In this document: piece by piece, positions 1 through 64,000 of the stretch
Layout of the letters: every line of letters begins with the position of its first letter
Position numbering within the stretch: position 1 is the first letter of the stretch
From: Flavobacteriaceae bacterium PS02337
GTDB lineage: Bacteria > Bacteroidota > Bacteroidia > Flavobacteriales > Flavobacteriaceae
NCBI GenBank assembly: GCA_029959285.1
Contig: JASCOE010000003.1
Span: 434,001 to 498,000, forward strand
Length of the DNA stretch: 64,000 nt
Direction of reading: 5' to 3'
Translations under genes and position numbers: made by a program
The notes under the pieces: generated by a model
The model's database searches: none
What the model saw: the letters and a program-made list of their open reading frames with translations, nothing else
Told to the model about the DNA's origin: nothing

Positions 1-1994
1 TGCGCGTTTGGGCAGGTTTGGTTTTTCCGGGTTCTTCGGTTCCAAATGCAATGGTGCAATTAAGTCCAATGACCAAATACAGATCTGGAGCGGGTTATGA
101 ATATGAAGATACCGAAATTTTAGGTTTCACACATACCAACAAAGGACATTGGAATTTATGTCACATTCCGTTATTGCCAGTTTCAGAAGGCGCTTCATTT
201 CCTTATAAATCGTCATTCAGCCACAATCAAGAAAAGGCAAGTCCAGCGTATTACGAAGTATTTTTAAAAGATTATAATGTTCAAGTAAAACTGACTTCAA
301 CTTTGCGTTGCGGAATTCACGAATATACTTTCAAAAATAACAAAGGAAGAAAAGTACTTTTTGATTTAGGAAAAGCAAACAATCACGTAGACGATTGGCA
401 GATTAAACAAGAAGGTGCAAATGCCGTAAGCGGTTTTCAAAGAACTGGCGGTGAGAAAATATATTTTTATGCCACTTTCAGCAGTCCAATTGATAAATTA
501 TATACTAAAGATATCGCAAAAAGCGGCGGTTATACTTTGGTAAATATCAAAGACGGCGATACTAAACCTGTTACTGTAAAAATCGCTTTATCGTTTGTAA
601 GTGTCGAAAATGCAGCTGAAAATTTAAAAGTAGAAGCTGGAGATAAAACCTTCGCAAAAGTTTTTGAAGAAGGAAGTTCAGAATGGGAAAAACTTCTTTC
701 TAAAATTCAGGTAAAAGGCGGAACTGAACAGCAAAATGTAATGTTTTACAGCATGTTGTACAGATCATTTTTATGGCCAGCTTTACGAAGCGACGTAAAC
801 GGACAATTTACTGACGAGGCTGGAAAAGTTCGCAAAGAAAATTATCGTTATTACACACTTCCTTCATTATGGGATGATTACAGAAATAAATTGGTTTTAT
901 TGAGTATTTTTTCTCCAGAAGTTACAGCAGATGTAATCAGTTCTATTATTAATGAGGGAGAAATTAAAGGTTTTATTCCAACATTTTTTCACGGCGATCA
1001 CGCGGCATCTTTTATTGCAGGTTCTTATATGCGCGGAATTCGAAATTACGATGTTAAAAAAGCGTATGAATTATTATTAAATAACGCTTACAAAGAAGGC
1101 GGAACAAGACCTCACATAGCCGAATATATTGCAAAAGGATATGTTCCCGAACAAGATATCAAGGATCCTAAAGTAGAAACTGTAGCAAATGCAGCAGTTA
1201 CTAAAACTTTAGAATATGCTTATGACGATCATGCGCTTGCGCTGTTGGCGAAAGAATTAAACGACACCGAACATTATAATGATTTGACGAAACGTGCTAA
1301 AAATTACGCCAATGTTTTTGATAAAGAATCGACTTTTATGCGAGGAAGATTGGCAAACGGCAAATGGATTACGCCTTTCAATCCTGAATTTCCTTATTAT
1401 GAATACATGTACAGAGAAGCAAATGCGTGGCAACTTTCGTTTTTCGTTCCGCATGATATGCCAGGATTAGTAAAATTGTATGGAGGCGACAAGTCTTTTG
1501 AAGCCAAACTAGATGAGTTTTTCACAAAACCTTGGAATCCGAAATATATTGCTTGGAATATTTCTGGTTTTATTGGACAGTATTGTCATGGAAATCAGCC
1601 CGATCATGAAGCGCCGTTTTCGTATTATTTTATAAATAAACCTGAAAAATCGCAAAAAGTAATCGACGAAATTTTAGACACTATGTACGGCATCGGTCCA
1701 GAAAAACTGGCAATGAGCGGAATGGATGATGCGGGAGAAATGTCTTCGTGGTATGTTTTTGGAGCTTTAGGATTATATCCGTTATCGCCAGCAGATCCTG
1801 AATATATTGTGACAGTTCCTCTTTTTAAAGAAGTTTCGTGGACAACTCCGCAAGGAAAAAAAGTAACGATAAAAAATCCTAACGGGAAAAGGAATTTAGA
1901 AGCTATTAAAGTAAATGGTTCTAAAATCAATAGTTATTTTATTTCTCACGATTTATTTAAAAATGGTGGCGAAATTCAGCTTCAAACAAAATAA
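1..1994 (+). CDS. GH92 alpha-mannosidase, 5' end outside window
   Basis: Exo-acting, calcium-dependent alpha-mannosidase of family GH92, probably periplasmic or on the surface. The reading frame is open from base 3 to the window edge (RVWAGLVFPGSSVPNAMVQL), so the start and signal peptide lie outside; the first in-window TTG is not a real start. The N-terminal FPGSSVPNAMVQLSP stretch matches the family's opening motif. Near the C-terminus DDAGEMSSWYVFGALGLYP matches the conserved catalytic and calcium-binding region with its paired Asp. About 664 residues are visible of a usual 730-770. It is the first visible gene of a plus-strand operon; the next gene starts 61 bp downstream after a hairpin. 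The family is clear; linkage specificity (often alpha-1,2 or alpha-1,3) cannot be read. Confidence 0.93.
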   Translation, partial: RVWAGLVFPGSSVPNAMVQLSPMTKYRSGAGYEYEDTEILGFTHTNKGHWNLCHIPLLPVSEGASFPYKSSFSHNQEKASPAYYEVFLKDYNVQVKLTSTLRCGIHEYTFKNNKGRKVLFDLGKANNHVDDWQIKQEGANAVSGFQRTGGEKIYFYATFSSPIDKLYTKDIAKSGGYTLVNIKDGDTKPVTVKIALSFVSVENAAENLKVEAGDKTFAKVFEEGSSEWEKLLSKIQVKGGTEQQNVMFYSMLYRSFLWPALRSDVNGQFTDEAGKVRKENYRYYTLPSLWDDYRNKLVLLSIFSPEVTADVISSIINEGEIKGFIPTFFHGDHAASFIAGSYMRGIRNYDVKKAYELLLNNAYKEGGTRPHIAEYIAKGYVPEQDIKDPKVETVANAAVTKTLEYAYDDHALALLAKELNDTEHYNDLTKRAKNYANVFDKESTFMRGRLANGKWITPFNPEFPYYEYMYREANAWQLSFFVPHDMPGLVKLYGGDKSFEAKLDEFFTKPWNPKYIAWNISGFIGQYCHGNQPDHEAPFSYYFINKPEKSQKVIDEILDTMYGIGPEKLAMSGMDDAGEMSSWYVFGALGLYPLSPADPEYIVTVPLFKEVSWTTPQGKKVTIKNPNGKRNLEAIKVNGSKINSYFISHDLFKNGGEIQLQTK

Positions 1995-2006
1995 TTTAAT
2001 CTGTAA

Positions 2007-2036
2007 AATAACGTCCCATTTTTGTGGGGCGTTATT
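2007..2036 (+). terminator. Intercistronic hairpin after GH92
   Basis: Inverted repeat with arms AATAACGTCCCA and TGGGGCGTTATT around a 6-nt loop, 12 bp after the GH92 stop. There is no U-tract, so it is more likely an mRNA-stabilising or processing hairpin than a full terminator. Confidence 0.45.
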
Positions 2037-2055
2037 CATATAAAAACGATTTTAC

Positions 2056-4017
2056 ATGAAAAATATAAAAGTATTGGTTTTCCTGTTTTTGTTATTTGAA
2101 GGTTATACTGTTCATTCACAAAAAACAAATTTTGAAGTTAGTTCTCCCAATGGCGAATTAAAAGTTTCAATCCAGTTAGGAGATAAAATCTATTATGCTG
2201 TTTCGGCAGCAAATGAAACTTTAACAGAAAAAAATCATTTAGGATTAGTGCTGAAAAATGAAATTTTAGGTTCAAATCCGAAACTAATAAACAGCAAAAC
2301 GGGAAAAATAAATGAAGTGATAAAACCTGTAATTCCGGTTAAATTTTCAACCGTTTCTAATTCTTATAATTATTTGCTTTTAAATTTTAAAGGAAATTAT
2401 TCCGTTGAATTCAGAGCTTTTGATGAAGGAATTGCGTATCGATTTATAACCGCTAAAAAAGGAGAAATTGAAGTGTTGAATGAAGATTTCTCCATCAATT
2501 TTCCAACAGATTATTTCGTTCATTTACAGCAAACAGGAAATTTTAAAACCTCTAGCGAAGAAGAATATTCACATATAAATTCAAGCGATTGGAATTCTTC
2601 AGCCAAAATGTCTACACTTCCGATTTTAATAGATTCAAAAAAACAATATAAAATACTCATCAGCGAATCTGATTTGTCTGATTATCCAGGAATGTTTTTA
2701 AAAGGAACTGGAAAAGGCGCTGAGTCTACATTTCCTAAAACACCTTTAGATTTTGGACCCGATGGCGACAGAAGTTTAAAAGTTTTAAAAGAAGCAGATT
2801 ATATCGCAAAAACTTCTGGAACTCGAAATTTTCCGTGGCGTTATTTTGTTATTACTAAAAACGAAAAAGAGCTTATTCAGAATACAATGACATTAAAATT
2901 AGCTCCAAAAAGTGAAATAAAAGATACTTCATGGATCAAGCCGGGACAAGCAAGTTGGGAATGGTGGAATGGCGCAACTCCTTATGGTCCAGACGTCAAT
3001 TTTGTTTCAGGTTACAATTTAAACACCTATAAATATTACATCGATTTTGCTTCAAAATTCGGCATCAAATATATTATTATGGATGAAGGCTGGGCGAAAA
3101 GCACAACAGATCCGTATTCGCCAAATCCAAATGTAGATGTGCATGAACTCATTCGTTACGGAAAAGAAAAAAACGTTGGTATTGTTTTGTGGCTGACTTG
3201 GTTAACGGTCGATAAAAATATGGAGCTTTTTAAAACTTTTAAAGATTGGGGAATCGCAGGAGTAAAAATTGATTTCATGGATCGCAGCGATCAGGTTATG
3301 GTTAATTACTATGAAAAAGTGGTAAAAGAAGCGGCTAAAAATCAAATATTTGTAGACTTTCATGGAGCATTCAAACCTTCAGGATTAGAATATAAATACC
3401 CGAATTTACTTTCTTACGAAGGTGTAAGAGGAATGGAACAAATGGACGGCTGTAAACCTGATAATAGTGTGTATTTTCCTTTTATGCGAAATGCCGTTGG
3501 ACCAATGGATTACACGCCAGGCGCGATGATTAGCATGCAGCCAGAAGTCTATCGATCTGAACGTCCAAATTCTGCAAGTATCGGAACTAGAGCCTATCAA
3601 ATGGCATTATTTGTTGTTTTTGAAAGTGGATTGCAAATGCTTGCCGATAATCCAACGCTGTATTATCGTGAAAAAGATTGTACGGAATTCATTACTTCTG
3701 TTCCTACAACTTGGGATGAAACGATTGCTCTAGAAGCCAAAACTGGACAATACGCAATCGTTGCCAAAAGAAAAGGTACAAAATGGTTTATTGGCGGAAT
3801 TACAAACAATGCCGAAAAAGAACGAACATTCAAACTCAATCTTAATTTTTTAAAGAATGGAAAATCGTATAAAGTAACTTCATTTGAAGACGGAATCAAT
3901 GCGGGATATCAGGCAATGGATTACAGAAAAAAGAGTTTTGAGATAAAATCGGGTGAAAGCATCGAAATCAAAATGGTTAGAAATGGCGGTTGGACTGCAG
4001 TTTTAGAAGAAATTTAA
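2056..4017 (+). CDS. GH97 alpha-glucosidase/alpha-galactosidase family protein
   Basis: Family GH97 glycoside hydrolase (the SusB family), 653 aa, the usual length. A signal peptide covers residues 1-22, giving a periplasmic or surface enzyme. The N-terminal beta-sandwich starts near residue 25 (NGELKVSI) and the TIM barrel carries WEWWNG, MDEGWA and GVKIDFMD (Asp406 and Asp409). Further on, YEGVRGMEQ contains Glu455 and Glu461. In this family inverting members use Glu as base and retaining members use an Asp nucleophile. The Asp-rich KIDFMD segment suggests a retaining type with possible alpha-galactosidase activity, but that is inference. It lies 34 bp before the GH78 gene, in the same operon. 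Confidence 0.92.
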   Translation: MKNIKVLVFLFLLFEGYTVHSQKTNFEVSSPNGELKVSIQLGDKIYYAVSAANETLTEKNHLGLVLKNEILGSNPKLINSKTGKINEVIKPVIPVKFSTVSNSYNYLLLNFKGNYSVEFRAFDEGIAYRFITAKKGEIEVLNEDFSINFPTDYFVHLQQTGNFKTSSEEEYSHINSSDWNSSAKMSTLPILIDSKKQYKILISESDLSDYPGMFLKGTGKGAESTFPKTPLDFGPDGDRSLKVLKEADYIAKTSGTRNFPWRYFVITKNEKELIQNTMTLKLAPKSEIKDTSWIKPGQASWEWWNGATPYGPDVNFVSGYNLNTYKYYIDFASKFGIKYIIMDEGWAKSTTDPYSPNPNVDVHELIRYGKEKNVGIVLWLTWLTVDKNMELFKTFKDWGIAGVKIDFMDRSDQVMVNYYEKVVKEAAKNQIFVDFHGAFKPSGLEYKYPNLLSYEGVRGMEQMDGCKPDNSVYFPFMRNAVGPMDYTPGAMISMQPEVYRSERPNSASIGTRAYQMALFVVFESGLQMLADNPTLYYREKDCTEFITSVPTTWDETIALEAKTGQYAIVAKRKGTKWFIGGITNNAEKERTFKLNLNFLKNGKSYKVTSFEDGINAGYQAMDYRKKSFEIKSGESIEIKMVRNGGWTAVLEEI

Positions 4018-4050
4018 AACTAAAGACAATGCTAAAAAAAAGAAAATCTA

Positions 4051-6753
4051 ATGATTATAGAGAATCAAAATAAGTCAAAAATAAAACAGCTGTTTTTTCT
4101 TTTTCTGTTAATGAGTTTCAGTAGTTATGCGCAAATTCCAGTAAATCTTAAATGCGAACATTTGGTAAATCCATTAGGAATTGATGTTCAAGAACCAAGA
4201 CTTTCTTGGCAATTAGATGGGAATAAAAAGAATATTTATCAAACTGCATATCAAATAGAAATTGCTACAGATTCAATTGCTTTAAGTAAAGAAAAAGCAA
4301 CGGTTTGGAATACCGGAAAAGTGATTTCATCAGACATTTTAGTTTCGTATAAAGGAGAATCTCTTCAATCTTTTAGCACGTATTTCTGGAGAGTAAAAGT
4401 TTGGGATCAAAATCAAAAAATGGCAATTTCAAAAATTCAGCGTTTTGAAACTGCTATGCTGAATTCTGCCGATTGGAAAGGAAGTTGGGTTTCAGATTCT
4501 CATGATATGAATTATAAACCAGCGCCTTATTTTAGAAAAGAAATTTCCACAGCCAAAACTATAAAATCGGCTCGTGTTTATGTTGCAGCAGCAGGATTGT
4601 ATGAGTTTTATGTGAATGGACAAAAAGTTGGAAATAGATTACTTGATCCGATGATTACAAAATTTGACAGCCGAAACTTATATGCGACTTTAGACATAAC
4701 ATCGCAATTGCAAAAAGGAAAAAACGCTTTCGGAATTTTATTGGGAAATGGCTGGTATAACCATCAATCGACCGCCGTTTGGAAATTTGATAAAGCGATT
4801 TGGAGAAATCGTCCGCGTTGTTTGGTAAACATTAGAATTACTTATTCTGATAATACTACCGAAACGATATCGACAGATGAAACTTGGAAAACAACAAATA
4901 GCCCCGTAATTTTTAACAGCATTTACACAGGCGAACATTATGATGCGCGAAAAGAAATCGGCGATTGGAATAAACCTAATTTTGAGGACAGCAATTGGAA
5001 AAAGTCTACAATTGTAAAAGCGCCATCAGCCAATTTGGTTTCCCAGCAATTGCATCCTATTCGAGTTACAGAACAATTAAAACCAACTAAAATTAATCAT
5101 GTAAATGATACTTTGACGGTATTTTTATTTCCTAGAAATATAGCGGGAACGGTTCGTTTTTCAATAAAAAATGCAGCTGCGGGAACAGTTTTCAGAATAA
5201 AACATGCAGAACGTTTGTATGAAAACGGAATGGTTGATCTTTCAAATATTGATTTGCATTATCGTCCGACTGATAATTCAGATCCTTTTCAAACGGATAT
5301 TTTTATCGCAAAAGGAAATGTTGAAGAAATCTTTTCTCCAAAATTTAATTACAAAGGTTTTCAATTTGTAGAAGTAACTTCAAGTAAGCCTTTTAAATTA
5401 AATAAAGATTCTCTTTTGGCTCTCGAAATGCATAGCGACGTTCCTTCAGTCGGAAAAATTAAAACCTCAAATGAAATATTAAATAAGATTTGGGAAGCCA
5501 CAAACAGCAGTTATCTGGCGAATTTATTTGGTTATCCAACCGATTGTCCACAACGTGAAAAAAACGGATGGACGGGAGATGCACAAATCAATGTCGAAAC
5601 TGGATTATACAATTTTGAAGGCATTACGATTTACGAAAAATGGCTTGCAGATCATCAAGACGAGCAGCAGCCAGACGGCGGAATTTCTAATATTGTTCCA
5701 AATCCGGGAGCTTTTGGATATGAATTTGCAACTGGACCAGATTGGACGAGTTCGATTGCTATAATTCCGTGGAAAATATATGAGTTTTATGGAGATAGCA
5801 GTTTGCTCAATAAAATGTATCCGAACATAAAAAAATATGTGGATTTGATTGATCAGAAATATCCAACAGGTGTTACAGATTGGGGATTAGGCGATTGGGT
5901 TCCCGTAAAAACTCAAAGTTCAAAACCACTTACTTCGACAATGTATTATTATGCAGATGCGTTGATTTTAGCCAAAACAGCCAAATTATTAGGCAAAAAA
6001 AGCGATGCAGAACACTATTTTAAGTTAGCAGCAAAAATTAAAACGGCGTTCAACCAACAGTTTTTCAATCCGTCAACAAACTTGTATGCGAGCGGAACAC
6101 AAACCGAATTATCTGGCTCATTGTATTGGGGATTAGTTCCTGATGAATTCAAACAAAAAGTAGCCGATAATTTATATAAAAAAGTGCAAGAAACTAATTT
6201 TCATTTAGATATTGGTTTACTTGGTACAAAGGCTTTGCTCAATGCATTAAGCGAAAGCGGCTATGCCGATGCTGCGTATAAAATTGCTTCTCAAGAAGAT
6301 TTTCCGTCTTGGGGTTATTGGATCAAAAACGGAGCGACAACTTTGTATGAAAACTGGCCGTTACACGTAGAGAAAAACGATGCTTCATTAAATCATATTA
6401 TGTTTGGAGAAATTGGTGCATGGATGTATAAAGGCTTAGGCGGAATTTTTCCAGATGAAAATGCACCGGGTTTTAAGCACATTATTTTAAAGCCAAATTT
6501 TGTAAACGGACTTGATTTTTTTGAATCAGAACATGAGTCTCGCTACGGCAAAATTGTCTCGAATTGGAAACGAAAAAACAAAGAAATATTGTATAAAGTA
6601 ATTGTGCCGCCAAACTCAAATGCGAGTTTCTATTTAGAAAAAAACAGCACTTTTTCCTGTAGTTCAAAAGACATTCGAATTAGTAATGAAGGATTATATA
6701 AACTGATTCAATTGAAAGCAGGGGAATATTCTTTTACAATTAAAACTAAATAA
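4051..6753 (+). CDS. GH78 alpha-L-rhamnosidase
   Basis: Secreted alpha-L-rhamnosidase of family GH78, 900 aa. An N-terminal hydrophobic segment ending SSYAQ (about residues 10-28) is a signal peptide. It is followed by the Bac_rhamnosid N-terminal beta domains (opening VNLKCEHLVNPLGID) and an alpha/alpha barrel with the family hallmark DCPQREKNGWTGDAQ (residues 498-512), where catalytic acidic residues cluster. A C-terminal beta-sandwich follows FGEIGAWMYKGLGGI. The MFS gene starts 7 bp after its stop, so the two are probably co-transcribed. It would release terminal L-rhamnose from oligosaccharides handled by this operon. Confidence 0.93.
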   Translation: MIIENQNKSKIKQLFFLFLLMSFSSYAQIPVNLKCEHLVNPLGIDVQEPRLSWQLDGNKKNIYQTAYQIEIATDSIALSKEKATVWNTGKVISSDILVSYKGESLQSFSTYFWRVKVWDQNQKMAISKIQRFETAMLNSADWKGSWVSDSHDMNYKPAPYFRKEISTAKTIKSARVYVAAAGLYEFYVNGQKVGNRLLDPMITKFDSRNLYATLDITSQLQKGKNAFGILLGNGWYNHQSTAVWKFDKAIWRNRPRCLVNIRITYSDNTTETISTDETWKTTNSPVIFNSIYTGEHYDARKEIGDWNKPNFEDSNWKKSTIVKAPSANLVSQQLHPIRVTEQLKPTKINHVNDTLTVFLFPRNIAGTVRFSIKNAAAGTVFRIKHAERLYENGMVDLSNIDLHYRPTDNSDPFQTDIFIAKGNVEEIFSPKFNYKGFQFVEVTSSKPFKLNKDSLLALEMHSDVPSVGKIKTSNEILNKIWEATNSSYLANLFGYPTDCPQREKNGWTGDAQINVETGLYNFEGITIYEKWLADHQDEQQPDGGISNIVPNPGAFGYEFATGPDWTSSIAIIPWKIYEFYGDSSLLNKMYPNIKKYVDLIDQKYPTGVTDWGLGDWVPVKTQSSKPLTSTMYYYADALILAKTAKLLGKKSDAEHYFKLAAKIKTAFNQQFFNPSTNLYASGTQTELSGSLYWGLVPDEFKQKVADNLYKKVQETNFHLDIGLLGTKALLNALSESGYADAAYKIASQEDFPSWGYWIKNGATTLYENWPLHVEKNDASLNHIMFGEIGAWMYKGLGGIFPDENAPGFKHIILKPNFVNGLDFFESEHESRYGKIVSNWKRKNKEILYKVIVPPNSNASFYLEKNSTFSCSSKDIRISNEGLYKLIQLKAGEYSFTIKTK

Positions 6754-6760
6754 TCATATT

Positions 6761-8086
6761 ATGAATAAAATATTTTTGTGGGCAATTACGGCCGCTTTGG
6801 CTGGATTTTTATTTGGTTTTGATACCGTCGTTATTTCTGGAGCCGATACAAAACTTCAGGAATTATGGCATACTTCAGATGCATTTCATGGAGCAGTAGT
6901 AATGGCAATGGCACTATGGGGAACTGTTGCAGGAGCTATTTTTGGAGGTATTCCAACGAATAAGTTAGGAAGAAAGAAAACCCTGATTGGAATCGGTATT
7001 TTGTTTCTATTATCTGCCGTAGGTTCTGCATTGGCTAATGATCCGTGGACTTTTGCCTTTTTCCGTTTTCTTGGCGGATTAGGAATTGGCGCTTCAACTA
7101 TCGCTGCGCCTGCATATGTTTCTGAAATTTCTCCTGCAAAAGATCGTGGAAGATTGGTTTCTTTATACCAGTTTAATATTGTTTTAGGTATTTTAATGGC
7201 ATTTCTTTCCAATTATTTATTGAGAGATGCGGGCGAAAATGCTTGGCGATAGATGATTGGTATAATGGCTTTTCCAGCATTTTTTTACACGATTATCGTT
7301 TTTACAATTCCAGAAAGTCCGAGATGGTTGCTTTCTCGTGGAAGAATTTCAGAAGCAGAATCGGTTTTAAAGAAAATAGATTCTGATGCAAAAATGGAAG
7401 ATTTAATTCACGAAATGCATTTTTCGGAAAGTGAAAAAGTAGAAGAAAAAAAAGAAACAATCTTTTTAAAGAAATATAGATTTCCTTTAATGCTAGCTTT
7501 TTTAATCGCTTTATTCAATCAGTTTTCTGGAATAAATGCCTTTTTATATTATGCTCCAAGAATTTTTGCTGAAGCAGGATTAGAAGAAAGTGCAGCCTTA
7601 ATGAGCAGCGTAGGAATTGGAATAACCAATTTAGTATTTACCCTTATTGGTGTTTTTTTAATTGATGTATTAGGCAGAAAAGTATTGATGTATATTGGAT
7701 CAATTGGTTATATCATTTCGTTAGGATTAGTTTCGATTGCTTTTTTCTTAAAATGGCAAGGCATACAAGTTCCACTTTTCTTATTTCTGTTTATTGCTTC
7801 ACATGCGATTGGGCAAGGCGCCGTAATTTGGGTTTTCATTTCAGAAATTTTCCCGAATCATTTAAGAGCTAGTGGTCAAGCATTTGGTTCGTCTACACAT
7901 TGGGTTTTGGCAGCGATTATTCCATCCATGATTCCGTTTTTATTTTCCACAATCGGAGCTGGAGTTGTATTTTTAATATTCACCATAATGATGGTTTTTC
8001 AATTACTTTTTGTGATTTTTATGATGCCAGAAACAAAAGGGAAATCATTGGAAGAACTTCAGAGTACGATATTCAAACAAGAATAG
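6761..8086 (+). pseudogene. MFS sugar porter broken by an in-frame TAG
   Basis: Sugar:proton symporter of the MFS sugar-porter family, normally an inner-membrane protein of about 440 aa. The first half carries the helix-1 motif AGFLFGFDTVVISGA, NKLGRKKT between TM2 and TM3, and FRFLGGLGIGAS. The second half carries PESPRWLLSRGR, the QFSGINAFLYYAPRIF motif of TM7, LGRKVLM and the C-terminal PETKGKSLEEL. A TAG at 7250-7252 interrupts the frame after NAWR, where family members usually read W-R-W, so the change is most simply TGG to TAG. The frame continues at once with an ATG (7253), so a truncated second half could be made. TAG also ends this gene and several others here, so it is a true stop. 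A sequencing error is the main alternative. Confidence 0.88.
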
Positions 8087-8128
8087 AAACATTAAAAATA
8101 AAAGAAAGAATTACAAATATTTGAGATT

Positions 8129-9271
8129 ATGAATAAAAGAAAAGGAAGTTTATTGCTTTTTGCAGCAATGGTAGTATTGTCAAGTTTTGCTCTTGTAAAG
8201 ACAAATGAAAACTTAAAAAGCGATTTCTACAAAACCGAAATGGAAAAATTAAACGTAGCGATTGAAAGTAATTTTCATGATAGCGCTTCGGGTTATTATT
8301 TCGTGGATTTAGATCCAGCTAAAAGAGAAACAAAATTTGGTCACAGAAGAGAATACAGCTGGTTATGGGCACTTTGTGCGATGTTTGAAGCTTCTAACGA
8401 AATGGAGAAAGTAGATAAAAAAGCAAAATTAGTTGATGGCATTTTCAATAGCATGCAGCCTTATTATGATCCAGCGCCACCTAAACCGGGTTATGGTGAA
8501 TATATTGTAAAGTTGAGCAAAGGTCAGCGATATTATGATGACAATCAGTGGATTGGAATTACAGCTTTGGATATTTATGAAAGAACAGGTAAAAAATCTT
8601 ATTTTGATTTAGGAAAGTCAATGTATGATTTTATGATGACAGCATCAGACAATGCACTTGGAGGCGGATTATACTGGAGAGAAAATGATTTTGAAACGAA
8701 AAATACCTGTTCAAATGGTCCTAGTATTATTGTGGCTCTTAAAATGTACAAAGCCACAAAAGATAAAAAATACCTTGAAAATGCAATAAAGATTTACGAT
8801 TGGACAACTCAAAAACTGCAAACTCCTACAGGCTTATTTTACGATAATATTAAAGTAAAAGATGGAAGTATTGGTGAAGCTATATTCTCTTATAATACAG
8901 GAACTATGCTGCAGTCGAGCGTCTATTTATACGAATTGACGGGAGAAAAAAAGTATCTTGAAAAAGCAAATAAAATGGCTGACAGTTCTTTAGAATATTT
9001 TTATCAAGGCGGAAAATTTAGAGATGGTTATTGGTTTAATGCTGTTTTGTTAAGAGGATATATGCATCTTTTAAAACATAATAAAGATTTAAAATACATT
9101 GCTGGATTTAAAAAATGTCTGGATAATGCAATTAAGGAAAATAAAAACCAAAAAGGATTATTTGAAGCAGATAACGGTGTGTACAATTTAGTAGAACATG
9201 GTGGAATGCTTGAAATTTTGGCTCGATTTGCTTATCTTGAAGAGCATTATGATTTATCAAAATTGAAATAA
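8129..9271 (+). CDS. GH76 endo-alpha-1,6-mannanase family protein
   Basis: Glycoside hydrolase family 76, 380 aa, an (alpha/alpha)6 barrel acting on alpha-1,6-mannan backbones. The first 25 residues form a signal peptide or membrane anchor. The catalytic paired aspartates are visible in YYDDNQW (Asp137, Asp138). Other family features are REYSWLWALCAMFEA, GGGLYWREN and the repeated YxxTGxKxYLExA helices. It follows the MFS gene by 42 bp and precedes the epimerase by 30 bp. With GH92 upstream it points to mannan or high-mannose glycans as one substrate of the operon. GH76 also includes transglycosylases of fungal walls, but bacterial members are mostly hydrolases. Confidence 0.88.
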   Translation: MNKRKGSLLLFAAMVVLSSFALVKTNENLKSDFYKTEMEKLNVAIESNFHDSASGYYFVDLDPAKRETKFGHRREYSWLWALCAMFEASNEMEKVDKKAKLVDGIFNSMQPYYDPAPPKPGYGEYIVKLSKGQRYYDDNQWIGITALDIYERTGKKSYFDLGKSMYDFMMTASDNALGGGLYWRENDFETKNTCSNGPSIIVALKMYKATKDKKYLENAIKIYDWTTQKLQTPTGLFYDNIKVKDGSIGEAIFSYNTGTMLQSSVYLYELTGEKKYLEKANKMADSSLEYFYQGGKFRDGYWFNAVLLRGYMHLLKHNKDLKYIAGFKKCLDNAIKENKNQKGLFEADNGVYNLVEHGGMLEILARFAYLEEHYDLSKLK

Positions 9272-9301
9272 TCTTAGAATTCGAAAACAAAGTATAAAAT
9301 C

Positions 9302-10435
9302 ATGAATAAATTTCAATTAAGTATATGCTTGTCATTTTTGGTGCTATTGGGCGTTACTGAAAATATATTTGCTCAAAATGCAAATTCGGTTAAAAAACCT
9401 TCGATTAATAAAGAGCTAATAGGGCAGGTTAACGGAGAAGATGTTTTTCAGTATACGTTACAAAATAAAACGGGAATGCAAGTCCAGTTAATTACTTATG
9501 GAGCGGCAATTACCAATATTATAACACAAGATAAAAATGGCAAAATGAATAGTGTCGTTCTTGGTTTTGATTCTCTTGCTCAATATGCAAGTAACGAAAA
9601 CTCGTTGATGGGTTCTACCGTTGGGCGCGTTGCCAATCGTATTTCAAACAAGAAATTTACACTTGAGGGAAAAGAATATACGCTTTCTTCAGATATTCAT
9701 GGCGGTGTAAATGGTTTTGATAAACGTGTTTGGAAAGCCAAAGAATTAATAAAAAAGAATGAACTATCAGTCGAAATGACGTATTTAAGCAAAGATGGAG
9801 ACGAAGGTTTTCCTGGTAATTTGTCTGTTTCTGTAACGTTTACGCTCAAAAATAATAATGATTTGGTTATTGATTATAAGGCTACTACAGATAAGGCAAC
9901 TCCATTAGTTCTGACTAATCATACATATTTTAATCTTTCAGGCGGAAAAGATACAAAGGCATTAAATACCGAATTAACGGTTTTCGCCGATCAATTTTTG
10001 GAGTTTAGAGATGGCAGTTTGCCAACGGGTAAAATCCTGAATGTAAAAGAAACTTCTTTTGATTTTACTTCGCCTAAAACGATTGGAAAAGATATGGAGA
10101 AAGTACAGCAATATACAAATGGATACGATGTCACTTTTGTGCTGCGAAACCAAACAGGTAAATTAGCCTTAGCCGCAAAAGCTTACGAACCTTTAAGCGG
10201 ACGTGAATTAGAGGTTTATACCACGGAACCGGGCGTTGTATTTTATTCTGGAAACTGGCTGAGCGAAAAAGTTAAAGGGCGCAACAATGTGCCTTACACA
10301 AAAAATGGTGCATTTTGTCTAGAAACAATGCATTATCCAAACTCTATTAATACGCCTGCTTTTCCGAATACAGTTTTGCGTCCTACTGAAATTTTTACTT
10401 CTCAAACGATTTACAGATTTCTTGTCAGAAAATAA
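9302..10435 (+). CDS. galM: Secreted aldose 1-epimerase (mutarotase)
   Basis: Interconverts alpha and beta anomers of aldoses such as galactose or glucose. It has a signal peptide (residues 1-25, ending IFAQ), so it acts in the periplasm rather than the cytoplasm, as many Bacteroidota PUL mutarotases do. Visible family motifs are QLITYGAAI, GRVANRIS, GGVNGFDKRVW, TNHTYFNLSGG with the catalytic His207, and FCLETMHYP with the catalytic Glu341. Length 377 aa is normal for the secreted form. It may prepare sugars released by the preceding hydrolases for the anomer-specific MFS porter, which is broken in this sequence. Confidence 0.93.
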   Translation: MNKFQLSICLSFLVLLGVTENIFAQNANSVKKPSINKELIGQVNGEDVFQYTLQNKTGMQVQLITYGAAITNIITQDKNGKMNSVVLGFDSLAQYASNENSLMGSTVGRVANRISNKKFTLEGKEYTLSSDIHGGVNGFDKRVWKAKELIKKNELSVEMTYLSKDGDEGFPGNLSVSVTFTLKNNNDLVIDYKATTDKATPLVLTNHTYFNLSGGKDTKALNTELTVFADQFLEFRDGSLPTGKILNVKETSFDFTSPKTIGKDMEKVQQYTNGYDVTFVLRNQTGKLALAAKAYEPLSGRELEVYTTEPGVVFYSGNWLSEKVKGRNNVPYTKNGAFCLETMHYPNSINTPAFPNTVLRPTEIFTSQTIYRFLVRK

Positions 10436-10510
10436 GGAATACGCTGTATATTTATGTGAATTTTTAAGCTTACCATTTTCAGTTTATATATAAAATCAAA
10501 ATTCAAACAA

Positions 10511-11188
10511 ATGAAAAAAGTTATAATTGCAGCATTAATTTTGTCTTTAGGACAACTTATTCATGCACAAAAAGGGTTTAAACCTTTATTTGACGGTAAA
10601 ACGACAAAAGGATGGCATTCTTACGGAAAAAGTTCAGCTGCAGCAGGATGGAAAGTAGAAGACGGAATACTACATTTTGATCCAGAAGCGGCTAAAAATG
10701 GACAAGGAGGAGATTTAGTAACCGATGCTGAATTCGAAAATTTCCATTTAAAATTAGATTGGAAAATCGCGCCAAATGCCAATAGCGGAATTATTTTTTA
10801 TATTAATGAAGATGCGAAATATCCAAATACGTACAGCACAGGTTTAGAAATGCAAGTTTTGGATAATGACGGTCATCCAGACGGAAAAATTACAAAACAC
10901 CGCGCAGGAGATTTATACGATTTAATTAAAAGTAAATCAGAACCAGTAAAAAAAGTTGGAGAATGGAATACGGCTGAAATTATCAGTAAAAAAGGAAAAC
11001 TAACGCTTATTTTGAACGGAGTTGTTGTCGTAGAAACTGTACTTTGGGACGATAATTTCAAAAAACTAATAGCAGGAAGTAAATTTGCTGATTGGCCAGG
11101 ATTCGGAACATTCAAAAAAGGAAAAATAGCTTTGCAAGATCACGGAGATAATGTTTGGTATCGCAATATTGTTATTAAAAACTTATAA
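10511..11188 (+). CDS. DUF1080 / 3-keto-disaccharide hydrolase-like secreted protein
   Basis: 225-aa secreted protein of the DUF1080 family, a concanavalin-like beta-sandwich. A signal peptide covers residues 1-19 (ends IHAQ). Family motifs are FKPLFDGKTTKGWH, WKVEDGILHF, FHLKLDWKIAPNANSGIIFYI and the C-terminal IALQDHGDNVWYRNIVIK. Some members of this family hydrolyse 3-keto-glycosides; others are known only as sugar-binding-like domains. It is the last gene of the operon and is followed directly by a strong terminator. No oxidoreductase that would make 3-keto sugars is visible next to it, so its substrate is unknown. Confidence 0.85.
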   Translation: MKKVIIAALILSLGQLIHAQKGFKPLFDGKTTKGWHSYGKSSAAAGWKVEDGILHFDPEAAKNGQGGDLVTDAEFENFHLKLDWKIAPNANSGIIFYINEDAKYPNTYSTGLEMQVLDNDGHPDGKITKHRAGDLYDLIKSKSEPVKKVGEWNTAEIISKKGKLTLILNGVVVVETVLWDDNFKKLIAGSKFADWPGFGTFKKGKIALQDHGDNVWYRNIVIKNL

Positions 11189-11218
11189 AATTGTAGAAGC
11201 TACTAAGAAAAAACAAAA

Positions 11219-11246
11219 AAGGCTGTCTTTTCAGACAGCCTTTAGT
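11219..11246. terminator. Bidirectional terminator between convergent operons
   Basis: Perfect 9-bp stem AAGGCTGTC / GACAGCCTT with loop TTTTCA and A-rich sequence on its left. It lies 30 bp after the DUF1080 stop and 33 bp beyond the stop of the convergent M16 gene, so it can serve both. Confidence 0.85.
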
Positions 11247-11278
11247 GACTAATAAAATAAAAATGTATTCTAAAGTTT

Positions 11279-14094
11279 TTACTTTCCTGATTGGCTTTCA
11301 GGGTTCATAATAACTTCGACGCTACTAGAACTATCCAAAACGTGCTTACTAAACTGCTGAATAGTTTTCTGATTAATTTTAGAAATTAAACTTTTGTATT
11401 CTTCATCTGTTGAAAACGGAATCTGATTTAAACTGTAATTGTATAATGTTGTTGCCCAGAAAGTATTCGTTTTAAGCGATTCTTCTCTGTTTTTCAACAA
11501 AGCTTTTTTTATGTCTTCAAGATCATTTGCATTAACTGGATTCGATTTTAAATCGTTTATTTCTTTCCAGATAATCTGCATTAATTTTTCTTGTTTTTCA
11601 GGATTGCAGTCAAAAGTTAAAGCAAGGCTGAATGATGGTTTCGGAATCAATTCGAGATTTCCTCCAACATTTACGCCATAACTTCCGCCTTCTTCTTCTC
11701 TAATCGTTTGAAGAAAACGTTTAGAAAGTAATTCGCCGATAATATACATCATCATGGCATTTTCTTTTGAGTATTCTGTTTTTCCTGTTAGATTTAGATA
11801 AACCGTACTTTTTGCCACTTCCATCGGACGTTTGAAATACACAACCGTTTTTCCTTTTTTAGGACCAATATTATGATCTGCGAAAGTTTCTTTTACAGCA
11901 GGATTTGATTTTAAGTTACCAATGTATTTCTGAATCAATTCTAAAGCTCCTTCAGGAATATTTCCAACAAAAACAAAAGTAAAATCTGAAGCGTTTTTAA
12001 TTCGATCGCGATAAATATTTTCTGCTTTTTTCAAATCGATGTTCTCAAGAAACTTTTCATTAAAAATAAAAGTCCTCGGATTGTGATTAGAATTGGCTAA
12101 TGCAACAGAATCTTTAAAAGTATTTCCGTTATCTTTTTTAATAGTTTCTAAACGGTTTTTATATTGTTCTTTTAGAATATTAAAAATATTAGAATCAAAA
12201 CGTGGCGCTTCAAAAGAAAGATAAAGTAATTGCAGCATCGTTTCGAAATCGGCTTTGTTAGAGCTTCCTTGAAATCCTTGTGTATTTTCACCAATAAACG
12301 GAGCAGATTGCGCAACTTTTCCCGTCAGTTTTTCTTTTAAAGCAATATTGTCAAAATTCCCTAAACCAGATGATCTTGCTATTGTTGTAGCGATTTCGGC
12401 AGAAGCCAAATCTTCGGTTTTAATTAAAGATTTACCGCCTTTAGAAAATGCTGTCATCACAACTTGATCCTGAGAATAAGTCGTAGGAAGAATAATTACG
12501 TTTGCACCATTTTCTAAAATATATCCTTTTGCACTTGTAATTCCTGGTACTTCAAATGTTTTTTTGACAGCAGCAGGTTTTAATTCTTTTGCAATTAAAG
12601 GTTCGTTGTTTTCCTTTTTTGTGTAAGGTTCTAAAGTCTTGTTTTCGACTTTTTTCATAACCTGAACAACAGCATCTTTAGTTGGGAAATTTACTTTATC
12701 TTCATCAGAACCCGTTACCAAAACGACTTGATTGGTTGGTTTCTGAATGGTTTTGATGTAAGCATTTATTTCTTCTAAAGTGATGCTTTTTATTATGCCA
12801 ACAATCAATTTATAATCGTCTTCGGCAGAAAGAAATGGTTTTGCTTTTAGAAAATAATTCGTCAGTTTTTCTGCCCAAGAGTCGTTGTCAACTTTATCTT
12901 TATTGCTGATAAAATCATCATAAGAACTTATAAAAAGCTTTTTAGTTCTTTCTAATTCTGTTTGCGCAATTCCGAAACGTTTTAAACGTTCTGCCTCGGT
13001 ATAAGCATCTTCAAAAGCTTCTAGAGTTTTTCCTTTTTTGGCTGAAGCCGAAAGATTAAAGGAAGTATTTAATCTCGAAATAGGTTCAAAATACGTTTTT
13101 AAACCTAAAGCCGAACTTTGGTTTTTTAAGATTAATTCTTTGAAACGATTGTTTAGAATATTGGTGTAAAAAGAATTCATCACGTTTTTACGGCTCAAAA
13201 TACTGTCTTTTACCAAAGGTTCATCTAAAACATATTGCAACGTAATTGTGGTCGAAGAAGCTTCTTTGTCAGACGCAGTTCCAAAATACAATTCGTCGTG
13301 TTTTGGAATTTCAGAATAGGTGCGTGGTGCCACTTTTTTTTTCCTAATGGAATTCCAGAGAAAATGGCTTTTACCTTTTCTTCCATCTTATTTACATCAA
13401 CATCTCCAACAATAATTACAGCTTGTAAATCGGGTCTGTACCATTTTTTATAGTAGTTTCTCAATTCATTATATTTGAAGTTATTGATGATATTTAAATC
13501 GCCAATAACATCTCTTTTACTGTATTTTGAACCTTTGTATAAAACAGGATCTGTCTGCATTTTTAAACGAAAACCGCTTGTACGTCGCGTTCTCCATTCT
13601 TCACGGATAACGCCTCTTTCGGCATCAATTTCTTCGTTAGTTAATGAAAGAGAACCAGACCAATCGTGTAAAACCCAAAGTGTAGAATCAATCAGTTTTT
13701 GGTTGTTAACAGGAACTGTGCTAATGTTGTAAACCGTTTCATCTTGAGCAGTATAAGCGTTGATATCTTTACCAAAACTTACACCGTTTTTTTCTAACAT
13801 TTTAATGATTCCTTTTCCTTTAAAATGCTCTGTTCCGTTAAACGCCATGTGTTCAAGAAAATGCGCCAATCCGTTTTGATTGTCATCTTCTAAAATAGCG
13901 CCGACATTTTGAACAAAATAAAAACTCGCTCTATCTTTTGGCTCTTCGTTATGCAGAATATAATACGTTAAACCATTTTTTAGTTTTCCGGTTTTCACGT
14001 TTTTATCTAGCGGAATCGTAGTTTTAAACTGCGAAAATGCGCCTTGAAAAGACAAGGCGATAATCGCAACAATGATATTTTTTTTAGTACTCAT
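11279..14094 (-). pseudogene. M16 zinc peptidase (PqqL-like) with a frameshift in an A9 tract
   Basis: Secreted M16 metallopeptidase, about 938 aa in two reading frames. Frame 1 (14094 down to the T-run at 13334-13342) has a signal peptide (ends AFSQ), the inverted zinc motif HFLEHMAFNG (His78, Glu81, His82) and the distal Glu159 in AERGVIREEW. Frame 2 (from about 13333 to 11279) carries the rest of the first half and the inactive second half, with the typical REEEGGSYGV. The switch falls in nine A residues of the coding strand: the reading goes from PLGKKK straight into VAPRTYSEIP if one A is added. This could be a true inactivation, a homopolymer error, or transcriptional slippage restoring full-length protein. 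It follows the GldG-fusion gene by 12 bp. Confidence 0.88.
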
Positions 14095-14106
14095 TTTTTT
14101 GATTTT

Positions 14107-16374
14107 TTATCTTCTGTTTCTGCGAATAAGAATAAAAGCACCACTTAATATAATTAGCAATGGAAACAGGGCAATAAATACAATTTTGTTGATGAAAACC
14201 TGATTGGCATTTATTGTAATTTTCTTATCGATATTCTCTGGACGAGTTGTGTCAATTGGAAATTCATAATTACTGAACCAGCTGAAAAGGTCTGTTACAA
14301 ATTGAAAAGTTCCAGATCCGCCGCGGCTTAATTCGGCATTGCCCATAAAATCTGCATCTCCGGCAACAATTATTTTTTGTGTTTTTCCATTAACATTTCT
14401 CGTTAATGCAGCTACAAGCGGAACATCTTTTACAGAAGCTTGTTTTTTCAAATCTTCAGAAATTGAAGTAATTCCTGTTGGAGATTCCCAAGCTGGATTG
14501 CTGTTTGTTTTTAAAAGTGTAGTTACTTTAAATCCTGCGTCTTTTATTGTTTTAATTCCGCTGCTTCCTAAAAACGGAATCGGATTATTATTTCTGTTTT
14601 TACTTAATTTGATAACTGTCGAATCAATATTTTTTGAAACATCTGTTACTAAATAATCTGGAGAATTGGTTTCACTTTCTTGAACTAATGCTTGTTTGGT
14701 GAAACTAATTCCTAATTTATCTGTAACAGCAACTAAAGCAGAATTGGTTTCAGGTTCTGCCAAAAGCATTAAATTTTTCCCTTGATCTATATATTTGTTA
14801 ATGCGATCAACAGCGCCTTGACTTAATTGTGTTTTAGGATCGGCAATGATTAAAATTGTAGTTTCTGCTGGAATATTCTGTGCATTAATATCAACAGAAG
14901 AAACATCAAATCCTTGATTGATTAATGAATATCTGAAGGAAACTTCATTGAAACCAGTTTTATAATTTTTATCTCCGTTTTTATCAACGCTTCTTTCCAT
15001 ATTTCCGGTTGCAAAAACAATTTTTGGAGCAGAAACAACCAAACGTTTTAATGAAGCAGAGATTTCTTTTTCCATCGGAACTTTAAATAAATCATCAAAA
15101 AATCTTAAGAAAGTCTTTTTTCCGTTGTATTCAACCGTTCTAATTACTCGGTTTTGCTCTGGTTCTAAGTCGACGATTTTTTTCATTTCGGCAGGAGAAT
15201 ATAACTTTTTAAGTTTCATATTCTGTGTTTCTACCAACTTCTCTGCTAGTTGTTTGTCGTTCAATCCAGGATTTTGCGCGTATAAAGCTTCATTATTAGA
15301 TTTCGCATAATAATAAACATATTCCATTTCCATTTGGGGCAAGAAACGAGTATATTTTTCAAAACTGGCAATATCGGCATTCTGAGAAACCGGTAGAACC
15401 ATAAAATAATTGATATCTAATAAATTCACGTAAGTGGTTAATTTTATCGGACCTTCAATTTTTTTAACGATATTCAAACTGTTTTGAGTCAGTGTTTTAT
15501 CTTTATTTCTTGTCATATCTGTGTAAAGCGTAAGTGGCGCTCTCGACGTGATATATCCAAGCGATAAAACAATAGTGACTAAAAGCGTATATTTTATAAC
15601 TCTTTTTGAAATACTTTGTGCATCTCTTCCTGTTTGTAATTTGTAAATACTCAATACAATAAAAAGACTGCTTACTAAAACAAAGTAGAATACGTCTTTA
15701 CTTATTATCAATCCTTCAAGCATTTCGTTGGCACGTCCTGCGATTGAAAGGAAATAAGTAATATCTTTTACCACTTCGACATCCTGCCAAAGTTTTCCAA
15801 TAAAATTTAAACCTGCTAAAACTACTAGAGTACTAATTGCCGCTACCACTTGATAAGAAGTTAAACAAGACATAAAAAGTCCGATTGCAGCATAAGTGCA
15901 GACCAATAAATACAATCCGATTAAACCAGAAATAGCGAACTTAAGATCTAAATTTTCTATAGAAAAATAAGCGATAGCAACCTGCAAACCTAAAATAGCA
16001 ATGAATAAAAGGCAATAAGCAGCAATAGCCAAGTACTTTCCTAATACAATGTCTTTAATTTTAATTGGCGAAGAAAGCAGTAATTTGATAGAACCGCTAT
16101 TAATTTCACGGCTTACTAATCCCATTGTTAAAAGTGGAACATATAAGTACAGATAATTCTGCATTTCAGTATATAATCCGCTGAAGCCAGAGAAAACAAT
16201 TTGTGATAAATTGTCCATACTTTGACCGATTTTTTGTGATTTTTCAAAACGTTCGATGGTGTTGAAAAATTTCCAGCTTGACTGGATTGAAAATATTACT
16301 AAAACAACCCACGCAACAGGTGAGTAAAACATAGTGTTGAGCTCTGTTTTAGCAATTCTATATATTGTTTTCAT
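14107..16374 (-). CDS. ABC-2 permease fused to a GldG-like auxiliary domain
   Basis: 755-aa inner-membrane protein. Residues 1 to about 250 form an ABC-2 permease (MFYSPVAWVVLVIFSIQSSW, six hydrophobic helices, GLVSREINSGSIKLLLSSPI), like GldF. After a helix near 265-285 comes a large GldG-type soluble domain (ABC_transp_aux, containing ETTILIIADPKTQLSQGAVD), closed by a final TM helix and RRNRR. In gliding flavobacteria GldF and GldG are separate proteins; here the two are one polypeptide. It starts 11 bp after the ABC ATPase stop and so forms a transporter with it. The SusCD pair upstream and M16 protease downstream suggest an envelope transport or processing role rather than gliding itself. 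Confidence 0.87.
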   Translation of the reverse strand: MKTIYRIAKTELNTMFYSPVAWVVLVIFSIQSSWKFFNTIERFEKSQKIGQSMDNLSQIVFSGFSGLYTEMQNYLYLYVPLLTMGLVSREINSGSIKLLLSSPIKIKDIVLGKYLAIAAYCLLFIAILGLQVAIAYFSIENLDLKFAISGLIGLYLLVCTYAAIGLFMSCLTSYQVVAAISTLVVLAGLNFIGKLWQDVEVVKDITYFLSIAGRANEMLEGLIISKDVFYFVLVSSLFIVLSIYKLQTGRDAQSISKRVIKYTLLVTIVLSLGYITSRAPLTLYTDMTRNKDKTLTQNSLNIVKKIEGPIKLTTYVNLLDINYFMVLPVSQNADIASFEKYTRFLPQMEMEYVYYYAKSNNEALYAQNPGLNDKQLAEKLVETQNMKLKKLYSPAEMKKIVDLEPEQNRVIRTVEYNGKKTFLRFFDDLFKVPMEKEISASLKRLVVSAPKIVFATGNMERSVDKNGDKNYKTGFNEVSFRYSLINQGFDVSSVDINAQNIPAETTILIIADPKTQLSQGAVDRINKYIDQGKNLMLLAEPETNSALVAVTDKLGISFTKQALVQESETNSPDYLVTDVSKNIDSTVIKLSKNRNNNPIPFLGSSGIKTIKDAGFKVTTLLKTNSNPAWESPTGITSISEDLKKQASVKDVPLVAALTRNVNGKTQKIIVAGDADFMGNAELSRGGSGTFQFVTDLFSWFSNYEFPIDTTRPENIDKKITINANQVFINKIVFIALFPLLIILSGAFILIRRNRR

Positions 16375-16385
16375 TTGATATTTTT

Positions 16386-17336
16386 TTAAGAAAGTGTAGC
16401 GTTTTTAGAAGGGGCTTTTTTAGATAATTGTGCAAAAATCTCATCTAAAGAGACTTTTTCGAACTGAATTTCTCGCAGTTTCCAATCGTTATGAACACTT
16501 AGAGAAATGATTTTTTCAGCAACTTCTTGTGTTCCTTCAAAAGTAATTTGCACTTTTTTTGGAGTAAGAAATACAGCAGCAGTAACTTCTGGAATAGCTG
16601 TTAAAGATTCAACTTTTGGCGGATTCTCAAAACTTGCGGTTAATTTATCAGCTTCGATATAATTATTAAAAGCATCCAAAGTATCAGAAAATACCATGTG
16701 TCCATTCTCGATCATTCTGATATCCTGACAAGTTGCCTGAACTTCAGAAAGAATATGTGAAGAGAATATTACGGCTTTGTCTTTGGAGATTTTTTTAATT
16801 AATTTTCTAACTTCTAAAATCTGGTTAGGATCAAGTCCGTTTGTTGGTTCATCTAAAACGACCAATTTTGGTTCGTGAATAATTGCCTGCGCAATTCCCA
16901 CACGCTGACGATATCCACCAGAAAGATTTCGAATTAAACGATTGCTGAAATGTGAAATACCGCATTGTTCTTTTGCTTTCTCTAAAGCATTTTTTAAATC
17001 TTCTTTTTTTACGTGACGTAATTCTGCACAATGAATCAAATATTCATCTACTGTTAAATCAAGATGTAAAGGCGGAGTTTGCGGTAAAAAACCAATTAAT
17101 TTTTTGGCTTCAACAGGGTTTTCTTTCAGGTTAATTCCGTCAATAAAAATATTTCCGCTGGTTTGGTTTAAAACGCCGCAAAGAATATTCATTGTAGTCG
17201 ATTTTCCAGCGCCATTAGATCCCAAAAGGCCTAAAATTCTATTTGTTTTAATCTCAAAATTAATATTTTGTATTGCCCAATCCTTACTGTATTGATGCGA
17301 CAAAGCCTCAACTCTTACAATTGTTGTTGTTTCCAT
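16386..17336 (-). CDS. ABC transporter ATP-binding protein (GldA-like)
   Basis: 316-aa ABC ATPase of the DrrA/NosF/GldA type. The Walker A GLLGSNGAGKST (Lys45), signature LSGGYRQRVGIAQA, Walker B LVVLDEPTNGLDP and switch His in FSSHILSEVQ are all present. About 90 C-terminal residues after residue 225 form the regulatory domain common in this subfamily. It is the partner of the permease-GldG fusion immediately downstream. Whether the complex exports, inserts or energises something is unknown. A perfect 13-bp inverted repeat separates it from susD upstream, which may lower its expression relative to SusCD. Confidence 0.92.
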   Translation of the reverse strand: METTTIVRVEALSHQYSKDWAIQNINFEIKTNRILGLLGSNGAGKSTTMNILCGVLNQTSGNIFIDGINLKENPVEAKKLIGFLPQTPPLHLDLTVDEYLIHCAELRHVKKEDLKNALEKAKEQCGISHFSNRLIRNLSGGYRQRVGIAQAIIHEPKLVVLDEPTNGLDPNQILEVRKLIKKISKDKAVIFSSHILSEVQATCQDIRMIENGHMVFSDTLDAFNNYIEADKLTASFENPPKVESLTAIPEVTAAVFLTPKKVQITFEGTQEVAEKIISLSVHNDWKLREIQFEKVSLDEIFAQLSKKAPSKNATLS

Positions 17337-17351
17337 AGTGATTTTTAAAAT

Positions 17352-17386
17352 TGCAGGAATGTATTTTTAGAATATACATTCCTGCA
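17352..17386 (-). terminator. Intercistronic hairpin between susD and the ABC gene
   Basis: Perfect 13-bp inverted repeat TGCAGGAATGTAT / ATACATTCCTGCA with a 9-nt loop, followed on the minus strand by ATTTTAAAAAT. It starts 16 bp after the susD stop and 16 bp before the ABC ATG. Probably a partial terminator or 3'-end stabiliser. Confidence 0.6.
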
Positions 17387-17401
17387 TAAATTTTTTGTTA
17401 T

Positions 17402-18796
17402 TTAATATCCTTCGTTTTGAGTTAAAAAAGGATTAGAACGAGTAGCCGTTTCTGGAACTGGATACAGCTGATCTGTAGTTTTCCAGATTTTTGCAGGTAT
17501 TGTTGCAAGTACTTCGTTTGCTTTTCCGGTTCTTTTAAGATCGAACCATCTATGACCAAATTCTCCAAAGAATTCGCGTTGTCTTTCTAAAGCAATTAAA
17601 TCTAACAATTGATTCGAATCTGTTAATGTAGTAGAAGCCAATAAAGCTCTGTTTCTAATTACATTAATGTCTTGTTGCGCGCCTGTTATATCATTTAATT
17701 TTACTCTAGCTTCTGCTCTAATTAAATAAAGTTCTGCCAATCTCAGTACTGTCGAACGTTCTACAGGCGTTGTTGTGTATGAGTTTTTATATTTTCTAGG
17801 ACCAATTCCGATAGATACTCCTGCTGATGATTTAATAGGAACTGTCCAGTTTGTTTTTCGGGCGTCATTAGTTTCAAACAACGTAGCACTTTTTCTAAGA
17901 ATAAAAGTTCCGCCTATTTGCGTAGTAGCATTTGGCGCAGTAAAAGTAGCTCCTCCTTCGTAAGTGTAAGCAGTATTAAAGTACGGAATCTGCCAAATTG
18001 CTTCTGTATTATCTGCAATAAAAGGGCTGTTTGTAGCTGTCAATCCGCTTATCATTTTATACGTTCCGCTTTGGCTTATTACATCACTTGCATAAGTTGA
18101 GGCTTCGTTCCATTTTCCTAAATAAAGATCAACTCTTGCTAACAAGGCTTCTGCAGCCCATTTTGTAGCTCTAATACGTTGTGAACTTGTATAACTAGTA
18201 TAATTTACAGGAAGATTACTTATAGCATCTTGAAGATCAGTATTAATTTGAGTGTAAACTTCTGCTTGAGTATTACGAGGTGCCAAAGCTGATTTTTCAA
18301 CATTTGTAGTCAAAACCAAAGGAACATCTCCATACAAATTAGTTAAATAAAAATAACAGAAAGCTCTTAAAAATTTAGCTTCGGCAACAAAGCGAATACT
18401 TTTTGCTTCAGTAATCGTTTTGCTTGAATTTAAACCTTCTAACACAGCATTAGCATTATAAATGGTTTTGTAAAATTCTGTCCACATACTTCCCATTGAA
18501 CCGTCGGTTACAGGAATTTCATTTGTTGTATAAACATTTTCAATTAATGAAACAGGAAGAAGTTCGTCTGAAGTTTGTCCAGGAATAATATGCAGGTTAT
18601 TATAATACGTACTCGTAACCATACTTTGATAAATTCCGTTTACGGCAGCTTCGGCAGTAGCATCAGATTCATAAACGGTCGTTGAAGATAAATCGTTGCT
18701 AGGAAGATCAACTTCAAGCAAGCTCTCACAACTCGTTAATCCCATTAAAAGAAAAAACGAAAATATATACGTGTATTTTATAGAATTATTTTTCAT
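17402..18796 (-). CDS. SusD/RagB-family outer-membrane lipoprotein
   Basis: Nutrient-capture lipoprotein that closes the SusC channel. The signal peptide with lipobox LMGLTSC puts the acylated Cys near residue 23. The family pattern follows: N-terminal TPR helices (AEAAVNGIYQSMV, EAKFLRAFCYFYLTNLYGDVPLV) and the C-terminal signature (RLAELYLIRAEARVKLND, LIALERQREFFGEFGHRWFDLKR). 464 aa is normal. It is 11 bp downstream of its SusC. No glycosidase lies in this operon; the linked enzymes are M16 and M28 peptidases, so a peptide or glycopeptide ligand is plausible, though unproven. Confidence 0.93.
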   Translation of the reverse strand: MKNNSIKYTYIFSFFLLMGLTSCESLLEVDLPSNDLSSTTVYESDATAEAAVNGIYQSMVTSTYYNNLHIIPGQTSDELLPVSLIENVYTTNEIPVTDGSMGSMWTEFYKTIYNANAVLEGLNSSKTITEAKSIRFVAEAKFLRAFCYFYLTNLYGDVPLVLTTNVEKSALAPRNTQAEVYTQINTDLQDAISNLPVNYTSYTSSQRIRATKWAAEALLARVDLYLGKWNEASTYASDVISQSGTYKMISGLTATNSPFIADNTEAIWQIPYFNTAYTYEGGATFTAPNATTQIGGTFILRKSATLFETNDARKTNWTVPIKSSAGVSIGIGPRKYKNSYTTTPVERSTVLRLAELYLIRAEARVKLNDITGAQQDINVIRNRALLASTTLTDSNQLLDLIALERQREFFGEFGHRWFDLKRTGKANEVLATIPAKIWKTTDQLYPVPETATRSNPFLTQNEGY

Positions 18797-18807
18797 GTTT
18801 TTTAGAT

Positions 18808-21800
18808 TTAAAATGTAAACTGAGTTCCAAGAGTTATGGTACGTAATGGAGGTAAAGCTAAACCTTGAGTTTCTGGATCAAATCCTTTGTATTTTGTAAA
18901 AGTCACCAAGTTTTGTCCTTGTAATGAAAGACGAATATTTTGAATAAATTTCTTTGTGCTTTGATCTAAAGGAATATTATAAGTGGCGCTTACATTTTTA
19001 AGTTTAATGTAAGAAGCATCTACAATAGTAGCGGTAGAACCTGCATAGTTTAAGAAACTAGGTTGGTAAGCTGTACTTAAAATGTTTCCTTGAGCGATGT
19101 AATCATTGTACTCATCAACTTGATAATTTGCTAAACCATAAGGATAACCTGGCTGTACGGCAATAGATGACAACATGCTTCTTCCGTCTTGTTTAACAAA
19201 TTGGAATAAAAAGTCTAATGAAAATGCTTTATAGCTAATAGAGTTTGAAATTCCACCATAATATTTTGGAGCAGTAGATCCGTAATATTTTCTATCTCCA
19301 ACTCCTGTTTGGGCAAAACCACTACTAATTTTTCCATCTCCGTTAGCGTCTTCAAACTGAGCAATGCCATTTACTACACCAGTATAATTATATAAATATC
19401 TAGCTGTGATAGCATTTCCAATAACATATTGAGAATAATAAGCTGTATTTTGTAAATTATTGAATTCTAAAAGTTTATTAGAGTTTGTTGAGAAATTAAA
19501 AGATGTAGTCCAGTTTAAGTTTTTATTATGAACGTTTGTTGAAGTAAGCGTAAATTCCCATCCTTTATTTTCAACCAATGCGCCAATATTTGCAGTATAA
19601 CCTGTAAAACCAGCCTGCGGACTAAGTGTTGCAGTTACCAATTGATTTCCAGAAGTGTTTCTGTAAAAAGCAGCAGTAAAAGATAAACGGTCATTAAAAA
19701 ATCCAAGATCTAAAGCAGCTTCAAACTTCTTTGTAGTTTCCCATCTGTAATTTGGGTTTGCAATTCTGGTTGCAGCCATAGCAGCGTTTCCGATTCCATA
19801 TGTATTAGAACTGTAAGTATCTGCATATCCATAATCGCCAGAAGGATCGTTACCAACTTCTCCATAACTTGTACGAAGTTTACCAAAACTAAGCACTGAA
19901 TTATCTTTTAAGAAATTTTCTGCTGTAAAAATCCAAGCAGCACCAAGAGAACCAAAATTTCCATATCTATTATTGGCACCAAAACGCGAAGATCCGTCTC
20001 TTCTAAAATTGGCATTCACTATATATTTGTTTAAAATATTATAGTTTATCCTGCTAAATAGAGATGCATATTTGTATTCAGATGAACTATTGAATGAAGT
20101 TACAGTTGTTGCAGAACCTGTAATACCAATTAAATTATCAGCACTATAACCTGATGTATTTACATACGAAGGCATTTCTGATTTTCTGCTTTGCCAAGAA
20201 CCTCCAACCAATACAGAAAGATTACCTTTCCATAAAGAAGTCACATAGTTTAATTGCGGATCAATAGTGAAGTTATTGGTATTGTTGTTAGAAACCGTAT
20301 AAGTTCTTGAAGCGTTAAGCGAAAGATTATTAGCAGTATAATACACATTATTCATTCCAGATGCAGGTAAAATCTGCTCCGAAATCATTTCTGCTTTTCC
20401 ATATCCTAAGTCCGTTTTGAAAGACAAACCTTTTGCAATTTCCAACTGAAAATTGAAACTTGTAATCAAATTATTTCCTTTGTCTTCAACTCTTCTGTCT
20501 AATGCAGCAATTGGGTTTACATCACTAAAATAAGTTGGTGACCAATAGTAAGAACCATCAGGATTGTAAATCGTATGATTTGGTGCCGTTACTACAGCAT
20601 AATTGGTAATGTCATAAAAAGGAAGTTTATTTTTATCTGTAGAATATAAAACTGTAGCTCCAATTTTCAGTTTTTTATTTAATGTAGTATGAGTTACATT
20701 AAAGTTCGTTGAGAATTTATTATAACCAAAATCTCCAGGTAAAACTGTAGTTTCTTTGTGATAAGTACTACTCAAAAGGAAATTAGTATTCTCATTTCCA
20801 CCTTTTAAACTTGCAGAATAATCATTAAAATTAGCAGAACCTCCAATTAATTTTTTCTGCCAGTTTGTATAAGCATTTTGGTCAAATGCTGTCAAAGCAA
20901 TACCGTTACTAAATCCAGTAGGAGCAGTATTTGTAGTATTTAAAGCCGTACGCAGCATGTTTAGATATGTTGGTGTATCTAATGTTTTTATCATGTGTGC
21001 AACTTCCGAAACTCCCGAATTTGTATTTATAGTAAAGACAGTTTTTCCAGATACTCCTTTTTTAGTTGTAATAAGCACAACACCATTTGCAGCTCTTGAA
21101 CCGTAAATAGCAGTAGCATCTGCATCTTTAAGAATTTCAATACTTTCAATGTCATTTGGGTTAATGATATTTAATGGACTTGTTGCTTTCTGCGCACCTC
21201 TGATAACTCGATCTGTTTGGGCTTGTTCCTTAATGTCATTTGAGATATACGGAATACCATCAATTACATAAAGAGGTAAATTATTTGACTGAATTGAGTT
21301 TGTACCACGAATGTTAATATTGATATTACTTCCTGCATACCCAGACGTTTGAGAAACAAAAACACCAGGAGTTCTTCCTTGTAATGTTTGCAAAATGTTA
21401 GTTACAGGTTGTTTTTCAATATCTTCAGCAGTAATTTTAACTACAGATCCTGTTGAAGTTCTTTTAGTAGTTGTACCATAACCAATAACGACAACTTCAT
21501 CTAATTTTGCCAAATCTGACTGCATTTTGATGGTAATTGAAGTTTGGTTTTCTACTGTAACTTCTTGTGTTTTATAGCCTAAATAAGAGATTCTTAAAAC
21601 ATGTTTTCCTTTCGGTAATTCAATAAAGAACTGTCCGTCAAAATCAGATATTCCTTGCTTATTTCCTCCTACAACAGCAACAGAAACACCAGGAAGAGGC
21701 TGACCGTTTTCATCCAGCACTTTTCCATTAAGCATAAAATCGACTTCATCTGCATTTTCTTTTTTCTCTGTGCTGACAACAGCTTTTACGGCTTCTTTTT

Positions 21801-22197
21801 TATAAATGACAACATTTTTATCTACTTGTTTGTAGACTAAACTAGTACCTTGAAATACAGTATTTAAAATATCACTTACACTTCTGCGTCCTCGTTGTGT
21901 AGTTACTTTAGGAAAATCTTTTATGATTTGCGGCTGGTAAGCAAATAATAGTCCCGTTCTATTTTCTATGGTTTTAAATAAAGTTTTAATATCCTGATTG
22001 TGTAGTTCAATGTCAACAGATATTGATTCTAAATTTTGGCCACTCATCTCTGTAGCAAAGATCATATGAGTACCGCAGGTCAGTAAGAAAATGTGGAATA
22101 GACTGATTCGCATAATCATAATGGTTTTTTTTGACAAGTGAAAAAAAGACGAATTCTTTTCACTATCAAACATGGTTGTTTTACAGCGTAATTTCAT
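18808..22197 (-). CDS. SusC/RagA TonB-dependent transporter with STN domain
   Basis: 1129-aa outer-membrane TonB-dependent receptor. After a signal peptide (about residues 28-50) comes an STN domain (roughly 55-130, IELHNQDIKTLFKTIENRTG), which contacts a FecR-type anti-sigma factor. Then follow a carboxypeptidase-like domain (about 155-235, LDENGQPLPGVSVAV), the plug (LDEVVVIGYGTTTKRTSTGS, about 240-370) and a beta-barrel ending in TLGTQFTF. The STN domain together with FecR and ECF sigma genes directly upstream indicates induction when substrate is bound. The start is uncertain; a downstream ATG near residue 27 (MIMRISLFHIF) would still keep the signal peptide. Confidence 0.95.
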   Translation of the reverse strand: MKLRCKTTMFDSEKNSSFFHLSKKTIMIMRISLFHIFLLTCGTHMIFATEMSGQNLESISVDIELHNQDIKTLFKTIENRTGLLFAYQPQIIKDFPKVTTQRGRRSVSDILNTVFQGTSLVYKQVDKNVVIYKKEAVKAVVSTEKKENADEVDFMLNGKVLDENGQPLPGVSVAVVGGNKQGISDFDGQFFIELPKGKHVLRISYLGYKTQEVTVENQTSITIKMQSDLAKLDEVVVIGYGTTTKRTSTGSVVKITAEDIEKQPVTNILQTLQGRTPGVFVSQTSGYAGSNININIRGTNSIQSNNLPLYVIDGIPYISNDIKEQAQTDRVIRGAQKATSPLNIINPNDIESIEILKDADATAIYGSRAANGVVLITTKKGVSGKTVFTINTNSGVSEVAHMIKTLDTPTYLNMLRTALNTTNTAPTGFSNGIALTAFDQNAYTNWQKKLIGGSANFNDYSASLKGGNENTNFLLSSTYHKETTVLPGDFGYNKFSTNFNVTHTTLNKKLKIGATVLYSTDKNKLPFYDITNYAVVTAPNHTIYNPDGSYYWSPTYFSDVNPIAALDRRVEDKGNNLITSFNFQLEIAKGLSFKTDLGYGKAEMISEQILPASGMNNVYYTANNLSLNASRTYTVSNNNTNNFTIDPQLNYVTSLWKGNLSVLVGGSWQSRKSEMPSYVNTSGYSADNLIGITGSATTVTSFNSSSEYKYASLFSRINYNILNKYIVNANFRRDGSSRFGANNRYGNFGSLGAAWIFTAENFLKDNSVLSFGKLRTSYGEVGNDPSGDYGYADTYSSNTYGIGNAAMAATRIANPNYRWETTKKFEAALDLGFFNDRLSFTAAFYRNTSGNQLVTATLSPQAGFTGYTANIGALVENKGWEFTLTSTNVHNKNLNWTTSFNFSTNSNKLLEFNNLQNTAYYSQYVIGNAITARYLYNYTGVVNGIAQFEDANGDGKISSGFAQTGVGDRKYYGSTAPKYYGGISNSISYKAFSLDFLFQFVKQDGRSMLSSIAVQPGYPYGLANYQVDEYNDYIAQGNILSTAYQPSFLNYAGSTATIVDASYIKLKNVSATYNIPLDQSTKKFIQNIRLSLQGQNLVTFTKYKGFDPETQGLALPPLRTITLGTQFTF

Positions 22198-22369
22198 AAA
22201 TTTGCTTGTTTTTTAATGGTTACTGGATTAATTGTTAAAAATCTTGGCCATCTGGTGTAGGAGCTGGATGGCTTTTTTAATTTAGTTTTGGTTAATTGGT
22301 CTTTGTTTTTAAGGTTAATATTTAATTTTAAAAGCTTTCTAAGTAGGAGGTAAGTCAGCTTCTTTATTT

Positions 22370-23410
22370 TTATTCACAGCCTTTTCCGTCTAAAATGACT
22401 GTGCCAGCTTTATTATATCGGTATTCAGTTTCTAAAACACTGCTGATAACTTTCAAGACATGATCTAAATCTTCTTCATTCAAGAAACTCGCAGTTATTC
22501 GGCAATTTTTAATTTTTTCATTTGAGATTAAAATCTGCACTTTGTATTTTTGAGATATTAGAGAAACAGCTTCAGCCATATTAATATCATCTAGAATCAG
22601 GTAATTGCTTTTCCATTCGGTTACAACAGCCGCACTTACAGTATTCTGTTCAAAATTCATTGTGCTTTTATTGACTTTAATCTGTTGATTTGGAGTAATT
22701 ACACCATATACTTTTTCGATATCTCCAACCTGAACTTTTCCTCTTGCAACTGTAACTTCCACATTATCTGAAGAATTTTGTGCATTAATATTAAAAGCGG
22801 TTCCTAAAACTCTAGTCTGAATTTTACCTGTATGTACGATAAAAGGTTTTTTAGGATTGTGTTTAATATCAAAAAAAGCTTCTCCGGTAAGTGTTACTTC
22901 ACGGGTTTTAGAATCAAAAGAATTCTGATCGTATTTTAAAGTACTGTTATCATTTAAGAGAACTGTACTTCCGTCAGGTAAATGAACCAATTGTTTACCA
23001 CTAAAGTCAATTAAAGTATTTTGTGCAATAACTTCTGGTGACTCAGGCGTAACTGGAAGAACTGTCTTTTGCTTAAAAAACAACGAATTTCCCAAAGCAA
23101 TCAACAAAGCAATGCTGGCTGCAGCAAAAAGCGATTGTAAAATTATTTTTCTTCTTCGCTTCGGGTTTAAATCAACCACTTTAGGTTCATTTTGTGGCTT
23201 AGATAAAATGTAATTCAGAATATCATCACTCTGTTTTTTATCCATAACTTCGGTAACTTCTTCTTTTTCCAGCAGATTCTGAATTTTTTCTTTTAGAAAA
23301 TCATCATAAGTCCCCTGCTGAATTATTTCCATCATTTGCTGCTGTTCTGCATCGGATAATTTGTTCTGCAGATAGCTTTCAAATAATTCTTCGAATTTTT
23401 TTTGCGACAT
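22370..23410 (-). CDS. FecR-family anti-sigma factor
   Basis: 346-aa inner-membrane regulator that holds the ECF sigma factor until the STN domain of SusC signals. Residues 1-85 are cytoplasmic (KKFEELFESYLQNKLSDAEQ), a TM helix lies near 92-112 (SLFAAASIALLIALGNSLFF), and the periplasmic FecR domain follows with DGSTVLLNDNSTLKY and VTLTGEAFFDIKHNPKKPF. The C-terminal DUF4974 domain includes ILDDINMAEAVSLISQKYKV. The gene order sigma, fecR, susC is the standard Bacteroidota arrangement. The gap before it contains a very long T/A homopolymer. Confidence 0.94.
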   Translation of the reverse strand: MSQKKFEELFESYLQNKLSDAEQQQMMEIIQQGTYDDFLKEKIQNLLEKEEVTEVMDKKQSDDILNYILSKPQNEPKVVDLNPKRRRKIILQSLFAAASIALLIALGNSLFFKQKTVLPVTPESPEVIAQNTLIDFSGKQLVHLPDGSTVLLNDNSTLKYDQNSFDSKTREVTLTGEAFFDIKHNPKKPFIVHTGKIQTRVLGTAFNINAQNSSDNVEVTVARGKVQVGDIEKVYGVITPNQQIKVNKSTMNFEQNTVSAAVVTEWKSNYLILDDINMAEAVSLISQKYKVQILISNEKIKNCRITASFLNEEDLDHVLKVISSVLETEYRYNKAGTVILDGKGCE

Positions 23411-23458
23411 TTTTTCGTAGATTAAATTAGTTCTTGTTAGTTAATGATAGATTTTGGA

Positions 23459-23494
23459 TTTTTTTTTTCTTTTTTTTTTTTTTTTTTTTTTTTT
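23459..23494. repeat. Long T homopolymer (T10-C-T25) between sigma and fecR
   Basis: Ten T, one C, then 25 T on the plus strand, which reads as A25-G-A10 in the direction of the sigma-fecR-susC transcript. It ends 49 bp before the fecR ATG. Tracts of this length tend to vary by slippage and could alter fecR expression. Confidence 0.9.
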
Positions 23495-23649
23495 CAGCCC
23501 TTCTTATTTTAGGGTTAAGACACGTTTAAAATGTCCCTTTTATATAAAGACCATTGAAAAAAGGGGAGGGAGTAGTCGAAAGTGAAAAAAATGTAAAAAA
23601 AATGTAAATAAAAGTAAAATGAGTCTTTTTTGAAGGAAAAAACTTTAGA

Positions 23650-24237
23650 CTAAATATTGAAAAAAAGAAGAAGCGACATGAACATATTCATGTACGGAGA
23701 AATTTTAAGACGTATAAATTTTAAAGCCTGTGCCATATGTTTTTTTACAGTCTCTGTAGAAATTCCTAAATCTTCTCCAATTTTTTGATGGCTTAAACCA
23801 TCTCTCTTAGCCATTTGATACACTTTTTGCTGTTGTGGAGGAAGTTGTTCCACTATCTGATTTAAAATAGTGTTGTACTGCTCATCTTTTATATTCATAT
23901 CAGTATCTATAACCGCAGTTTCTTTCTGATCGAACTCAGATATCAGATTGGTTTCTCTCGCAATTTTCTTAATTGAATTGAATAAATGATTTCGGGAAAT
24001 TATAAAGATATAATTCTCAAAACTAGATATTTCGGCTAGATTTTCACGATTCTGCCAGATTTTCAAAAAGATATCCTGAACAGCTTCTTCAGCTAAAATT
24101 TTTGATTTAGTAATTTTTAATGCTGTACCGTAAACAATATTTTTGTAATTGTTATACATGTTTGTAAATGCAAGCTCACTTCCTTGAGACAATTCAAGAA
24201 GAAGTTTTTTTTCATCGATATGTGAATTTTGAGCCAT
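23650..24237 (-). CDS. ECF-type RNA polymerase sigma factor
   Basis: 195-aa sigma-70 family factor with region 2 (ELAFTNMYNNYKNIVYGTAL and EEAVQDIFLKIWQNRENL) and region 4 (VEQLPPQQQKVYQMAKRDG, HQKIGEDLGISTETVKKHM). The ATG at 24237 (MAQNSHIDEKK) is preferred over an upstream in-frame TTG at 24255. A hydrophobic C-terminal tail (MNMFMSLLLFFN) is typical of Bacteroidota SusC-linked sigmas. It would direct transcription of the SusCD operon when released by FecR. The divergent M28 peptidase gene begins about 340 bp away. Confidence 0.93.
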   Translation of the reverse strand: MAQNSHIDEKKLLLELSQGSELAFTNMYNNYKNIVYGTALKITKSKILAEEAVQDIFLKIWQNRENLAEISSFENYIFIISRNHLFNSIKKIARETNLISEFDQKETAVIDTDMNIKDEQYNTILNQIVEQLPPQQQKVYQMAKRDGLSHQKIGEDLGISTETVKKHMAQALKFIRLKISPYMNMFMSLLLFFNI

Positions 24238-24481
24238 TTTTTTACTAACTATCAATTCAGCAATATTATTTATTTTTTTTTAATTGAAGATTATTAACCT
24301 ATAATTAGCGTCGAAAAATGTTAATTTAATAAAATATCATTAAAATAATAAATTATTGTAAAAATTAGCAACCGACTTTTACATAACATTCAATAATATT
24401 TTTTCGGTCAGTTAAAATATTGTAGGTTAAGTCCTGTTTTAATTATGGATTAAACAGAAAATAAATTAAATTTCACTTTTT

Positions 24482-24513
24482 TTTGAAGTATGTTTATAAA
24501 AAATATAGATTTG
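24482..24513 (+). promoter_or_regulatory. Bacteroidota-type promoter for the M28 peptidase gene
   Basis: TTTG at 24482-24485 and TAGATTTG at 24506-24513, separated by 20 bp, match the -33 TTTG / -7 TAnnTTTG consensus. Transcription would start near 24520, giving a 5' UTR of about 58 nt. Confidence 0.6.
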
Positions 24514-24577
24514 TCTTTTTTTCAGACTCTTCTTTTTTTATCAGAAAATATTCAATTTTTAATTCGATTTTTAAATT

Positions 24578-26047
24578 ATGAAAAAGAAGTTATTTCTATT
24601 AATTACTTTCAACTGTACTTTGATTTTTTCACAGTCAGTTAAAAAACCTTTAGTCTCTGCAATTACTGTAAAAGATTTAAAAACAGATATGTACCAAATG
24701 GCTGGCGATCATTTTAATGGACGTGAAGCAGGTACACTTGATGAATTAAAAGTATCTATGTGGCTAGCAGAGAAAGCAAAAGAAGCCGGAATGTCGCCTG
24801 CTGGAGACGATGGTACTTTTTTTCAGTTTTTTGATTTATACAGACATCAGGTTACTAATTATTCCAAATTTAGAATCGGACAAAAAGAGTTTAAATTATG
24901 GAGTGAAGTTCTAATTGCCGAAACAACTACAAACAAAGTAGATGCGCCATTACTTTTTTTAGGAAATGCTTCTGCAGATGACATCAGAAAAACAGATGTA
25001 AAAGGAAAAGCAGTTGTGATACTGGCATCTAAGGATGGAATTTCTGATAATATTTCACTTTTTGAAAGACGTTATCCAGGATTTGTAAAACAGAAATATT
25101 ACGAAGATTTAGCTTATAGAGGCGCCGCGGCTCTTATTATTGTTGCTGATGAATTGGGCGAAAAAAGCTGGTCTGAAGTAGAACCACAACTAAAACGAGG
25201 CGTTTATGGTATCGAAGGATATAGAGATAAATTGCCTGTTCCGCCTAGAATGCCTGCTTTTTGGGTTCACAACGATCAGTTAGAATTTTTGAAGAACACA
25301 AAAGAGCATTTAGTTGCCGAAGTAATTTCTGAAACCTACAAATATCCTTCTGTAAATGTGGTTGGAAAAATAGAAGGCACAGACGCTAAATTGAAGAATG
25401 AATACGTCCTTTTTAGCGGACATCAGGATCACGACGGAGTAAGACAAAAATACGGACAAGATTCTATTTACAACGGAGCCGATGATAACGCAAGTACTTG
25501 TGTAGCGATGCTCGCTATTGCCAGAGCATACAAAAAACAGCCAGCCAAAAGAACAGCTTTGTTTGTATTTCATGGTTCAGAAGAACGCGGATTGTTAGGT
25601 TCGAGTTGGTACGCATCAAATCCTACAGTGCCAGAAAAAGATATAATTGCGGTTTTAAACGGCGACATGATAGGAAGAAATGATATTAATCAGGCAGCAC
25701 TTTTAGGTTCAAGCGATCCGCATCAAAATTCTCCAGATTTGGTTGCCGTGGCTAAAAAAGCAAATGACGAAGGTCCAAAATTTGAACTCGATAAGCTTTG
25801 GGACAGACCAGAACATCCTGAATTCTTTTATTTCAGATCAGATCATTTGCCTTATGCAAGAAAAAATATTCCAGCTGTTTTCTTTACAAGCGTATTGCAC
25901 AGTCAATATCATACTCCAATGGATGAATCTGAAAATATTGATTTCGCTAAACTTCATAAAATGACAGACTGGATGTACAGAACAGGTTGGATTTTATCTA
26001 ATCAGACAGATCGTCCAAAAGTTGTTCCGCAAAAAAGAGAGCGATAG
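24578..26047 (+). CDS. Secreted M28-family zinc aminopeptidase
   Basis: 489-aa exported metallopeptidase. A signal peptide covers residues 1-19 (ends IFSQ). A PA-like insert lies between about 110 and 250. The two-zinc site is complete: His282 (GHQDHDG), Asp302 (NGADDNAS), Glu335-Glu336 (HGSEERG), Asp363 (NGDMIGR) and His445 (SQYHTP). Family members mostly release N-terminal amino acids, and some act on dipeptides. It is transcribed away from the ECF sigma gene and may share its regulation; with the M16 protease at the far end of that operon it suggests peptide use. It ends with TAG and is followed by a strong terminator. Confidence 0.93.
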   Translation: MKKKLFLLITFNCTLIFSQSVKKPLVSAITVKDLKTDMYQMAGDHFNGREAGTLDELKVSMWLAEKAKEAGMSPAGDDGTFFQFFDLYRHQVTNYSKFRIGQKEFKLWSEVLIAETTTNKVDAPLLFLGNASADDIRKTDVKGKAVVILASKDGISDNISLFERRYPGFVKQKYYEDLAYRGAAALIIVADELGEKSWSEVEPQLKRGVYGIEGYRDKLPVPPRMPAFWVHNDQLEFLKNTKEHLVAEVISETYKYPSVNVVGKIEGTDAKLKNEYVLFSGHQDHDGVRQKYGQDSIYNGADDNASTCVAMLAIARAYKKQPAKRTALFVFHGSEERGLLGSSWYASNPTVPEKDIIAVLNGDMIGRNDINQAALLGSSDPHQNSPDLVAVAKKANDEGPKFELDKLWDRPEHPEFFYFRSDHLPYARKNIPAVFFTSVLHSQYHTPMDESENIDFAKLHKMTDWMYRTGWILSNQTDRPKVVPQKRER

Positions 26048-26110
26048 TTGTTTAAATTTTAAAAGTTAATCTCTACATCCGAAAAGAAATATTATTTTCT
26101 TTATACTCAT

Positions 26111-26150
26111 AAAAAAATGCGCAAATGTCTCTGACTTTGCGCATTTTTTT
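26111..26150. terminator. Bidirectional terminator, M28 / TrmH-type genes
   Basis: Perfect 15-bp stem AAAAAAATGCGCAAA / TTTGCGCATTTTTTT with a 10-nt loop between two convergent genes. It has U-tracts for both directions. Confidence 0.92.
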
Positions 26151-26186
26151 TAATTCGAAATATAAAAACTTTAAAATAAATATATT

Positions 26187-26645
26187 TTAAGAACGTGGCT
26201 TAGGCAAATTTCTATCGTACATAACTATAGTTCCCGCGACAGCTACATTTAAACTTTTTACTGATTTAAATTTCACTAAATGATGGCATTTTGCCATTAC
26301 TCTTTTCGGTAAGCCATGATCTTCTGCGCCTAATATATATACGCAGCGCCTCGGATGTTCGAAGGTTTCTAAATCAGAAGCATTTTCAGATAATTCAACA
26401 CCAACTAATCGTGCGCCTTTTGGTAAATTTTCAAAAAAATCTTCAAAATTTTCATAATGAAAATATGGAATTGCTTTTACTGCATCGTGAGTATCGCATG
26501 CTTGTTTGGCATATCGATTGCCAATGGTAAATATAAAAGTTGCTCCTAAATTTTGTGCAGATCGCCATAGAACGCCTAAGTTTTCTGGCGTTTTACCATT
26601 TTGTATTCCTATTCCGAAATATTCATTTATAAAATTATCATTCAT
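26187..26645 (-). CDS. TrmH/SpoU-family RNA 2'-O-methyltransferase
   Basis: SAM-dependent 2'-O-ribose methyltransferase of the SPOUT class, 152 aa from the ATG at 26645 (MNDNFINEYFGIG). An in-frame start further upstream would add 12 residues and is less likely. The three SPOUT motifs are visible: motif 1 KTPENLGVLWRSAQNLGA with the conserved Asn and Arg, motif 2 VYILGAEDHGLP, and motif 3 KSLNVAVAGTIVMYD. The small size without an N-terminal RNA-binding domain resembles TrmL-like tRNA enzymes, but the target nucleotide cannot be read. It is a single gene with its own terminator. Confidence 0.88.
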   Translation of the reverse strand: MNDNFINEYFGIGIQNGKTPENLGVLWRSAQNLGATFIFTIGNRYAKQACDTHDAVKAIPYFHYENFEDFFENLPKGARLVGVELSENASDLETFEHPRRCVYILGAEDHGLPKRVMAKCHHLVKFKSVKSLNVAVAGTIVMYDRNLPKPRS

Positions 26646-26950
26646 AAGCGCAAAAGTACAAACTGTAAATACATAAATCAATTTTTATTGAAATGAAAAA
26701 AGAATAGAGGATGAATAATCTTAAAATGTTTAATTTCAAATTGTTGAGTTTGTATTGGGTCTGGAAAAAAGAAACTTAACTTTATGCTTTTTTAGTATTT
26801 TGAAAGTGTTTTCTTAGAAAAAATGTTTACCTTTATAAGTAGAATATTCCACAATCCCTCTTTTGGTTAGTTTTTAAAGACTTAAGTTTTTTAGTAACCG
26901 CTGCAGTTTTTAGATTTTATTTTTCTTTCTGCATTATAAAATTAAGAGCC

Positions 26951-27397
26951 ATGTCACCACACCAAAATTTAGAGAAAATTATTTATTTAGCAGACGACGA
27001 TGAAGACGATAGAATATTATTTCTCGACGCGGTTGAGGAACTAAATCTACCTCTTAATGTGGTGCAAACAACTGACGGAAATGAACTGCTAGAAGCACTC
27101 AATAAAGCAGATCATCTTCCTGATATTATTTTCTTGGATATTAATATGCCTTGTAAAAATGGTTTTGAATGTCTTAAAGAGATTCGAAGTACTTATGGAA
27201 ATTTAAAAAAAGTAAAAATTATTATGCTTTCTACCAGTAGCAGTTTAATACATATAAAAATCTCTTATAAACTCGGTGCAGATTTTTATGCAATCAAACC
27301 AGGAAGTTATCAAGGACTTAAAGAACTTCTTGGAAAAGTTTTTACTGATTTTAAAAGTCTTAAAAAAGAAGTAAATAAATATATGTTAGCCTATTAA
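26951..27397 (+). CDS. Single-domain response regulator (CheY-like)
   Basis: 148-aa receiver domain with no output domain. The acidic pocket DDDEDD (residues 15-20), phosphoacceptor Asp63 (FLDINMP), Ser/Thr switch LSTSSS (about 93-98) and Lys116 (AIKPGS) are all present. Such stand-alone receivers in flavobacteria usually act in phosphorelays or by binding other proteins. No kinase lies next to it. It is followed by a noncoding stretch holding the structured RNA candidate. The start MSPHQNLEKI is the only good ATG. Confidence 0.92.
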   Translation: MSPHQNLEKIIYLADDDEDDRILFLDAVEELNLPLNVVQTTDGNELLEALNKADHLPDIIFLDINMPCKNGFECLKEIRSTYGNLKKVKIIMLSTSSSLIHIKISYKLGADFYAIKPGSYQGLKELLGKVFTDFKSLKKEVNKYMLAY

Positions 27398-27501
27398 TAA
27401 GATCGCTTAAAAAAGCAATGAATTTTTAAAGGAATTATACCTTGAAAATCTGTAATCTTAGAATAATATTATGTAAGACTTTTGTTTGAGCTTTTAATAC
27501 T

Positions 27502-27531
27502 TTTGCTTAGATAATGGTATAATAAACTTTG
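27502..27531 (+). promoter_or_regulatory. Candidate promoter of the structured ncRNA
   Basis: TTTG at 27502-27505 and TAAACTTTG at 27523-27531 with a 17-bp spacer. The -7 element has one extra base compared with TAnnTTTG. The predicted start is near 27538, just before the GC-rich structured segment. Confidence 0.45.
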
Positions 27532-27537
27532 TACTCA

Positions 27538-27665
27538 GACAGAAAAGAACAGGGGACCGGCGGAGTTCGTCTGGAGGATCTGGACAAAGATTTAGTTAGT
27601 TACCGCATACCTCAGGCACCCGCCGGCTGCCGAAAAGCTCCTTAAGTTTTTAAGGAGCTTTTTTT
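27538..27665 (+). ncRNA. Structured small RNA candidate, possibly 6S-Flavo-like
   Basis: A GC-rich island of about 100 nt in AT-rich DNA, with no ORF and its own terminator. The outer stem CCGGCGG (27557-27563) / CCGCCGG (27620-27626) encloses GTCTGGAGG (27569-27577) / CCTCAGGC (27610-27617), and an apical ATCT / AGAT hairpin. The result is one long, interrupted hairpin. Such a shape, plus promoter and terminator, fits a free-standing regulatory RNA. The flavobacterial 6S RNA class (6S-Flavo) is the best guess from shape and size, but I cannot match its covariance model. SRP and tRNA features are absent. Confidence 0.5.
27633..27665 (+). terminator. Terminator of the ncRNA
   Basis: Perfect 13-bp stem AAAAGCTCCTTAA / TTAAGGAGCTTTT with a 4-nt loop and a run of T. 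It can also stop transcripts from the convergent SDR gene. Confidence 0.9.
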
Positions 27666-27696
27666 CATTAAAAGTGTTAATATTTAATATTTATTT

Positions 27697-28680
27697 CTAA
27701 AGTTTTTTACCCATAAAAAATAAAGCAGTTGTAATACCAACTCCGGCAAGCAAAGCTAAACCAAGATTATTGGTTTTCTTTGAGGGTAAATTTCCATAGA
27801 CACGTAACGGTTCTTTTGATTTTGTGAGAACATTTCCAGGGTTTTCCACTTTAGAATCGTTTAGTTTCATTTTTGTGCGTACTGCGGCAGATGCAGTATT
27901 TATTATTGTTTTTGGAAATAAGCGATACATATTTGTGATTGCTGCAGAACGTAAGTCCGGAAATAAATCTTTTTGCGGATGTTTAGCCAAATCAACCATT
28001 TTAGCTGCAGTATCACGCGGATCTGAAGCAATAAAAGAAATTTTCATGTCAAAACCTGAATATTTAGCCGAATGCAGATTTCCAGTAGAATTTTGTAACT
28101 GCGGATAAAGATTGCAAATATGAATATCTCTATGATTAGAAATCTCACCTTGAAGGCATTCCATCATGCCTCTAATTCCGTATTTTGTGGCAGAATATAC
28201 GGCGCTGTAAGGTGCAGGCATAAATCCGCCGATGGAAACATTATTTATTAAAATACCTTCATTTTGTTTTTTGAAAATTTTGACAGCATTGTAAGCGCCA
28301 TGCATATACCCAAATAAATTTGTTTTAATAACTTGTTGGTGAATTTCTAACGGAATTTCTTCAAATTTTCCACTTGCCATTACGCCAGCATTATTAACCC
28401 AAATATCAATTTTTCCATTCATAGCCAAAGCTTCTTTAGCTACACGTTCCACATCTTCAGCAATCGACATATCTGCTTGAACTCCAATAGCCAAAACATT
28501 TAGTTTTCGACAATATTCTACTGTTTCATTAATGCCTTTACTGCCTCTGGCAACTATAACAACATTACAGCCTTCATGTGCAAAGGCTTCTGCAGCAGCA
28601 CGTCCGACACCGCTGCTTGCACCCGTTATAACAACATTTTTTCCTTTTAGGCTGTTATCTTTTATTTTAATATCTTCCAT
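27697..28680 (-). CDS. SDR-family NAD(P)-dependent oxidoreductase
   Basis: 327-aa classical short-chain dehydrogenase. The cofactor motif TGASSGVG (residues 19-26), the NNAG motif (97-100), catalytic Ser150 and the YSATK pair Tyr163/Lys167 are present. The core ends near residue 250; about 75 more residues end in a hydrophobic helix (GLALLAGVGITTALFFMGKK), suggesting membrane attachment, as in SDRs annotated only as general oxidoreductases. No pathway partner is adjacent, so the substrate is unknown. It is a single gene convergent with the ncRNA. Confidence 0.9.
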   Translation of the reverse strand: MEDIKIKDNSLKGKNVVITGASSGVGRAAAEAFAHEGCNVVIVARGSKGINETVEYCRKLNVLAIGVQADMSIAEDVERVAKEALAMNGKIDIWVNNAGVMASGKFEEIPLEIHQQVIKTNLFGYMHGAYNAVKIFKKQNEGILINNVSIGGFMPAPYSAVYSATKYGIRGMMECLQGEISNHRDIHICNLYPQLQNSTGNLHSAKYSGFDMKISFIASDPRDTAAKMVDLAKHPQKDLFPDLRSAAITNMYRLFPKTIINTASAAVRTKMKLNDSKVENPGNVLTKSKEPLRVYGNLPSKKTNNLGLALLAGVGITTALFFMGKKL

Positions 28681-28799
28681 GTTTTTAGTATTTAAGTAGA
28701 CATATAATATGTCTGAAAATCATTTATTTAAGTTACTAAAAATAACTTTTACATGGGTGTGATTTAATAAAACTTTAGTGTATGTTTAATTTTATAAAA

Positions 28800-30293
28800 T
28801 TATCTAGCGCTAAGATTCAGGGAAACTGTAGACATATTTGCGGTTCCATCAAAACGTTCTGCCCAGACTTCGATGTAATCATCTTTTTTTAACTGCATAG
28901 TGCCCACAATTGGAAGGGTTAAAATTCCTGCGGTGGCCAAGAAACCAGTATTTGGTCTTGCATACACTTTTGTATCAGGAAGTACAACTCCATTTTTAGC
29001 TATATATAGTATAAGTGTTATATCCGTGCTAGTTACTTGACAAGAAAGAGAGGCAGTCACCAGAAAATATCTTGTTTTATTTCCTCTGTATGTAATTCTG
29101 TTGTTGCCATCTTTAGTAAATCGAAACAAATTGTTTGAGGTAGTTGTACCACTTAGTTTTATTCTGCTGGCAGTAGTTGTACCAGTAAAAGTTGTAGTGG
29201 CTCCAGACCCCACAGGAAGATCGAGATTAATGTCCCCTGTAGAATCTGCATCACCTTCTCTTGGAATACCAGGTGCATCTACAGTCCACGCAATACTAAA
29301 ATTATATCCAGTATAAGTAGATGCTGCAGGATAACGGTTAATAAATCCGTTAGCATTTGTAGTGGTGCCCGAAAAAACAGTACCAATTAAAACTCCAGTT
29401 CCAACACTAAGCGTTGCGTTGCTTACGTCCATTGCTACATCGGCGCCGTTCATTATACTGAAACCGCTATTTTTTTGAATTAGTCCAAATGTTCCAGTAA
29501 AGGTTTCAAAAGTTCCGTTGTTGCTAGAAGTCCATGCTTGATTATTTAGCAGTAAACTTCCAATATTCGAATATGTAATTCCGTTAGTATTATTAACGAA
29601 CTGTATAATATTACCAAAATATAATCCGAATCCAGTAATAGTTCCTACACTTGAAGTCATTCCGTCTACAACAACATTCTGAACCAAAAGGGCAGATGCG
29701 GTTCCAGCTCCTGGTCCAGTGATAGAAAATGCCGATGCTCCTTTTAAAGTTACATTTCTAATGCTTCCACCAGATGTAGTTCCTGAAAAAATGGTTCCAG
29801 TTGATGATAAAACATCTTCATTGGCATCGAGTCCAGAAATGTAAGCATTGTTTAGATTTATTGGACTCGTAATATTGATTGTACCATTTATTTCATACAA
29901 AGTATTTGTATTTAATAAATAGGATGATCCTCCGCCAGCAACTAATTCTGGAGCTAAATCTGCAGCAGATTTTACCAATTTATAATTGTTTCTTTTTAGA
30001 GCACTTTCATTAGCGATTTTTATCCACGCTGTAGTTGCAGTATTATAAAAATAAAAAGCTTTATCAGTCGTGTCAAAAACAAGCAAACTTTCGGCTGGAG
30101 TTGTAATGGCTGTTCGCTGGGCGGTAGTCATTCTTGGAGCTAACATACCTTGCGTTGTAGAAGTTATATCTAATATAGAAGTAGAATTTGGAGAAGTAGT
30201 TCCTATTCCGATTTGGGCATTTGTTCCGATGCTCAGGAATAAAAAACATATTATTAATACCGTATAACTTTTTGAAGTAGATTTCGTAAACAT
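28800..30293 (-). CDS. Secreted adhesin-like protein with IGIGTTSP head
   Basis: 497-aa exported protein of unknown function. The signal peptide ends TNAQ (about residue 27) and is followed by IGIGTTSPNSTSILDI and QGMLAPRMTTAQR, the head common in flavobacterial surface proteins and similar to phage tail-fibre tips. The central 120-370 region is rich in Thr, Ser, Gly and Asn with regular beta patterns (NITSPINLNNAYISG), compatible with a beta-helix. The C-terminus (about 400-497) is a compact beta domain ending NMSTVSLNLSAR. It is the last of three surface-protein genes read in the same direction, 47 bp after the T9SS cargo gene. Confidence 0.7.
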   Translation of the reverse strand: MFTKSTSKSYTVLIICFLFLSIGTNAQIGIGTTSPNSTSILDITSTTQGMLAPRMTTAQRTAITTPAESLLVFDTTDKAFYFYNTATTAWIKIANESALKRNNYKLVKSAADLAPELVAGGGSSYLLNTNTLYEINGTINITSPINLNNAYISGLDANEDVLSSTGTIFSGTTSGGSIRNVTLKGASAFSITGPGAGTASALLVQNVVVDGMTSSVGTITGFGLYFGNIIQFVNNTNGITYSNIGSLLLNNQAWTSSNNGTFETFTGTFGLIQKNSGFSIMNGADVAMDVSNATLSVGTGVLIGTVFSGTTTNANGFINRYPAASTYTGYNFSIAWTVDAPGIPREGDADSTGDINLDLPVGSGATTTFTGTTTASRIKLSGTTTSNNLFRFTKDGNNRITYRGNKTRYFLVTASLSCQVTSTDITLILYIAKNGVVLPDTKVYARPNTGFLATAGILTLPIVGTMQLKKDDYIEVWAERFDGTANMSTVSLNLSAR

Positions 30294-30340
30294 ATTCTAT
30301 AAGTTTTAGTTTTTAATGAGCTTGATAATATTAGAATGTA

Positions 30341-32131
30341 TTATTTATCTGAATTAGAAATCAATACTTTTTTGGTAAGTTTTTGATTGTCATCAGTTAG
30401 AAATTCTGCAATGTAAATACCGTAACTTAATCCGATAGTAGGAAAGTTATAGTTTGAATCTGTTTTTAAGTCCTTTTTAGACAACACCGTTTTTCCCGTT
30501 ATATCATATAATTTAAAAGATTTTACAGCCAAACCATTTGGATTTGAAGCCTTAATAGTTCTATTGACATTGTCTTGATATATTATAAAGTTTTGTACAC
30601 CTAAATTTTCTTCAGTACCAAGAGTTTGATCTACAAATGCAATCAGAAATCGATCTTTGTATGTTCCGGGAGTTACCGAAACTTCATACGATGCATTTTT
30701 AATATCATGATAAGATTCATCAGATTTATCATAAATATAAACAGCTTGAGAAGCATCAAAATTTATAAATTCCGAAATCTTAAATTTAAGAGTTGTGTTT
30801 ACCGATGCTTTTACTGCAAGAGGTATTTTTTTTGAAGGATCAAAAGCGATTCCTTGTATTAAATAATTTCCATCTTCAATCCAAAAATTTACATCGTCTG
30901 GAAGATCTCCTGTCATATTTATAGCATCAATTCCAGAATCGACACCATCTGTGGCTTCAGGAAGAAACGCTAGAGCAAGTTGTCTCGTAAATTGATTGTT
31001 TATCATAGCATTTAATCTAAAATAAGATAAAGGTTCGGGGTCTTCTGTTTCTTGAGTTTTTTTCTGAGTCTGTGCACGTTTCTCAAATTGCGATACACCA
31101 GCTAATTCTTTAAATAGTACACGATGTGCATTTTTAAAAGTCACCGTTCCATTAGCTGTTCCGTTAAGTAAAAATCCTTGACCAATTGGGGCATATCTGC
31201 GCTGTAATATTGTTCCCGTTCCCGAACCTGGTCCAGGATTTACTGTTCCGTCCTGCTTATAAGCGTTAAATGTGGGCGGAATATAAATACCTTCAGAAGT
31301 TGTATTAATAGGAGCATAAGAGCCATAACCGCCTCTGTAGGCACTTAGATAATGAGAATCTATTGTTCTGTCCTGTTGCCAAAAAAATGCTGTTCCGCCA
31401 GTAATAGTTCGATTGGTTGGGTCTAATAAAAATTCATTTAAATGCAAAGCAGACGGATATGGATTTCCAGTTAAGGTCGCACTATTGGCTCCAAGTGTAA
31501 CGATTATATCGCCATCATTTGGTTTGCCTCTAAAATCATATCGTTGTGCTCCGCCTGGATTATTTGAAACTCCTTCAGATGGATCGACAGCATCTGTTCC
31601 ACTTGTGCCTTTCATCGTAAAACCTTCGCCAGGTGCTATTGTTGAAGCTCCTCCAACTAACATCCATTGTGAATAATTGTTGGCATTTATTAATTTATAA
31701 ATCCATGAAGAAGCTATAGAAAGCGGGTTTGATATGCCATCATAACTTCCTGCTGGCAATATAACGGTTGGAGTTGTGGCTGTTGAAGTTGTAGGACGTC
31801 CTAACATTGAAATTCCGAAATTTGTATTTCCAGCCGTATTTGAAGGCGCGCCAATCGGTGAACACCAATAATTGTAATCGTAATTGTCTGATGTTCCTTC
31901 CTGATAAACAGACATTGATCCTAAACCTGTGTTGGTAGAAGTTGAATTTCCGCCTTGAATTAGCTGCGCATTATTTCTTAAATATAAATTGGAATCTGTA
32001 TTTAAATGAATATTTTGCTGTACATATAAAACTTCATTTTTAACATACATACTTGAATTAGTGCTAAAGTAAATTTGAGAAATTGACTTTGTACTTATAA
32101 TTATAAAAAACAGAAGTAATATTTTTTTCAT
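30341..32131 (-). CDS. T9SS type A sorting-domain surface protein
   Basis: 596-aa exported protein. The signal peptide ends SISQ, followed by a Thr/Gly/Asn-rich beta region (YSTNSSMYVKNEV, DYNYWCSPIG). From about residue 515 a type A T9SS C-terminal domain is clear: IYQDNVNRTIKASN, VKSFKLYDITGKTVLSK and GIYIAEFLTDDNQKLTKKVLI, the beta-sandwich recognised by the Por/Spr secretion machinery and then cleaved. The protein is therefore delivered to the cell surface. Its ATG overlaps the stop of the upstream small gene (ATGA), so translation is coupled. The biochemical role is unknown. Confidence 0.86.
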   Translation of the reverse strand: MKKILLLFFIIISTKSISQIYFSTNSSMYVKNEVLYVQQNIHLNTDSNLYLRNNAQLIQGGNSTSTNTGLGSMSVYQEGTSDNYDYNYWCSPIGAPSNTAGNTNFGISMLGRPTTSTATTPTVILPAGSYDGISNPLSIASSWIYKLINANNYSQWMLVGGASTIAPGEGFTMKGTSGTDAVDPSEGVSNNPGGAQRYDFRGKPNDGDIIVTLGANSATLTGNPYPSALHLNEFLLDPTNRTITGGTAFFWQQDRTIDSHYLSAYRGGYGSYAPINTTSEGIYIPPTFNAYKQDGTVNPGPGSGTGTILQRRYAPIGQGFLLNGTANGTVTFKNAHRVLFKELAGVSQFEKRAQTQKKTQETEDPEPLSYFRLNAMINNQFTRQLALAFLPEATDGVDSGIDAINMTGDLPDDVNFWIEDGNYLIQGIAFDPSKKIPLAVKASVNTTLKFKISEFINFDASQAVYIYDKSDESYHDIKNASYEVSVTPGTYKDRFLIAFVDQTLGTEENLGVQNFIIYQDNVNRTIKASNPNGLAVKSFKLYDITGKTVLSKKDLKTDSNYNFPTIGLSYGIYIAEFLTDDNQKLTKKVLISNSDK

Positions 32132-32379
32132 AATGTAGGTTTTATAGTTCTAGAATTGATTTTAGAGCAGTACAATGAAGTTTTAAGTTTTCTTCTTGAG
32201 ATTATTACAATCAAACCTAACAGAAGTCCAGCGACTAGTAATATTGTAGAATAAGTATCAATTGGTAATGGTGGATTAGGAAGTCCCGGCGGTGGCGGAC
32301 CTCCACCTTGTGCAAAAACACTTAGCGGTAATTGCAAAAGAAAATATAAGGCGAGTAATTTAGTTTTATCGGCGTACAT
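32128..32379 (-). CDS. Small PID-CTERM-like membrane protein
   Basis: 83-aa protein counted from the ATG at 32379 (MYADKTKLLALYF); an ATG at 32481 would add 34 residues lacking signal character. It has a signal peptide (ends VFAQ), a Gly/Pro-rich stretch GGGPPPPGLPNPPLPID, a second TM helix (YSTILLVAGLLLGLIVII) and basic residues RRK. The P-I-D motif before a TM helix and basic cluster fits the PID-CTERM sorting type of flavobacteria, thought to be handled by an exosortase-like enzyme. About 20 residues follow the basic cluster, longer than usual. Its stop overlaps the start of the T9SS cargo gene. Confidence 0.65.
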   Translation of the reverse strand: MYADKTKLLALYFLLQLPLSVFAQGGGPPPPGLPNPPLPIDTYSTILLVAGLLLGLIVIISRRKLKTSLYCSKINSRTIKPTL

Positions 32380-32667
32380 AAAATTTGGGTGCTTTAAACT
32401 GATTATTGCAATACAGTTAAATTGAGAATTTGATCGACTTTCAGAATGAAAAATGTAGGTATTCAGAAAGTTAACTTTCAAATAATTAGGTGGTTATACT
32501 CAAATGTAATTAAAATAAAACTCTCCTCTATTATAAAACCAAAGTTTAACTCAGATTTTTCTTATAACTTAAAAAAAGCTATTTAAGGCGTTAAAATTGT
32601 TAAATTAAATTTCTCATTTTGTGTGTTTTAACCGCTTTCTCAATGCTTTAAGAGACAATTCAAAATA

Positions 32668-32704
32668 AAAAAAACAGCCTCAATATAAGCTGAAGCTGTT
32701 TTTC
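32668..32704. terminator. Terminator after the small acidic protein gene
   Basis: Stem AAAAACAGC-C-TCA / TGA-A-GCTGTTTTT with one C/A mismatch and an 8-nt loop. It is A-rich on one side and T-rich on the other, so it can work in both directions; it lies 26 bp after the minus-strand stop. Confidence 0.8.
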
Positions 32705-32729
32705 TAAATCTTTATAAATACGTATCGAA

Positions 32730-32987
32730 TTACATCAAAAAAGTTCCGGGTTCACGAATTTCTTCTTCTGTATTTTCCTCTTCATTTTCTTCTTCCTCTT
32801 CCCAATCATTTTCGTCATATTCGGTATCAAGATCATCTAATTCGAGATCATAATGATTTTCTGCTTTTAAAGAATAAGAAGAACTATGTTCTAAATATTC
32901 ATCATAATTCATCAGTAATTCTTCTTCAAATGAAGTTAAATCTTCATAAGAGTCATGTTGTCTATTATAGTAATCTTCGGATATCAT
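32730..32987 (-). CDS. Small highly acidic protein, function unknown
   Basis: 85-aa protein, not recognised. It is extremely acidic, with a C-terminal run of Asp and Glu (DWEEEEENEEENTEEEIREP) and several Tyr residues, and has no signal peptide, TM helix or Cys. It lacks similarity I can name. Its own terminator and reasonable codon use support a real gene. A DNA mimic, chaperone-like or metal-binding role could be imagined, but nothing in the sequence decides. Confidence 0.6.
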   Translation of the reverse strand: MISEDYYNRQHDSYEDLTSFEEELLMNYDEYLEHSSSYSLKAENHYDLELDDLDTEYDENDWEEEEENEEENTEEEIREPGTFLM

Positions 32988-33191
32988 ATCAATAAGTTTA
33001 AATTAATGTTGCTGTGTTTAGATATCTTAAAAATAGTATTTATAATAGCCGATTACTTTATACAATTTTCTGTTCGAATTGCTAAATTCTCATTTTAAAA
33101 CATTCAAAATATAAAAGTCAAAGTTTGTAAATTCATTATATATAATCTGAAAAAGAACATTATTTATTTAGAAAATATCGACTGCTTTTTA

Positions 33192-33224
33192 TTTGGTAGT
33201 GCATACTGCTTTTACGTACTTTTA
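33192..33224 (+). promoter_or_regulatory. Candidate promoter of the TPR histidine kinase
   Basis: TTTG at 33192-33195 and TACTTTTA at 33217-33224 (one mismatch to TAnnTTTG) with a 21-bp spacer. A start near 33231 would favour the ATG at 33303 over that at 33237. Confidence 0.35.
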
Positions 33225-33302
33225 AAAATTATATAAATGGTTTCTGATGATCTGAAATCAGTTTCAGAAAACAATTTATTTCTAACTGTTATCTTTCTAA
33301 AA

Positions 33303-35558
33303 ATGAGTGTTTACTCTATTAAAAAGCGTTTACTATTTTTTCTCCTGCTAATTTGCGTTTATTCTTTAAATGCAAATAGTTATCGCTATAATTCTTTTAA
33401 AACAGAACAAGCTTTTAATTCAACACAAGAAAAAATAAATCAATTGTTAGAAAGAGGAGCTTTCTTTTTATACAAATCGGATAGTTTTAAAACCGATTTA
33501 GATAATGCGAGATTAAATTTTGATAAAGCTTATGTTTTGAGTAATCAAATTAATGATCAGGATTTAATTCATAAATGTTTTTTCTATTACAGTGAATTAT
33601 TGTTTGAGGAAAATAAATATCCAGAAGCTTTAAAAAAATTAGAGAAAGTTATTGCTTATTATCACGATAATAAAAATTTTGAAAAGGAAGCAAACACGTG
33701 GGAAGCGATGGGATCTAGATTATTTTGGAGATCTCCAAGATCTTTTGCATCTATAGAAGAATCTGTAAGCAGTTTTGAAAAAGCGGCTCAGTTATATAAA
33801 ATTCTTGGTTTTAACGAAAAGTATGCTTATGCGCTAAAAAGTATTGCAGATGCTCACTTAAATCAAGGAAGATTAGATCTGGCAGAAAAAGAATTGCTTA
33901 AGATACTTATTTTTTATAAAAAAATCGGTTATAAGAAATTGCATTTTACTTATGATCTTCTAGCCGATTCTCAACGTCTTAAGGGCGATCTTGGGAAAAG
34001 CCTGTATTATTCTGAATTATGCGTTAAAAGCATGGAAAACACAGGTGATTTTTCATATGCGCCTATATTTTATCAGCAGTTAGCAGTAGCCTATAGAGAC
34101 ATTGGTAAACATCAGCTTGCTATCGATTTATTAAGAAAAGCAGTTTCTTTTTTGCAATCTCAAAAAGATATCGATTACGGAAATTTATATGAAACTGTAG
34201 ATTTACTGGCAAAAGAGCTCGTTGAAGTAAAAAAGCAGAAAAAAGCTTTAAAACTCATTCAAAATATTATAAAAGAATATCCTCCTACGAAAAGTGTAGA
34301 TCAAGCACGAGTTTTTGGTTCTTTGGCTTTTTGTTATAATAAAAACAATCAGATAGCATTAGCCGAATCAAATTATTTAAAAATGATTGATTTGTATGAA
34401 AATAAGCAGCCTACATTTTTTTTGATCGATTTATCTAAAGCTTATTTTCAATTAGGCAAATTCTATCAGGAACATAAAAAATTTGATAAGGCAAAAAACT
34501 ACTTCCTTAAATCGCTTAATTTTTCTAAAGGAATTGTAGAACTCAATCAGATCAAAGAGGTTAATTTGTCTTTGTTTAAGATTGATTCGGTTCAGGGAAA
34601 TTATATAACAGCAATTCAGTATTTCCAAAAATATAAAAATCTTAATGATTCCATTTTTAATGAGAAAAAAAACAAGCAGATAGAAGAACTGCAGATTTTA
34701 TATGGTTTGGAGAAAAAAGAAAAAGAATTCTCTAAACTTAAATTAGACATCAATAATGAAAAGGGAAAAAATACTCAGGCACGCAATATGATAAAATGGG
34801 GCGCTGGTATTTTGATTTTTTTATTAGTCGGCATATTTGTTTTTTGGAAAAGCTATCAGACCAAGCAAAAAAACAACAAACTTCTTCTGAGTCAGAAAAA
34901 TGAAATTGATCAAAAAAACTATGCACTTCAAAAATTAGTGCTGGAGAAAGAATCTCTTATGAAAGAAATTCATCATAGAGTTAAAAATAATCTTCAGATT
35001 GTGATGAGTCTTTTACGTTCGCAGTCACATACTTTAAAAAATGAGGAAGCTTTTGAGGCCATTCAAAAGAGTCAGCACAGATTATATGCCATTTCTCTTT
35101 TGCACCAGAAATTATATATGACTGATATTGTTAGAGAAATTGAAATGAAAAGTTACATTAATGATTTACTGATAAATTTTACAGATACTTTTGATATCAA
35201 AGATCGCATTAGTTTTGAAGTAGATTTTGATAATATTTACCTTCACGAAACACAGGCAATTGCGGTAGGACTTATACTAAATGAATCTGTTACCAATGCT
35301 ATTAAATATGCTTTTTCAGATCAAACAATGGGAATTATTTCCATTGCAATGAAATCTAAGGAAAACAGCAAGATACTGCTTGAAATTAGAGATAACGGAA
35401 AAGGAGTTTCTAATAACTTTAATTTTGACACTTCATCTACACTTGGCATAACATTGATAAAAGGTTTGGCAGAGCAACTTGATGGAAATGTGTCTTTTAT
35501 AAATAATAACGGATGGACTGTAAGAATCGAATTTTTGAGAAATACTAGTCTAACTTAA
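33303..35558 (+). CDS. TPR-domain sensor histidine kinase (HisKA_2 type)
   Basis: 751 aa from the ATG at 33303, which directly precedes a signal peptide (MSVYSIKKRLLFFLLLICVYSLN); the ATG at 33237 would bury it. The periplasmic part holds about ten TPR repeats (AYALKSIADAHLNQGRLDLA, AYRDIGKHQLAIDLLRKA). A coiled-coil and TM helix follow (WGAGILIFLLVGIFVFW, about residue 500), then a HisKA_2 dimerisation domain with IHHRVKNNLQIVMSLL and a HATPase domain (NESVTNAIKYAF, IRDNGKG). No response regulator gene is adjacent; such kinases usually work with LytTR or LuxR regulators. The signal sensed is unknown. Confidence 0.9.
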   Translation: MSVYSIKKRLLFFLLLICVYSLNANSYRYNSFKTEQAFNSTQEKINQLLERGAFFLYKSDSFKTDLDNARLNFDKAYVLSNQINDQDLIHKCFFYYSELLFEENKYPEALKKLEKVIAYYHDNKNFEKEANTWEAMGSRLFWRSPRSFASIEESVSSFEKAAQLYKILGFNEKYAYALKSIADAHLNQGRLDLAEKELLKILIFYKKIGYKKLHFTYDLLADSQRLKGDLGKSLYYSELCVKSMENTGDFSYAPIFYQQLAVAYRDIGKHQLAIDLLRKAVSFLQSQKDIDYGNLYETVDLLAKELVEVKKQKKALKLIQNIIKEYPPTKSVDQARVFGSLAFCYNKNNQIALAESNYLKMIDLYENKQPTFFLIDLSKAYFQLGKFYQEHKKFDKAKNYFLKSLNFSKGIVELNQIKEVNLSLFKIDSVQGNYITAIQYFQKYKNLNDSIFNEKKNKQIEELQILYGLEKKEKEFSKLKLDINNEKGKNTQARNMIKWGAGILIFLLVGIFVFWKSYQTKQKNNKLLLSQKNEIDQKNYALQKLVLEKESLMKEIHHRVKNNLQIVMSLLRSQSHTLKNEEAFEAIQKSQHRLYAISLLHQKLYMTDIVREIEMKSYINDLLINFTDTFDIKDRISFEVDFDNIYLHETQAIAVGLILNESVTNAIKYAFSDQTMGIISIAMKSKENSKILLEIRDNGKGVSNNFNFDTSSTLGITLIKGLAEQLDGNVSFINNNGWTVRIEFLRNTSLT

Positions 35559-35595
35559 TTATCAAAATGATATTACTATTATCATTTTGATAATT
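35557..35595 (+). terminator. Perfect 16-bp inverted repeat after the kinase
   Basis: AATTATCAAAATGATA and its exact complement with a 7-nt loop, beginning within the stop codon of the kinase gene. There is no long U-tract. It is probably an intrinsic terminator or 3'-end stabiliser; its symmetry could also be a protein-binding site. Confidence 0.6.
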
Positions 35596-35713
35596 AGTTC
35601 AATATTTATTAATGGTTCAAGTTGTTCTTATATAGTATGTTATGTTTTAGGTATTAAAATTGAATATTCATTTTCTGTATTGAATACATTATTCACAGAA
35701 ATGATAAATATTT

Positions 35714-36325
35714 ATGAAACATAGTAAACTGCAATCTTTAGAAAATGATTTTTTAGTTGTTGAAGATGATTTTTATATTGAATTAACAAACGCCAGTCAT
35801 ATTTCGTGGATCAAAGAAATAGCTGAAGTCACACTTTCATCTGCTTTAGCAAGAGGAACAGGAATTTCAGGTCGTTCGGCTGAATTATTAGAAGAAAAAA
35901 TGAAAAATGGAGAAGCTGTTATTGCATTTTCTTTTGATGGAAAATGGGCAGGTTTTTCTTTTATTTCTTCTTGGAATAATGGTCGTTTTGTTTCTAACTC
36001 AGGATTAATTGTCGCGCCAGAATTCAGACATACTGGTCTTGCTAAAAAAATTAAAAGAAAGATTTTCGAATTGAGTCGAACAAAATATCCAGAAGCAAGT
36101 ATATTTAGTCTTACAACTGGTTTGGCTGTGATGAAAATGAATCACGAACTTGGTTTTGAACCCGTGACATATTCTGAACTTCCGCAAGATGATGCTTTTT
36201 GGCAAAATTGTAAAACCTGTATCAATTGTCCTATTTTGATGAGTAAAGAAAGAAAAAACTGTTTATGTACCGCCATGTTATATAATCCGAAACATAAAAT
36301 AATAGATATTAGAACGGCAAAGTAA
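35714..36325 (+). CDS. GNAT-family acetyltransferase with C-terminal Cys cluster
   Basis: 203-aa GNAT N-acetyltransferase. The acetyl-CoA loop region is LIVAPEFRHTGLAKKIK (residues about 96-112). The C-terminus has CKTCINCPILMSKERKNCLC, five Cys that could bind metal. Similar GNAT proteins with this tail are, as I recall, found at the head of arginine biosynthesis operons in Bacteroidota, next to argG. Here no arginine gene follows; the next elements are isoleucine leader peptides and ilvN. Catalysis of an amino-acid acetylation is plausible but not shown. Confidence 0.82.
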   Translation: MKHSKLQSLENDFLVVEDDFYIELTNASHISWIKEIAEVTLSSALARGTGISGRSAELLEEKMKNGEAVIAFSFDGKWAGFSFISSWNNGRFVSNSGLIVAPEFRHTGLAKKIKRKIFELSRTKYPEASIFSLTTGLAVMKMNHELGFEPVTYSELPQDDAFWQNCKTCINCPILMSKERKNCLCTAMLYNPKHKIIDIRTAK

Positions 36326-36364
36326 AATACTGTAAACATTACAATAGAAATTAAAAAATATCAA

Positions 36365-36372
36365 TATATTTG
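36365..36372 (+). promoter_or_regulatory. Candidate -7 element for the ilvN leader
   Basis: TATATTTG is a perfect TAnnTTTG box, 17 bp before the first leader ATG. No clear TTTG lies at the expected -33 position, so the call rests on one element and its place. Confidence 0.45.
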
Positions 36373-36389
36373 CGCTTCAAATCAAGCAA

Positions 36390-36440
36390 ATGAAAAACTT
36401 AATTACTATCATTTCTATTATCATTATTATCATTCGATAA
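36390..36440 (+). CDS. Isoleucine-rich leader peptide 1
   Basis: A 16-codon ORF encoding MKNLITIISIIIIIIR, with nine Ile codons (six in a row), a Leu codon and a stop. It is followed 43 bp later by a rho-independent terminator. The arrangement is that of a ribosome-stalling attenuator: low charged tRNA-Ile would stall the ribosome in the Ile run and favour read-through. It is too short for usual gene finders. Confidence 0.8.
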   Translation: MKNLITIISIIIIIIR

Positions 36441-36483
36441 TCGTGCAGGGATGTTATATAAATAAGTAAAAAATAAAACTTAG

Positions 36484-36514
36484 AAAACCTCCCCATAAAA
36501 CGGGAGGTTTTTTT
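36484..36514 (+). terminator. Attenuator terminator 1
   Basis: Perfect 10-bp stem AAAACCTCCC / GGGAGGTTTT with an 8-nt loop and T-tract, between the two leader peptides. No other gene ends here, so it is most likely regulatory. Confidence 0.88.
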
Positions 36515-36527
36515 GTTTACAGCAATT

Positions 36528-36587
36528 ATGAAAAATTTAGTTCAAAATAGCATTATTATTTCAATTATCATTATTCGTTTTACATGA
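36528..36587 (+). CDS. Isoleucine-rich leader peptide 2
   Basis: A 19-codon ORF encoding MKNLVQNSIIISIIIIRFT, with seven Ile codons and one each of Val and Leu, the three branched-chain amino acids. It begins 14 bp after the first terminator and is followed 25 bp later by a second. It shares the MKNL start and the S-I-I-I-I-R core with leader 1, suggesting duplication. Confidence 0.8.
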   Translation: MKNLVQNSIIISIIIIRFT

Positions 36588-36612
36588 CGAGTTAGGAATA
36601 TATTGTCTATAC

Positions 36613-36648
36613 AAAAAAGCCTTTCTCAATTATGCGAAAGGCTTTTTT
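36613..36648 (+). terminator. Attenuator terminator 2
   Basis: Perfect 13-bp stem AAAAAAGCCTTTC / GAAAGGCTTTTTT with a 10-nt loop, ending 35 bp before the ilvN ATG. Transcription must pass it to reach ilvN. Confidence 0.9.
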
Positions 36649-36683
36649 TATACCTGAAAAAAAGCACAATTAACAAATACAAA

Positions 36684-37193
36684 ATGAAAAACGAATTTAC
36701 ACTTACCATTTACTCCGAAGATCAATTAAGATTAATTAATAGACTTACTTCCATGTTTCTTAGAAAACAAGTGGAAGTTTTGAGCCTTAATATGTCTGTT
36801 TGCGAAATTGATAAAATGTACCGCTATACAATTGTAATAAGAGAAACGCTTGATCAAGCGCGTAATTTAGCGGCACAAATAGAGAAAATTATAGAAGTAT
36901 ATAAATGTCATTTTAATTGGAATGAAGAAACGGTTTTCAGACAAATAGCGTTATTCAAAATTCCGACTGAGTTATTTATGACAGAAACAAAAATGGAATC
37001 ATTACGTAAAATAAATGATTTCAAAATTTCAGAAATTCATAAAGAATATACCATAATTGAAGCGACAGGAGCAGAAGAAGAAATAAATTCTTTTACTGAA
37101 AAATTACGTTTTTTTGGATTGATTGAATTTGTAAAAAGTTCTAGAATTGCTCTTATAAAAACGAAGGAAGGTTTTTGTGAAGAAATCGAATAA
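36684..37193 (+). CDS. ilvN: Acetolactate synthase small (regulatory) subunit, lone
   Basis: 169-aa ACT-domain protein from the ATG at 36684 (MKNEFTLTIYSEDQLRLINRL); longer frames run back through the terminator and are artefacts. The N-terminal ACT domain (residues 3-75) includes VEVLSLNMSVCEIDKMYRYT and the second half (FRQIALFKIPTE, KEYTIIEATGAEEEINSF) matches IlvN/IlvH. It would bind acetolactate synthase and confer branched-chain feedback control. In flavobacteria ilvN usually sits between ilvB and ilvC; here neither is present and the mechanosensitive channel follows. It may be a second copy or a rearranged operon. Confidence 0.85.
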   Translation: MKNEFTLTIYSEDQLRLINRLTSMFLRKQVEVLSLNMSVCEIDKMYRYTIVIRETLDQARNLAAQIEKIIEVYKCHFNWNEETVFRQIALFKIPTELFMTETKMESLRKINDFKISEIHKEYTIIEATGAEEEINSFTEKLRFFGLIEFVKSSRIALIKTKEGFCEEIE

Positions 37194-37275
37194 ATCAAAT
37201 AAAGGCAGATTTTTAACCTTTGAAGACTTTATTTTTCTGCCATAATTTCTTATTTTTAATAAAAGCAAAAGAAAT

Positions 37276-39051
37276 ATGATTTTAGCAACTAAACGTTTAC
37301 TGTCTTTTTTACTACTGATTACTGCATTATTGATTCAGCCGAATTCTATGAATGCACAACTTTTGGGTACAAAAACAGCAGTAGAAGAACCCGTTAAAAC
37401 GCCAGAAGATTCGCTTGGAAGAAGAACGCCGCAAGGAACGGTTAACGGATTTATTAAAGCAATTGGTGACCAGAATTATCTGCGTGCCAGCCAATATTTT
37501 GTTTTAAGTAAACGCTCTTACCGCAAAACAGCCGAAAGAATACGCATAGCAAAAGCTTTTCAGCAGTTGTTAGATCAAGGTGGAAATTTTTCGCCATCGT
37601 CTATTATAAGTAATAAAGAATTTGGTCGTGTAGATGACGAATTGGCGACAGGAGTAGATTTAGTAGGAAACATATCAACCAATAAAATTAATATTCAGCT
37701 TTATGTAGAAAACCAATCTGATGATAGTCAGCCCGCAATATGGCTTTTTTCTTCAGAAACAATCGAGTCAATTCTTTCTGCTGATCTTACTGGAGAAAAA
37801 TCTTTTTTAGATCGAATTTTGCCTAGAATATTAAAAGAAAAAAAAGTAGGAAATGTGCCTATCGGACATTGGGCAGTCGTAGTCGTTATGGCCGTTGTTA
37901 CGTATTTGCTTTCTAGATTGCTGATTTTTGTACTTATTTTTCTCATTCAAAAAATCTGGAGAAAAGCAGATAGCGATAAAGGGACAGCAATGATTGACGC
38001 TTTTAGTCTTCCAGTTCAGCTTTATCTTACCGTAATTTTATTTGTGGCATTAACGCAACGAATGGGAATTTCTATTGTCGTTCGTCAGCGATTTAGCATC
38101 ATTATAATTACAATCGGAATTGTAGCTTTTCTAATTCTGCTTTGGAGAATGACAGATTTCGTAAGTATGTTTACGCGTAGCAGAATGAACAGACGCGGAC
38201 GTATTTCTGCAGTTTCTGCAATTTTATTTTTAAGTCGCACCACAAAAGCAGCAATTATCGTTATCGGAATTATTGCCATTCTTGGAATCATTGGCGTAGA
38301 TGTTACTGCTGGACTTGCTGCTCTTGGTATTGGAGGTATCGCTTTAGCTTTGGGAGCTCAAAAAACAATAGAAAATTTTGTGGGAAGTGTAAGCCTTATT
38401 GCAGATCAGCCATTGCGAGTTGGCGATTATTGCCGAGTTGACGATATAAAAGGAACTGTAGAATCTATCGGAATGCGATCGACTACGCTTCGAACTTCTG
38501 CGCGAACAATTGTAACAATTCCTAACGGACAATTGTCTGCGAGTAAAATCGAAAATTATGCACATCGTGATCGTTTTATTTTCAATCCGATTTTTAATTT
38601 TAGAATGGAAACTACTCCAGATCAGATGCGTTATTTACTTGTAGAACTTAGATCTTTGTTGTATGCGCATCCAGCAATTTTAAATTCATCACCAATAGTG
38701 CGTTTTACAGGAATTACTGCCGATGCATTAAAAGTTGAAATTACCGCCTACATCGAAGCAATAAATGTTGAAGTTTCACAAGAAGTACAAGAAGATATTT
38801 TGTTGAGAATGATGGATATTATTGAAAAAAGTGGTACATCTTTGGCTTATCCTTCTCAGACACTTTACATGGCACGAGATTTTTCTTTCTCAACAGAAAA
38901 AGCCGAAGAGGTTTCTGAAACAGTAAAAAAATGGAAAGAAAATAACGAACTGCAATTACCGAAATTCGACCCTAAACGAGTTGAAGATTTAAAAAATAGT
39001 ATTAAATATCCAGATGAAGGAAGTTTTAATCCTAATGAAGATAATTCGTAG
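37276..39051 (+). CDS. MscS-family mechanosensitive ion channel
   Basis: 591-aa inner-membrane channel. A signal peptide (ends MNAQ) is followed by a periplasmic region to about residue 195, four TM helices (WAVVVVMAVVTYLLSRLLIF, PVQLYLTVILFVALTQ, IIIITIGIVAFLILLW, AAIIVIGIIAILGIIGV) and the pore-lining helix GLAALGIGGIALALGAQKTI. The MscS beta domain follows: LRVGDYCRVDDIKGTVESIG and TIVTIPNGQLSASKIENY. The last 80 residues are a charged tail. It would release solutes under hypo-osmotic shock. It is a single gene ending in TAG with a strong terminator. Confidence 0.93.
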   Translation: MILATKRLLSFLLLITALLIQPNSMNAQLLGTKTAVEEPVKTPEDSLGRRTPQGTVNGFIKAIGDQNYLRASQYFVLSKRSYRKTAERIRIAKAFQQLLDQGGNFSPSSIISNKEFGRVDDELATGVDLVGNISTNKINIQLYVENQSDDSQPAIWLFSSETIESILSADLTGEKSFLDRILPRILKEKKVGNVPIGHWAVVVVMAVVTYLLSRLLIFVLIFLIQKIWRKADSDKGTAMIDAFSLPVQLYLTVILFVALTQRMGISIVVRQRFSIIIITIGIVAFLILLWRMTDFVSMFTRSRMNRRGRISAVSAILFLSRTTKAAIIVIGIIAILGIIGVDVTAGLAALGIGGIALALGAQKTIENFVGSVSLIADQPLRVGDYCRVDDIKGTVESIGMRSTTLRTSARTIVTIPNGQLSASKIENYAHRDRFIFNPIFNFRMETTPDQMRYLLVELRSLLYAHPAILNSSPIVRFTGITADALKVEITAYIEAINVEVSQEVQEDILLRMMDIIEKSGTSLAYPSQTLYMARDFSFSTEKAEEVSETVKKWKENNELQLPKFDPKRVEDLKNSIKYPDEGSFNPNEDNS

Positions 39052-39059
39052 ATTTAAAT

Positions 39060-39090
39060 AAAAGAGCTTCAAAATTTGAAGCTCTTTTTT
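39060..39090 (+). terminator. Terminator of the MscS gene
   Basis: Inverted repeat AAAGAGCTTCAAA / TTTGAAGCTCTTT directly after the stop, with a T-tract. Confidence 0.9.
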
Positions 39091-39325
39091 GTTTCCTAAA
39101 ACATACTTTCTGAATTCTTTTTTTTTGGTATCAATCATAATATTTAGATTTAAAGTGTAAAAAACACCTTTATATATGCCGAGTTTCTTCGATATGTAAA
39201 AAATGTCTATTCTTTTGATTGATCTGTCCATCTTTAGAAATAACTATCGGAGTAATTTTATTTTCGATTCAAAACCCAAATACTTTCGCTAGAATTAATC
39301 GACTTAAATTGTCGTATTATTTGGT

Positions 39326-39358
39326 ATGAAAAACAAAAATCAGAGGTTTATTAATTAG
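39326..39358 (+). other. Possible 10-codon leader ORF before the GH89 gene
   Basis: Short ORF MKNKNQRFIN ending in TAG, 29 bp before an orphan terminator hairpin. It could be part of a leader attenuator for the downstream PUL, but it has no codon run that suggests a signal. Confidence 0.25.
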
Positions 39359-39387
39359 TAAATATTTTGTTAGTTTTTATTAGTTAG

Positions 39388-39421
39388 GGAGATTAATTCA
39401 AAATTTAATCTCCCTTTTTTG
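39388..39421 (+). terminator. Terminator hairpin upstream of GH89, no gene before it
   Basis: Stem GGGAGATTAA / TTAATCTCCC with an 8-nt loop and a T6 tract. It is the second terminator after the MscS gene with no ORF above about 10 codons between them, so it either ends a small RNA or gates the GH89 gene 32 bp downstream. Confidence 0.7.
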
Positions 39422-39458
39422 TTAGAATAATAGGTTATAATTTATTAAATATGTGAAT

Positions 39459-41630
39459 ATGAAAAGAATGAATTTTGAGATTAAAAAACGCAATTCCATA
39501 AAAATGGTTACGCTATTTGTTGCGTTGTTATTTTTTGGAGGAATAAAAGGATATTGTCAAAACGACGAAAAAACAAAAAACGCTTCTGCGGTAATAGAAA
39601 GACTTATAGGCAATCGCGTTTCTGAATTTGAATTGACGATTATTGAAAATAAAACAGCAAATAAAGATTGGTTTGAAATTGAAACGACAAACAATCTGGT
39701 AAAAATTAAAGGTTCTAACAATACAGCAATTTGCTATGCAGCATATAATTTTTTAAGAGATATAGGAGCCGCACTTGTAAGTTGGGAAGGAAATAAAGTT
39801 AACTTACCGAAAACCTGGCCTAAATATTCTAAAAAAGGAAATACGCCTTTTGAATATAGAGAATACTTAAACGCCTGTACTTTTGGTTACACAACTCCGT
39901 GGTGGGACTGGAAACGTTGGGAACAGGAAATCGACTGGATGGCGCTTCACGGAATTAATCTTCCTACAGCAATGGAAGGTCAGGAAGCCGTTTGGAAAGA
40001 ATTGTGGCAAGAATATGGTTTAACAAATAACCAATTGGAAGCACATTTTGCTGGGCCAGCTTTTTTGCCTTGGCAACGTATGGGAAACATTAATAGTTTA
40101 GAAGGTCCGTTGCCGCAAGAATGGTTTACAAAAAAAGAAGCACTTCAAAAGAAAATTCTAGAAAGAATGCGCGCATTAGATATGCATCCTGTTGTTCCGG
40201 CATTTAGCGGTTATGTTCCTAAGGCTTTCGCCGAAAAACATCCTGAAGCAAAAATTACCGAATTAAAATCATGGTCAGGCGGAGGTTTTGCAAGTACTTT
40301 TTTATTAGATTCAAAAGATCCTTTATTTAAAAAAATCGGAAAACGCTTTATCGAAATTTATACTAAAACGTACGGAAAATCTAATTTCTATTTGGCAGAT
40401 TCTTTTAATGAAATTGAACCTCCAGTTTCTGAACATAATAAATATGAAGAATTGGCTAATTATGGTAGTGCCATTTATGAAACTATTAATGAAGCTGCTC
40501 CAGGTGCAATTTGGGTAATGCAAGGCTGGCTTTTTGGTGACAACAAAGAATTTTGGACAAAAGAAGCTACAAGTGCATTTTTAAGTAAAGTGCCAAATGA
40601 TAGATTAATGGTTCAAGATTATGCCAACGATCGTTACAAAGTTTGGGAAAATCAAGAAGCATTTTACGGAAAACAATGGACATATGGTTATGTACATAAT
40701 TATGGTGGATCAAATCCTGTATATGGTGATTTGAATTTCTATAAAAATGAATTGACAAGTTTATTGAAAAATCCGAATAAAGGAAATGTTGTCGGCTACG
40801 GCGCAATGCCAGAAGGTTTAAACAATAATTCAATTGTATATGAATACATTTATGACCTTCCGTGGAGTAAAGGTGAACAACCTGTTAACGATTGGCTAAC
40901 AAAATATCTTAATGCAAGATATGAACAGACAACTTCTAAACCAGTTTTTAAAGCGTGGCAATTATTATTAGAATCTGTTTATAATGTAAAATACTGGGAA
41001 ACACGTTGGTGGAATGATAGGGCTGGAGCGTATTTGTTATTTAAACGTCCAACGGCGACTATTCCGGAATTTAAAGGAAATCCTGGAGACAAGAAAAAAC
41101 TAAAAGAAGCTTTGGACATTTTGAGTAAAGAAGCGAAGAAATACAATAAAAATAATTTTATTCAATACGATTTAATTGACGCTTCAAGACATTATTATTC
41201 TTTATGTATTGATGAAGATTTAATTGAATGTGTAAAAGCATATCAGAAAAAAGATATTGCAAAAGGCGATCAATTATTTAAAAAGATAGAAAAACAAGCT
41301 TTAGAAATAGATAAAATGATGTCGGCACAACCCTTAAATAGTTTAGATCAATGGGTAAAATCGGCTTCAGATTATGGTAGTTCAACTGCAGTTTCTAAAT
41401 TGTATGCAAAAAATGCTAAAACATTAATTACACTTTGGGGCGGAGAAGGTCATTTGAACGATTATGCTTCAAGATCTTGGCACGGAATGTACAAAGGTTT
41501 TTATTGGCCGAGATGGAAAATGTTCTTAGAAGCTTATAAAAAATCAGCAGAAAATAATACTCCGTTTGATGAAACAAAAGAAAGAGAATTAATTAAAAAT
41601 TGGGAAATAAATTGGACAGAAAGCAATTAA
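39459..41630 (+). CDS. GH89 alpha-N-acetylglucosaminidase (NAGLU-like)
   Basis: Exo-alpha-N-acetylglucosaminidase, 723 aa. The ATG at 39459 is preferred over a GTG two codons earlier; a signal peptide lies at about residues 17-35 (ends GYCQ). The GH89 hallmarks are EYLNACTFGYTTPWWDWKRW, WMALHGINLPTAMEGQE, ADSFNEIEPP (Glu318) and GYGAMPEG (Glu452), equivalent to the two catalytic Glu of human NAGLU. It would remove terminal alpha-GlcNAc from glycans. It is the first gene of the right-hand locus, 278 bp before susC. Confidence 0.94.
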   Translation: MKRMNFEIKKRNSIKMVTLFVALLFFGGIKGYCQNDEKTKNASAVIERLIGNRVSEFELTIIENKTANKDWFEIETTNNLVKIKGSNNTAICYAAYNFLRDIGAALVSWEGNKVNLPKTWPKYSKKGNTPFEYREYLNACTFGYTTPWWDWKRWEQEIDWMALHGINLPTAMEGQEAVWKELWQEYGLTNNQLEAHFAGPAFLPWQRMGNINSLEGPLPQEWFTKKEALQKKILERMRALDMHPVVPAFSGYVPKAFAEKHPEAKITELKSWSGGGFASTFLLDSKDPLFKKIGKRFIEIYTKTYGKSNFYLADSFNEIEPPVSEHNKYEELANYGSAIYETINEAAPGAIWVMQGWLFGDNKEFWTKEATSAFLSKVPNDRLMVQDYANDRYKVWENQEAFYGKQWTYGYVHNYGGSNPVYGDLNFYKNELTSLLKNPNKGNVVGYGAMPEGLNNNSIVYEYIYDLPWSKGEQPVNDWLTKYLNARYEQTTSKPVFKAWQLLLESVYNVKYWETRWWNDRAGAYLLFKRPTATIPEFKGNPGDKKKLKEALDILSKEAKKYNKNNFIQYDLIDASRHYYSLCIDEDLIECVKAYQKKDIAKGDQLFKKIEKQALEIDKMMSAQPLNSLDQWVKSASDYGSSTAVSKLYAKNAKTLITLWGGEGHLNDYASRSWHGMYKGFYWPRWKMFLEAYKKSAENNTPFDETKERELIKNWEINWTESN

Positions 41631-41845
41631 AAAATACTTCCAATAAAATTAATCTCGTATATAATCAAAATTTAACTTAACACTTTTACCATAACCTTAA
41701 ACCAAATAGAATTTATGAAATGAAAACATTACGAAATCGATTAATTAATAAGTTTTTAACTATAGAATTTTATAAAAACAACCTTGAAAACCCTTGCCGT
41801 TATTGGCTTTAAAGAAATTATCCATGTTTATGAATAACTTGTCCA

Positions 41846-41875
41846 TTTGTTAACATTTCTTTAGCACTAATTTCG
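41846..41875 (+). promoter_or_regulatory. Candidate promoter of the second susCD pair
   Basis: TTTG at 41846-41849 and TAATTTCG at 41868-41875 (one mismatch to TAnnTTTG), 18-bp spacer. A start near 41882 gives a short 27-nt leader. Confidence 0.45.
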
Positions 41876-41908
41876 TCAATACTATTTAACCAATTAACCA
41901 ATATCACA

Positions 41909-44900
41909 ATGGAAAAACTTAAACTTTTATTATTAGCCTTTTTCTTTGGCTTCTCAATTAATACTTGGGCACAAAAAACAGAAGTGTCCGGTGTAGTTTT
42001 AGATGACAAAGGCATTCCTCTGCCAGCCGCTAACATACTCGAAAAGGGTACAACAAATACTGTAACAACAGATTTTGATGGAAAATTTAGATTTTCAGTT
42101 TCAAACAAAAATGCAGTATTAGTAATTTCTTTTATTGGATTTGACGATCAAACTTTAAAATTAGACGGAACAAAATCTAATTATTCGATTAAATTACAAT
42201 CTACTACAAATAATCTTGAACAAGTTGTAGTAGTAGGATACGGAAAAGGATCCCGTAAAAACCTTACCACTTCTGTAACGTCCATTAAAGCAGAAGAATT
42301 AAATAAAGGAGCGATAAGTGATGTCGGACAACTTTTACAAGGTAAAGTTTCTGGTTTGAATATCTCTTCAAGCGGTGACCCAACAAAAACTGCTTCTGTA
42401 GTTTTACGTGGAGTTTCGACATTAAATAGTTCTCAAGGTCCATTTTATGTAATTGATGGTATTCCTGGAGTTGATATTTCGGTAATTTCTCCAGATGACA
42501 TTGCTACAATCGACGTCTTAAAAGATGCCGCTGCAACTGCAATTTATGGTAACCGTGCTGCAAATGGAGTTATCATGGTAACAACTAAAAAAGGAAGTAA
42601 AGGCAGAACGCAAATTGCATATAACGGATATGTTGGTTTTGAAGAAGTTTCTAATAATCTGGACATGATGAATGCAGATCAGTTGAGAGCTTTTACAACA
42701 AAAAACAATTTGAACTTTACTCCAGAAAATGATAAAGGCGCGAATACAAACTGGTTAAAAGAAATTATGAGACCAAATCGTGCAGTATCTACAAGTCATA
42801 ATTTATCTATGAGCGGAGGTGGAGATCACGGAAATTATACTGCTAGTATTACTTCTCTTAACAGAGAAGGGGTAATGCAGAAAAGTGATTTCTCTCGTAT
42901 TATTGCTCGTTTATCTGTAGAACAATTTGCTTTTGATGATAAAGTGAAATTCGGTTTAAATGTTACCAATTCAAAAACAGATTACCAAAACGTACCACAA
43001 CGTAATACAGTACTTTTACAAGCAGCAAGTTATTTGCCAGTTTCTCCAGTAAGAAATGCAGACGGAACTTTCTTTGAAAATTTTGTAAGTCCAGGATATT
43101 TCAATCCAGTTGCTTTAATAGAGCACGGAACAGATGAAACAACAACAAATAACCTTGTTGGTAATCTTACTGCAGAAGTAAAACTTCCATTCGGAATTAC
43201 TTACAACTTAAATTTAGCACACCAAAAATTAACTGCATTTCACGGAGAGTTTTATGACAGCTATTATTCACAATATAATAGTGCGAACTTTTACAACAAC
43301 CCAGATCCACCTTTGACAAAAACTTTGGTTAACTTTGGAGTAAACGGTTCTGCTTTAAGAAATGCTTATGAAACTAGAAATAACATTATCGAAAGTTTCT
43401 TTACTTGGGATAGAACATTTGGTTCTCATAAATTAAAAGTTGTTGCAGGTTATTCTTGGCAAGAAAACACACTTGGAGACGGATTTCAAGCTACAACTAC
43501 AAACTTCCCAGTTGATAATGTAGGTTACAATAACCTTGCGTTGAGTAATTATACTTCTGTAAACGGTTATGTAGTAAACTTTGGAGATAGTAAAGCGTAT
43601 CAAAAAACACGTTTAATTGCTTATTTCGCTCGTTTAAACTACAATTATAAAGATAAATATCTTTTACAAGGTTCTATTAGAAGAGACGGTGGATCTATGT
43701 TTGGAAAAAATAATCAATGGGGTTATTTTCCATCTGTAGGTGGTGCTTGGAGAATTGACAAAGAAAGCTTTATGCAAAATCAAGGTTTCTTTAGCGACTT
43801 GAAACTTCGCGGAAGCTGGGGTGTAACAGGAAACTCATCTGGATTTAATGCTTATACTGCACAATTTATTTCTGGAAGTTTAGGAACTTTCTATTACAAC
43901 GGACTACAAATTGGTGCTTACGGACCAAACCAAGCCGCGAATCCAGATTTGAAATGGGAAAAAACAGCAACTGCAAATATTGGACTTGATTTCTCAATCT
44001 TAAAAGGAAAAGTAACAGGTTCTGTTGATGTTTACGACAAGAAAACAACTGACATGATTTTCAACTACAATGTTAATCCAGTATTGGTTCCAGTAGGTTC
44101 TATTGTAGCAAACGGAGGAACAATGTCTAATAAAGGTATCGAAGTTAGTTTTAGCACAACTCCGGTTAAAACAGCAGATTTCAGCTGGACAACTAATTTG
44201 AATTTAGCACATAATAAAAATGAAATCGTAAAATTGACTAGTCCATTCTTTGTTGGTGGAGATTCAATTCGTCGTGTGCAGCCAGACGGAGGCGGACAAA
44301 CAGGAAGTACGTTACAAATTTTCAAAGAAGGAAAACCTTTAGGACAATTCTTTACATTGAAATACGCAGGAAAAAATGCTGCAGGAGTTTCTCAGTATTA
44401 TGACAAAAATGGTGCTTTGACAACTACACCTTTAAACGGAGTAGATTACCACTATGCAGGAAGTGCACAGCCAAAATTATTATTAGGATGGGGAAATAAC
44501 TTTCAATACAAAAAATTTGATTTAAGTATTTTCTTCAGAGGAGTATTTGGCAATAAGATTTTTAATGCAACTCGTGCCGATTTATTTAGACCAAGCACAG
44601 CAATGACCAATAATATCTTAGTTGACGCAGGAAATGAGTCACCAAGCGACCTTAACTCTTATAAATACTCGGATCGTTTTATCGAAGACGGTAGTTATTT
44701 AAGATTAGACAACATGACTTTAGGATACAATTTTGGAAAAGTTGGAAGGTACATCAGTAGTGTACGTATTTACCAAACAATAAACAATGTGTTTGTTATT
44801 ACGAAGTACACAGGAATTGATCCAGAGGTTGAACAAGGAGGAACAGCTCCAGGTGTAGATTCGAATAACTTCTATCCAAAAACTAGAACATATATGTTCG

Positions 44901-44920
44901 GTTTAAATGTGAGCTTCTAA
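41909..44920 (+). CDS. SusC/RagA TonB-dependent outer-membrane transporter
   Basis: 1003-aa glycan importer. The signal peptide ends TWAQ (residue 22); a carboxypeptidase-like domain follows (about 25-100, LDDKGIPLPAANILEKGTTN), then the plug (EQVVVVGYGKGSRKNLTTSV, VLKDAAATAIYGNRAANGV) and the barrel ending in YMFGLNVSF. Unlike the other SusC here it has no STN domain, so it does not signal to a FecR; control by the hybrid two-component regulator downstream is more likely. It is 18 bp upstream of its SusD partner, which carries a nonsense codon. Confidence 0.95.
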   Translation: MEKLKLLLLAFFFGFSINTWAQKTEVSGVVLDDKGIPLPAANILEKGTTNTVTTDFDGKFRFSVSNKNAVLVISFIGFDDQTLKLDGTKSNYSIKLQSTTNNLEQVVVVGYGKGSRKNLTTSVTSIKAEELNKGAISDVGQLLQGKVSGLNISSSGDPTKTASVVLRGVSTLNSSQGPFYVIDGIPGVDISVISPDDIATIDVLKDAAATAIYGNRAANGVIMVTTKKGSKGRTQIAYNGYVGFEEVSNNLDMMNADQLRAFTTKNNLNFTPENDKGANTNWLKEIMRPNRAVSTSHNLSMSGGGDHGNYTASITSLNREGVMQKSDFSRIIARLSVEQFAFDDKVKFGLNVTNSKTDYQNVPQRNTVLLQAASYLPVSPVRNADGTFFENFVSPGYFNPVALIEHGTDETTTNNLVGNLTAEVKLPFGITYNLNLAHQKLTAFHGEFYDSYYSQYNSANFYNNPDPPLTKTLVNFGVNGSALRNAYETRNNIIESFFTWDRTFGSHKLKVVAGYSWQENTLGDGFQATTTNFPVDNVGYNNLALSNYTSVNGYVVNFGDSKAYQKTRLIAYFARLNYNYKDKYLLQGSIRRDGGSMFGKNNQWGYFPSVGGAWRIDKESFMQNQGFFSDLKLRGSWGVTGNSSGFNAYTAQFISGSLGTFYYNGLQIGAYGPNQAANPDLKWEKTATANIGLDFSILKGKVTGSVDVYDKKTTDMIFNYNVNPVLVPVGSIVANGGTMSNKGIEVSFSTTPVKTADFSWTTNLNLAHNKNEIVKLTSPFFVGGDSIRRVQPDGGGQTGSTLQIFKEGKPLGQFFTLKYAGKNAAGVSQYYDKNGALTTTPLNGVDYHYAGSAQPKLLLGWGNNFQYKKFDLSIFFRGVFGNKIFNATRADLFRPSTAMTNNILVDAGNESPSDLNSYKYSDRFIEDGSYLRLDNMTLGYNFGKVGRYISSVRIYQTINNVFVITKYTGIDPEVEQGGTAPGVDSNNFYPKTRTYMFGLNVSF

Positions 44921-44938
44921 AAATTAAATTCAAAAATT

Positions 44939-46552
44939 ATGAAAAAGATATTAAAATATTTAGGTCTTCCAGTACTTTTGGCTGGTTTAGTATGGTCTTG
45001 CGACGATCTTGAAGTGCCTATTACAACTCAATTGACACCGGAAGTATTTCCACAGAATTCGACTCAATATATTCAAACAACAGGACCAGTTTATGCAGCT
45101 TTCCGTGGTGAATTCTCATTTGCTTGGTAGTGGTCACAATCGCTTTCTACAGATGAAGCTATTTTGCCTGCAAGAGGAGGTAACTGGTTTGATAACAGAA
45201 ACTATATTGCCATGCATTACCATGACTGGAATGCAGACAACGGAATCATAGGAAGTCTTTGGGATTGGTCTTCTAAAGTAATCGGAACTAGCAATCAGGC
45301 TATTTCTATCTTAAGACAAACAATGCCAGAAGGTGCAGAGAAAAAAACATTGATCTCTGAATTAAAAACAATGCGTGCCATTTCTTATTTTATGTTAATG
45401 GATGGTTACGGAGATGTACCTTTAGATACGTTGTATGGAGATTTTACTTCTCATGCAAAAACGCCAAGAGCTGAAGTTTTTAATTTTATTGAAAAAGAAT
45501 TAAAAAGCGCGGTTCCAAATTTAAATCCTGCATCTGGTGTTACAACTTACGGAAGACCAAATAAGCAGACTGCTAATGCAATGTTAGCTAAATTATATTT
45601 GAACGCAAATATTTATACTGGAACTTCACGTTACAACGAATGTATTGCTGCTTGTGATGAGGTAATCAATTCTAATTTATACGCAGTTGAGCCAAGAGCA
45701 TCTTATCTTCAAATGTTTTATCCGACAAACGGACCAGCAATGAAGGAGTTTATTTTTGCAGTTCCTTATGATCCAGCAGCAGTTACAGTTGGTTTCAACG
45801 GACAAATGTACCACGCTCGTTATGATGTACCACGTTCAGAAAGAGTTAAATTCGGTCTTCCTTACACGCCAAGTGCGCCTAGAAGTACGTTGCCAGAATT
45901 TTACGCTTATTTTAATGATGCAAATGATATTCGTAATAGACAATGGTTAACAGGTCTTCAATATTTAAATGATGGTGTAACTCCAGTAATGGTTACAACA
46001 ACTAAAAAAGGGTACGATCAATTTTACACAGGATCTGACGGAGGTGCTACTTATACTTATCAGGTAAATTTAACACCAAACATTGTAGCCCGTCAAAGTG
46101 TAGCTTTATTTGATCTTGGAAATGACGAAATTGCTTGGAACATGGGATACAGAAACATTAAGTTTTATCCAGATGCAACTTCAACAAACCGTAATCAAAA
46201 GAACGACGTTCCTTTCTTACGTTATTCAGATATTCTTTTAATGAAAGCAGAATCAATTCTACGTGGCGGACCAGTAACATTAGGACAAAGCGCAGATGCA
46301 TTAGTAAATATGGTTCGTTCTAACCGTACAACTTCTACAGCTTTAAGCGGTGTAACATTAGAAGATCTTTACAAAGAAAGAAGCCGTGAGTTTGCTTGGG
46401 AAGCTTGGCATAGAAATGATATGATTCGCTTTGGAAAATATGAAGGACAATGGGGTTACAAAACCAATACAGACGTTTATCGTCGTGTTTTCCCAATTCC
46501 AACAAACGCTATGGTTTTAAATCCAGCTCTTACTCAGAATACTGGATATTAA
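44939..46552 (+). pseudogene. SusD/RagB lipoprotein broken by an in-frame TAG
   Basis: Surface glycan-binding lipoprotein, 537 codons including the interrupted one and the terminal stop. The lipobox GLVWSC gives an acylated Cys near residue 21. A TAG at 45128-45130 stops the frame after FSFAW; the same frame goes on with WSQSLSTDEAILPARGG, the usual SusD region, and ends with LKYSD-like features and RSREFAWEAWHRNDMIRFG. The lost codon was probably TGG (Trp) or a Tyr codon. Everything downstream is intact, so the lesion is recent, an error, or suppressed. A restart at the TTG 45164 would lack the lipobox. Without SusD, glycan uptake by the SusC partner would be poor. Confidence 0.88.
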
Positions 46553-46591
46553 ATAAGAATTTAGTTAAGTAAGCATTTGTAATTTTAATTT

Positions 46592-46629
46592 AAAAAGGAG
46601 AGGAGAGTCAAAATTCTTCTCCTTTTTTT
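46592..46629 (+). terminator. Terminator after the susCD pair
   Basis: A 14-bp stem with two G-U pairs, AAAAAGGAGAGGAG / TTCTTCTCCTTTTT, an 8-nt loop and T7. It lies 39 bp after the susD stop and separates susCD from the GH92 genes. Confidence 0.88.
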
Positions 46630-46684
46630 CAAAAGAAAACTGGTTTTTTCAGTTGCTCGTGAGAATCAGTTCAGTTTAGTTTTT

Positions 46685-46754
46685 TGAATGAAAACAAAGC
46701 TTAATTGAATGCCGTTTCGGAAAATGATTGAAAAATTAAGCTTTGTAACATTCA
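46685..46754. repeat. Bipartite inverted repeat upstream of GH92
   Basis: TGAATG-AAA-ACAAAGCTTAATT is mirrored by AATTAAGCTTTGT-AA-CATTCA across a 27-bp spacer: 13 bp plus 6 bp perfectly paired with a small internal loop. It lies 130 bp before the next ATG and after a terminator, so it is neither coding nor a simple terminator. It may be an RNA structure, an operator or a small mobile-element remnant. Confidence 0.6.
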
Positions 46755-46885
46755 ACTCAATATCTTTTTGAGAATAAATAATAGATTCTCATCGCTAATC
46801 TTCTGTTTTTAATTTCGATTTAGAAATAAATCAACCCAAAATAATCCTTTCTAAGCCAATAATGCCCCATCAATAAAAAGAATAA

Positions 46886-49186
46886 ATGGAACTAAATAAA
46901 ATCTCTAAAATAGGTCGTATTGCAATAAGTTTAGCCCTTATTTTTTTAGTGTCATGCAACGCGCAAAAATCTGCTTCTCTAAAAAAGAAACAACTTTCAG
47001 ACATGGTTTATCCGTTGTTGGACACTGAAAATTCAAGATGGTTTTACTTTTCATCAGCAAGTCGTCCGTTTGGAATGGTAAATTTAAATCCCGATACAGA
47101 AATTAATGGCGATTGGGGAGGCGGTTATAAATACACAACAGATACGGTTAAAGGTTTTAGCCACGTACACGAATGGCAAATGTCGGGCGTATCAGTAATG
47201 CCAGTAACAGTTTCAACTCAAAATAAAACAACTATTTTTAAAGATTTCTATTCTAAATTCAGTCATAAAAATGAAATTATAACACCCGGTTATCATTCCC
47301 TAAAATTAGAAAGATATCAAATACAAGCAGAATTAACCAGCACTATAAGAGTTGGTTTTCATCAATATACTTTTCCAGTTAATGCTCAGAAAGCGGTACT
47401 TTTTAACTTGAATACCATTTTGGGGCCTTGTGAAAATACAAATGGGAAATTAGAAAAAAACAATGATTTTGAACTTTCTGGATCGTTAGTTTTAAGCACC
47501 AATTTTAGACGTCCGAAACCATTAACAGTATTTTTTAAAGTTAAAACCAATCTGCCTATTACTTCTGTTGAAAGAGATAATCAAACGGGGAATTATTTGG
47601 TGAATTTTAATAAAAAAGCTTCAAAACTTTTGATGAAAATCGGAATCTCCTACACTTCAATTGAGAATGCCGATAATAATATGGCAACCGAATTACCAGA
47701 TTGGGATTTCAATAAAACTGTTGCAGATTCTAGAAATGAATGGAGTAATTTACTGGGAAGAATAAAAATTGAAGGCGGAACAGAAACCGAACAAAGAAGA
47801 TTTTACACTGATCTATGGCATGCATTGCAAGGGAGAAAAAAGATCAGTGATGCAAATGGCTCCTATCCTGATAACACGGGGGACACATTCAGGATAGGAC
47901 ATTTACCTTTAAATTCAGACGGAAAACCGAAATTTAATCATTATAATTCGGATGCTTTTTGGGGCGCACAATGGACTATAAATAATCTTTGGGGATTGGT
48001 TTATCCAGAAATTATGGAAGAATTTGTGTACTCTTTAATGCAATATTATAAAGACGGAGGTTCAATTCCGCGCGGACCTTCTGGAGGAAACGATACATAT
48101 GTAATGACTGGAGCTTCGGCAACGCCATTTATTGTCAGCGCCATTCAAAAAGGAATTGTAAAAGAAGATTTAGAAGCAATTTACATCGCACTAAAAAAAG
48201 GTCATATGTCAGGCGGAATTATGGCAAAAGCTGGTTATGAACATAAAACCAGTATTGGCGGCGGATTAAAATATTATTTAGAGAAAGGATATGTGCCGTA
48301 TCCGCTTCCTGAAGGAAATTTTGGAAGTCATGAAGACGGTGCAAGTCAGACTTTGGAATATGCGTATCAAGATTGGACTTTAGCGCAATTGGCTAAAAAA
48401 CTAAATCATGAAGACGATTATAATTATTTTATGAAAAGATCAAAAAACTACCAAAATGTTTTTGATGGAACGATTGGTTGGATGCGTCCAAAAAATGTCG
48501 ACGGAAAATGGCGTGAAAATTACGATCCGTACCAATATGAAAATGGTTTTATAGAATCTAATGGAGCACAATCAACTTGGTTTGTACCGCATGATATTCT
48601 AGGTTTAGCTAATTTAATGGGAGGAAAAGAAAAAGCTGTAACTAAACTAAACGAACAATTTCAAGGTGCTAAAAAACAAAAATATACTTCTGGTACATCG
48701 CACGATGCAGAATTGCACCCAGAATTCAGTAGAATTCCTGTAAATTTTGGAAATCAGCCTTCAATACAAACCTCAAATATTTTTACGGTTTTAGGAAGAC
48801 CAGATTTATCGCAATATTGGACAAGAAATGTAGTAAAAGAAACCTTCAGCGGATTATCGCCTGCAACAGGTTATAATGGAGATGAAGATCAAGGATTAAT
48901 GGGAAGTTTGAATGTTCTCTTAAAAATTGGTTTATTTCAAATGAATGGTGGAACAGACAAAGATGCCGTTTATCAAATCGGAAGTCCAATATTCAATAAA
49001 ATAACAATTGATTTAAATTCGAAATTCTATTCAGGAAAAACATTTGTTATTAAAGCTCAAAATAATAGTATTGATAATGTGTATATAAAAGAGATAAAAT
49101 ACAATAATAAAGCAGTAGAAAATTTTACGCTTTCGCACCAAGATATTACAAATGGCGGAGAATTAATTTTAGAAATGTCTAAGTAA
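46886..49186 (+). CDS. GH92 alpha-mannosidase, lipoprotein, divergent clade
   Basis: 766-aa GH92 enzyme with lipobox LIFLVSC (Cys near residue 24), so it is anchored in the membrane. The N-terminal domain has SRPFGMVNLNPDTEINGDWGG and the catalytic barrel HYNSDAFWGAQWTINNLWGL. The usual C-terminal DD.G.MSSW motif is replaced by YNGDEDQGLMGSLNVLLKIG: the acidic pair and Met are kept, but Ser-Trp is not. This points to a separate GH92 subgroup, perhaps with another linkage or with mannose-phosphate preference. It is followed by a second GH92. Confidence 0.9.
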   Translation: MELNKISKIGRIAISLALIFLVSCNAQKSASLKKKQLSDMVYPLLDTENSRWFYFSSASRPFGMVNLNPDTEINGDWGGGYKYTTDTVKGFSHVHEWQMSGVSVMPVTVSTQNKTTIFKDFYSKFSHKNEIITPGYHSLKLERYQIQAELTSTIRVGFHQYTFPVNAQKAVLFNLNTILGPCENTNGKLEKNNDFELSGSLVLSTNFRRPKPLTVFFKVKTNLPITSVERDNQTGNYLVNFNKKASKLLMKIGISYTSIENADNNMATELPDWDFNKTVADSRNEWSNLLGRIKIEGGTETEQRRFYTDLWHALQGRKKISDANGSYPDNTGDTFRIGHLPLNSDGKPKFNHYNSDAFWGAQWTINNLWGLVYPEIMEEFVYSLMQYYKDGGSIPRGPSGGNDTYVMTGASATPFIVSAIQKGIVKEDLEAIYIALKKGHMSGGIMAKAGYEHKTSIGGGLKYYLEKGYVPYPLPEGNFGSHEDGASQTLEYAYQDWTLAQLAKKLNHEDDYNYFMKRSKNYQNVFDGTIGWMRPKNVDGKWRENYDPYQYENGFIESNGAQSTWFVPHDILGLANLMGGKEKAVTKLNEQFQGAKKQKYTSGTSHDAELHPEFSRIPVNFGNQPSIQTSNIFTVLGRPDLSQYWTRNVVKETFSGLSPATGYNGDEDQGLMGSLNVLLKIGLFQMNGGTDKDAVYQIGSPIFNKITIDLNSKFYSGKTFVIKAQNNSIDNVYIKEIKYNNKAVENFTLSHQDITNGGELILEMSK

Positions 49187-49200
49187 ATATTTGTAATAAG

Positions 49201-49277
49201 TTTTTTTGCCACAGATTTTAAGGATTAAATTGATTTTAAAATAATCCTAATAATCAGTGAAATCAGTGGCAAAAAAA
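49201..49277. repeat. Palindromic intergenic repeat, GCCACAGATT type
   Basis: TTTTTTTGCCAC and GTGGCAAAAAAA enclose a smaller AGGATT / AATCCT stem. It begins 15 bp after the GH92 stop. Related GCCACAGATT words occur at 52172 and 59435. Confidence 0.7.
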
Positions 49278-49311
49278 ATGAGTTTTGTTCTTAAAGAAAT
49301 AAAAATAAATA

Positions 49312-51585
49312 ATGAAAATATCTAGTAAAAATATACTTTTAGGAATATCATTTTTGTTTGCAATAACTATTAATGCTCAAAAAACTGTACATCAATATGT
49401 AGATCCAATGATTGGTTCTGAAGGAGTTGGTAGGGTTTTTATCGGGCCTTCATGTCCGTACGGAATGGTTAAACCAAGTCCAGACTGTACTTCGAGTCCA
49501 AATAGCGGTTGGTTGCCAATGCCAAAAGAAGTGACAGGTTTCAGCCAAGTGCACGTAAGCGGAACTGGCGGCGGACCAAAATATGGGAATATTCAAATTA
49601 TGCCTTTTTCTGGAGCTTTAGATAAAATGGATCAAACCTCATTTAGAGCTGAAGAAAATGTTAAACTAGGTTATTACGAAACTGTTTTTAAAGAAAATAA
49701 AATCAAAACAGAAATAACTACGGGCGAAAAAGTATCTTTTTATAGAATAACGTATCCAAAAAATACTTCAAAAGAATTAAAAATTGATCTAGGATTTTTT
49801 CTAGGTGAAGAAAAAATTCCTGACGCTAGAGAAGCGCAGCAGTTTGTAGGCTCGCAAATCGAAATTGTTTCTGATACAGAAGTTAGAGGTTACAGCAGAA
49901 TTAGAGGCGGTTGGAATAACGGACGCGCTTATACGGTTTATTTTTGGGCAACTTTCGATCAGCCAATTGCAAAATATGTGACTTTTAAAGACGGAAAATT
50001 TTATAACAATCAAAAAGCGCAGTTTGATTCTGGAAAGAAAACCGCAGCTTTACTTTCTTTTGGAAACTCTGGAAAAGAAGAATTAAATGTCAAAATCGGA
50101 ATTTCTTTTTTAAGTGAATTAAAAGCAAAAAACAATATTGAAGTTGAAATTCCGCACTGGAATTTCGATAATGTTTTAGTTGCATTAGAAAATAAATGGG
50201 AAAATCTCTTAAATCGAATTCAGCTTTCTGCAGATACTTCAGAAGAATATAAAAAAATGTTCTACACAGGTTTGTATCACACGATGATTATGCCTGTTGA
50301 CAGAAGTGATGAAAATCCATTGTGGACTGACGATGCGCCTTATTACGATGATTTTTACACGATTTGGGATACATTCAGAACTTCAAGTCCGTTGATAACA
50401 TTGATAGACTCGAAACGAAAAGTTGACATTATCAATGCGATGTTAAACATTTATAAACGCGAAGGATATTTGCCAGAAGGAAGAAGCGGAAATGATAACG
50501 GAAGAACGCAAGGCGGTTCTAATGCTGAGGTTGTTATTGCTGATGCTTTCGTAAAAAACTTAAAAGGAATAGATTATGAGTTAGCACTTCAAGCAATGCT
50601 AAAAGACGCAACAGTTCCTCCGGGAGGAAATGAAGAAAAAGAAGGAAGAGGCGGATTGATAGATTATCTAAAATTAGGTTACGTTCCGTACGGTACAGAT
50701 CGCGCTGGAAACCGAACTATCGATTATTCATACAATGACTATAATATTGCTGTTGTTGCCAAAGGATTAGGAAAAACAGATTTGTACAATCAATACATGA
50801 AACAAGCCGAAAACTGGCAGAATTTATGGCGCTCAGATTACGAAAATAATGGAGCAAAAGGCTTCATTATGCCAAAAGACAAAGATGGAAATTGGCTAGA
50901 TGATGTTGTTTTTGGGGAATCTAAAATCCAGAAACCGACTTTTAAATATACGCCTGTAATTATCGAATCGCCTTGGTATGTTTGCCATTGGTGCGTGTTT
51001 TTCTACGAAGGAACTTCTTGGGAATATTCATTTAGCCTTCCGCATGATATTCCAGAATTGGTGAAAAAGTCAGGTGGAGAAAAAGCATTTGAAAACCGAT
51101 TAAATACTTTCTTTGATAATGATTTATTTAATGTTGCCAACGAACCTTCATTTTTAACACCTTGTTTATATCATTGGATTGGAAAACCATATTTAAGCAG
51201 CGACAGAATCAGAACGATTATAAAAAATAGTTTCAACACTTCTAGGGAAGGTTTGCCAGGAAATGATGATTCTGGTGCAATGTCATCGTGGTTAGCTTTC
51301 CACATGATGGGATTATATCCGAATGCGGGACAGCCTTATTATCTTATTAATACACCGCTGATTAAGGAAACAGTTATGAAATTAGAAAACGGTAAAAGTT
51401 TCAAAATCACAGCTAAAAAAATGAGCGATAAAAACAAATATGTAAAAGCTGCATTTTTGAATGGGAAGCCATTTAATCAAGCTTGGATTTTGCATGAAGA
51501 TATTAATAACGGAGGAGAACTTGTTCTTGAAATGGATTCTAAACCTTCAAAATGGGGAACAACAATTTTACCGCCAGCAAAATAA
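49312..51585 (+). CDS. GH92 alpha-mannosidase, secreted
   Basis: 757-aa GH92 enzyme. A signal peptide covers residues 1-23 (ends INAQ), and the family start YVDPMIGSEGVGRVFIGPS follows. The central SDENPLWTDDAPYYDDFYTI and C-terminal GNDDSGAMSSWLAFHMMGLYP contain the expected catalytic and calcium-binding acidic residues. This one keeps the MSSW motif lost in the upstream GH92, so the two probably cleave different alpha-mannosidic bonds in sequence. The next gene starts 13 bp downstream. Confidence 0.94.
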   Translation: MKISSKNILLGISFLFAITINAQKTVHQYVDPMIGSEGVGRVFIGPSCPYGMVKPSPDCTSSPNSGWLPMPKEVTGFSQVHVSGTGGGPKYGNIQIMPFSGALDKMDQTSFRAEENVKLGYYETVFKENKIKTEITTGEKVSFYRITYPKNTSKELKIDLGFFLGEEKIPDAREAQQFVGSQIEIVSDTEVRGYSRIRGGWNNGRAYTVYFWATFDQPIAKYVTFKDGKFYNNQKAQFDSGKKTAALLSFGNSGKEELNVKIGISFLSELKAKNNIEVEIPHWNFDNVLVALENKWENLLNRIQLSADTSEEYKKMFYTGLYHTMIMPVDRSDENPLWTDDAPYYDDFYTIWDTFRTSSPLITLIDSKRKVDIINAMLNIYKREGYLPEGRSGNDNGRTQGGSNAEVVIADAFVKNLKGIDYELALQAMLKDATVPPGGNEEKEGRGGLIDYLKLGYVPYGTDRAGNRTIDYSYNDYNIAVVAKGLGKTDLYNQYMKQAENWQNLWRSDYENNGAKGFIMPKDKDGNWLDDVVFGESKIQKPTFKYTPVIIESPWYVCHWCVFFYEGTSWEYSFSLPHDIPELVKKSGGEKAFENRLNTFFDNDLFNVANEPSFLTPCLYHWIGKPYLSSDRIRTIIKNSFNTSREGLPGNDDSGAMSSWLAFHMMGLYPNAGQPYYLINTPLIKETVMKLENGKSFKITAKKMSDKNKYVKAAFLNGKPFNQAWILHEDINNGGELVLEMDSKPSKWGTTILPPAK

Positions 51586-51598
51586 AATGATAAGCAAG

Positions 51599-52162
51599 AT
51601 GAAAAATATATTTTTAATGATTCTTTTCTGCATTGTTTATCAGAAAGGAATAGCACAGAATTACATTCCGACAATAAAAAATAACACAGAGCTAAATTAC
51701 GTTTGCAAACTTCATGGACAAACCAGAACGCTTTCGCTTAAAGCTGAAACAAAAGGTGACGGTTTAACTTTTAAACTAGAAACCAGAGGCGTAAAAAGTA
51801 GTATTGTGATGCTTCCAGAAGCTGTAAAAAACGGAACAGAATTAAGTTTTAATCAGGGTGAATATGCACCAGTTTTGAACTTAAAGCCAACCGAAACTTT
51901 TTTCATGATTTCGAGATCAGCTTATCAAAATTTAGTGAAAAATAATTCATTTATCTATAATAACACAACTTATATTTTAGATAAAAATAATGACAAAAAG
52001 AGTATTTCTATTGACGGAAAGACTGTCGAAACTTTACACGTAATTGCACAAATCGATGAAACAGAAATGTGGATTGTAAAAAATCCTGAATTTCCATTAA
52101 TCTGTAAAATAATTAAGAATCCGCTAGGGATCAATCCAACATTAGTAAAAGTAGTGGATTAA
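51599..52162 (+). CDS. Secreted protein of unknown function
   Basis: 187 aa from the ATG at 51599 (MKNIFLMILFCIVYQKGIAQ), giving a signal peptide of 20 residues; an ATG at 51587 adds four residues. The mature part is beta-rich (LNYVCKLHGQTRTLSLKAET, LSFNQGEYAPVLNLKPTE) with no motif I recognise. It resembles small lipocalin-like or DUF-type PUL accessory proteins. Its place between GH92 and DUF4861, with 13 bp to the GH92 stop, ties it to the same transcript. Confidence 0.7.
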   Translation: MKNIFLMILFCIVYQKGIAQNYIPTIKNNTELNYVCKLHGQTRTLSLKAETKGDGLTFKLETRGVKSSIVMLPEAVKNGTELSFNQGEYAPVLNLKPTETFFMISRSAYQNLVKNNSFIYNNTTYILDKNNDKKSISIDGKTVETLHVIAQIDETEMWIVKNPEFPLICKIIKNPLGINPTLVKVVD

Positions 52163-52164
52163 TT

Positions 52165-52263
52165 TTTTTAAGCCACAGATTAAAATGATTAACACAGATT
52201 AATTAACAGATTAATTAATTGTATAAAAAAAACCTTTTAATCTTTTTAATCTGTGGCAAAAAA
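52165..52263. repeat. Palindromic intergenic repeat, GCCACAGATTA type
   Basis: GCCACAGATTA (52172-52182) and TAATCTGTGGC (52247-52257) are perfect complements, with an internal partial copy ACACAGATTAATTAACAGAT. It begins 10 bp after the stop codon. Confidence 0.75.
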
Positions 52264-52439
52264 TAAATATGAATTACACATAGTAAAAAGAAAAAGTAAA
52301 AAGAGATTTTGGGGTTTAAAATTTTTCACATTTTGAGTATAAATTGATAATTTCTGAACATTAGACAGAATTCTTGGCAAATTGTTGAAAGTTGTTTTTA
52401 AATTTACAGGAATTACACTTAAACTATAATATTTAAATT

Positions 52440-53291
52440 ATGAAATTATCTATCGTAACCTCTTTACTTTTTTGCTGCATTTGTTTCGGACAAAATAATA
52501 CAGACACCAGTTTGTATATGAAGTCTGATAAAATTACGTACTTAACAGATATTGGCTCAGAATCAGGAGATTTATATAAAACAATCGGACATCATGGCCC
52601 AGCTGTAGAAAACGAATGGATGGCCTTGAGAATTTACTTCAGCGATAAAGTTGCGATTGATGTTTATTCTAAAGCAAAACCAGGTTTAGAATTAAGAAAA
52701 GCAAATTGGTATCCGACGCCGCAACAGCAAAAAGAAGGTTGGGGAGCCGATTATTATAAAGTAGCTTCAACTGTTGGTTTGGGAGGTGTAAAACTTTGGG
52801 ACGGAGAAAAAGTTGTGCCTTTAAATCCGGTAACAAATCGTTTGGCTCGCGTAGGTAAAACAGATACAACTTCTTGGATGGAAATGATTTCAAGAGGCGT
52901 GCCTTACAAAGGAAAAAAAGTAGACATTTTAGTTCGTGTAACGGTATTTTCTGGTAAAAGAGAAGCTAAAGTTGAGGCGATTTCTTTAACTGGAGAAAAA
53001 GTACAATTTGCGACGGGAATCAATTATTTTAAAGATTTCGGAACTAAAAAAGGAACAAATTATATTGCAGTTTGGGGAAAACATCCAGAAGACGTAGCAG
53101 CAGAAATTGTAGAAATTGGCGCTGCAATTATGTACAATCCAAAAGATTATGAAAAAACTACAGACGACGGTACGCAATATTTATTGATTTCGAAACCTGC
53201 AAAGAGTTTAGAAACTTCGATTATATCTTCAAGTGCAAGAGAAACAGAACTAAACACTTTAGATAAATTAGAAGCTTACATCAAAAAGTAA
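52440..53291 (+). CDS. DUF4861-domain secreted protein
   Basis: 283-aa exported protein, signal peptide 1-18 (ends CFGQ). It carries DUF4861 features: GPAVENEWMALRIYFSDKVAID, KPGLELRKANWY and GVKLWDGEKVVPL. Members of this family are often found in PULs for acidic polysaccharides and some structures look like carbohydrate-binding or lyase-like beta-sandwiches, but the activity is not settled. It is transcribed with the GH92 pair, separated by a repeat of about 100 bp. Confidence 0.8.
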   Translation: MKLSIVTSLLFCCICFGQNNTDTSLYMKSDKITYLTDIGSESGDLYKTIGHHGPAVENEWMALRIYFSDKVAIDVYSKAKPGLELRKANWYPTPQQQKEGWGADYYKVASTVGLGGVKLWDGEKVVPLNPVTNRLARVGKTDTTSWMEMISRGVPYKGKKVDILVRVTVFSGKREAKVEAISLTGEKVQFATGINYFKDFGTKKGTNYIAVWGKHPEDVAAEIVEIGAAIMYNPKDYEKTTDDGTQYLLISKPAKSLETSIISSSARETELNTLDKLEAYIKK

Positions 53292-53312
53292 TAGAATTAT
53301 CCTTTAAGTATG

Positions 53313-53444
53313 GACGCGGATTGAACGGATTTACTTCGTAAAGACGCGGATTAAAACGGATAATCTATTTATGTTTTTTGTAAGATTAATAAAAAATCCG
53401 TTTAATCCGCGTCTTCGCGTTAGCGAATCTGTTTAATCCGCGTC
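53313..53444. repeat. Palindromic intergenic repeat, GACGCGGATT type
   Basis: Two copies of GACGCGGATT-n-AACGGAT (53313, 53343) are followed by two inverted copies ending AATCCGCGTC (53396-53414 and 53427-53444). The repeat fills the gap after the DUF4861 gene, starting 21 bp past its stop. Confidence 0.8.
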
Positions 53445-53513
53445 TAATTTTATAGGTTTTCTATTTTTAAATAGGACAAATAACGGATAATCATAAAAAT
53501 TAAAATATAATAA

Positions 53514-55340
53514 ATGCTTAGAATATCGGCTATATTAGTACTATTACTTTCTTTAAATTCCTGCAAATCACAGCAGAATACCAAAAAAGAAGTTCAAATT
53601 GCTTTTATAGCCGATGTTCATTTACAAGATATTTTTGCCAAGTTTGAGGATAGCGATTATAAAGGAATCAAAAATCATAAAACGGGTGAGTATGTTAATA
53701 TCAGAACCATGAATGCACAATTGCATTCTACCAGAATCTTCAATGAAAATTACTTCGCTTTTTTAGAAGCTTTAAATGATATTGTCAAAAGAAATATCAA
53801 ACAAGTTGTACTTCCAGGCGATTTTAGCGATGACGGACAGCCTGTTCACGTTCGCGGATTGCGAAAAATTCTTGATGAATATTCAAAAAAATACGGAATT
53901 TCATTTTTTGTAACTACAGGAAATCACGATGTTGTAAAACCATTTTCTCAAGATGCCACTAAAACTGATTTTTTAGGAAAAGATGGAAAAGAGCAAATTA
54001 TAAGTTCTAAAAACAATTTGAACAAAACTAAGAGTGATCTACAGCCAATTATTACCGCAGATATAAAAAATTGGGGTTATCAAGAAACCATTCAAGAAAT
54101 GCGAGATTTTGGTTTTTTTCCTAAAAAAAACGATTTGTATTGGGAAACTCCATTTTCAGATTACAGTTACGACCAATATAATTTTGAAAAAGCCCAAAAA
54201 GAATCTGCTTTAGAAAAAAGAACGTATCTAATAAAAAACACCAATCTATTTCTTCCAGATGCGAGTTATTTAGTTGAGCCTGTAAAAGGAATTTGGCTTT
54301 TGGCAATAGATGCCAATGCGTATGTTCCAAACGAAAAATTATCAGGTTTGCCTAATAATCCAAATGATTTTTCGGGAGCAAATACGGGTTATAATAATGT
54401 TCTGATTTATAAAAGTCATCTAATAAATTGGGTTAAAAAAGTTTCCGCGGAAGCGAAACATAAAGGAAAAATTTTGATTGCTTTTAGTCATTATCCAATG
54501 GTTGAATTTAATGATGATGCTTCGCCTGAATTAAAACAACTTTTTGGCGCAAACAAAATGCAATTGCACCGAGTTCCAGATGAAGAAGTGGCAAAGCAAT
54601 TTGCAGATGCTGGAATTCAGATTCATTTTGGCGGACATATGCATATTAATGATACTGGTGTAAGAACTTCGGCAAAAGGAAATACTTTGTTTAATATTCA
54701 AACGCCGTCGCTTGCTGCTTACATGCCAGCGTATAAAATATTGACGATTCATTCAAAAACTGAATTTGAAGTCGAAACGATTGTAATTGGGAAAGTGCCT
54801 AATTTTGATAGTTTATTTGATTTATACGAACAAGAATATGCTCATTTACAAAATATTAAAAGCGATCAAATTTGGAATAAAGAAATTTTAAAAGCCAAAG
54901 ATTATAAAGATTTTACCAATTGGCATTTAAAAGAATTAGTTCGTTTACGATTCTTGCCCGAAGATTTTCCAGTAGATTTCTTAAAATCAATCGAAAAACT
55001 TTCTGGTAAAGATTTATTAGAGTTGAATAAAAATACAACTGAAATCAATCAAGATTTAAAGACAAATTCTTTGACAATTTCTGATTTTGAATCGTGGACT
55101 GGATTTGATATGATTTTTGATTTTTATCGCCTAAAAAGTGCCGATGAATTGGCTTTTTCTGAAATAGGAAAGCAGAGATTAAAACAATATGAATTGATCT
55201 GCAAGCAGTTAAAAAAATCAAATGATCCTAAACTGATTTTATGGGCAGAAATATTTTGGAAAACCATGAATGGCGAGCCTTCCGATCATTTTAAAATTGA
55301 TTTGAAAAATAACAAAATCGATAATTTATCTGTTAAATAA
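53514..55340 (+). CDS. Metallophosphoesterase lipoprotein
   Basis: 608-aa calcineurin-like phosphoesterase with a lipobox (LLSLNSC, Cys 17). The dinuclear metal-site motifs are complete: IADVHLQD (about residue 32), LPGDFSDDG (about 103), TTGNHDV, AFSHYPM and GGHMHIND. Its length is far above a bare catalytic domain; about 200 C-terminal residues are helical and unknown. Substrates in this family range from phosphodiesters to nucleotides. In this locus it could remove a phosphate linkage from a glycolipid or phosphoglycan, which is inference. Confidence 0.9.
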   Translation: MLRISAILVLLLSLNSCKSQQNTKKEVQIAFIADVHLQDIFAKFEDSDYKGIKNHKTGEYVNIRTMNAQLHSTRIFNENYFAFLEALNDIVKRNIKQVVLPGDFSDDGQPVHVRGLRKILDEYSKKYGISFFVTTGNHDVVKPFSQDATKTDFLGKDGKEQIISSKNNLNKTKSDLQPIITADIKNWGYQETIQEMRDFGFFPKKNDLYWETPFSDYSYDQYNFEKAQKESALEKRTYLIKNTNLFLPDASYLVEPVKGIWLLAIDANAYVPNEKLSGLPNNPNDFSGANTGYNNVLIYKSHLINWVKKVSAEAKHKGKILIAFSHYPMVEFNDDASPELKQLFGANKMQLHRVPDEEVAKQFADAGIQIHFGGHMHINDTGVRTSAKGNTLFNIQTPSLAAYMPAYKILTIHSKTEFEVETIVIGKVPNFDSLFDLYEQEYAHLQNIKSDQIWNKEILKAKDYKDFTNWHLKELVRLRFLPEDFPVDFLKSIEKLSGKDLLELNKNTTEINQDLKTNSLTISDFESWTGFDMIFDFYRLKSADELAFSEIGKQRLKQYELICKQLKKSNDPKLILWAEIFWKTMNGEPSDHFKIDLKNNKIDNLSVK

Positions 55341-55392
55341 TTTCGTTATTTATTAAATCAAAAAGATTAAATTGCATTTATAATTTATTTCC

Positions 55393-58300
55393 ATGAGACC
55401 AAAATTCCTTTTACTATTCTTATTGTTTGCTGTTTTTTATTCTTCTTATTCACAGAATATAAAATTTGCGCATTATAATGATAATAACGGATTATCTCAT
55501 AATTCGGTACGCCATATTGTGCAGGATAAAAAAGGTTTTATGTGGTTTGGAACATTTTCTGGATTAAACCGTTTTGACGGTTATCAGTTCAAAAACTACA
55601 TGAGTTCTACACCTGGAAAAAATAAATTATACAACGACGATATTACCGCTTTAGAATTGGATGAAGCATCGAATCATTTATGGATTGGAACTCGAAAAGG
55701 ACTGACGCTTTTCAAAATGGACACGCATGTTTTTACGACTTTTTTCCATAAAAAAGAAGATCCAAACAGTTTACCAGACGACGAAGTTCGTGCGGTTTAT
55801 GTAGATAAATTTAAAAGAGTTTGGGTTGGAACAAAAACAAAAGGAGTTTATTTATTTTTTTTGAAAGAAAACCGATTTGAAAAAATTAAACTGAAAGGTT
55901 TTGAGTACGTAAAAGAAATTTTTGAAGACAAAAATGGCAATATTTGGGTTGGAAGTTATGAGAAATCGGGTGTTGCCAAAATTACGATGGATGCAAAAGG
56001 CGCGATTGTTAGAATCAACAATTACACACTTTCTGTTCCATATTCAAACGTAAAAAATCCGTATATCAATTTTATTTACGAAGATGCAAAACAAGATATT
56101 TTTGTTGGTACACGTGAAGGTTTGTATAAATTAAATAAAGCAACTAATCAGTTTGTTAATTTATATATTGAAAATAAACAGGTTAGAGGAGCTTTAGGTC
56201 CGTATTTTTTATCGGTTGCACGTGCTCCAGACGGTAAATATTGGGTTGGAACTTTAGGCGGATTATTAGTTTGCGATCAGTTAGAAGACATTCAAAAAGG
56301 AAATTACAAATGGTATTATTCTATTTTGTCTGATGACACTTCGCTTGTCGATAATTTAATTTCGTCTCTTTATTTTGATAAATCTGGCGTCTTATGGATT
56401 GGGACAGAAGATGGTTTAGACAAATACGATCCTTATGAAAATCAGTTTACTTTAAACAAAGATATTTCGCGTTCTATTGGCAATCAAGCGCCTAGGATTA
56501 GAGGATTTGCAAAAACGTACGATGAAAAAATAATCGTTGCGACTTATCACAACGGACTTTTTATTTCGAATACAAAAAGTTCAACTCCGCTGCATAATAC
56601 AGGAAAAGACATTGCGAGCATTTATTCTGATGATGGAAAAATCTTTTATTGTGGACTTTGGGACGGAAATGTTTTGGTGTACAATTACAGTACAAATTCT
56701 TCGAGAGAAATTAAAGTTGGGTTTGAAAAATCGCCTGTTTTTGCTTTTAATAAAATCAATAACGATTTAATAATTGTGGGCTCTTTTGGCGAAGGCGCGG
56801 TACTTTTAAATACCAAAACGTTGCAAGTGCAGAGTTCTAGCGAACTTTTGCCAGGTTTTCAAATCAATGCAATTGAAAGAGATGCAAAAAATAATGTTTG
56901 GTTTGCCACAGAAACTGGTGTTGTAAAATACAATATCAATTCGGGGAAAATAGAAACGTATTCTTCACTTTTTATTAAAGAAAAAGGCGTTCCTCATGAC
57001 GAAAATGTAAGCGATGTTTTAGTAGATGTAAAAGGAAAAATTTGGGCTTCAACACGTTTCGGATTGTGTTTGTATAATTCGAAAAAGAATGAATTTGAGC
57101 CGGTTAAAAACCTAAAAGAACTTTCAGGAAAATGGATTACCGATATTTTGTCAGACGCAAATGGAAATCTTTGGCTGAATATCAACAATAACAATATTGC
57201 TTTCGTTAAATCGAACTTAAAAGACATCAGCATTTATCATGTAAATAGTGGAAACAGATTGGACGTTTTTAGTTCAAGCGGTTTCTTTTATTTTAATAAT
57301 TCTAATATTTTTCTTGGCGGAAAGAACGGAATTATTTCTTTTTCGCCACCCGCAATGAAAAGAAATAATTGGTCGCCATTGCCGGTTATTTCCGAATTTA
57401 AAATTCAGAACGAAGAAGTTTTTCCAGAAATGGAAATTAATGGAGAAATTCCGCTTTCTAGAGATTTGAATTATGGAAAAGAAATAGAATTGAGTCATAA
57501 AAACCGTAACTTTTCACTTCAGTTTTCGGCTCCGTCTTTCGCAAATGAAAAGCTGAATAAGTTTCAATATATGCTGGAAGGTTTTGATAAACATTGGATT
57601 ACAGCAAATAGTACATCGAGAATTGTTCAGTATACTAACCTTTATCCTGGAAATTACACTTTTAAAATCAGATCGAGCAATAGCGACGGATATTGGAGTA
57701 AAACGGTTTCTTATAAAATCAAAATTCTGCCTCCTTTTTGGTTAACGCCGACTTCGTTTTTACTGTTTTTCGCACTTTTGTTTGGTATCTTTTATTTTAT
57801 TAGAAAAGAAATCAAAAACCGTATTCGTCTTAAGCAAGAGCTTCTTACAGAGAAAGTTAATAGAGAACACGACGTTAAATTGAACAATGAGAAATTACGT
57901 TTCTTCACGAATATTTCGCACGAATTAAGAACGCCTTTAACGCTAATTTTAGGTCCAGCGAAACAGTTATTAGACGAAAATAGTAACGCTACAGATTACG
58001 AAAAAAGCAGATACAATCTGATTTATCAAAACGCCAGCAGATTATTAAATCTAGTAAATCAAGTTTTGGATTTCAGAAAAGCGCAATCGGGAGAATTGAA
58101 ACTGAAAGTAACTAAAACTGATATTTTATCGTATTCTAAAAATATCTTTGATTCGTTTAAAGAAATGGCTTATAACAAAAAGATTAAGCTCAATTTTATC
58201 GTTGAAGATGAAGAAATAAACGGCTGGATTGACAATGATAAATACGATAAAATTCTATATAATCTTTTATCGAACGCTTTAAAGTTTACCAATAAAAATG

Positions 58301-59427
58301 GAAATGTTGATTTATATATCAGACTAAAAGATACGGTCGAAGATGTTTTGGTTATTGAAGTTACCGATGATGGAATTGGTATTCCATTAAAAAGTATAGA
58401 TAAAATCTTCAAGCGTTTTTATCAGGCTTCAAACAGCAAAGACAATAATACGGGATCTGGAATTGGTTTGTCATTAGTAAAATCTTTGGTGGCGATTCAT
58501 AAAGGAATTATTTCTGTAGAAAGTACAGCAGGAAAAGGAAGTACGTTTAGAGTTGAAATTCCGATTGATCGTTCTTCGTACGAACATAAAGAAGTTTTTG
58601 AATATGCATTGAAGAATGACAATTTGAGTATGCTTATTCCAGAAAAAGCGGCGAAGAAAATCATTCAAAATACCGATATGAAAGAGAAAATATTGGTTAT
58701 TGAAGATAATAGCGAGCTTAGAAAATATTTGGTAGATTATTTATCTGATTATTATAAAGTTTACGATGCCGAAAATGGCGAAGAAGGTTTAAGAATCTGC
58801 CGTCAAATAAAACCAATTTTATGTGTTGCCGATGTTATGATGCCGGTTATGGATGGTTTAGAGTTTGTTCGAGAACTTAAAAATGATGAATTTATTAGCC
58901 ATATTCCGGTTGTGATGTTAACTGCTCTCGGTGAAAATAATGACAAAGTTAAAGGCTATGAAATGGGCGCTGATGGATATTTAGCCAAGCCTTTTGAACC
59001 TTTATTGCTTAAAACAGTTATCGAAAATATTGTAAAATCAAGATTAGAACTTAAACAAAAATTCTCTGGAGAAGTAGAAAGTAAAGTAAGTATGTTGACA
59101 CATTCTCCAATTGATGAGGAATTTATGGAGAAAATCACCAATTTGATTAATGATAATTTAAGCGAAGTAGATCTTTCTACCGATTTTCTTTGCGATAAAT
59201 TGGGCGTAAGTTCTTCTAAATTATATAGAAAAATTAAAGAATTGACCGATTTGGCACCAAACGAATTCATTAGAACAATTCGATTAAAAAAATCAGCAGA
59301 ATTGCTTAAAACGAAAAAGTATAATGTTTCTGAAGTAACGAATTTAGTTGGGTTTAATGATCCTTTATATTTTAGCCGATGCTTTAAAAAACAGTTTGGT
59401 TTCCCACCAAGTAAATTGATTAATTAG
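55393..59427 (+). CDS. Hybrid two-component system regulator (HTCS)
   Basis: 1344-aa single-protein sensor and transcription factor typical of Bacteroidota PULs. After a signal peptide (1-21) come Reg_prop beta-propeller repeats (GLSHNSVRHIVQDKKGFMWF, to about residue 680) and a Y_Y_Y domain ending near 780. A TM helix lies at about 783-802 (LTPTSFLLFFALLFGIFYF), then a histidine kinase with His843 (NISHELRTPLTLILGP) and Asn957 in the ATP site, a receiver with Asp1147 (CVADVMMPVMDG) and a C-terminal AraC HTH (NEFIRTIRLKKSAELLKTKK). It probably senses an oligosaccharide in the periplasm and activates this locus. Confidence 0.96.
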   Translation: MRPKFLLLFLLFAVFYSSYSQNIKFAHYNDNNGLSHNSVRHIVQDKKGFMWFGTFSGLNRFDGYQFKNYMSSTPGKNKLYNDDITALELDEASNHLWIGTRKGLTLFKMDTHVFTTFFHKKEDPNSLPDDEVRAVYVDKFKRVWVGTKTKGVYLFFLKENRFEKIKLKGFEYVKEIFEDKNGNIWVGSYEKSGVAKITMDAKGAIVRINNYTLSVPYSNVKNPYINFIYEDAKQDIFVGTREGLYKLNKATNQFVNLYIENKQVRGALGPYFLSVARAPDGKYWVGTLGGLLVCDQLEDIQKGNYKWYYSILSDDTSLVDNLISSLYFDKSGVLWIGTEDGLDKYDPYENQFTLNKDISRSIGNQAPRIRGFAKTYDEKIIVATYHNGLFISNTKSSTPLHNTGKDIASIYSDDGKIFYCGLWDGNVLVYNYSTNSSREIKVGFEKSPVFAFNKINNDLIIVGSFGEGAVLLNTKTLQVQSSSELLPGFQINAIERDAKNNVWFATETGVVKYNINSGKIETYSSLFIKEKGVPHDENVSDVLVDVKGKIWASTRFGLCLYNSKKNEFEPVKNLKELSGKWITDILSDANGNLWLNINNNNIAFVKSNLKDISIYHVNSGNRLDVFSSSGFFYFNNSNIFLGGKNGIISFSPPAMKRNNWSPLPVISEFKIQNEEVFPEMEINGEIPLSRDLNYGKEIELSHKNRNFSLQFSAPSFANEKLNKFQYMLEGFDKHWITANSTSRIVQYTNLYPGNYTFKIRSSNSDGYWSKTVSYKIKILPPFWLTPTSFLLFFALLFGIFYFIRKEIKNRIRLKQELLTEKVNREHDVKLNNEKLRFFTNISHELRTPLTLILGPAKQLLDENSNATDYEKSRYNLIYQNASRLLNLVNQVLDFRKAQSGELKLKVTKTDILSYSKNIFDSFKEMAYNKKIKLNFIVEDEEINGWIDNDKYDKILYNLLSNALKFTNKNGNVDLYIRLKDTVEDVLVIEVTDDGIGIPLKSIDKIFKRFYQASNSKDNNTGSGIGLSLVKSLVAIHKGIISVESTAGKGSTFRVEIPIDRSSYEHKEVFEYALKNDNLSMLIPEKAAKKIIQNTDMKEKILVIEDNSELRKYLVDYLSDYYKVYDAENGEEGLRICRQIKPILCVADVMMPVMDGLEFVRELKNDEFISHIPVVMLTALGENNDKVKGYEMGADGYLAKPFEPLLLKTVIENIVKSRLELKQKFSGEVESKVSMLTHSPIDEEFMEKITNLINDNLSEVDLSTDFLCDKLGVSSSKLYRKIKELTDLAPNEFIRTIRLKKSAELLKTKKYNVSEVTNLVGFNDPLYFSRCFKKQFGFPPSKLIN

Positions 59428-59434
59428 GTTTTTT

Positions 59435-59500
59435 AGCCACAGATTAAATGGATTAAAAGGATTTTTTCTTTTGCCACGAATTACACGAATTTTCTCGAAT
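59435..59500. repeat. Half copies of intergenic repeats after HTCS
   Basis: One arm of the GCCACAGATTA repeat (59435) and an adjacent TTGCCACGAATTACACGAAT word, a second repeat type, without complete partners. It starts 8 bp after the HTCS stop. Confidence 0.5.
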
Positions 59501-59511
59501 TTTGAAATGAT

Positions 59512-59550
59512 AAATCTTTGCCAAAGTTTAAAACTTTGGCAAAGATTTTT
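59512..59550. terminator. Terminator of the HTCS gene
   Basis: Perfect 18-bp palindrome AAATCTTTGCCAAAGTTT / AAACTTTGGCAAAGATTT with one central base, then more T. The loop of one base means the top pairs of the stem open. Confidence 0.8.
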
Positions 59551-59578
59551 TGCATTTTTTCAAATATAAACCTCAATC

Positions 59579-59680
59579 TTGTCATCCTGACGAAGGAAGG
59601 ATCATGCTAGAAACTCTACAAAGATTGGTCATTACTCAAAGGAAATTCAAGTACGATTTCTTCTCACGTCGAAATGACAA
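59579..59680. repeat. Intergenic repeat with TTGTCATCCTGACG ends
   Basis: TTGTCATCCTGACG (59579) and CGTCGAAATGACAA (ending 59680) are imperfect inverted ends; the left arm continues AAGGAAGGATC. The shape resembles a MITE-like element, with no ORF inside. Confidence 0.6.
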
Positions 59681-59770
59681 ATATGCGCGGAAATGCATAT
59701 TTTTAGTGTAAAATAACGTAAAAATCTTACATAAATAAAAATTATCCATGTTTTTGATGTATTAATCCAT

Positions 59771-59799
59771 TTTGAAACATATATGTAATTCTATTTTTG
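59771..59799 (+). promoter_or_regulatory. Promoter of the inositol oxygenase gene
   Basis: TTTG at 59771-59774 and TATTTTTG at 59792-59799, both perfect, with a 17-bp spacer (slightly short). Transcription would start near 59806, about 20 nt before the ATG. Confidence 0.6.
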
Positions 59800-59826
59800 T
59801 CTTGTAACTTTTAACTATTTAACATT

Positions 59827-60714
59827 ATGAAAAAGCATATAGACACAGACAATCCGTTGAATAATTTAGATGAGTGGGAAGATGATTTGTTAATGCGTTA
59901 TCCTGACCCTTCTGAAGAAAATGAAGAAGTAAAAGAAAAGCAGAAAGAAGAGTTCAGAAATTATGTCGATTCAGAAAGAGTAGAAACAGTTAAAGAGTTT
60001 TACAGGATTAACCACACCTATCAAACTTATGACTTTGTATGCAGTAAAGAACAAGATTTTCTGCAATTTAATAGAAAAGAAATGTCAATCTGGGAAGCTG
60101 TTGAGTTTTTAAACACGCTTGTAGACGACAGCGACCCAGATATTGACTTAGATCAAACGCAACACCTTTTGCAAACATCAGAAGCTATTCGTGCAGACGG
60201 TCATCCAGATTGGTTTGTGTTGACAGGTTTCATCCATGATTTAGGTAAAGTCTTATGTTTGTTTGGAGAACCGCAATGGGCAGTTGTTGGAGATACATTT
60301 CCTGTAGGTTGTGCGTATTCTGATAAAATTGTTTATTCTGAGTTTTTTAAAGAAAATCCAGATTATACAGACGAAAGATTCAATACAAAATTTGGCGTTT
60401 ACACAGAAAACTGCGGATTAGAAAACGTAAAAATGAGCTGGGGACACGACGAATATTTGTATCAGATTATGAAAGATTATCTTCCAGATCCAGCTTTATA
60501 TATGATTCGTTATCATTCTTTTTATTCTCAGCATAAAGAAAATGCTTATGCGCATTTGATGAATGAAAAAGATATTGAAATGTTTGACTGGGTTAGAAAA
60601 TTCAATCCGTATGATTTGTACACAAAAGCTCCGGTTAAACCAGATGTAAAAGCATTGCTTCCATATTATAAAGAATTAGTGGCTAAATATTTACCTGAAA
60701 AATTGAATTTTTAA
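59827..60714 (+). CDS. myo-Inositol oxygenase (MIOX)
   Basis: Cytoplasmic di-iron oxygenase that opens myo-inositol to D-glucuronate (EC 1.13.99.1), 295 aa, like the animal and plant enzymes. All six metal ligands are present: His113, His137 and Asp138 (FIHDLGK), His207 (WGHDEY), His230 (RYHSFY) and Asp254 (FDWVRKF). The substrate region [18 protein letters not shown] is close to that of eukaryotic MIOX. It has no signal peptide and its own promoter. It lies between the HTCS and GH2 genes of the locus, suggesting inositol is released from the imported substrate. Confidence 0.93.
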
Positions 60715-60725
60715 AAGTTTATTTA

Positions 60726-60859
60726 AACACATAGAAACATAGATTTTTTTTGAGTGTAAAAACATTATTTAAAAGAAACTAGTTTCCCACACATAGCTAT
60801 GTTTTTTGTAATAAATGAAATGCCTTTTGATACAAAGAAAAGCTATGTTTCTATGTGTT
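60726..60859. repeat. Palindromic intergenic repeat, CACATAGAAACATAG type
   Basis: AACACATAGAAACATAG (60726-60742) and its exact 17-bp complement (60843-60859) enclose a smaller CATAGCTATG palindrome near 60793. It starts 12 bp after the MIOX stop and fills most of the gap to the GH2 gene. Confidence 0.8.
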
Positions 60860-60861
60860 GA

Positions 60862-64000
<3,139 letters not shown>

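Follow-up and report, generated by a model that had tools for sequence, protein, structure and literature searches.

Organization of the locus

The window analysed here is a stretch of 64,000 nucleotides from Flavobacteriaceae bacterium PS02337 (contig JASCOE010000003.1, positions 434,001 to 498,000), and positions are counted from its first letter. A lone ilvN-like gene in the window is preceded by two short isoleucine-rich ORFs, each followed by a terminator, and the following features were assigned to the locus.

36365..36372, + strand: promoter -7 box TATATTTG of the TAnnTTTG class (motif match)
36390..36440, + strand: leader ORF 1, MKNLITIISIIIIIIR, 16 codons with 9 Ile; counterpart in 15 of 15 loci of the genus
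36410..36416, + strand: leader 1 segment 1, CAUUUCU, pairing with AGGGAUG (36447-36453) in the RNAfold minimum free energy structure
36448..36455, + strand: leader 1 segment 2, GGGAUGUU, predicted antiterminator strand, pairing with AACCUCCC (36486-36493) of terminator 1
36484..36514, + strand: terminator 1 (T1), perfect 10-bp stem (36484-36511), 8-nt loop and T run
36528..36587, + strand: leader ORF 2, MKNLVQNSIIISIIIIRFT, 19 codons with 7 Ile
36573..36578, + strand: leader 2 segment 1, AUUCGU, pairing with ACGAGU (36587-36592)
36589..36596, + strand: leader 2 segment 2, core GAG(uu)AGG, predicted antiterminator strand, pairing with CCU(uu)CUC (36620-36627)
36613..36649, + strand: terminator 2 (T2), 13-bp outer stem (36613-36648) and T run
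36684..37193, + strand: lone ilvN-like gene for a second AHAS regulatory (small) subunit, 169 aa

The peptides and isoleucine counts of the two leader ORFs and the strong intrinsic terminator after each of them, all named in a preliminary description of this DNA, were borne out, while the start of ilvN was corrected to the ATG at 36684. Relative to the 7.2% isoleucine of eight nearby coding sequences in the window, the isoleucine content had a P value of about 2e-7 for leader 1 and about 2e-4 for leader 2, the ORFs being taken as given. When the whole window was scanned with equal settings, leaders 1 and 2 were the only Ile modules on the + strand, while the - strand gave a single weak match (54419). 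The RNAfold z scores of the two modules were -4.3 and -4.5, respectively (200 dinucleotide shuffles each). A search of the locus against Rfam gave 17 matches up to E 5, every one below its gathering score, and the best scores for the Phe, His and Thr leaders were 32.3, 30.4 and 23.8 bits against gathering scores of 55, 49 and 55. A plasmid search with positions 36300-37200 gave no match.

An MscS-type mechanosensitive-channel gene (Pfam) lies 3' of the lone ilvN in the window (37276-39051). The same neighbour was seen in the near clade (L208-L221 and L223) and was not found in the remaining lone loci.

Conservation of the double leader before lone ilvN genes

In a sample of 150 genomes of the genus, 62 had an IlvN match at E<=1e-30, and the 31 loci examined comprised 15 lone genes, 13 type-2 operons and 3 type-1 operons. 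Both leaders and both terminators were present in the same order in all 15 lone loci, so that the double leader that the preliminary description had proposed to look for before ilv genes of other Flavobacterium genomes was found. A profile search of named genomes, which overlap in part with the genus sample so that the two counts are not to be added, gave 70 loci, 34 in ilvB-ilvN operons and 36 called lone. Exactly two leader-terminator modules were scored in 34 of these 36; L265 scored one module because its second leader starts with TTG, and L277 (Polaribacter filamentus) scored no leaders and is a fragment of ilvN, with a match over only some 47 residues. Both modules are thus kept in 35 usable lone loci across large protein divergence, including Flavobacterium johnsoniae strain CI04 (L242), while the genes 5' of the unit vary between loci. 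The distance from the T1 stem to leader 2 was 13-17 nt in 34 named loci, and that from T2 to ilvN was 36 to 78. The pN/pS of the lone leaders (0.43-0.53) gives mild support for their translation. Judged from these comparisons, the double-leader unit is real and conserved.

Among the operon loci, those of four metagenome-assembled records titled Sphingobacterium, Limnohabitans, Rhizobium and Alphaproteobacteria (L231, L244, L253 and L270) are ilvB-ilvN operons; their IlvN proteins are 38-46% identical to the query, and the records are possibly mislabelled or misbinned.

Alternative pairings of the two leaders

For leader 1 of the window, the predicted folds are CAUUUCU with AGGGAUG, GGGAUGUU with AACCUCCC, or the terminator, and for leader 2 they are AUUCGU with ACGAGU, GAG(uu)AGG with CCU(uu)CUC, or the terminator. 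The antiterminator core of leader 2 starts 2 nt past the UGA stop in the window, with one longer fold spanning the stop, and in most leader-2-type modules of relatives the antiterminator strand already starts within the stop codon or 5' of it.

When the 3' arm of the terminator was left out, an antiterminator formed in the predicted folds of 14 of 15 leader-1 modules and of all 15 leader-2 modules. The mean antiterminator energies were -8.4 kcal/mol (leader 1) and -8.2 kcal/mol (leader 2) against -5.3 and -5.5 kcal/mol in shuffles; taken singly, 3 of 15 leader-1 and 2 of 15 leader-2 antiterminators beat their shuffles (p<=0.05), with z from +0.5 to -3.0. The frame is shifted in leader 1 of L027, and no antiterminator was predicted for this module. 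The duplex between segment 2 and the terminator arm was also calculated for 88 modules from 44 chosen loci, which are related and include 13 of the 15 lone ones, and its mean energy was -11.1 kcal/mol compared with -6.05 kcal/mol in shuffles, 58 of the 88 modules reaching p<=0.05. No good duplex was found under the rule used in the first leaders of L074, L077, L078 and L093-L095. By eye, the matching strands differ between loci, for example ACGAG/CUCGU and UGAUACAG/CUGUAUCA.

On alignment A6, 94.9% of the cells of the leader-1 antiterminator were paired, with zero compensatory changes. The antiterminator helices of the lone set likewise gave 0 compensatory pairs, and shuffled columns did equally well; covariation is absent here because the helices hardly vary. 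In the protector of leader 2, one G-C pair becomes A-U in two sequences. By these predictions, each leader is able to fold into either an antiterminator or a terminator hairpin, the two being in competition.

Amino acid sensed by the leaders

Of 514 codons in the leaders of the lone loci, 248 were for Ile, 9 for Val and 22 for Leu. AUA made up 4 of the 248 Ile codons, compared with 84 of 328 in the coding sequences of the window (p 3e-18), and this scarcity points to the tRNA that reads AUU and AUC. In contrast to the leaders before ilvD in the family, whose modules carried 170 Val to 370 Ile codons (69 unmasked modules, some of them spurious), the lone leaders have few Val codons, and the lone unit therefore looks isoleucine-specific.

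The AND-type response suggested earlier for the double leader is not expected at lone ilvN, since both leaders read the same amino acid and would multiply one signal rather than compute the AND of two. An AND gate is conceivable in related operons whose first leader mixes Ile and Val codons.

A single promoter box before both leaders

TAnnTTTG is the -7 promoter box described for F. johnsoniae (PMC6847099). It was found at -25 to -28 from the ATG of leader 1 in all 15 lone loci of the genus, and in none of the 15 did it occur in the interval from T1 to leader 2 or in that from T2 to ilvN. In the named loci, the box preceded the called leader-1 ATG in 32 of 36; in L224, L227 and L232 it lay within the called leader-1 ORF, 5' of an internal ATG, and it was absent from L277. 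After leader 1 it was found in 0 of the 36.

Because the single conserved promoter box is located at leader 1, the two gates most likely stand in series on one transcript. It is very improbable that leader 2 and ilvN have a promoter of their own, in which case the attenuators would not be in series. In favour of such a promoter, Flavobacterium promoters are short with a weak -33 element (PMC6847099), and other boxes are used by alternative sigma factors (PMC9723704); against it, the box is missing after leader 1 in every genus and named locus, and in 34 loci leader 2 follows the T1 stem at a distance of only 13-17 nt. Two isoleucine attenuators in series before the lone ilvN, as originally proposed, are thus well supported by conservation, compatible pairings and the single promoter box.

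The lone IlvN as a second AHAS small subunit

The lone protein has the domains ALS_ss_C (9e-14) and ACT_5 (9e-7), both over the Pfam cut-offs. It scored 56.2 bits with TIGR00119, 0.7 under the cut-off of 56.9, and 72.4 with NF008864 (cut-off 119). The canonical IlvN of the same genome passes TIGR00119 (98.9) and misses NF008864 (104.2), and an argument for divergence from scores below equivalog cut-offs was therefore rejected.

This canonical ilvN, 36% identical to the lone one, belongs to a leuAB-ilvDBNC operon, of which leuA, leuB, ilvB and ilvC were confirmed by NCBIfam and which has a single leader, MQISIIITSVVVVNVIHTSASGMV, before ilvD. The term lone, used in the preliminary description, accordingly holds for the locus and not for the genome. 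The ilvA gene (IlvA by NCBIfam) also has its own single Ile leader, MKNFNNIIIAIISIIAIQQ, with a terminator.

Two IlvN proteins, the lone one and a canonical one elsewhere, were present in all 15 lone-ilvN genomes checked, each of which had one close IlvB (G108 also had a 38% relative). Since a canonical IlvN was found in all of them, the lone gene is, from its sequence, not the main ilvN but a second, diverged AHAS small subunit. Its median dN/dS was 0.18 (145 pairs in the usable dS range, 35 genes, named genomes), a value by which the protein is judged to be under purifying selection. In the IlvN tree, the canonical type-1 IlvN proteins were separated with full support (100/100); the lone proteins were not resolved as a clade (support 40/23), with a long-branch warning.

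The ilvA leader of this genome (L201, oriented positions 996-1121 of G000:C44) lies 3' of a small lipoprotein-like gene, and small lipoprotein-like genes also occur before the tandem leaders of L033, L064, L073 and L075.

Effector-site residues

Residue positions were placed through PDB alignments, with the numbering of E. coli IlvH and Gly14 taken as an effector-site position, and the lone proteins were compared with 23 distinct operon copies (L031 and L044 are the same place and were counted once). At the Asn11 position, all 15 lone proteins have Asp and all 23 operon copies have Asn. At the Asn29 position, Asn was found in 0 of 15 lone proteins compared with 16 of 23 operon copies, and at the Gly14 position the lone proteins have Arg or Lys (8), Gly (6) or Asp (1). 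The lone proteins do not have the Asn at positions 11 and 29 that is the mark of a valine-sensitive AHAS small subunit. Asn11 and Asn29 of E. coli IlvH bind valine, and the IlvN of Corynebacterium glutamicum has Asp in the place of Asn11, where the change D17E gives valine resistance (PMC11893703). Since such a resistance mutant implies a sensitive wild type, Asp in the lone proteins is no proof of valine insensitivity, and loss of valine feedback is put forward as a hypothesis suggested by these residues.

Tandem leaders elsewhere in the family

Two models were built, R1 from leader 2 and R2 from leader 1, the latter from re-cut and realigned copies, as MAFFT had placed the T1 arms in a poor register. 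At E<=0.001, R1 matched 28 and R2 53 of the 150 genus genomes, and R1 matched 40 of 349 family genomes at E<=0.01. Names of downstream genes outside the window were mostly read by eye from ORF starts. Tandem leaders were seen by eye before 5 of 11 type-2 operons in the genus (L033, L035, L039, L041 and L043), and they were also found before ilvB-ilvN-ilvA in G070 (ilvA also by profile evidence), before a short ilvN-like gene and ilvA in G030, G056, G046 and G105, and before ilvE-ilvD in G011 and G094. Three leaders in series precede an ilvE-like gene in G009 (L074), G454 (L093), G409 (L094) and G242 (L095). In a set of 28 loci picked with R1, two or three leaders were present in 14. Such switches, two or three in number, appear to recur in some other genera ahead of the main genes of the pathway.

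The triple arrays begin with a leader containing Ile and Val codons, followed by two closely similar Ile leaders. In L064, L065, L073 and L075, the tandem leaders are followed by a short gene (142-146 aa) that aligns with ilvN and then by an ilvA-like gene. All four short genes have Lys at position 13; those of L064 and L065 have sub-threshold ACT matches only, and no Pfam family was found at E 0.001 for those of L073 and L075. They are called ilvN-like by alignment and place.

A family sample that was not selected by leaders comprised 110 genomes, 83 of which had IlvD at E<=1e-150 and 82 usable upstream DNA. Upstream of ilvD, 34 regions had no module, 37 had a single one, 10 had two and 1 had three. 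One of the two-module regions, L182, lost its far module (-2014) as spurious, and tandem leaders upstream of ilvD then amount to 10 of 82. In these ten regions, the first terminator has CCTTCC, CCTCC or CCCTCC and the second CTGTATC or CCTTTCTC. By this count, tandem arrays are a minority yet recurrent state in the family.

Single shuffles of the 82 upstream regions gave no module in 79, one module in 3 and two modules in 0, the shuffled regions being 500 nt long and the real scan covering 2,400 nt with coding sequence masked. That the ORFs and terminators before the lone ilvN are chance features of an intergenic region has a negligible probability: AT-richness and the frequent occurrence of short ORFs speak for it, but no shuffle produced two modules and the unit is conserved.

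It is scarcely credible that the isoleucine-rich ORFs encode functional small hydrophobic peptides, for instance Ibs-like type I toxins, which precede ilvN incidentally. The leader peptides are indeed short and hydrophobic, like Ibs toxins; in many lineages, however, such ORFs precede ilvN, ilvA, ilvE or ilvD, always with a terminator behind them and mostly with a possible antiterminating strand.

A duplication of the leader, also suggested in the preliminary description, is plausible in that the leader-2 model weakly matches leader 1 (E 0.00125), a match that fits duplication or shared composition. A recent duplication is not indicated, since leaders 1 and 2 differ in their terminators and antiterminators and the pair is already tandem before several type-2 ilv operons.

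It may be, though we are inclined to doubt it, that the second gate came as a fail-safe from a larger ilv operon whose leaders responded to different amino acids, leader 1 to Ile and Val and leader 2 to Ile, and that before lone ilvN it only cuts leakage, with no special response now. The tandem leaders before ilvB-N-A, ilvN-A and ilvE-D sets in relatives are in line with such an origin, as is the valine in the family's ilvD leaders, of which the lone leaders have almost none. Retention of both modules in all 35 usable lone loci stands against it, whereas in the family sample 37 of 82 ilvD regions have one module and 34 none.

Proposed mechanism

The features expected of an attenuator, namely an Ile-rich leader ORF, an intrinsic terminator, predicted mutually exclusive pairings and a downstream gene of the same pathway, were found for both leaders, and we consider it likely that two ribosome-mediated isoleucine attenuators in series control the second AHAS small-subunit gene. 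One sigma-A-type promoter at about 36365 would start a transcript through both attenuators. With plentiful Ile-tRNA, the ribosome would finish leader 1 and cover or disrupt segment 2, so that T1 forms; a polymerase that passes T1 would meet leader 2 about 13-17 nt further on, where a ribosome finishing the leader would cover the antiterminator strand at or just after the stop codon, so that T2 forms. Under a shortage of charged Ile-tRNA, ribosomes would stall in the Ile runs, segment 2 of each leader would pair with the 5' arm of the terminator, and the polymerase would pass both gates. Read-through of the two gates would multiply, giving low basal expression and a steeper induction than one gate. 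The starvation response and the multiplied read-through are inferred from established attenuation biology.

The role of the product is more speculative. The lone IlvN might join the one close IlvB of the cell, changing its activity or feedback inhibition under isoleucine starvation. A tentative form of this idea, which we would not favour over its negation, is a starvation-specific subunit exchange in which a steep, nearly leak-free switch, built from two gates here and three elsewhere, supplies a lone IlvN of altered effector site that competes with the canonical IlvN for IlvB and relieves valine feedback. Such an exchange would fit the scarcity of Val codons in the lone leaders, and also the residues that replace Asn11, Asn29 and, within the near clade, Gly14; if true, isoleucine would be made while valine is plentiful.

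Comparison with known systems

Attenuation is a textbook single-gate switch. The trp, ilv and Corynebacterium ilvBNC attenuators share with the present unit the leader ORF, the antiterminator and terminator and the cognate gene (PMC11550727); they have one gate, whereas here two would act in series, before the gene of the regulatory subunit only. The closest printed precedent, as far as the available text of the source goes, is Salmonella mgtCBR, which likewise has two tandem short ORFs in one leader, each a translation-coupled attenuator (PMC3641672). The mgtCBR ORFs sense ATP and proline, independently and additively, whereas the leaders of lone ilvN would both sense isoleucine; moreover, the mgtCBR stem-loops are unlike intrinsic terminators, while each lone-ilvN leader has one and the gene belongs to a biosynthetic pathway (PMC3641672). 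The tandem riboswitches of Bacillus clausii metE are also two independent elements with two expected intrinsic terminators, but they are ligand-binding RNAs, whereas ribosome stalling on codons is proposed here (PMC3641672).

In F. psychrophilum, of the same genus, strong clues for leader-peptide attenuation before amino-acid operons have been reported, without mention of tandem leaders in the available part of that source (PMC9723704). Long 5' UTRs with leader-like sORFs are likewise known from Bacteroides thetaiotaomicron, where BT_4401 has several putative ones; it precedes a hypothetical gene, and the part of the source available names no gates or amino acid for it (PMC7366714). Among the matches listed in a search of the open-access literature, there were no tandem amino-acid leaders in Flavobacteriaceae and no doubly attenuated ilvN. 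The natural arrays of two to three gates for the same amino acid would offer a ready test of multiplicative versus switch-like control, and stacked gates a test of how basal leakage is set in bacteria without Shine-Dalgarno sites.

In Arabidopsis ALS, two regulatory subunits interact with one catalytic subunit, as two IlvN proteins and one IlvB occur together here, and the plant regulatory subunits have two ACT repeats each and act without attenuation (PMC5384131). The target here is a regulatory subunit that stands free and is the second one for a single catalytic subunit, which makes conditional exchange of AHAS subunits directly testable.
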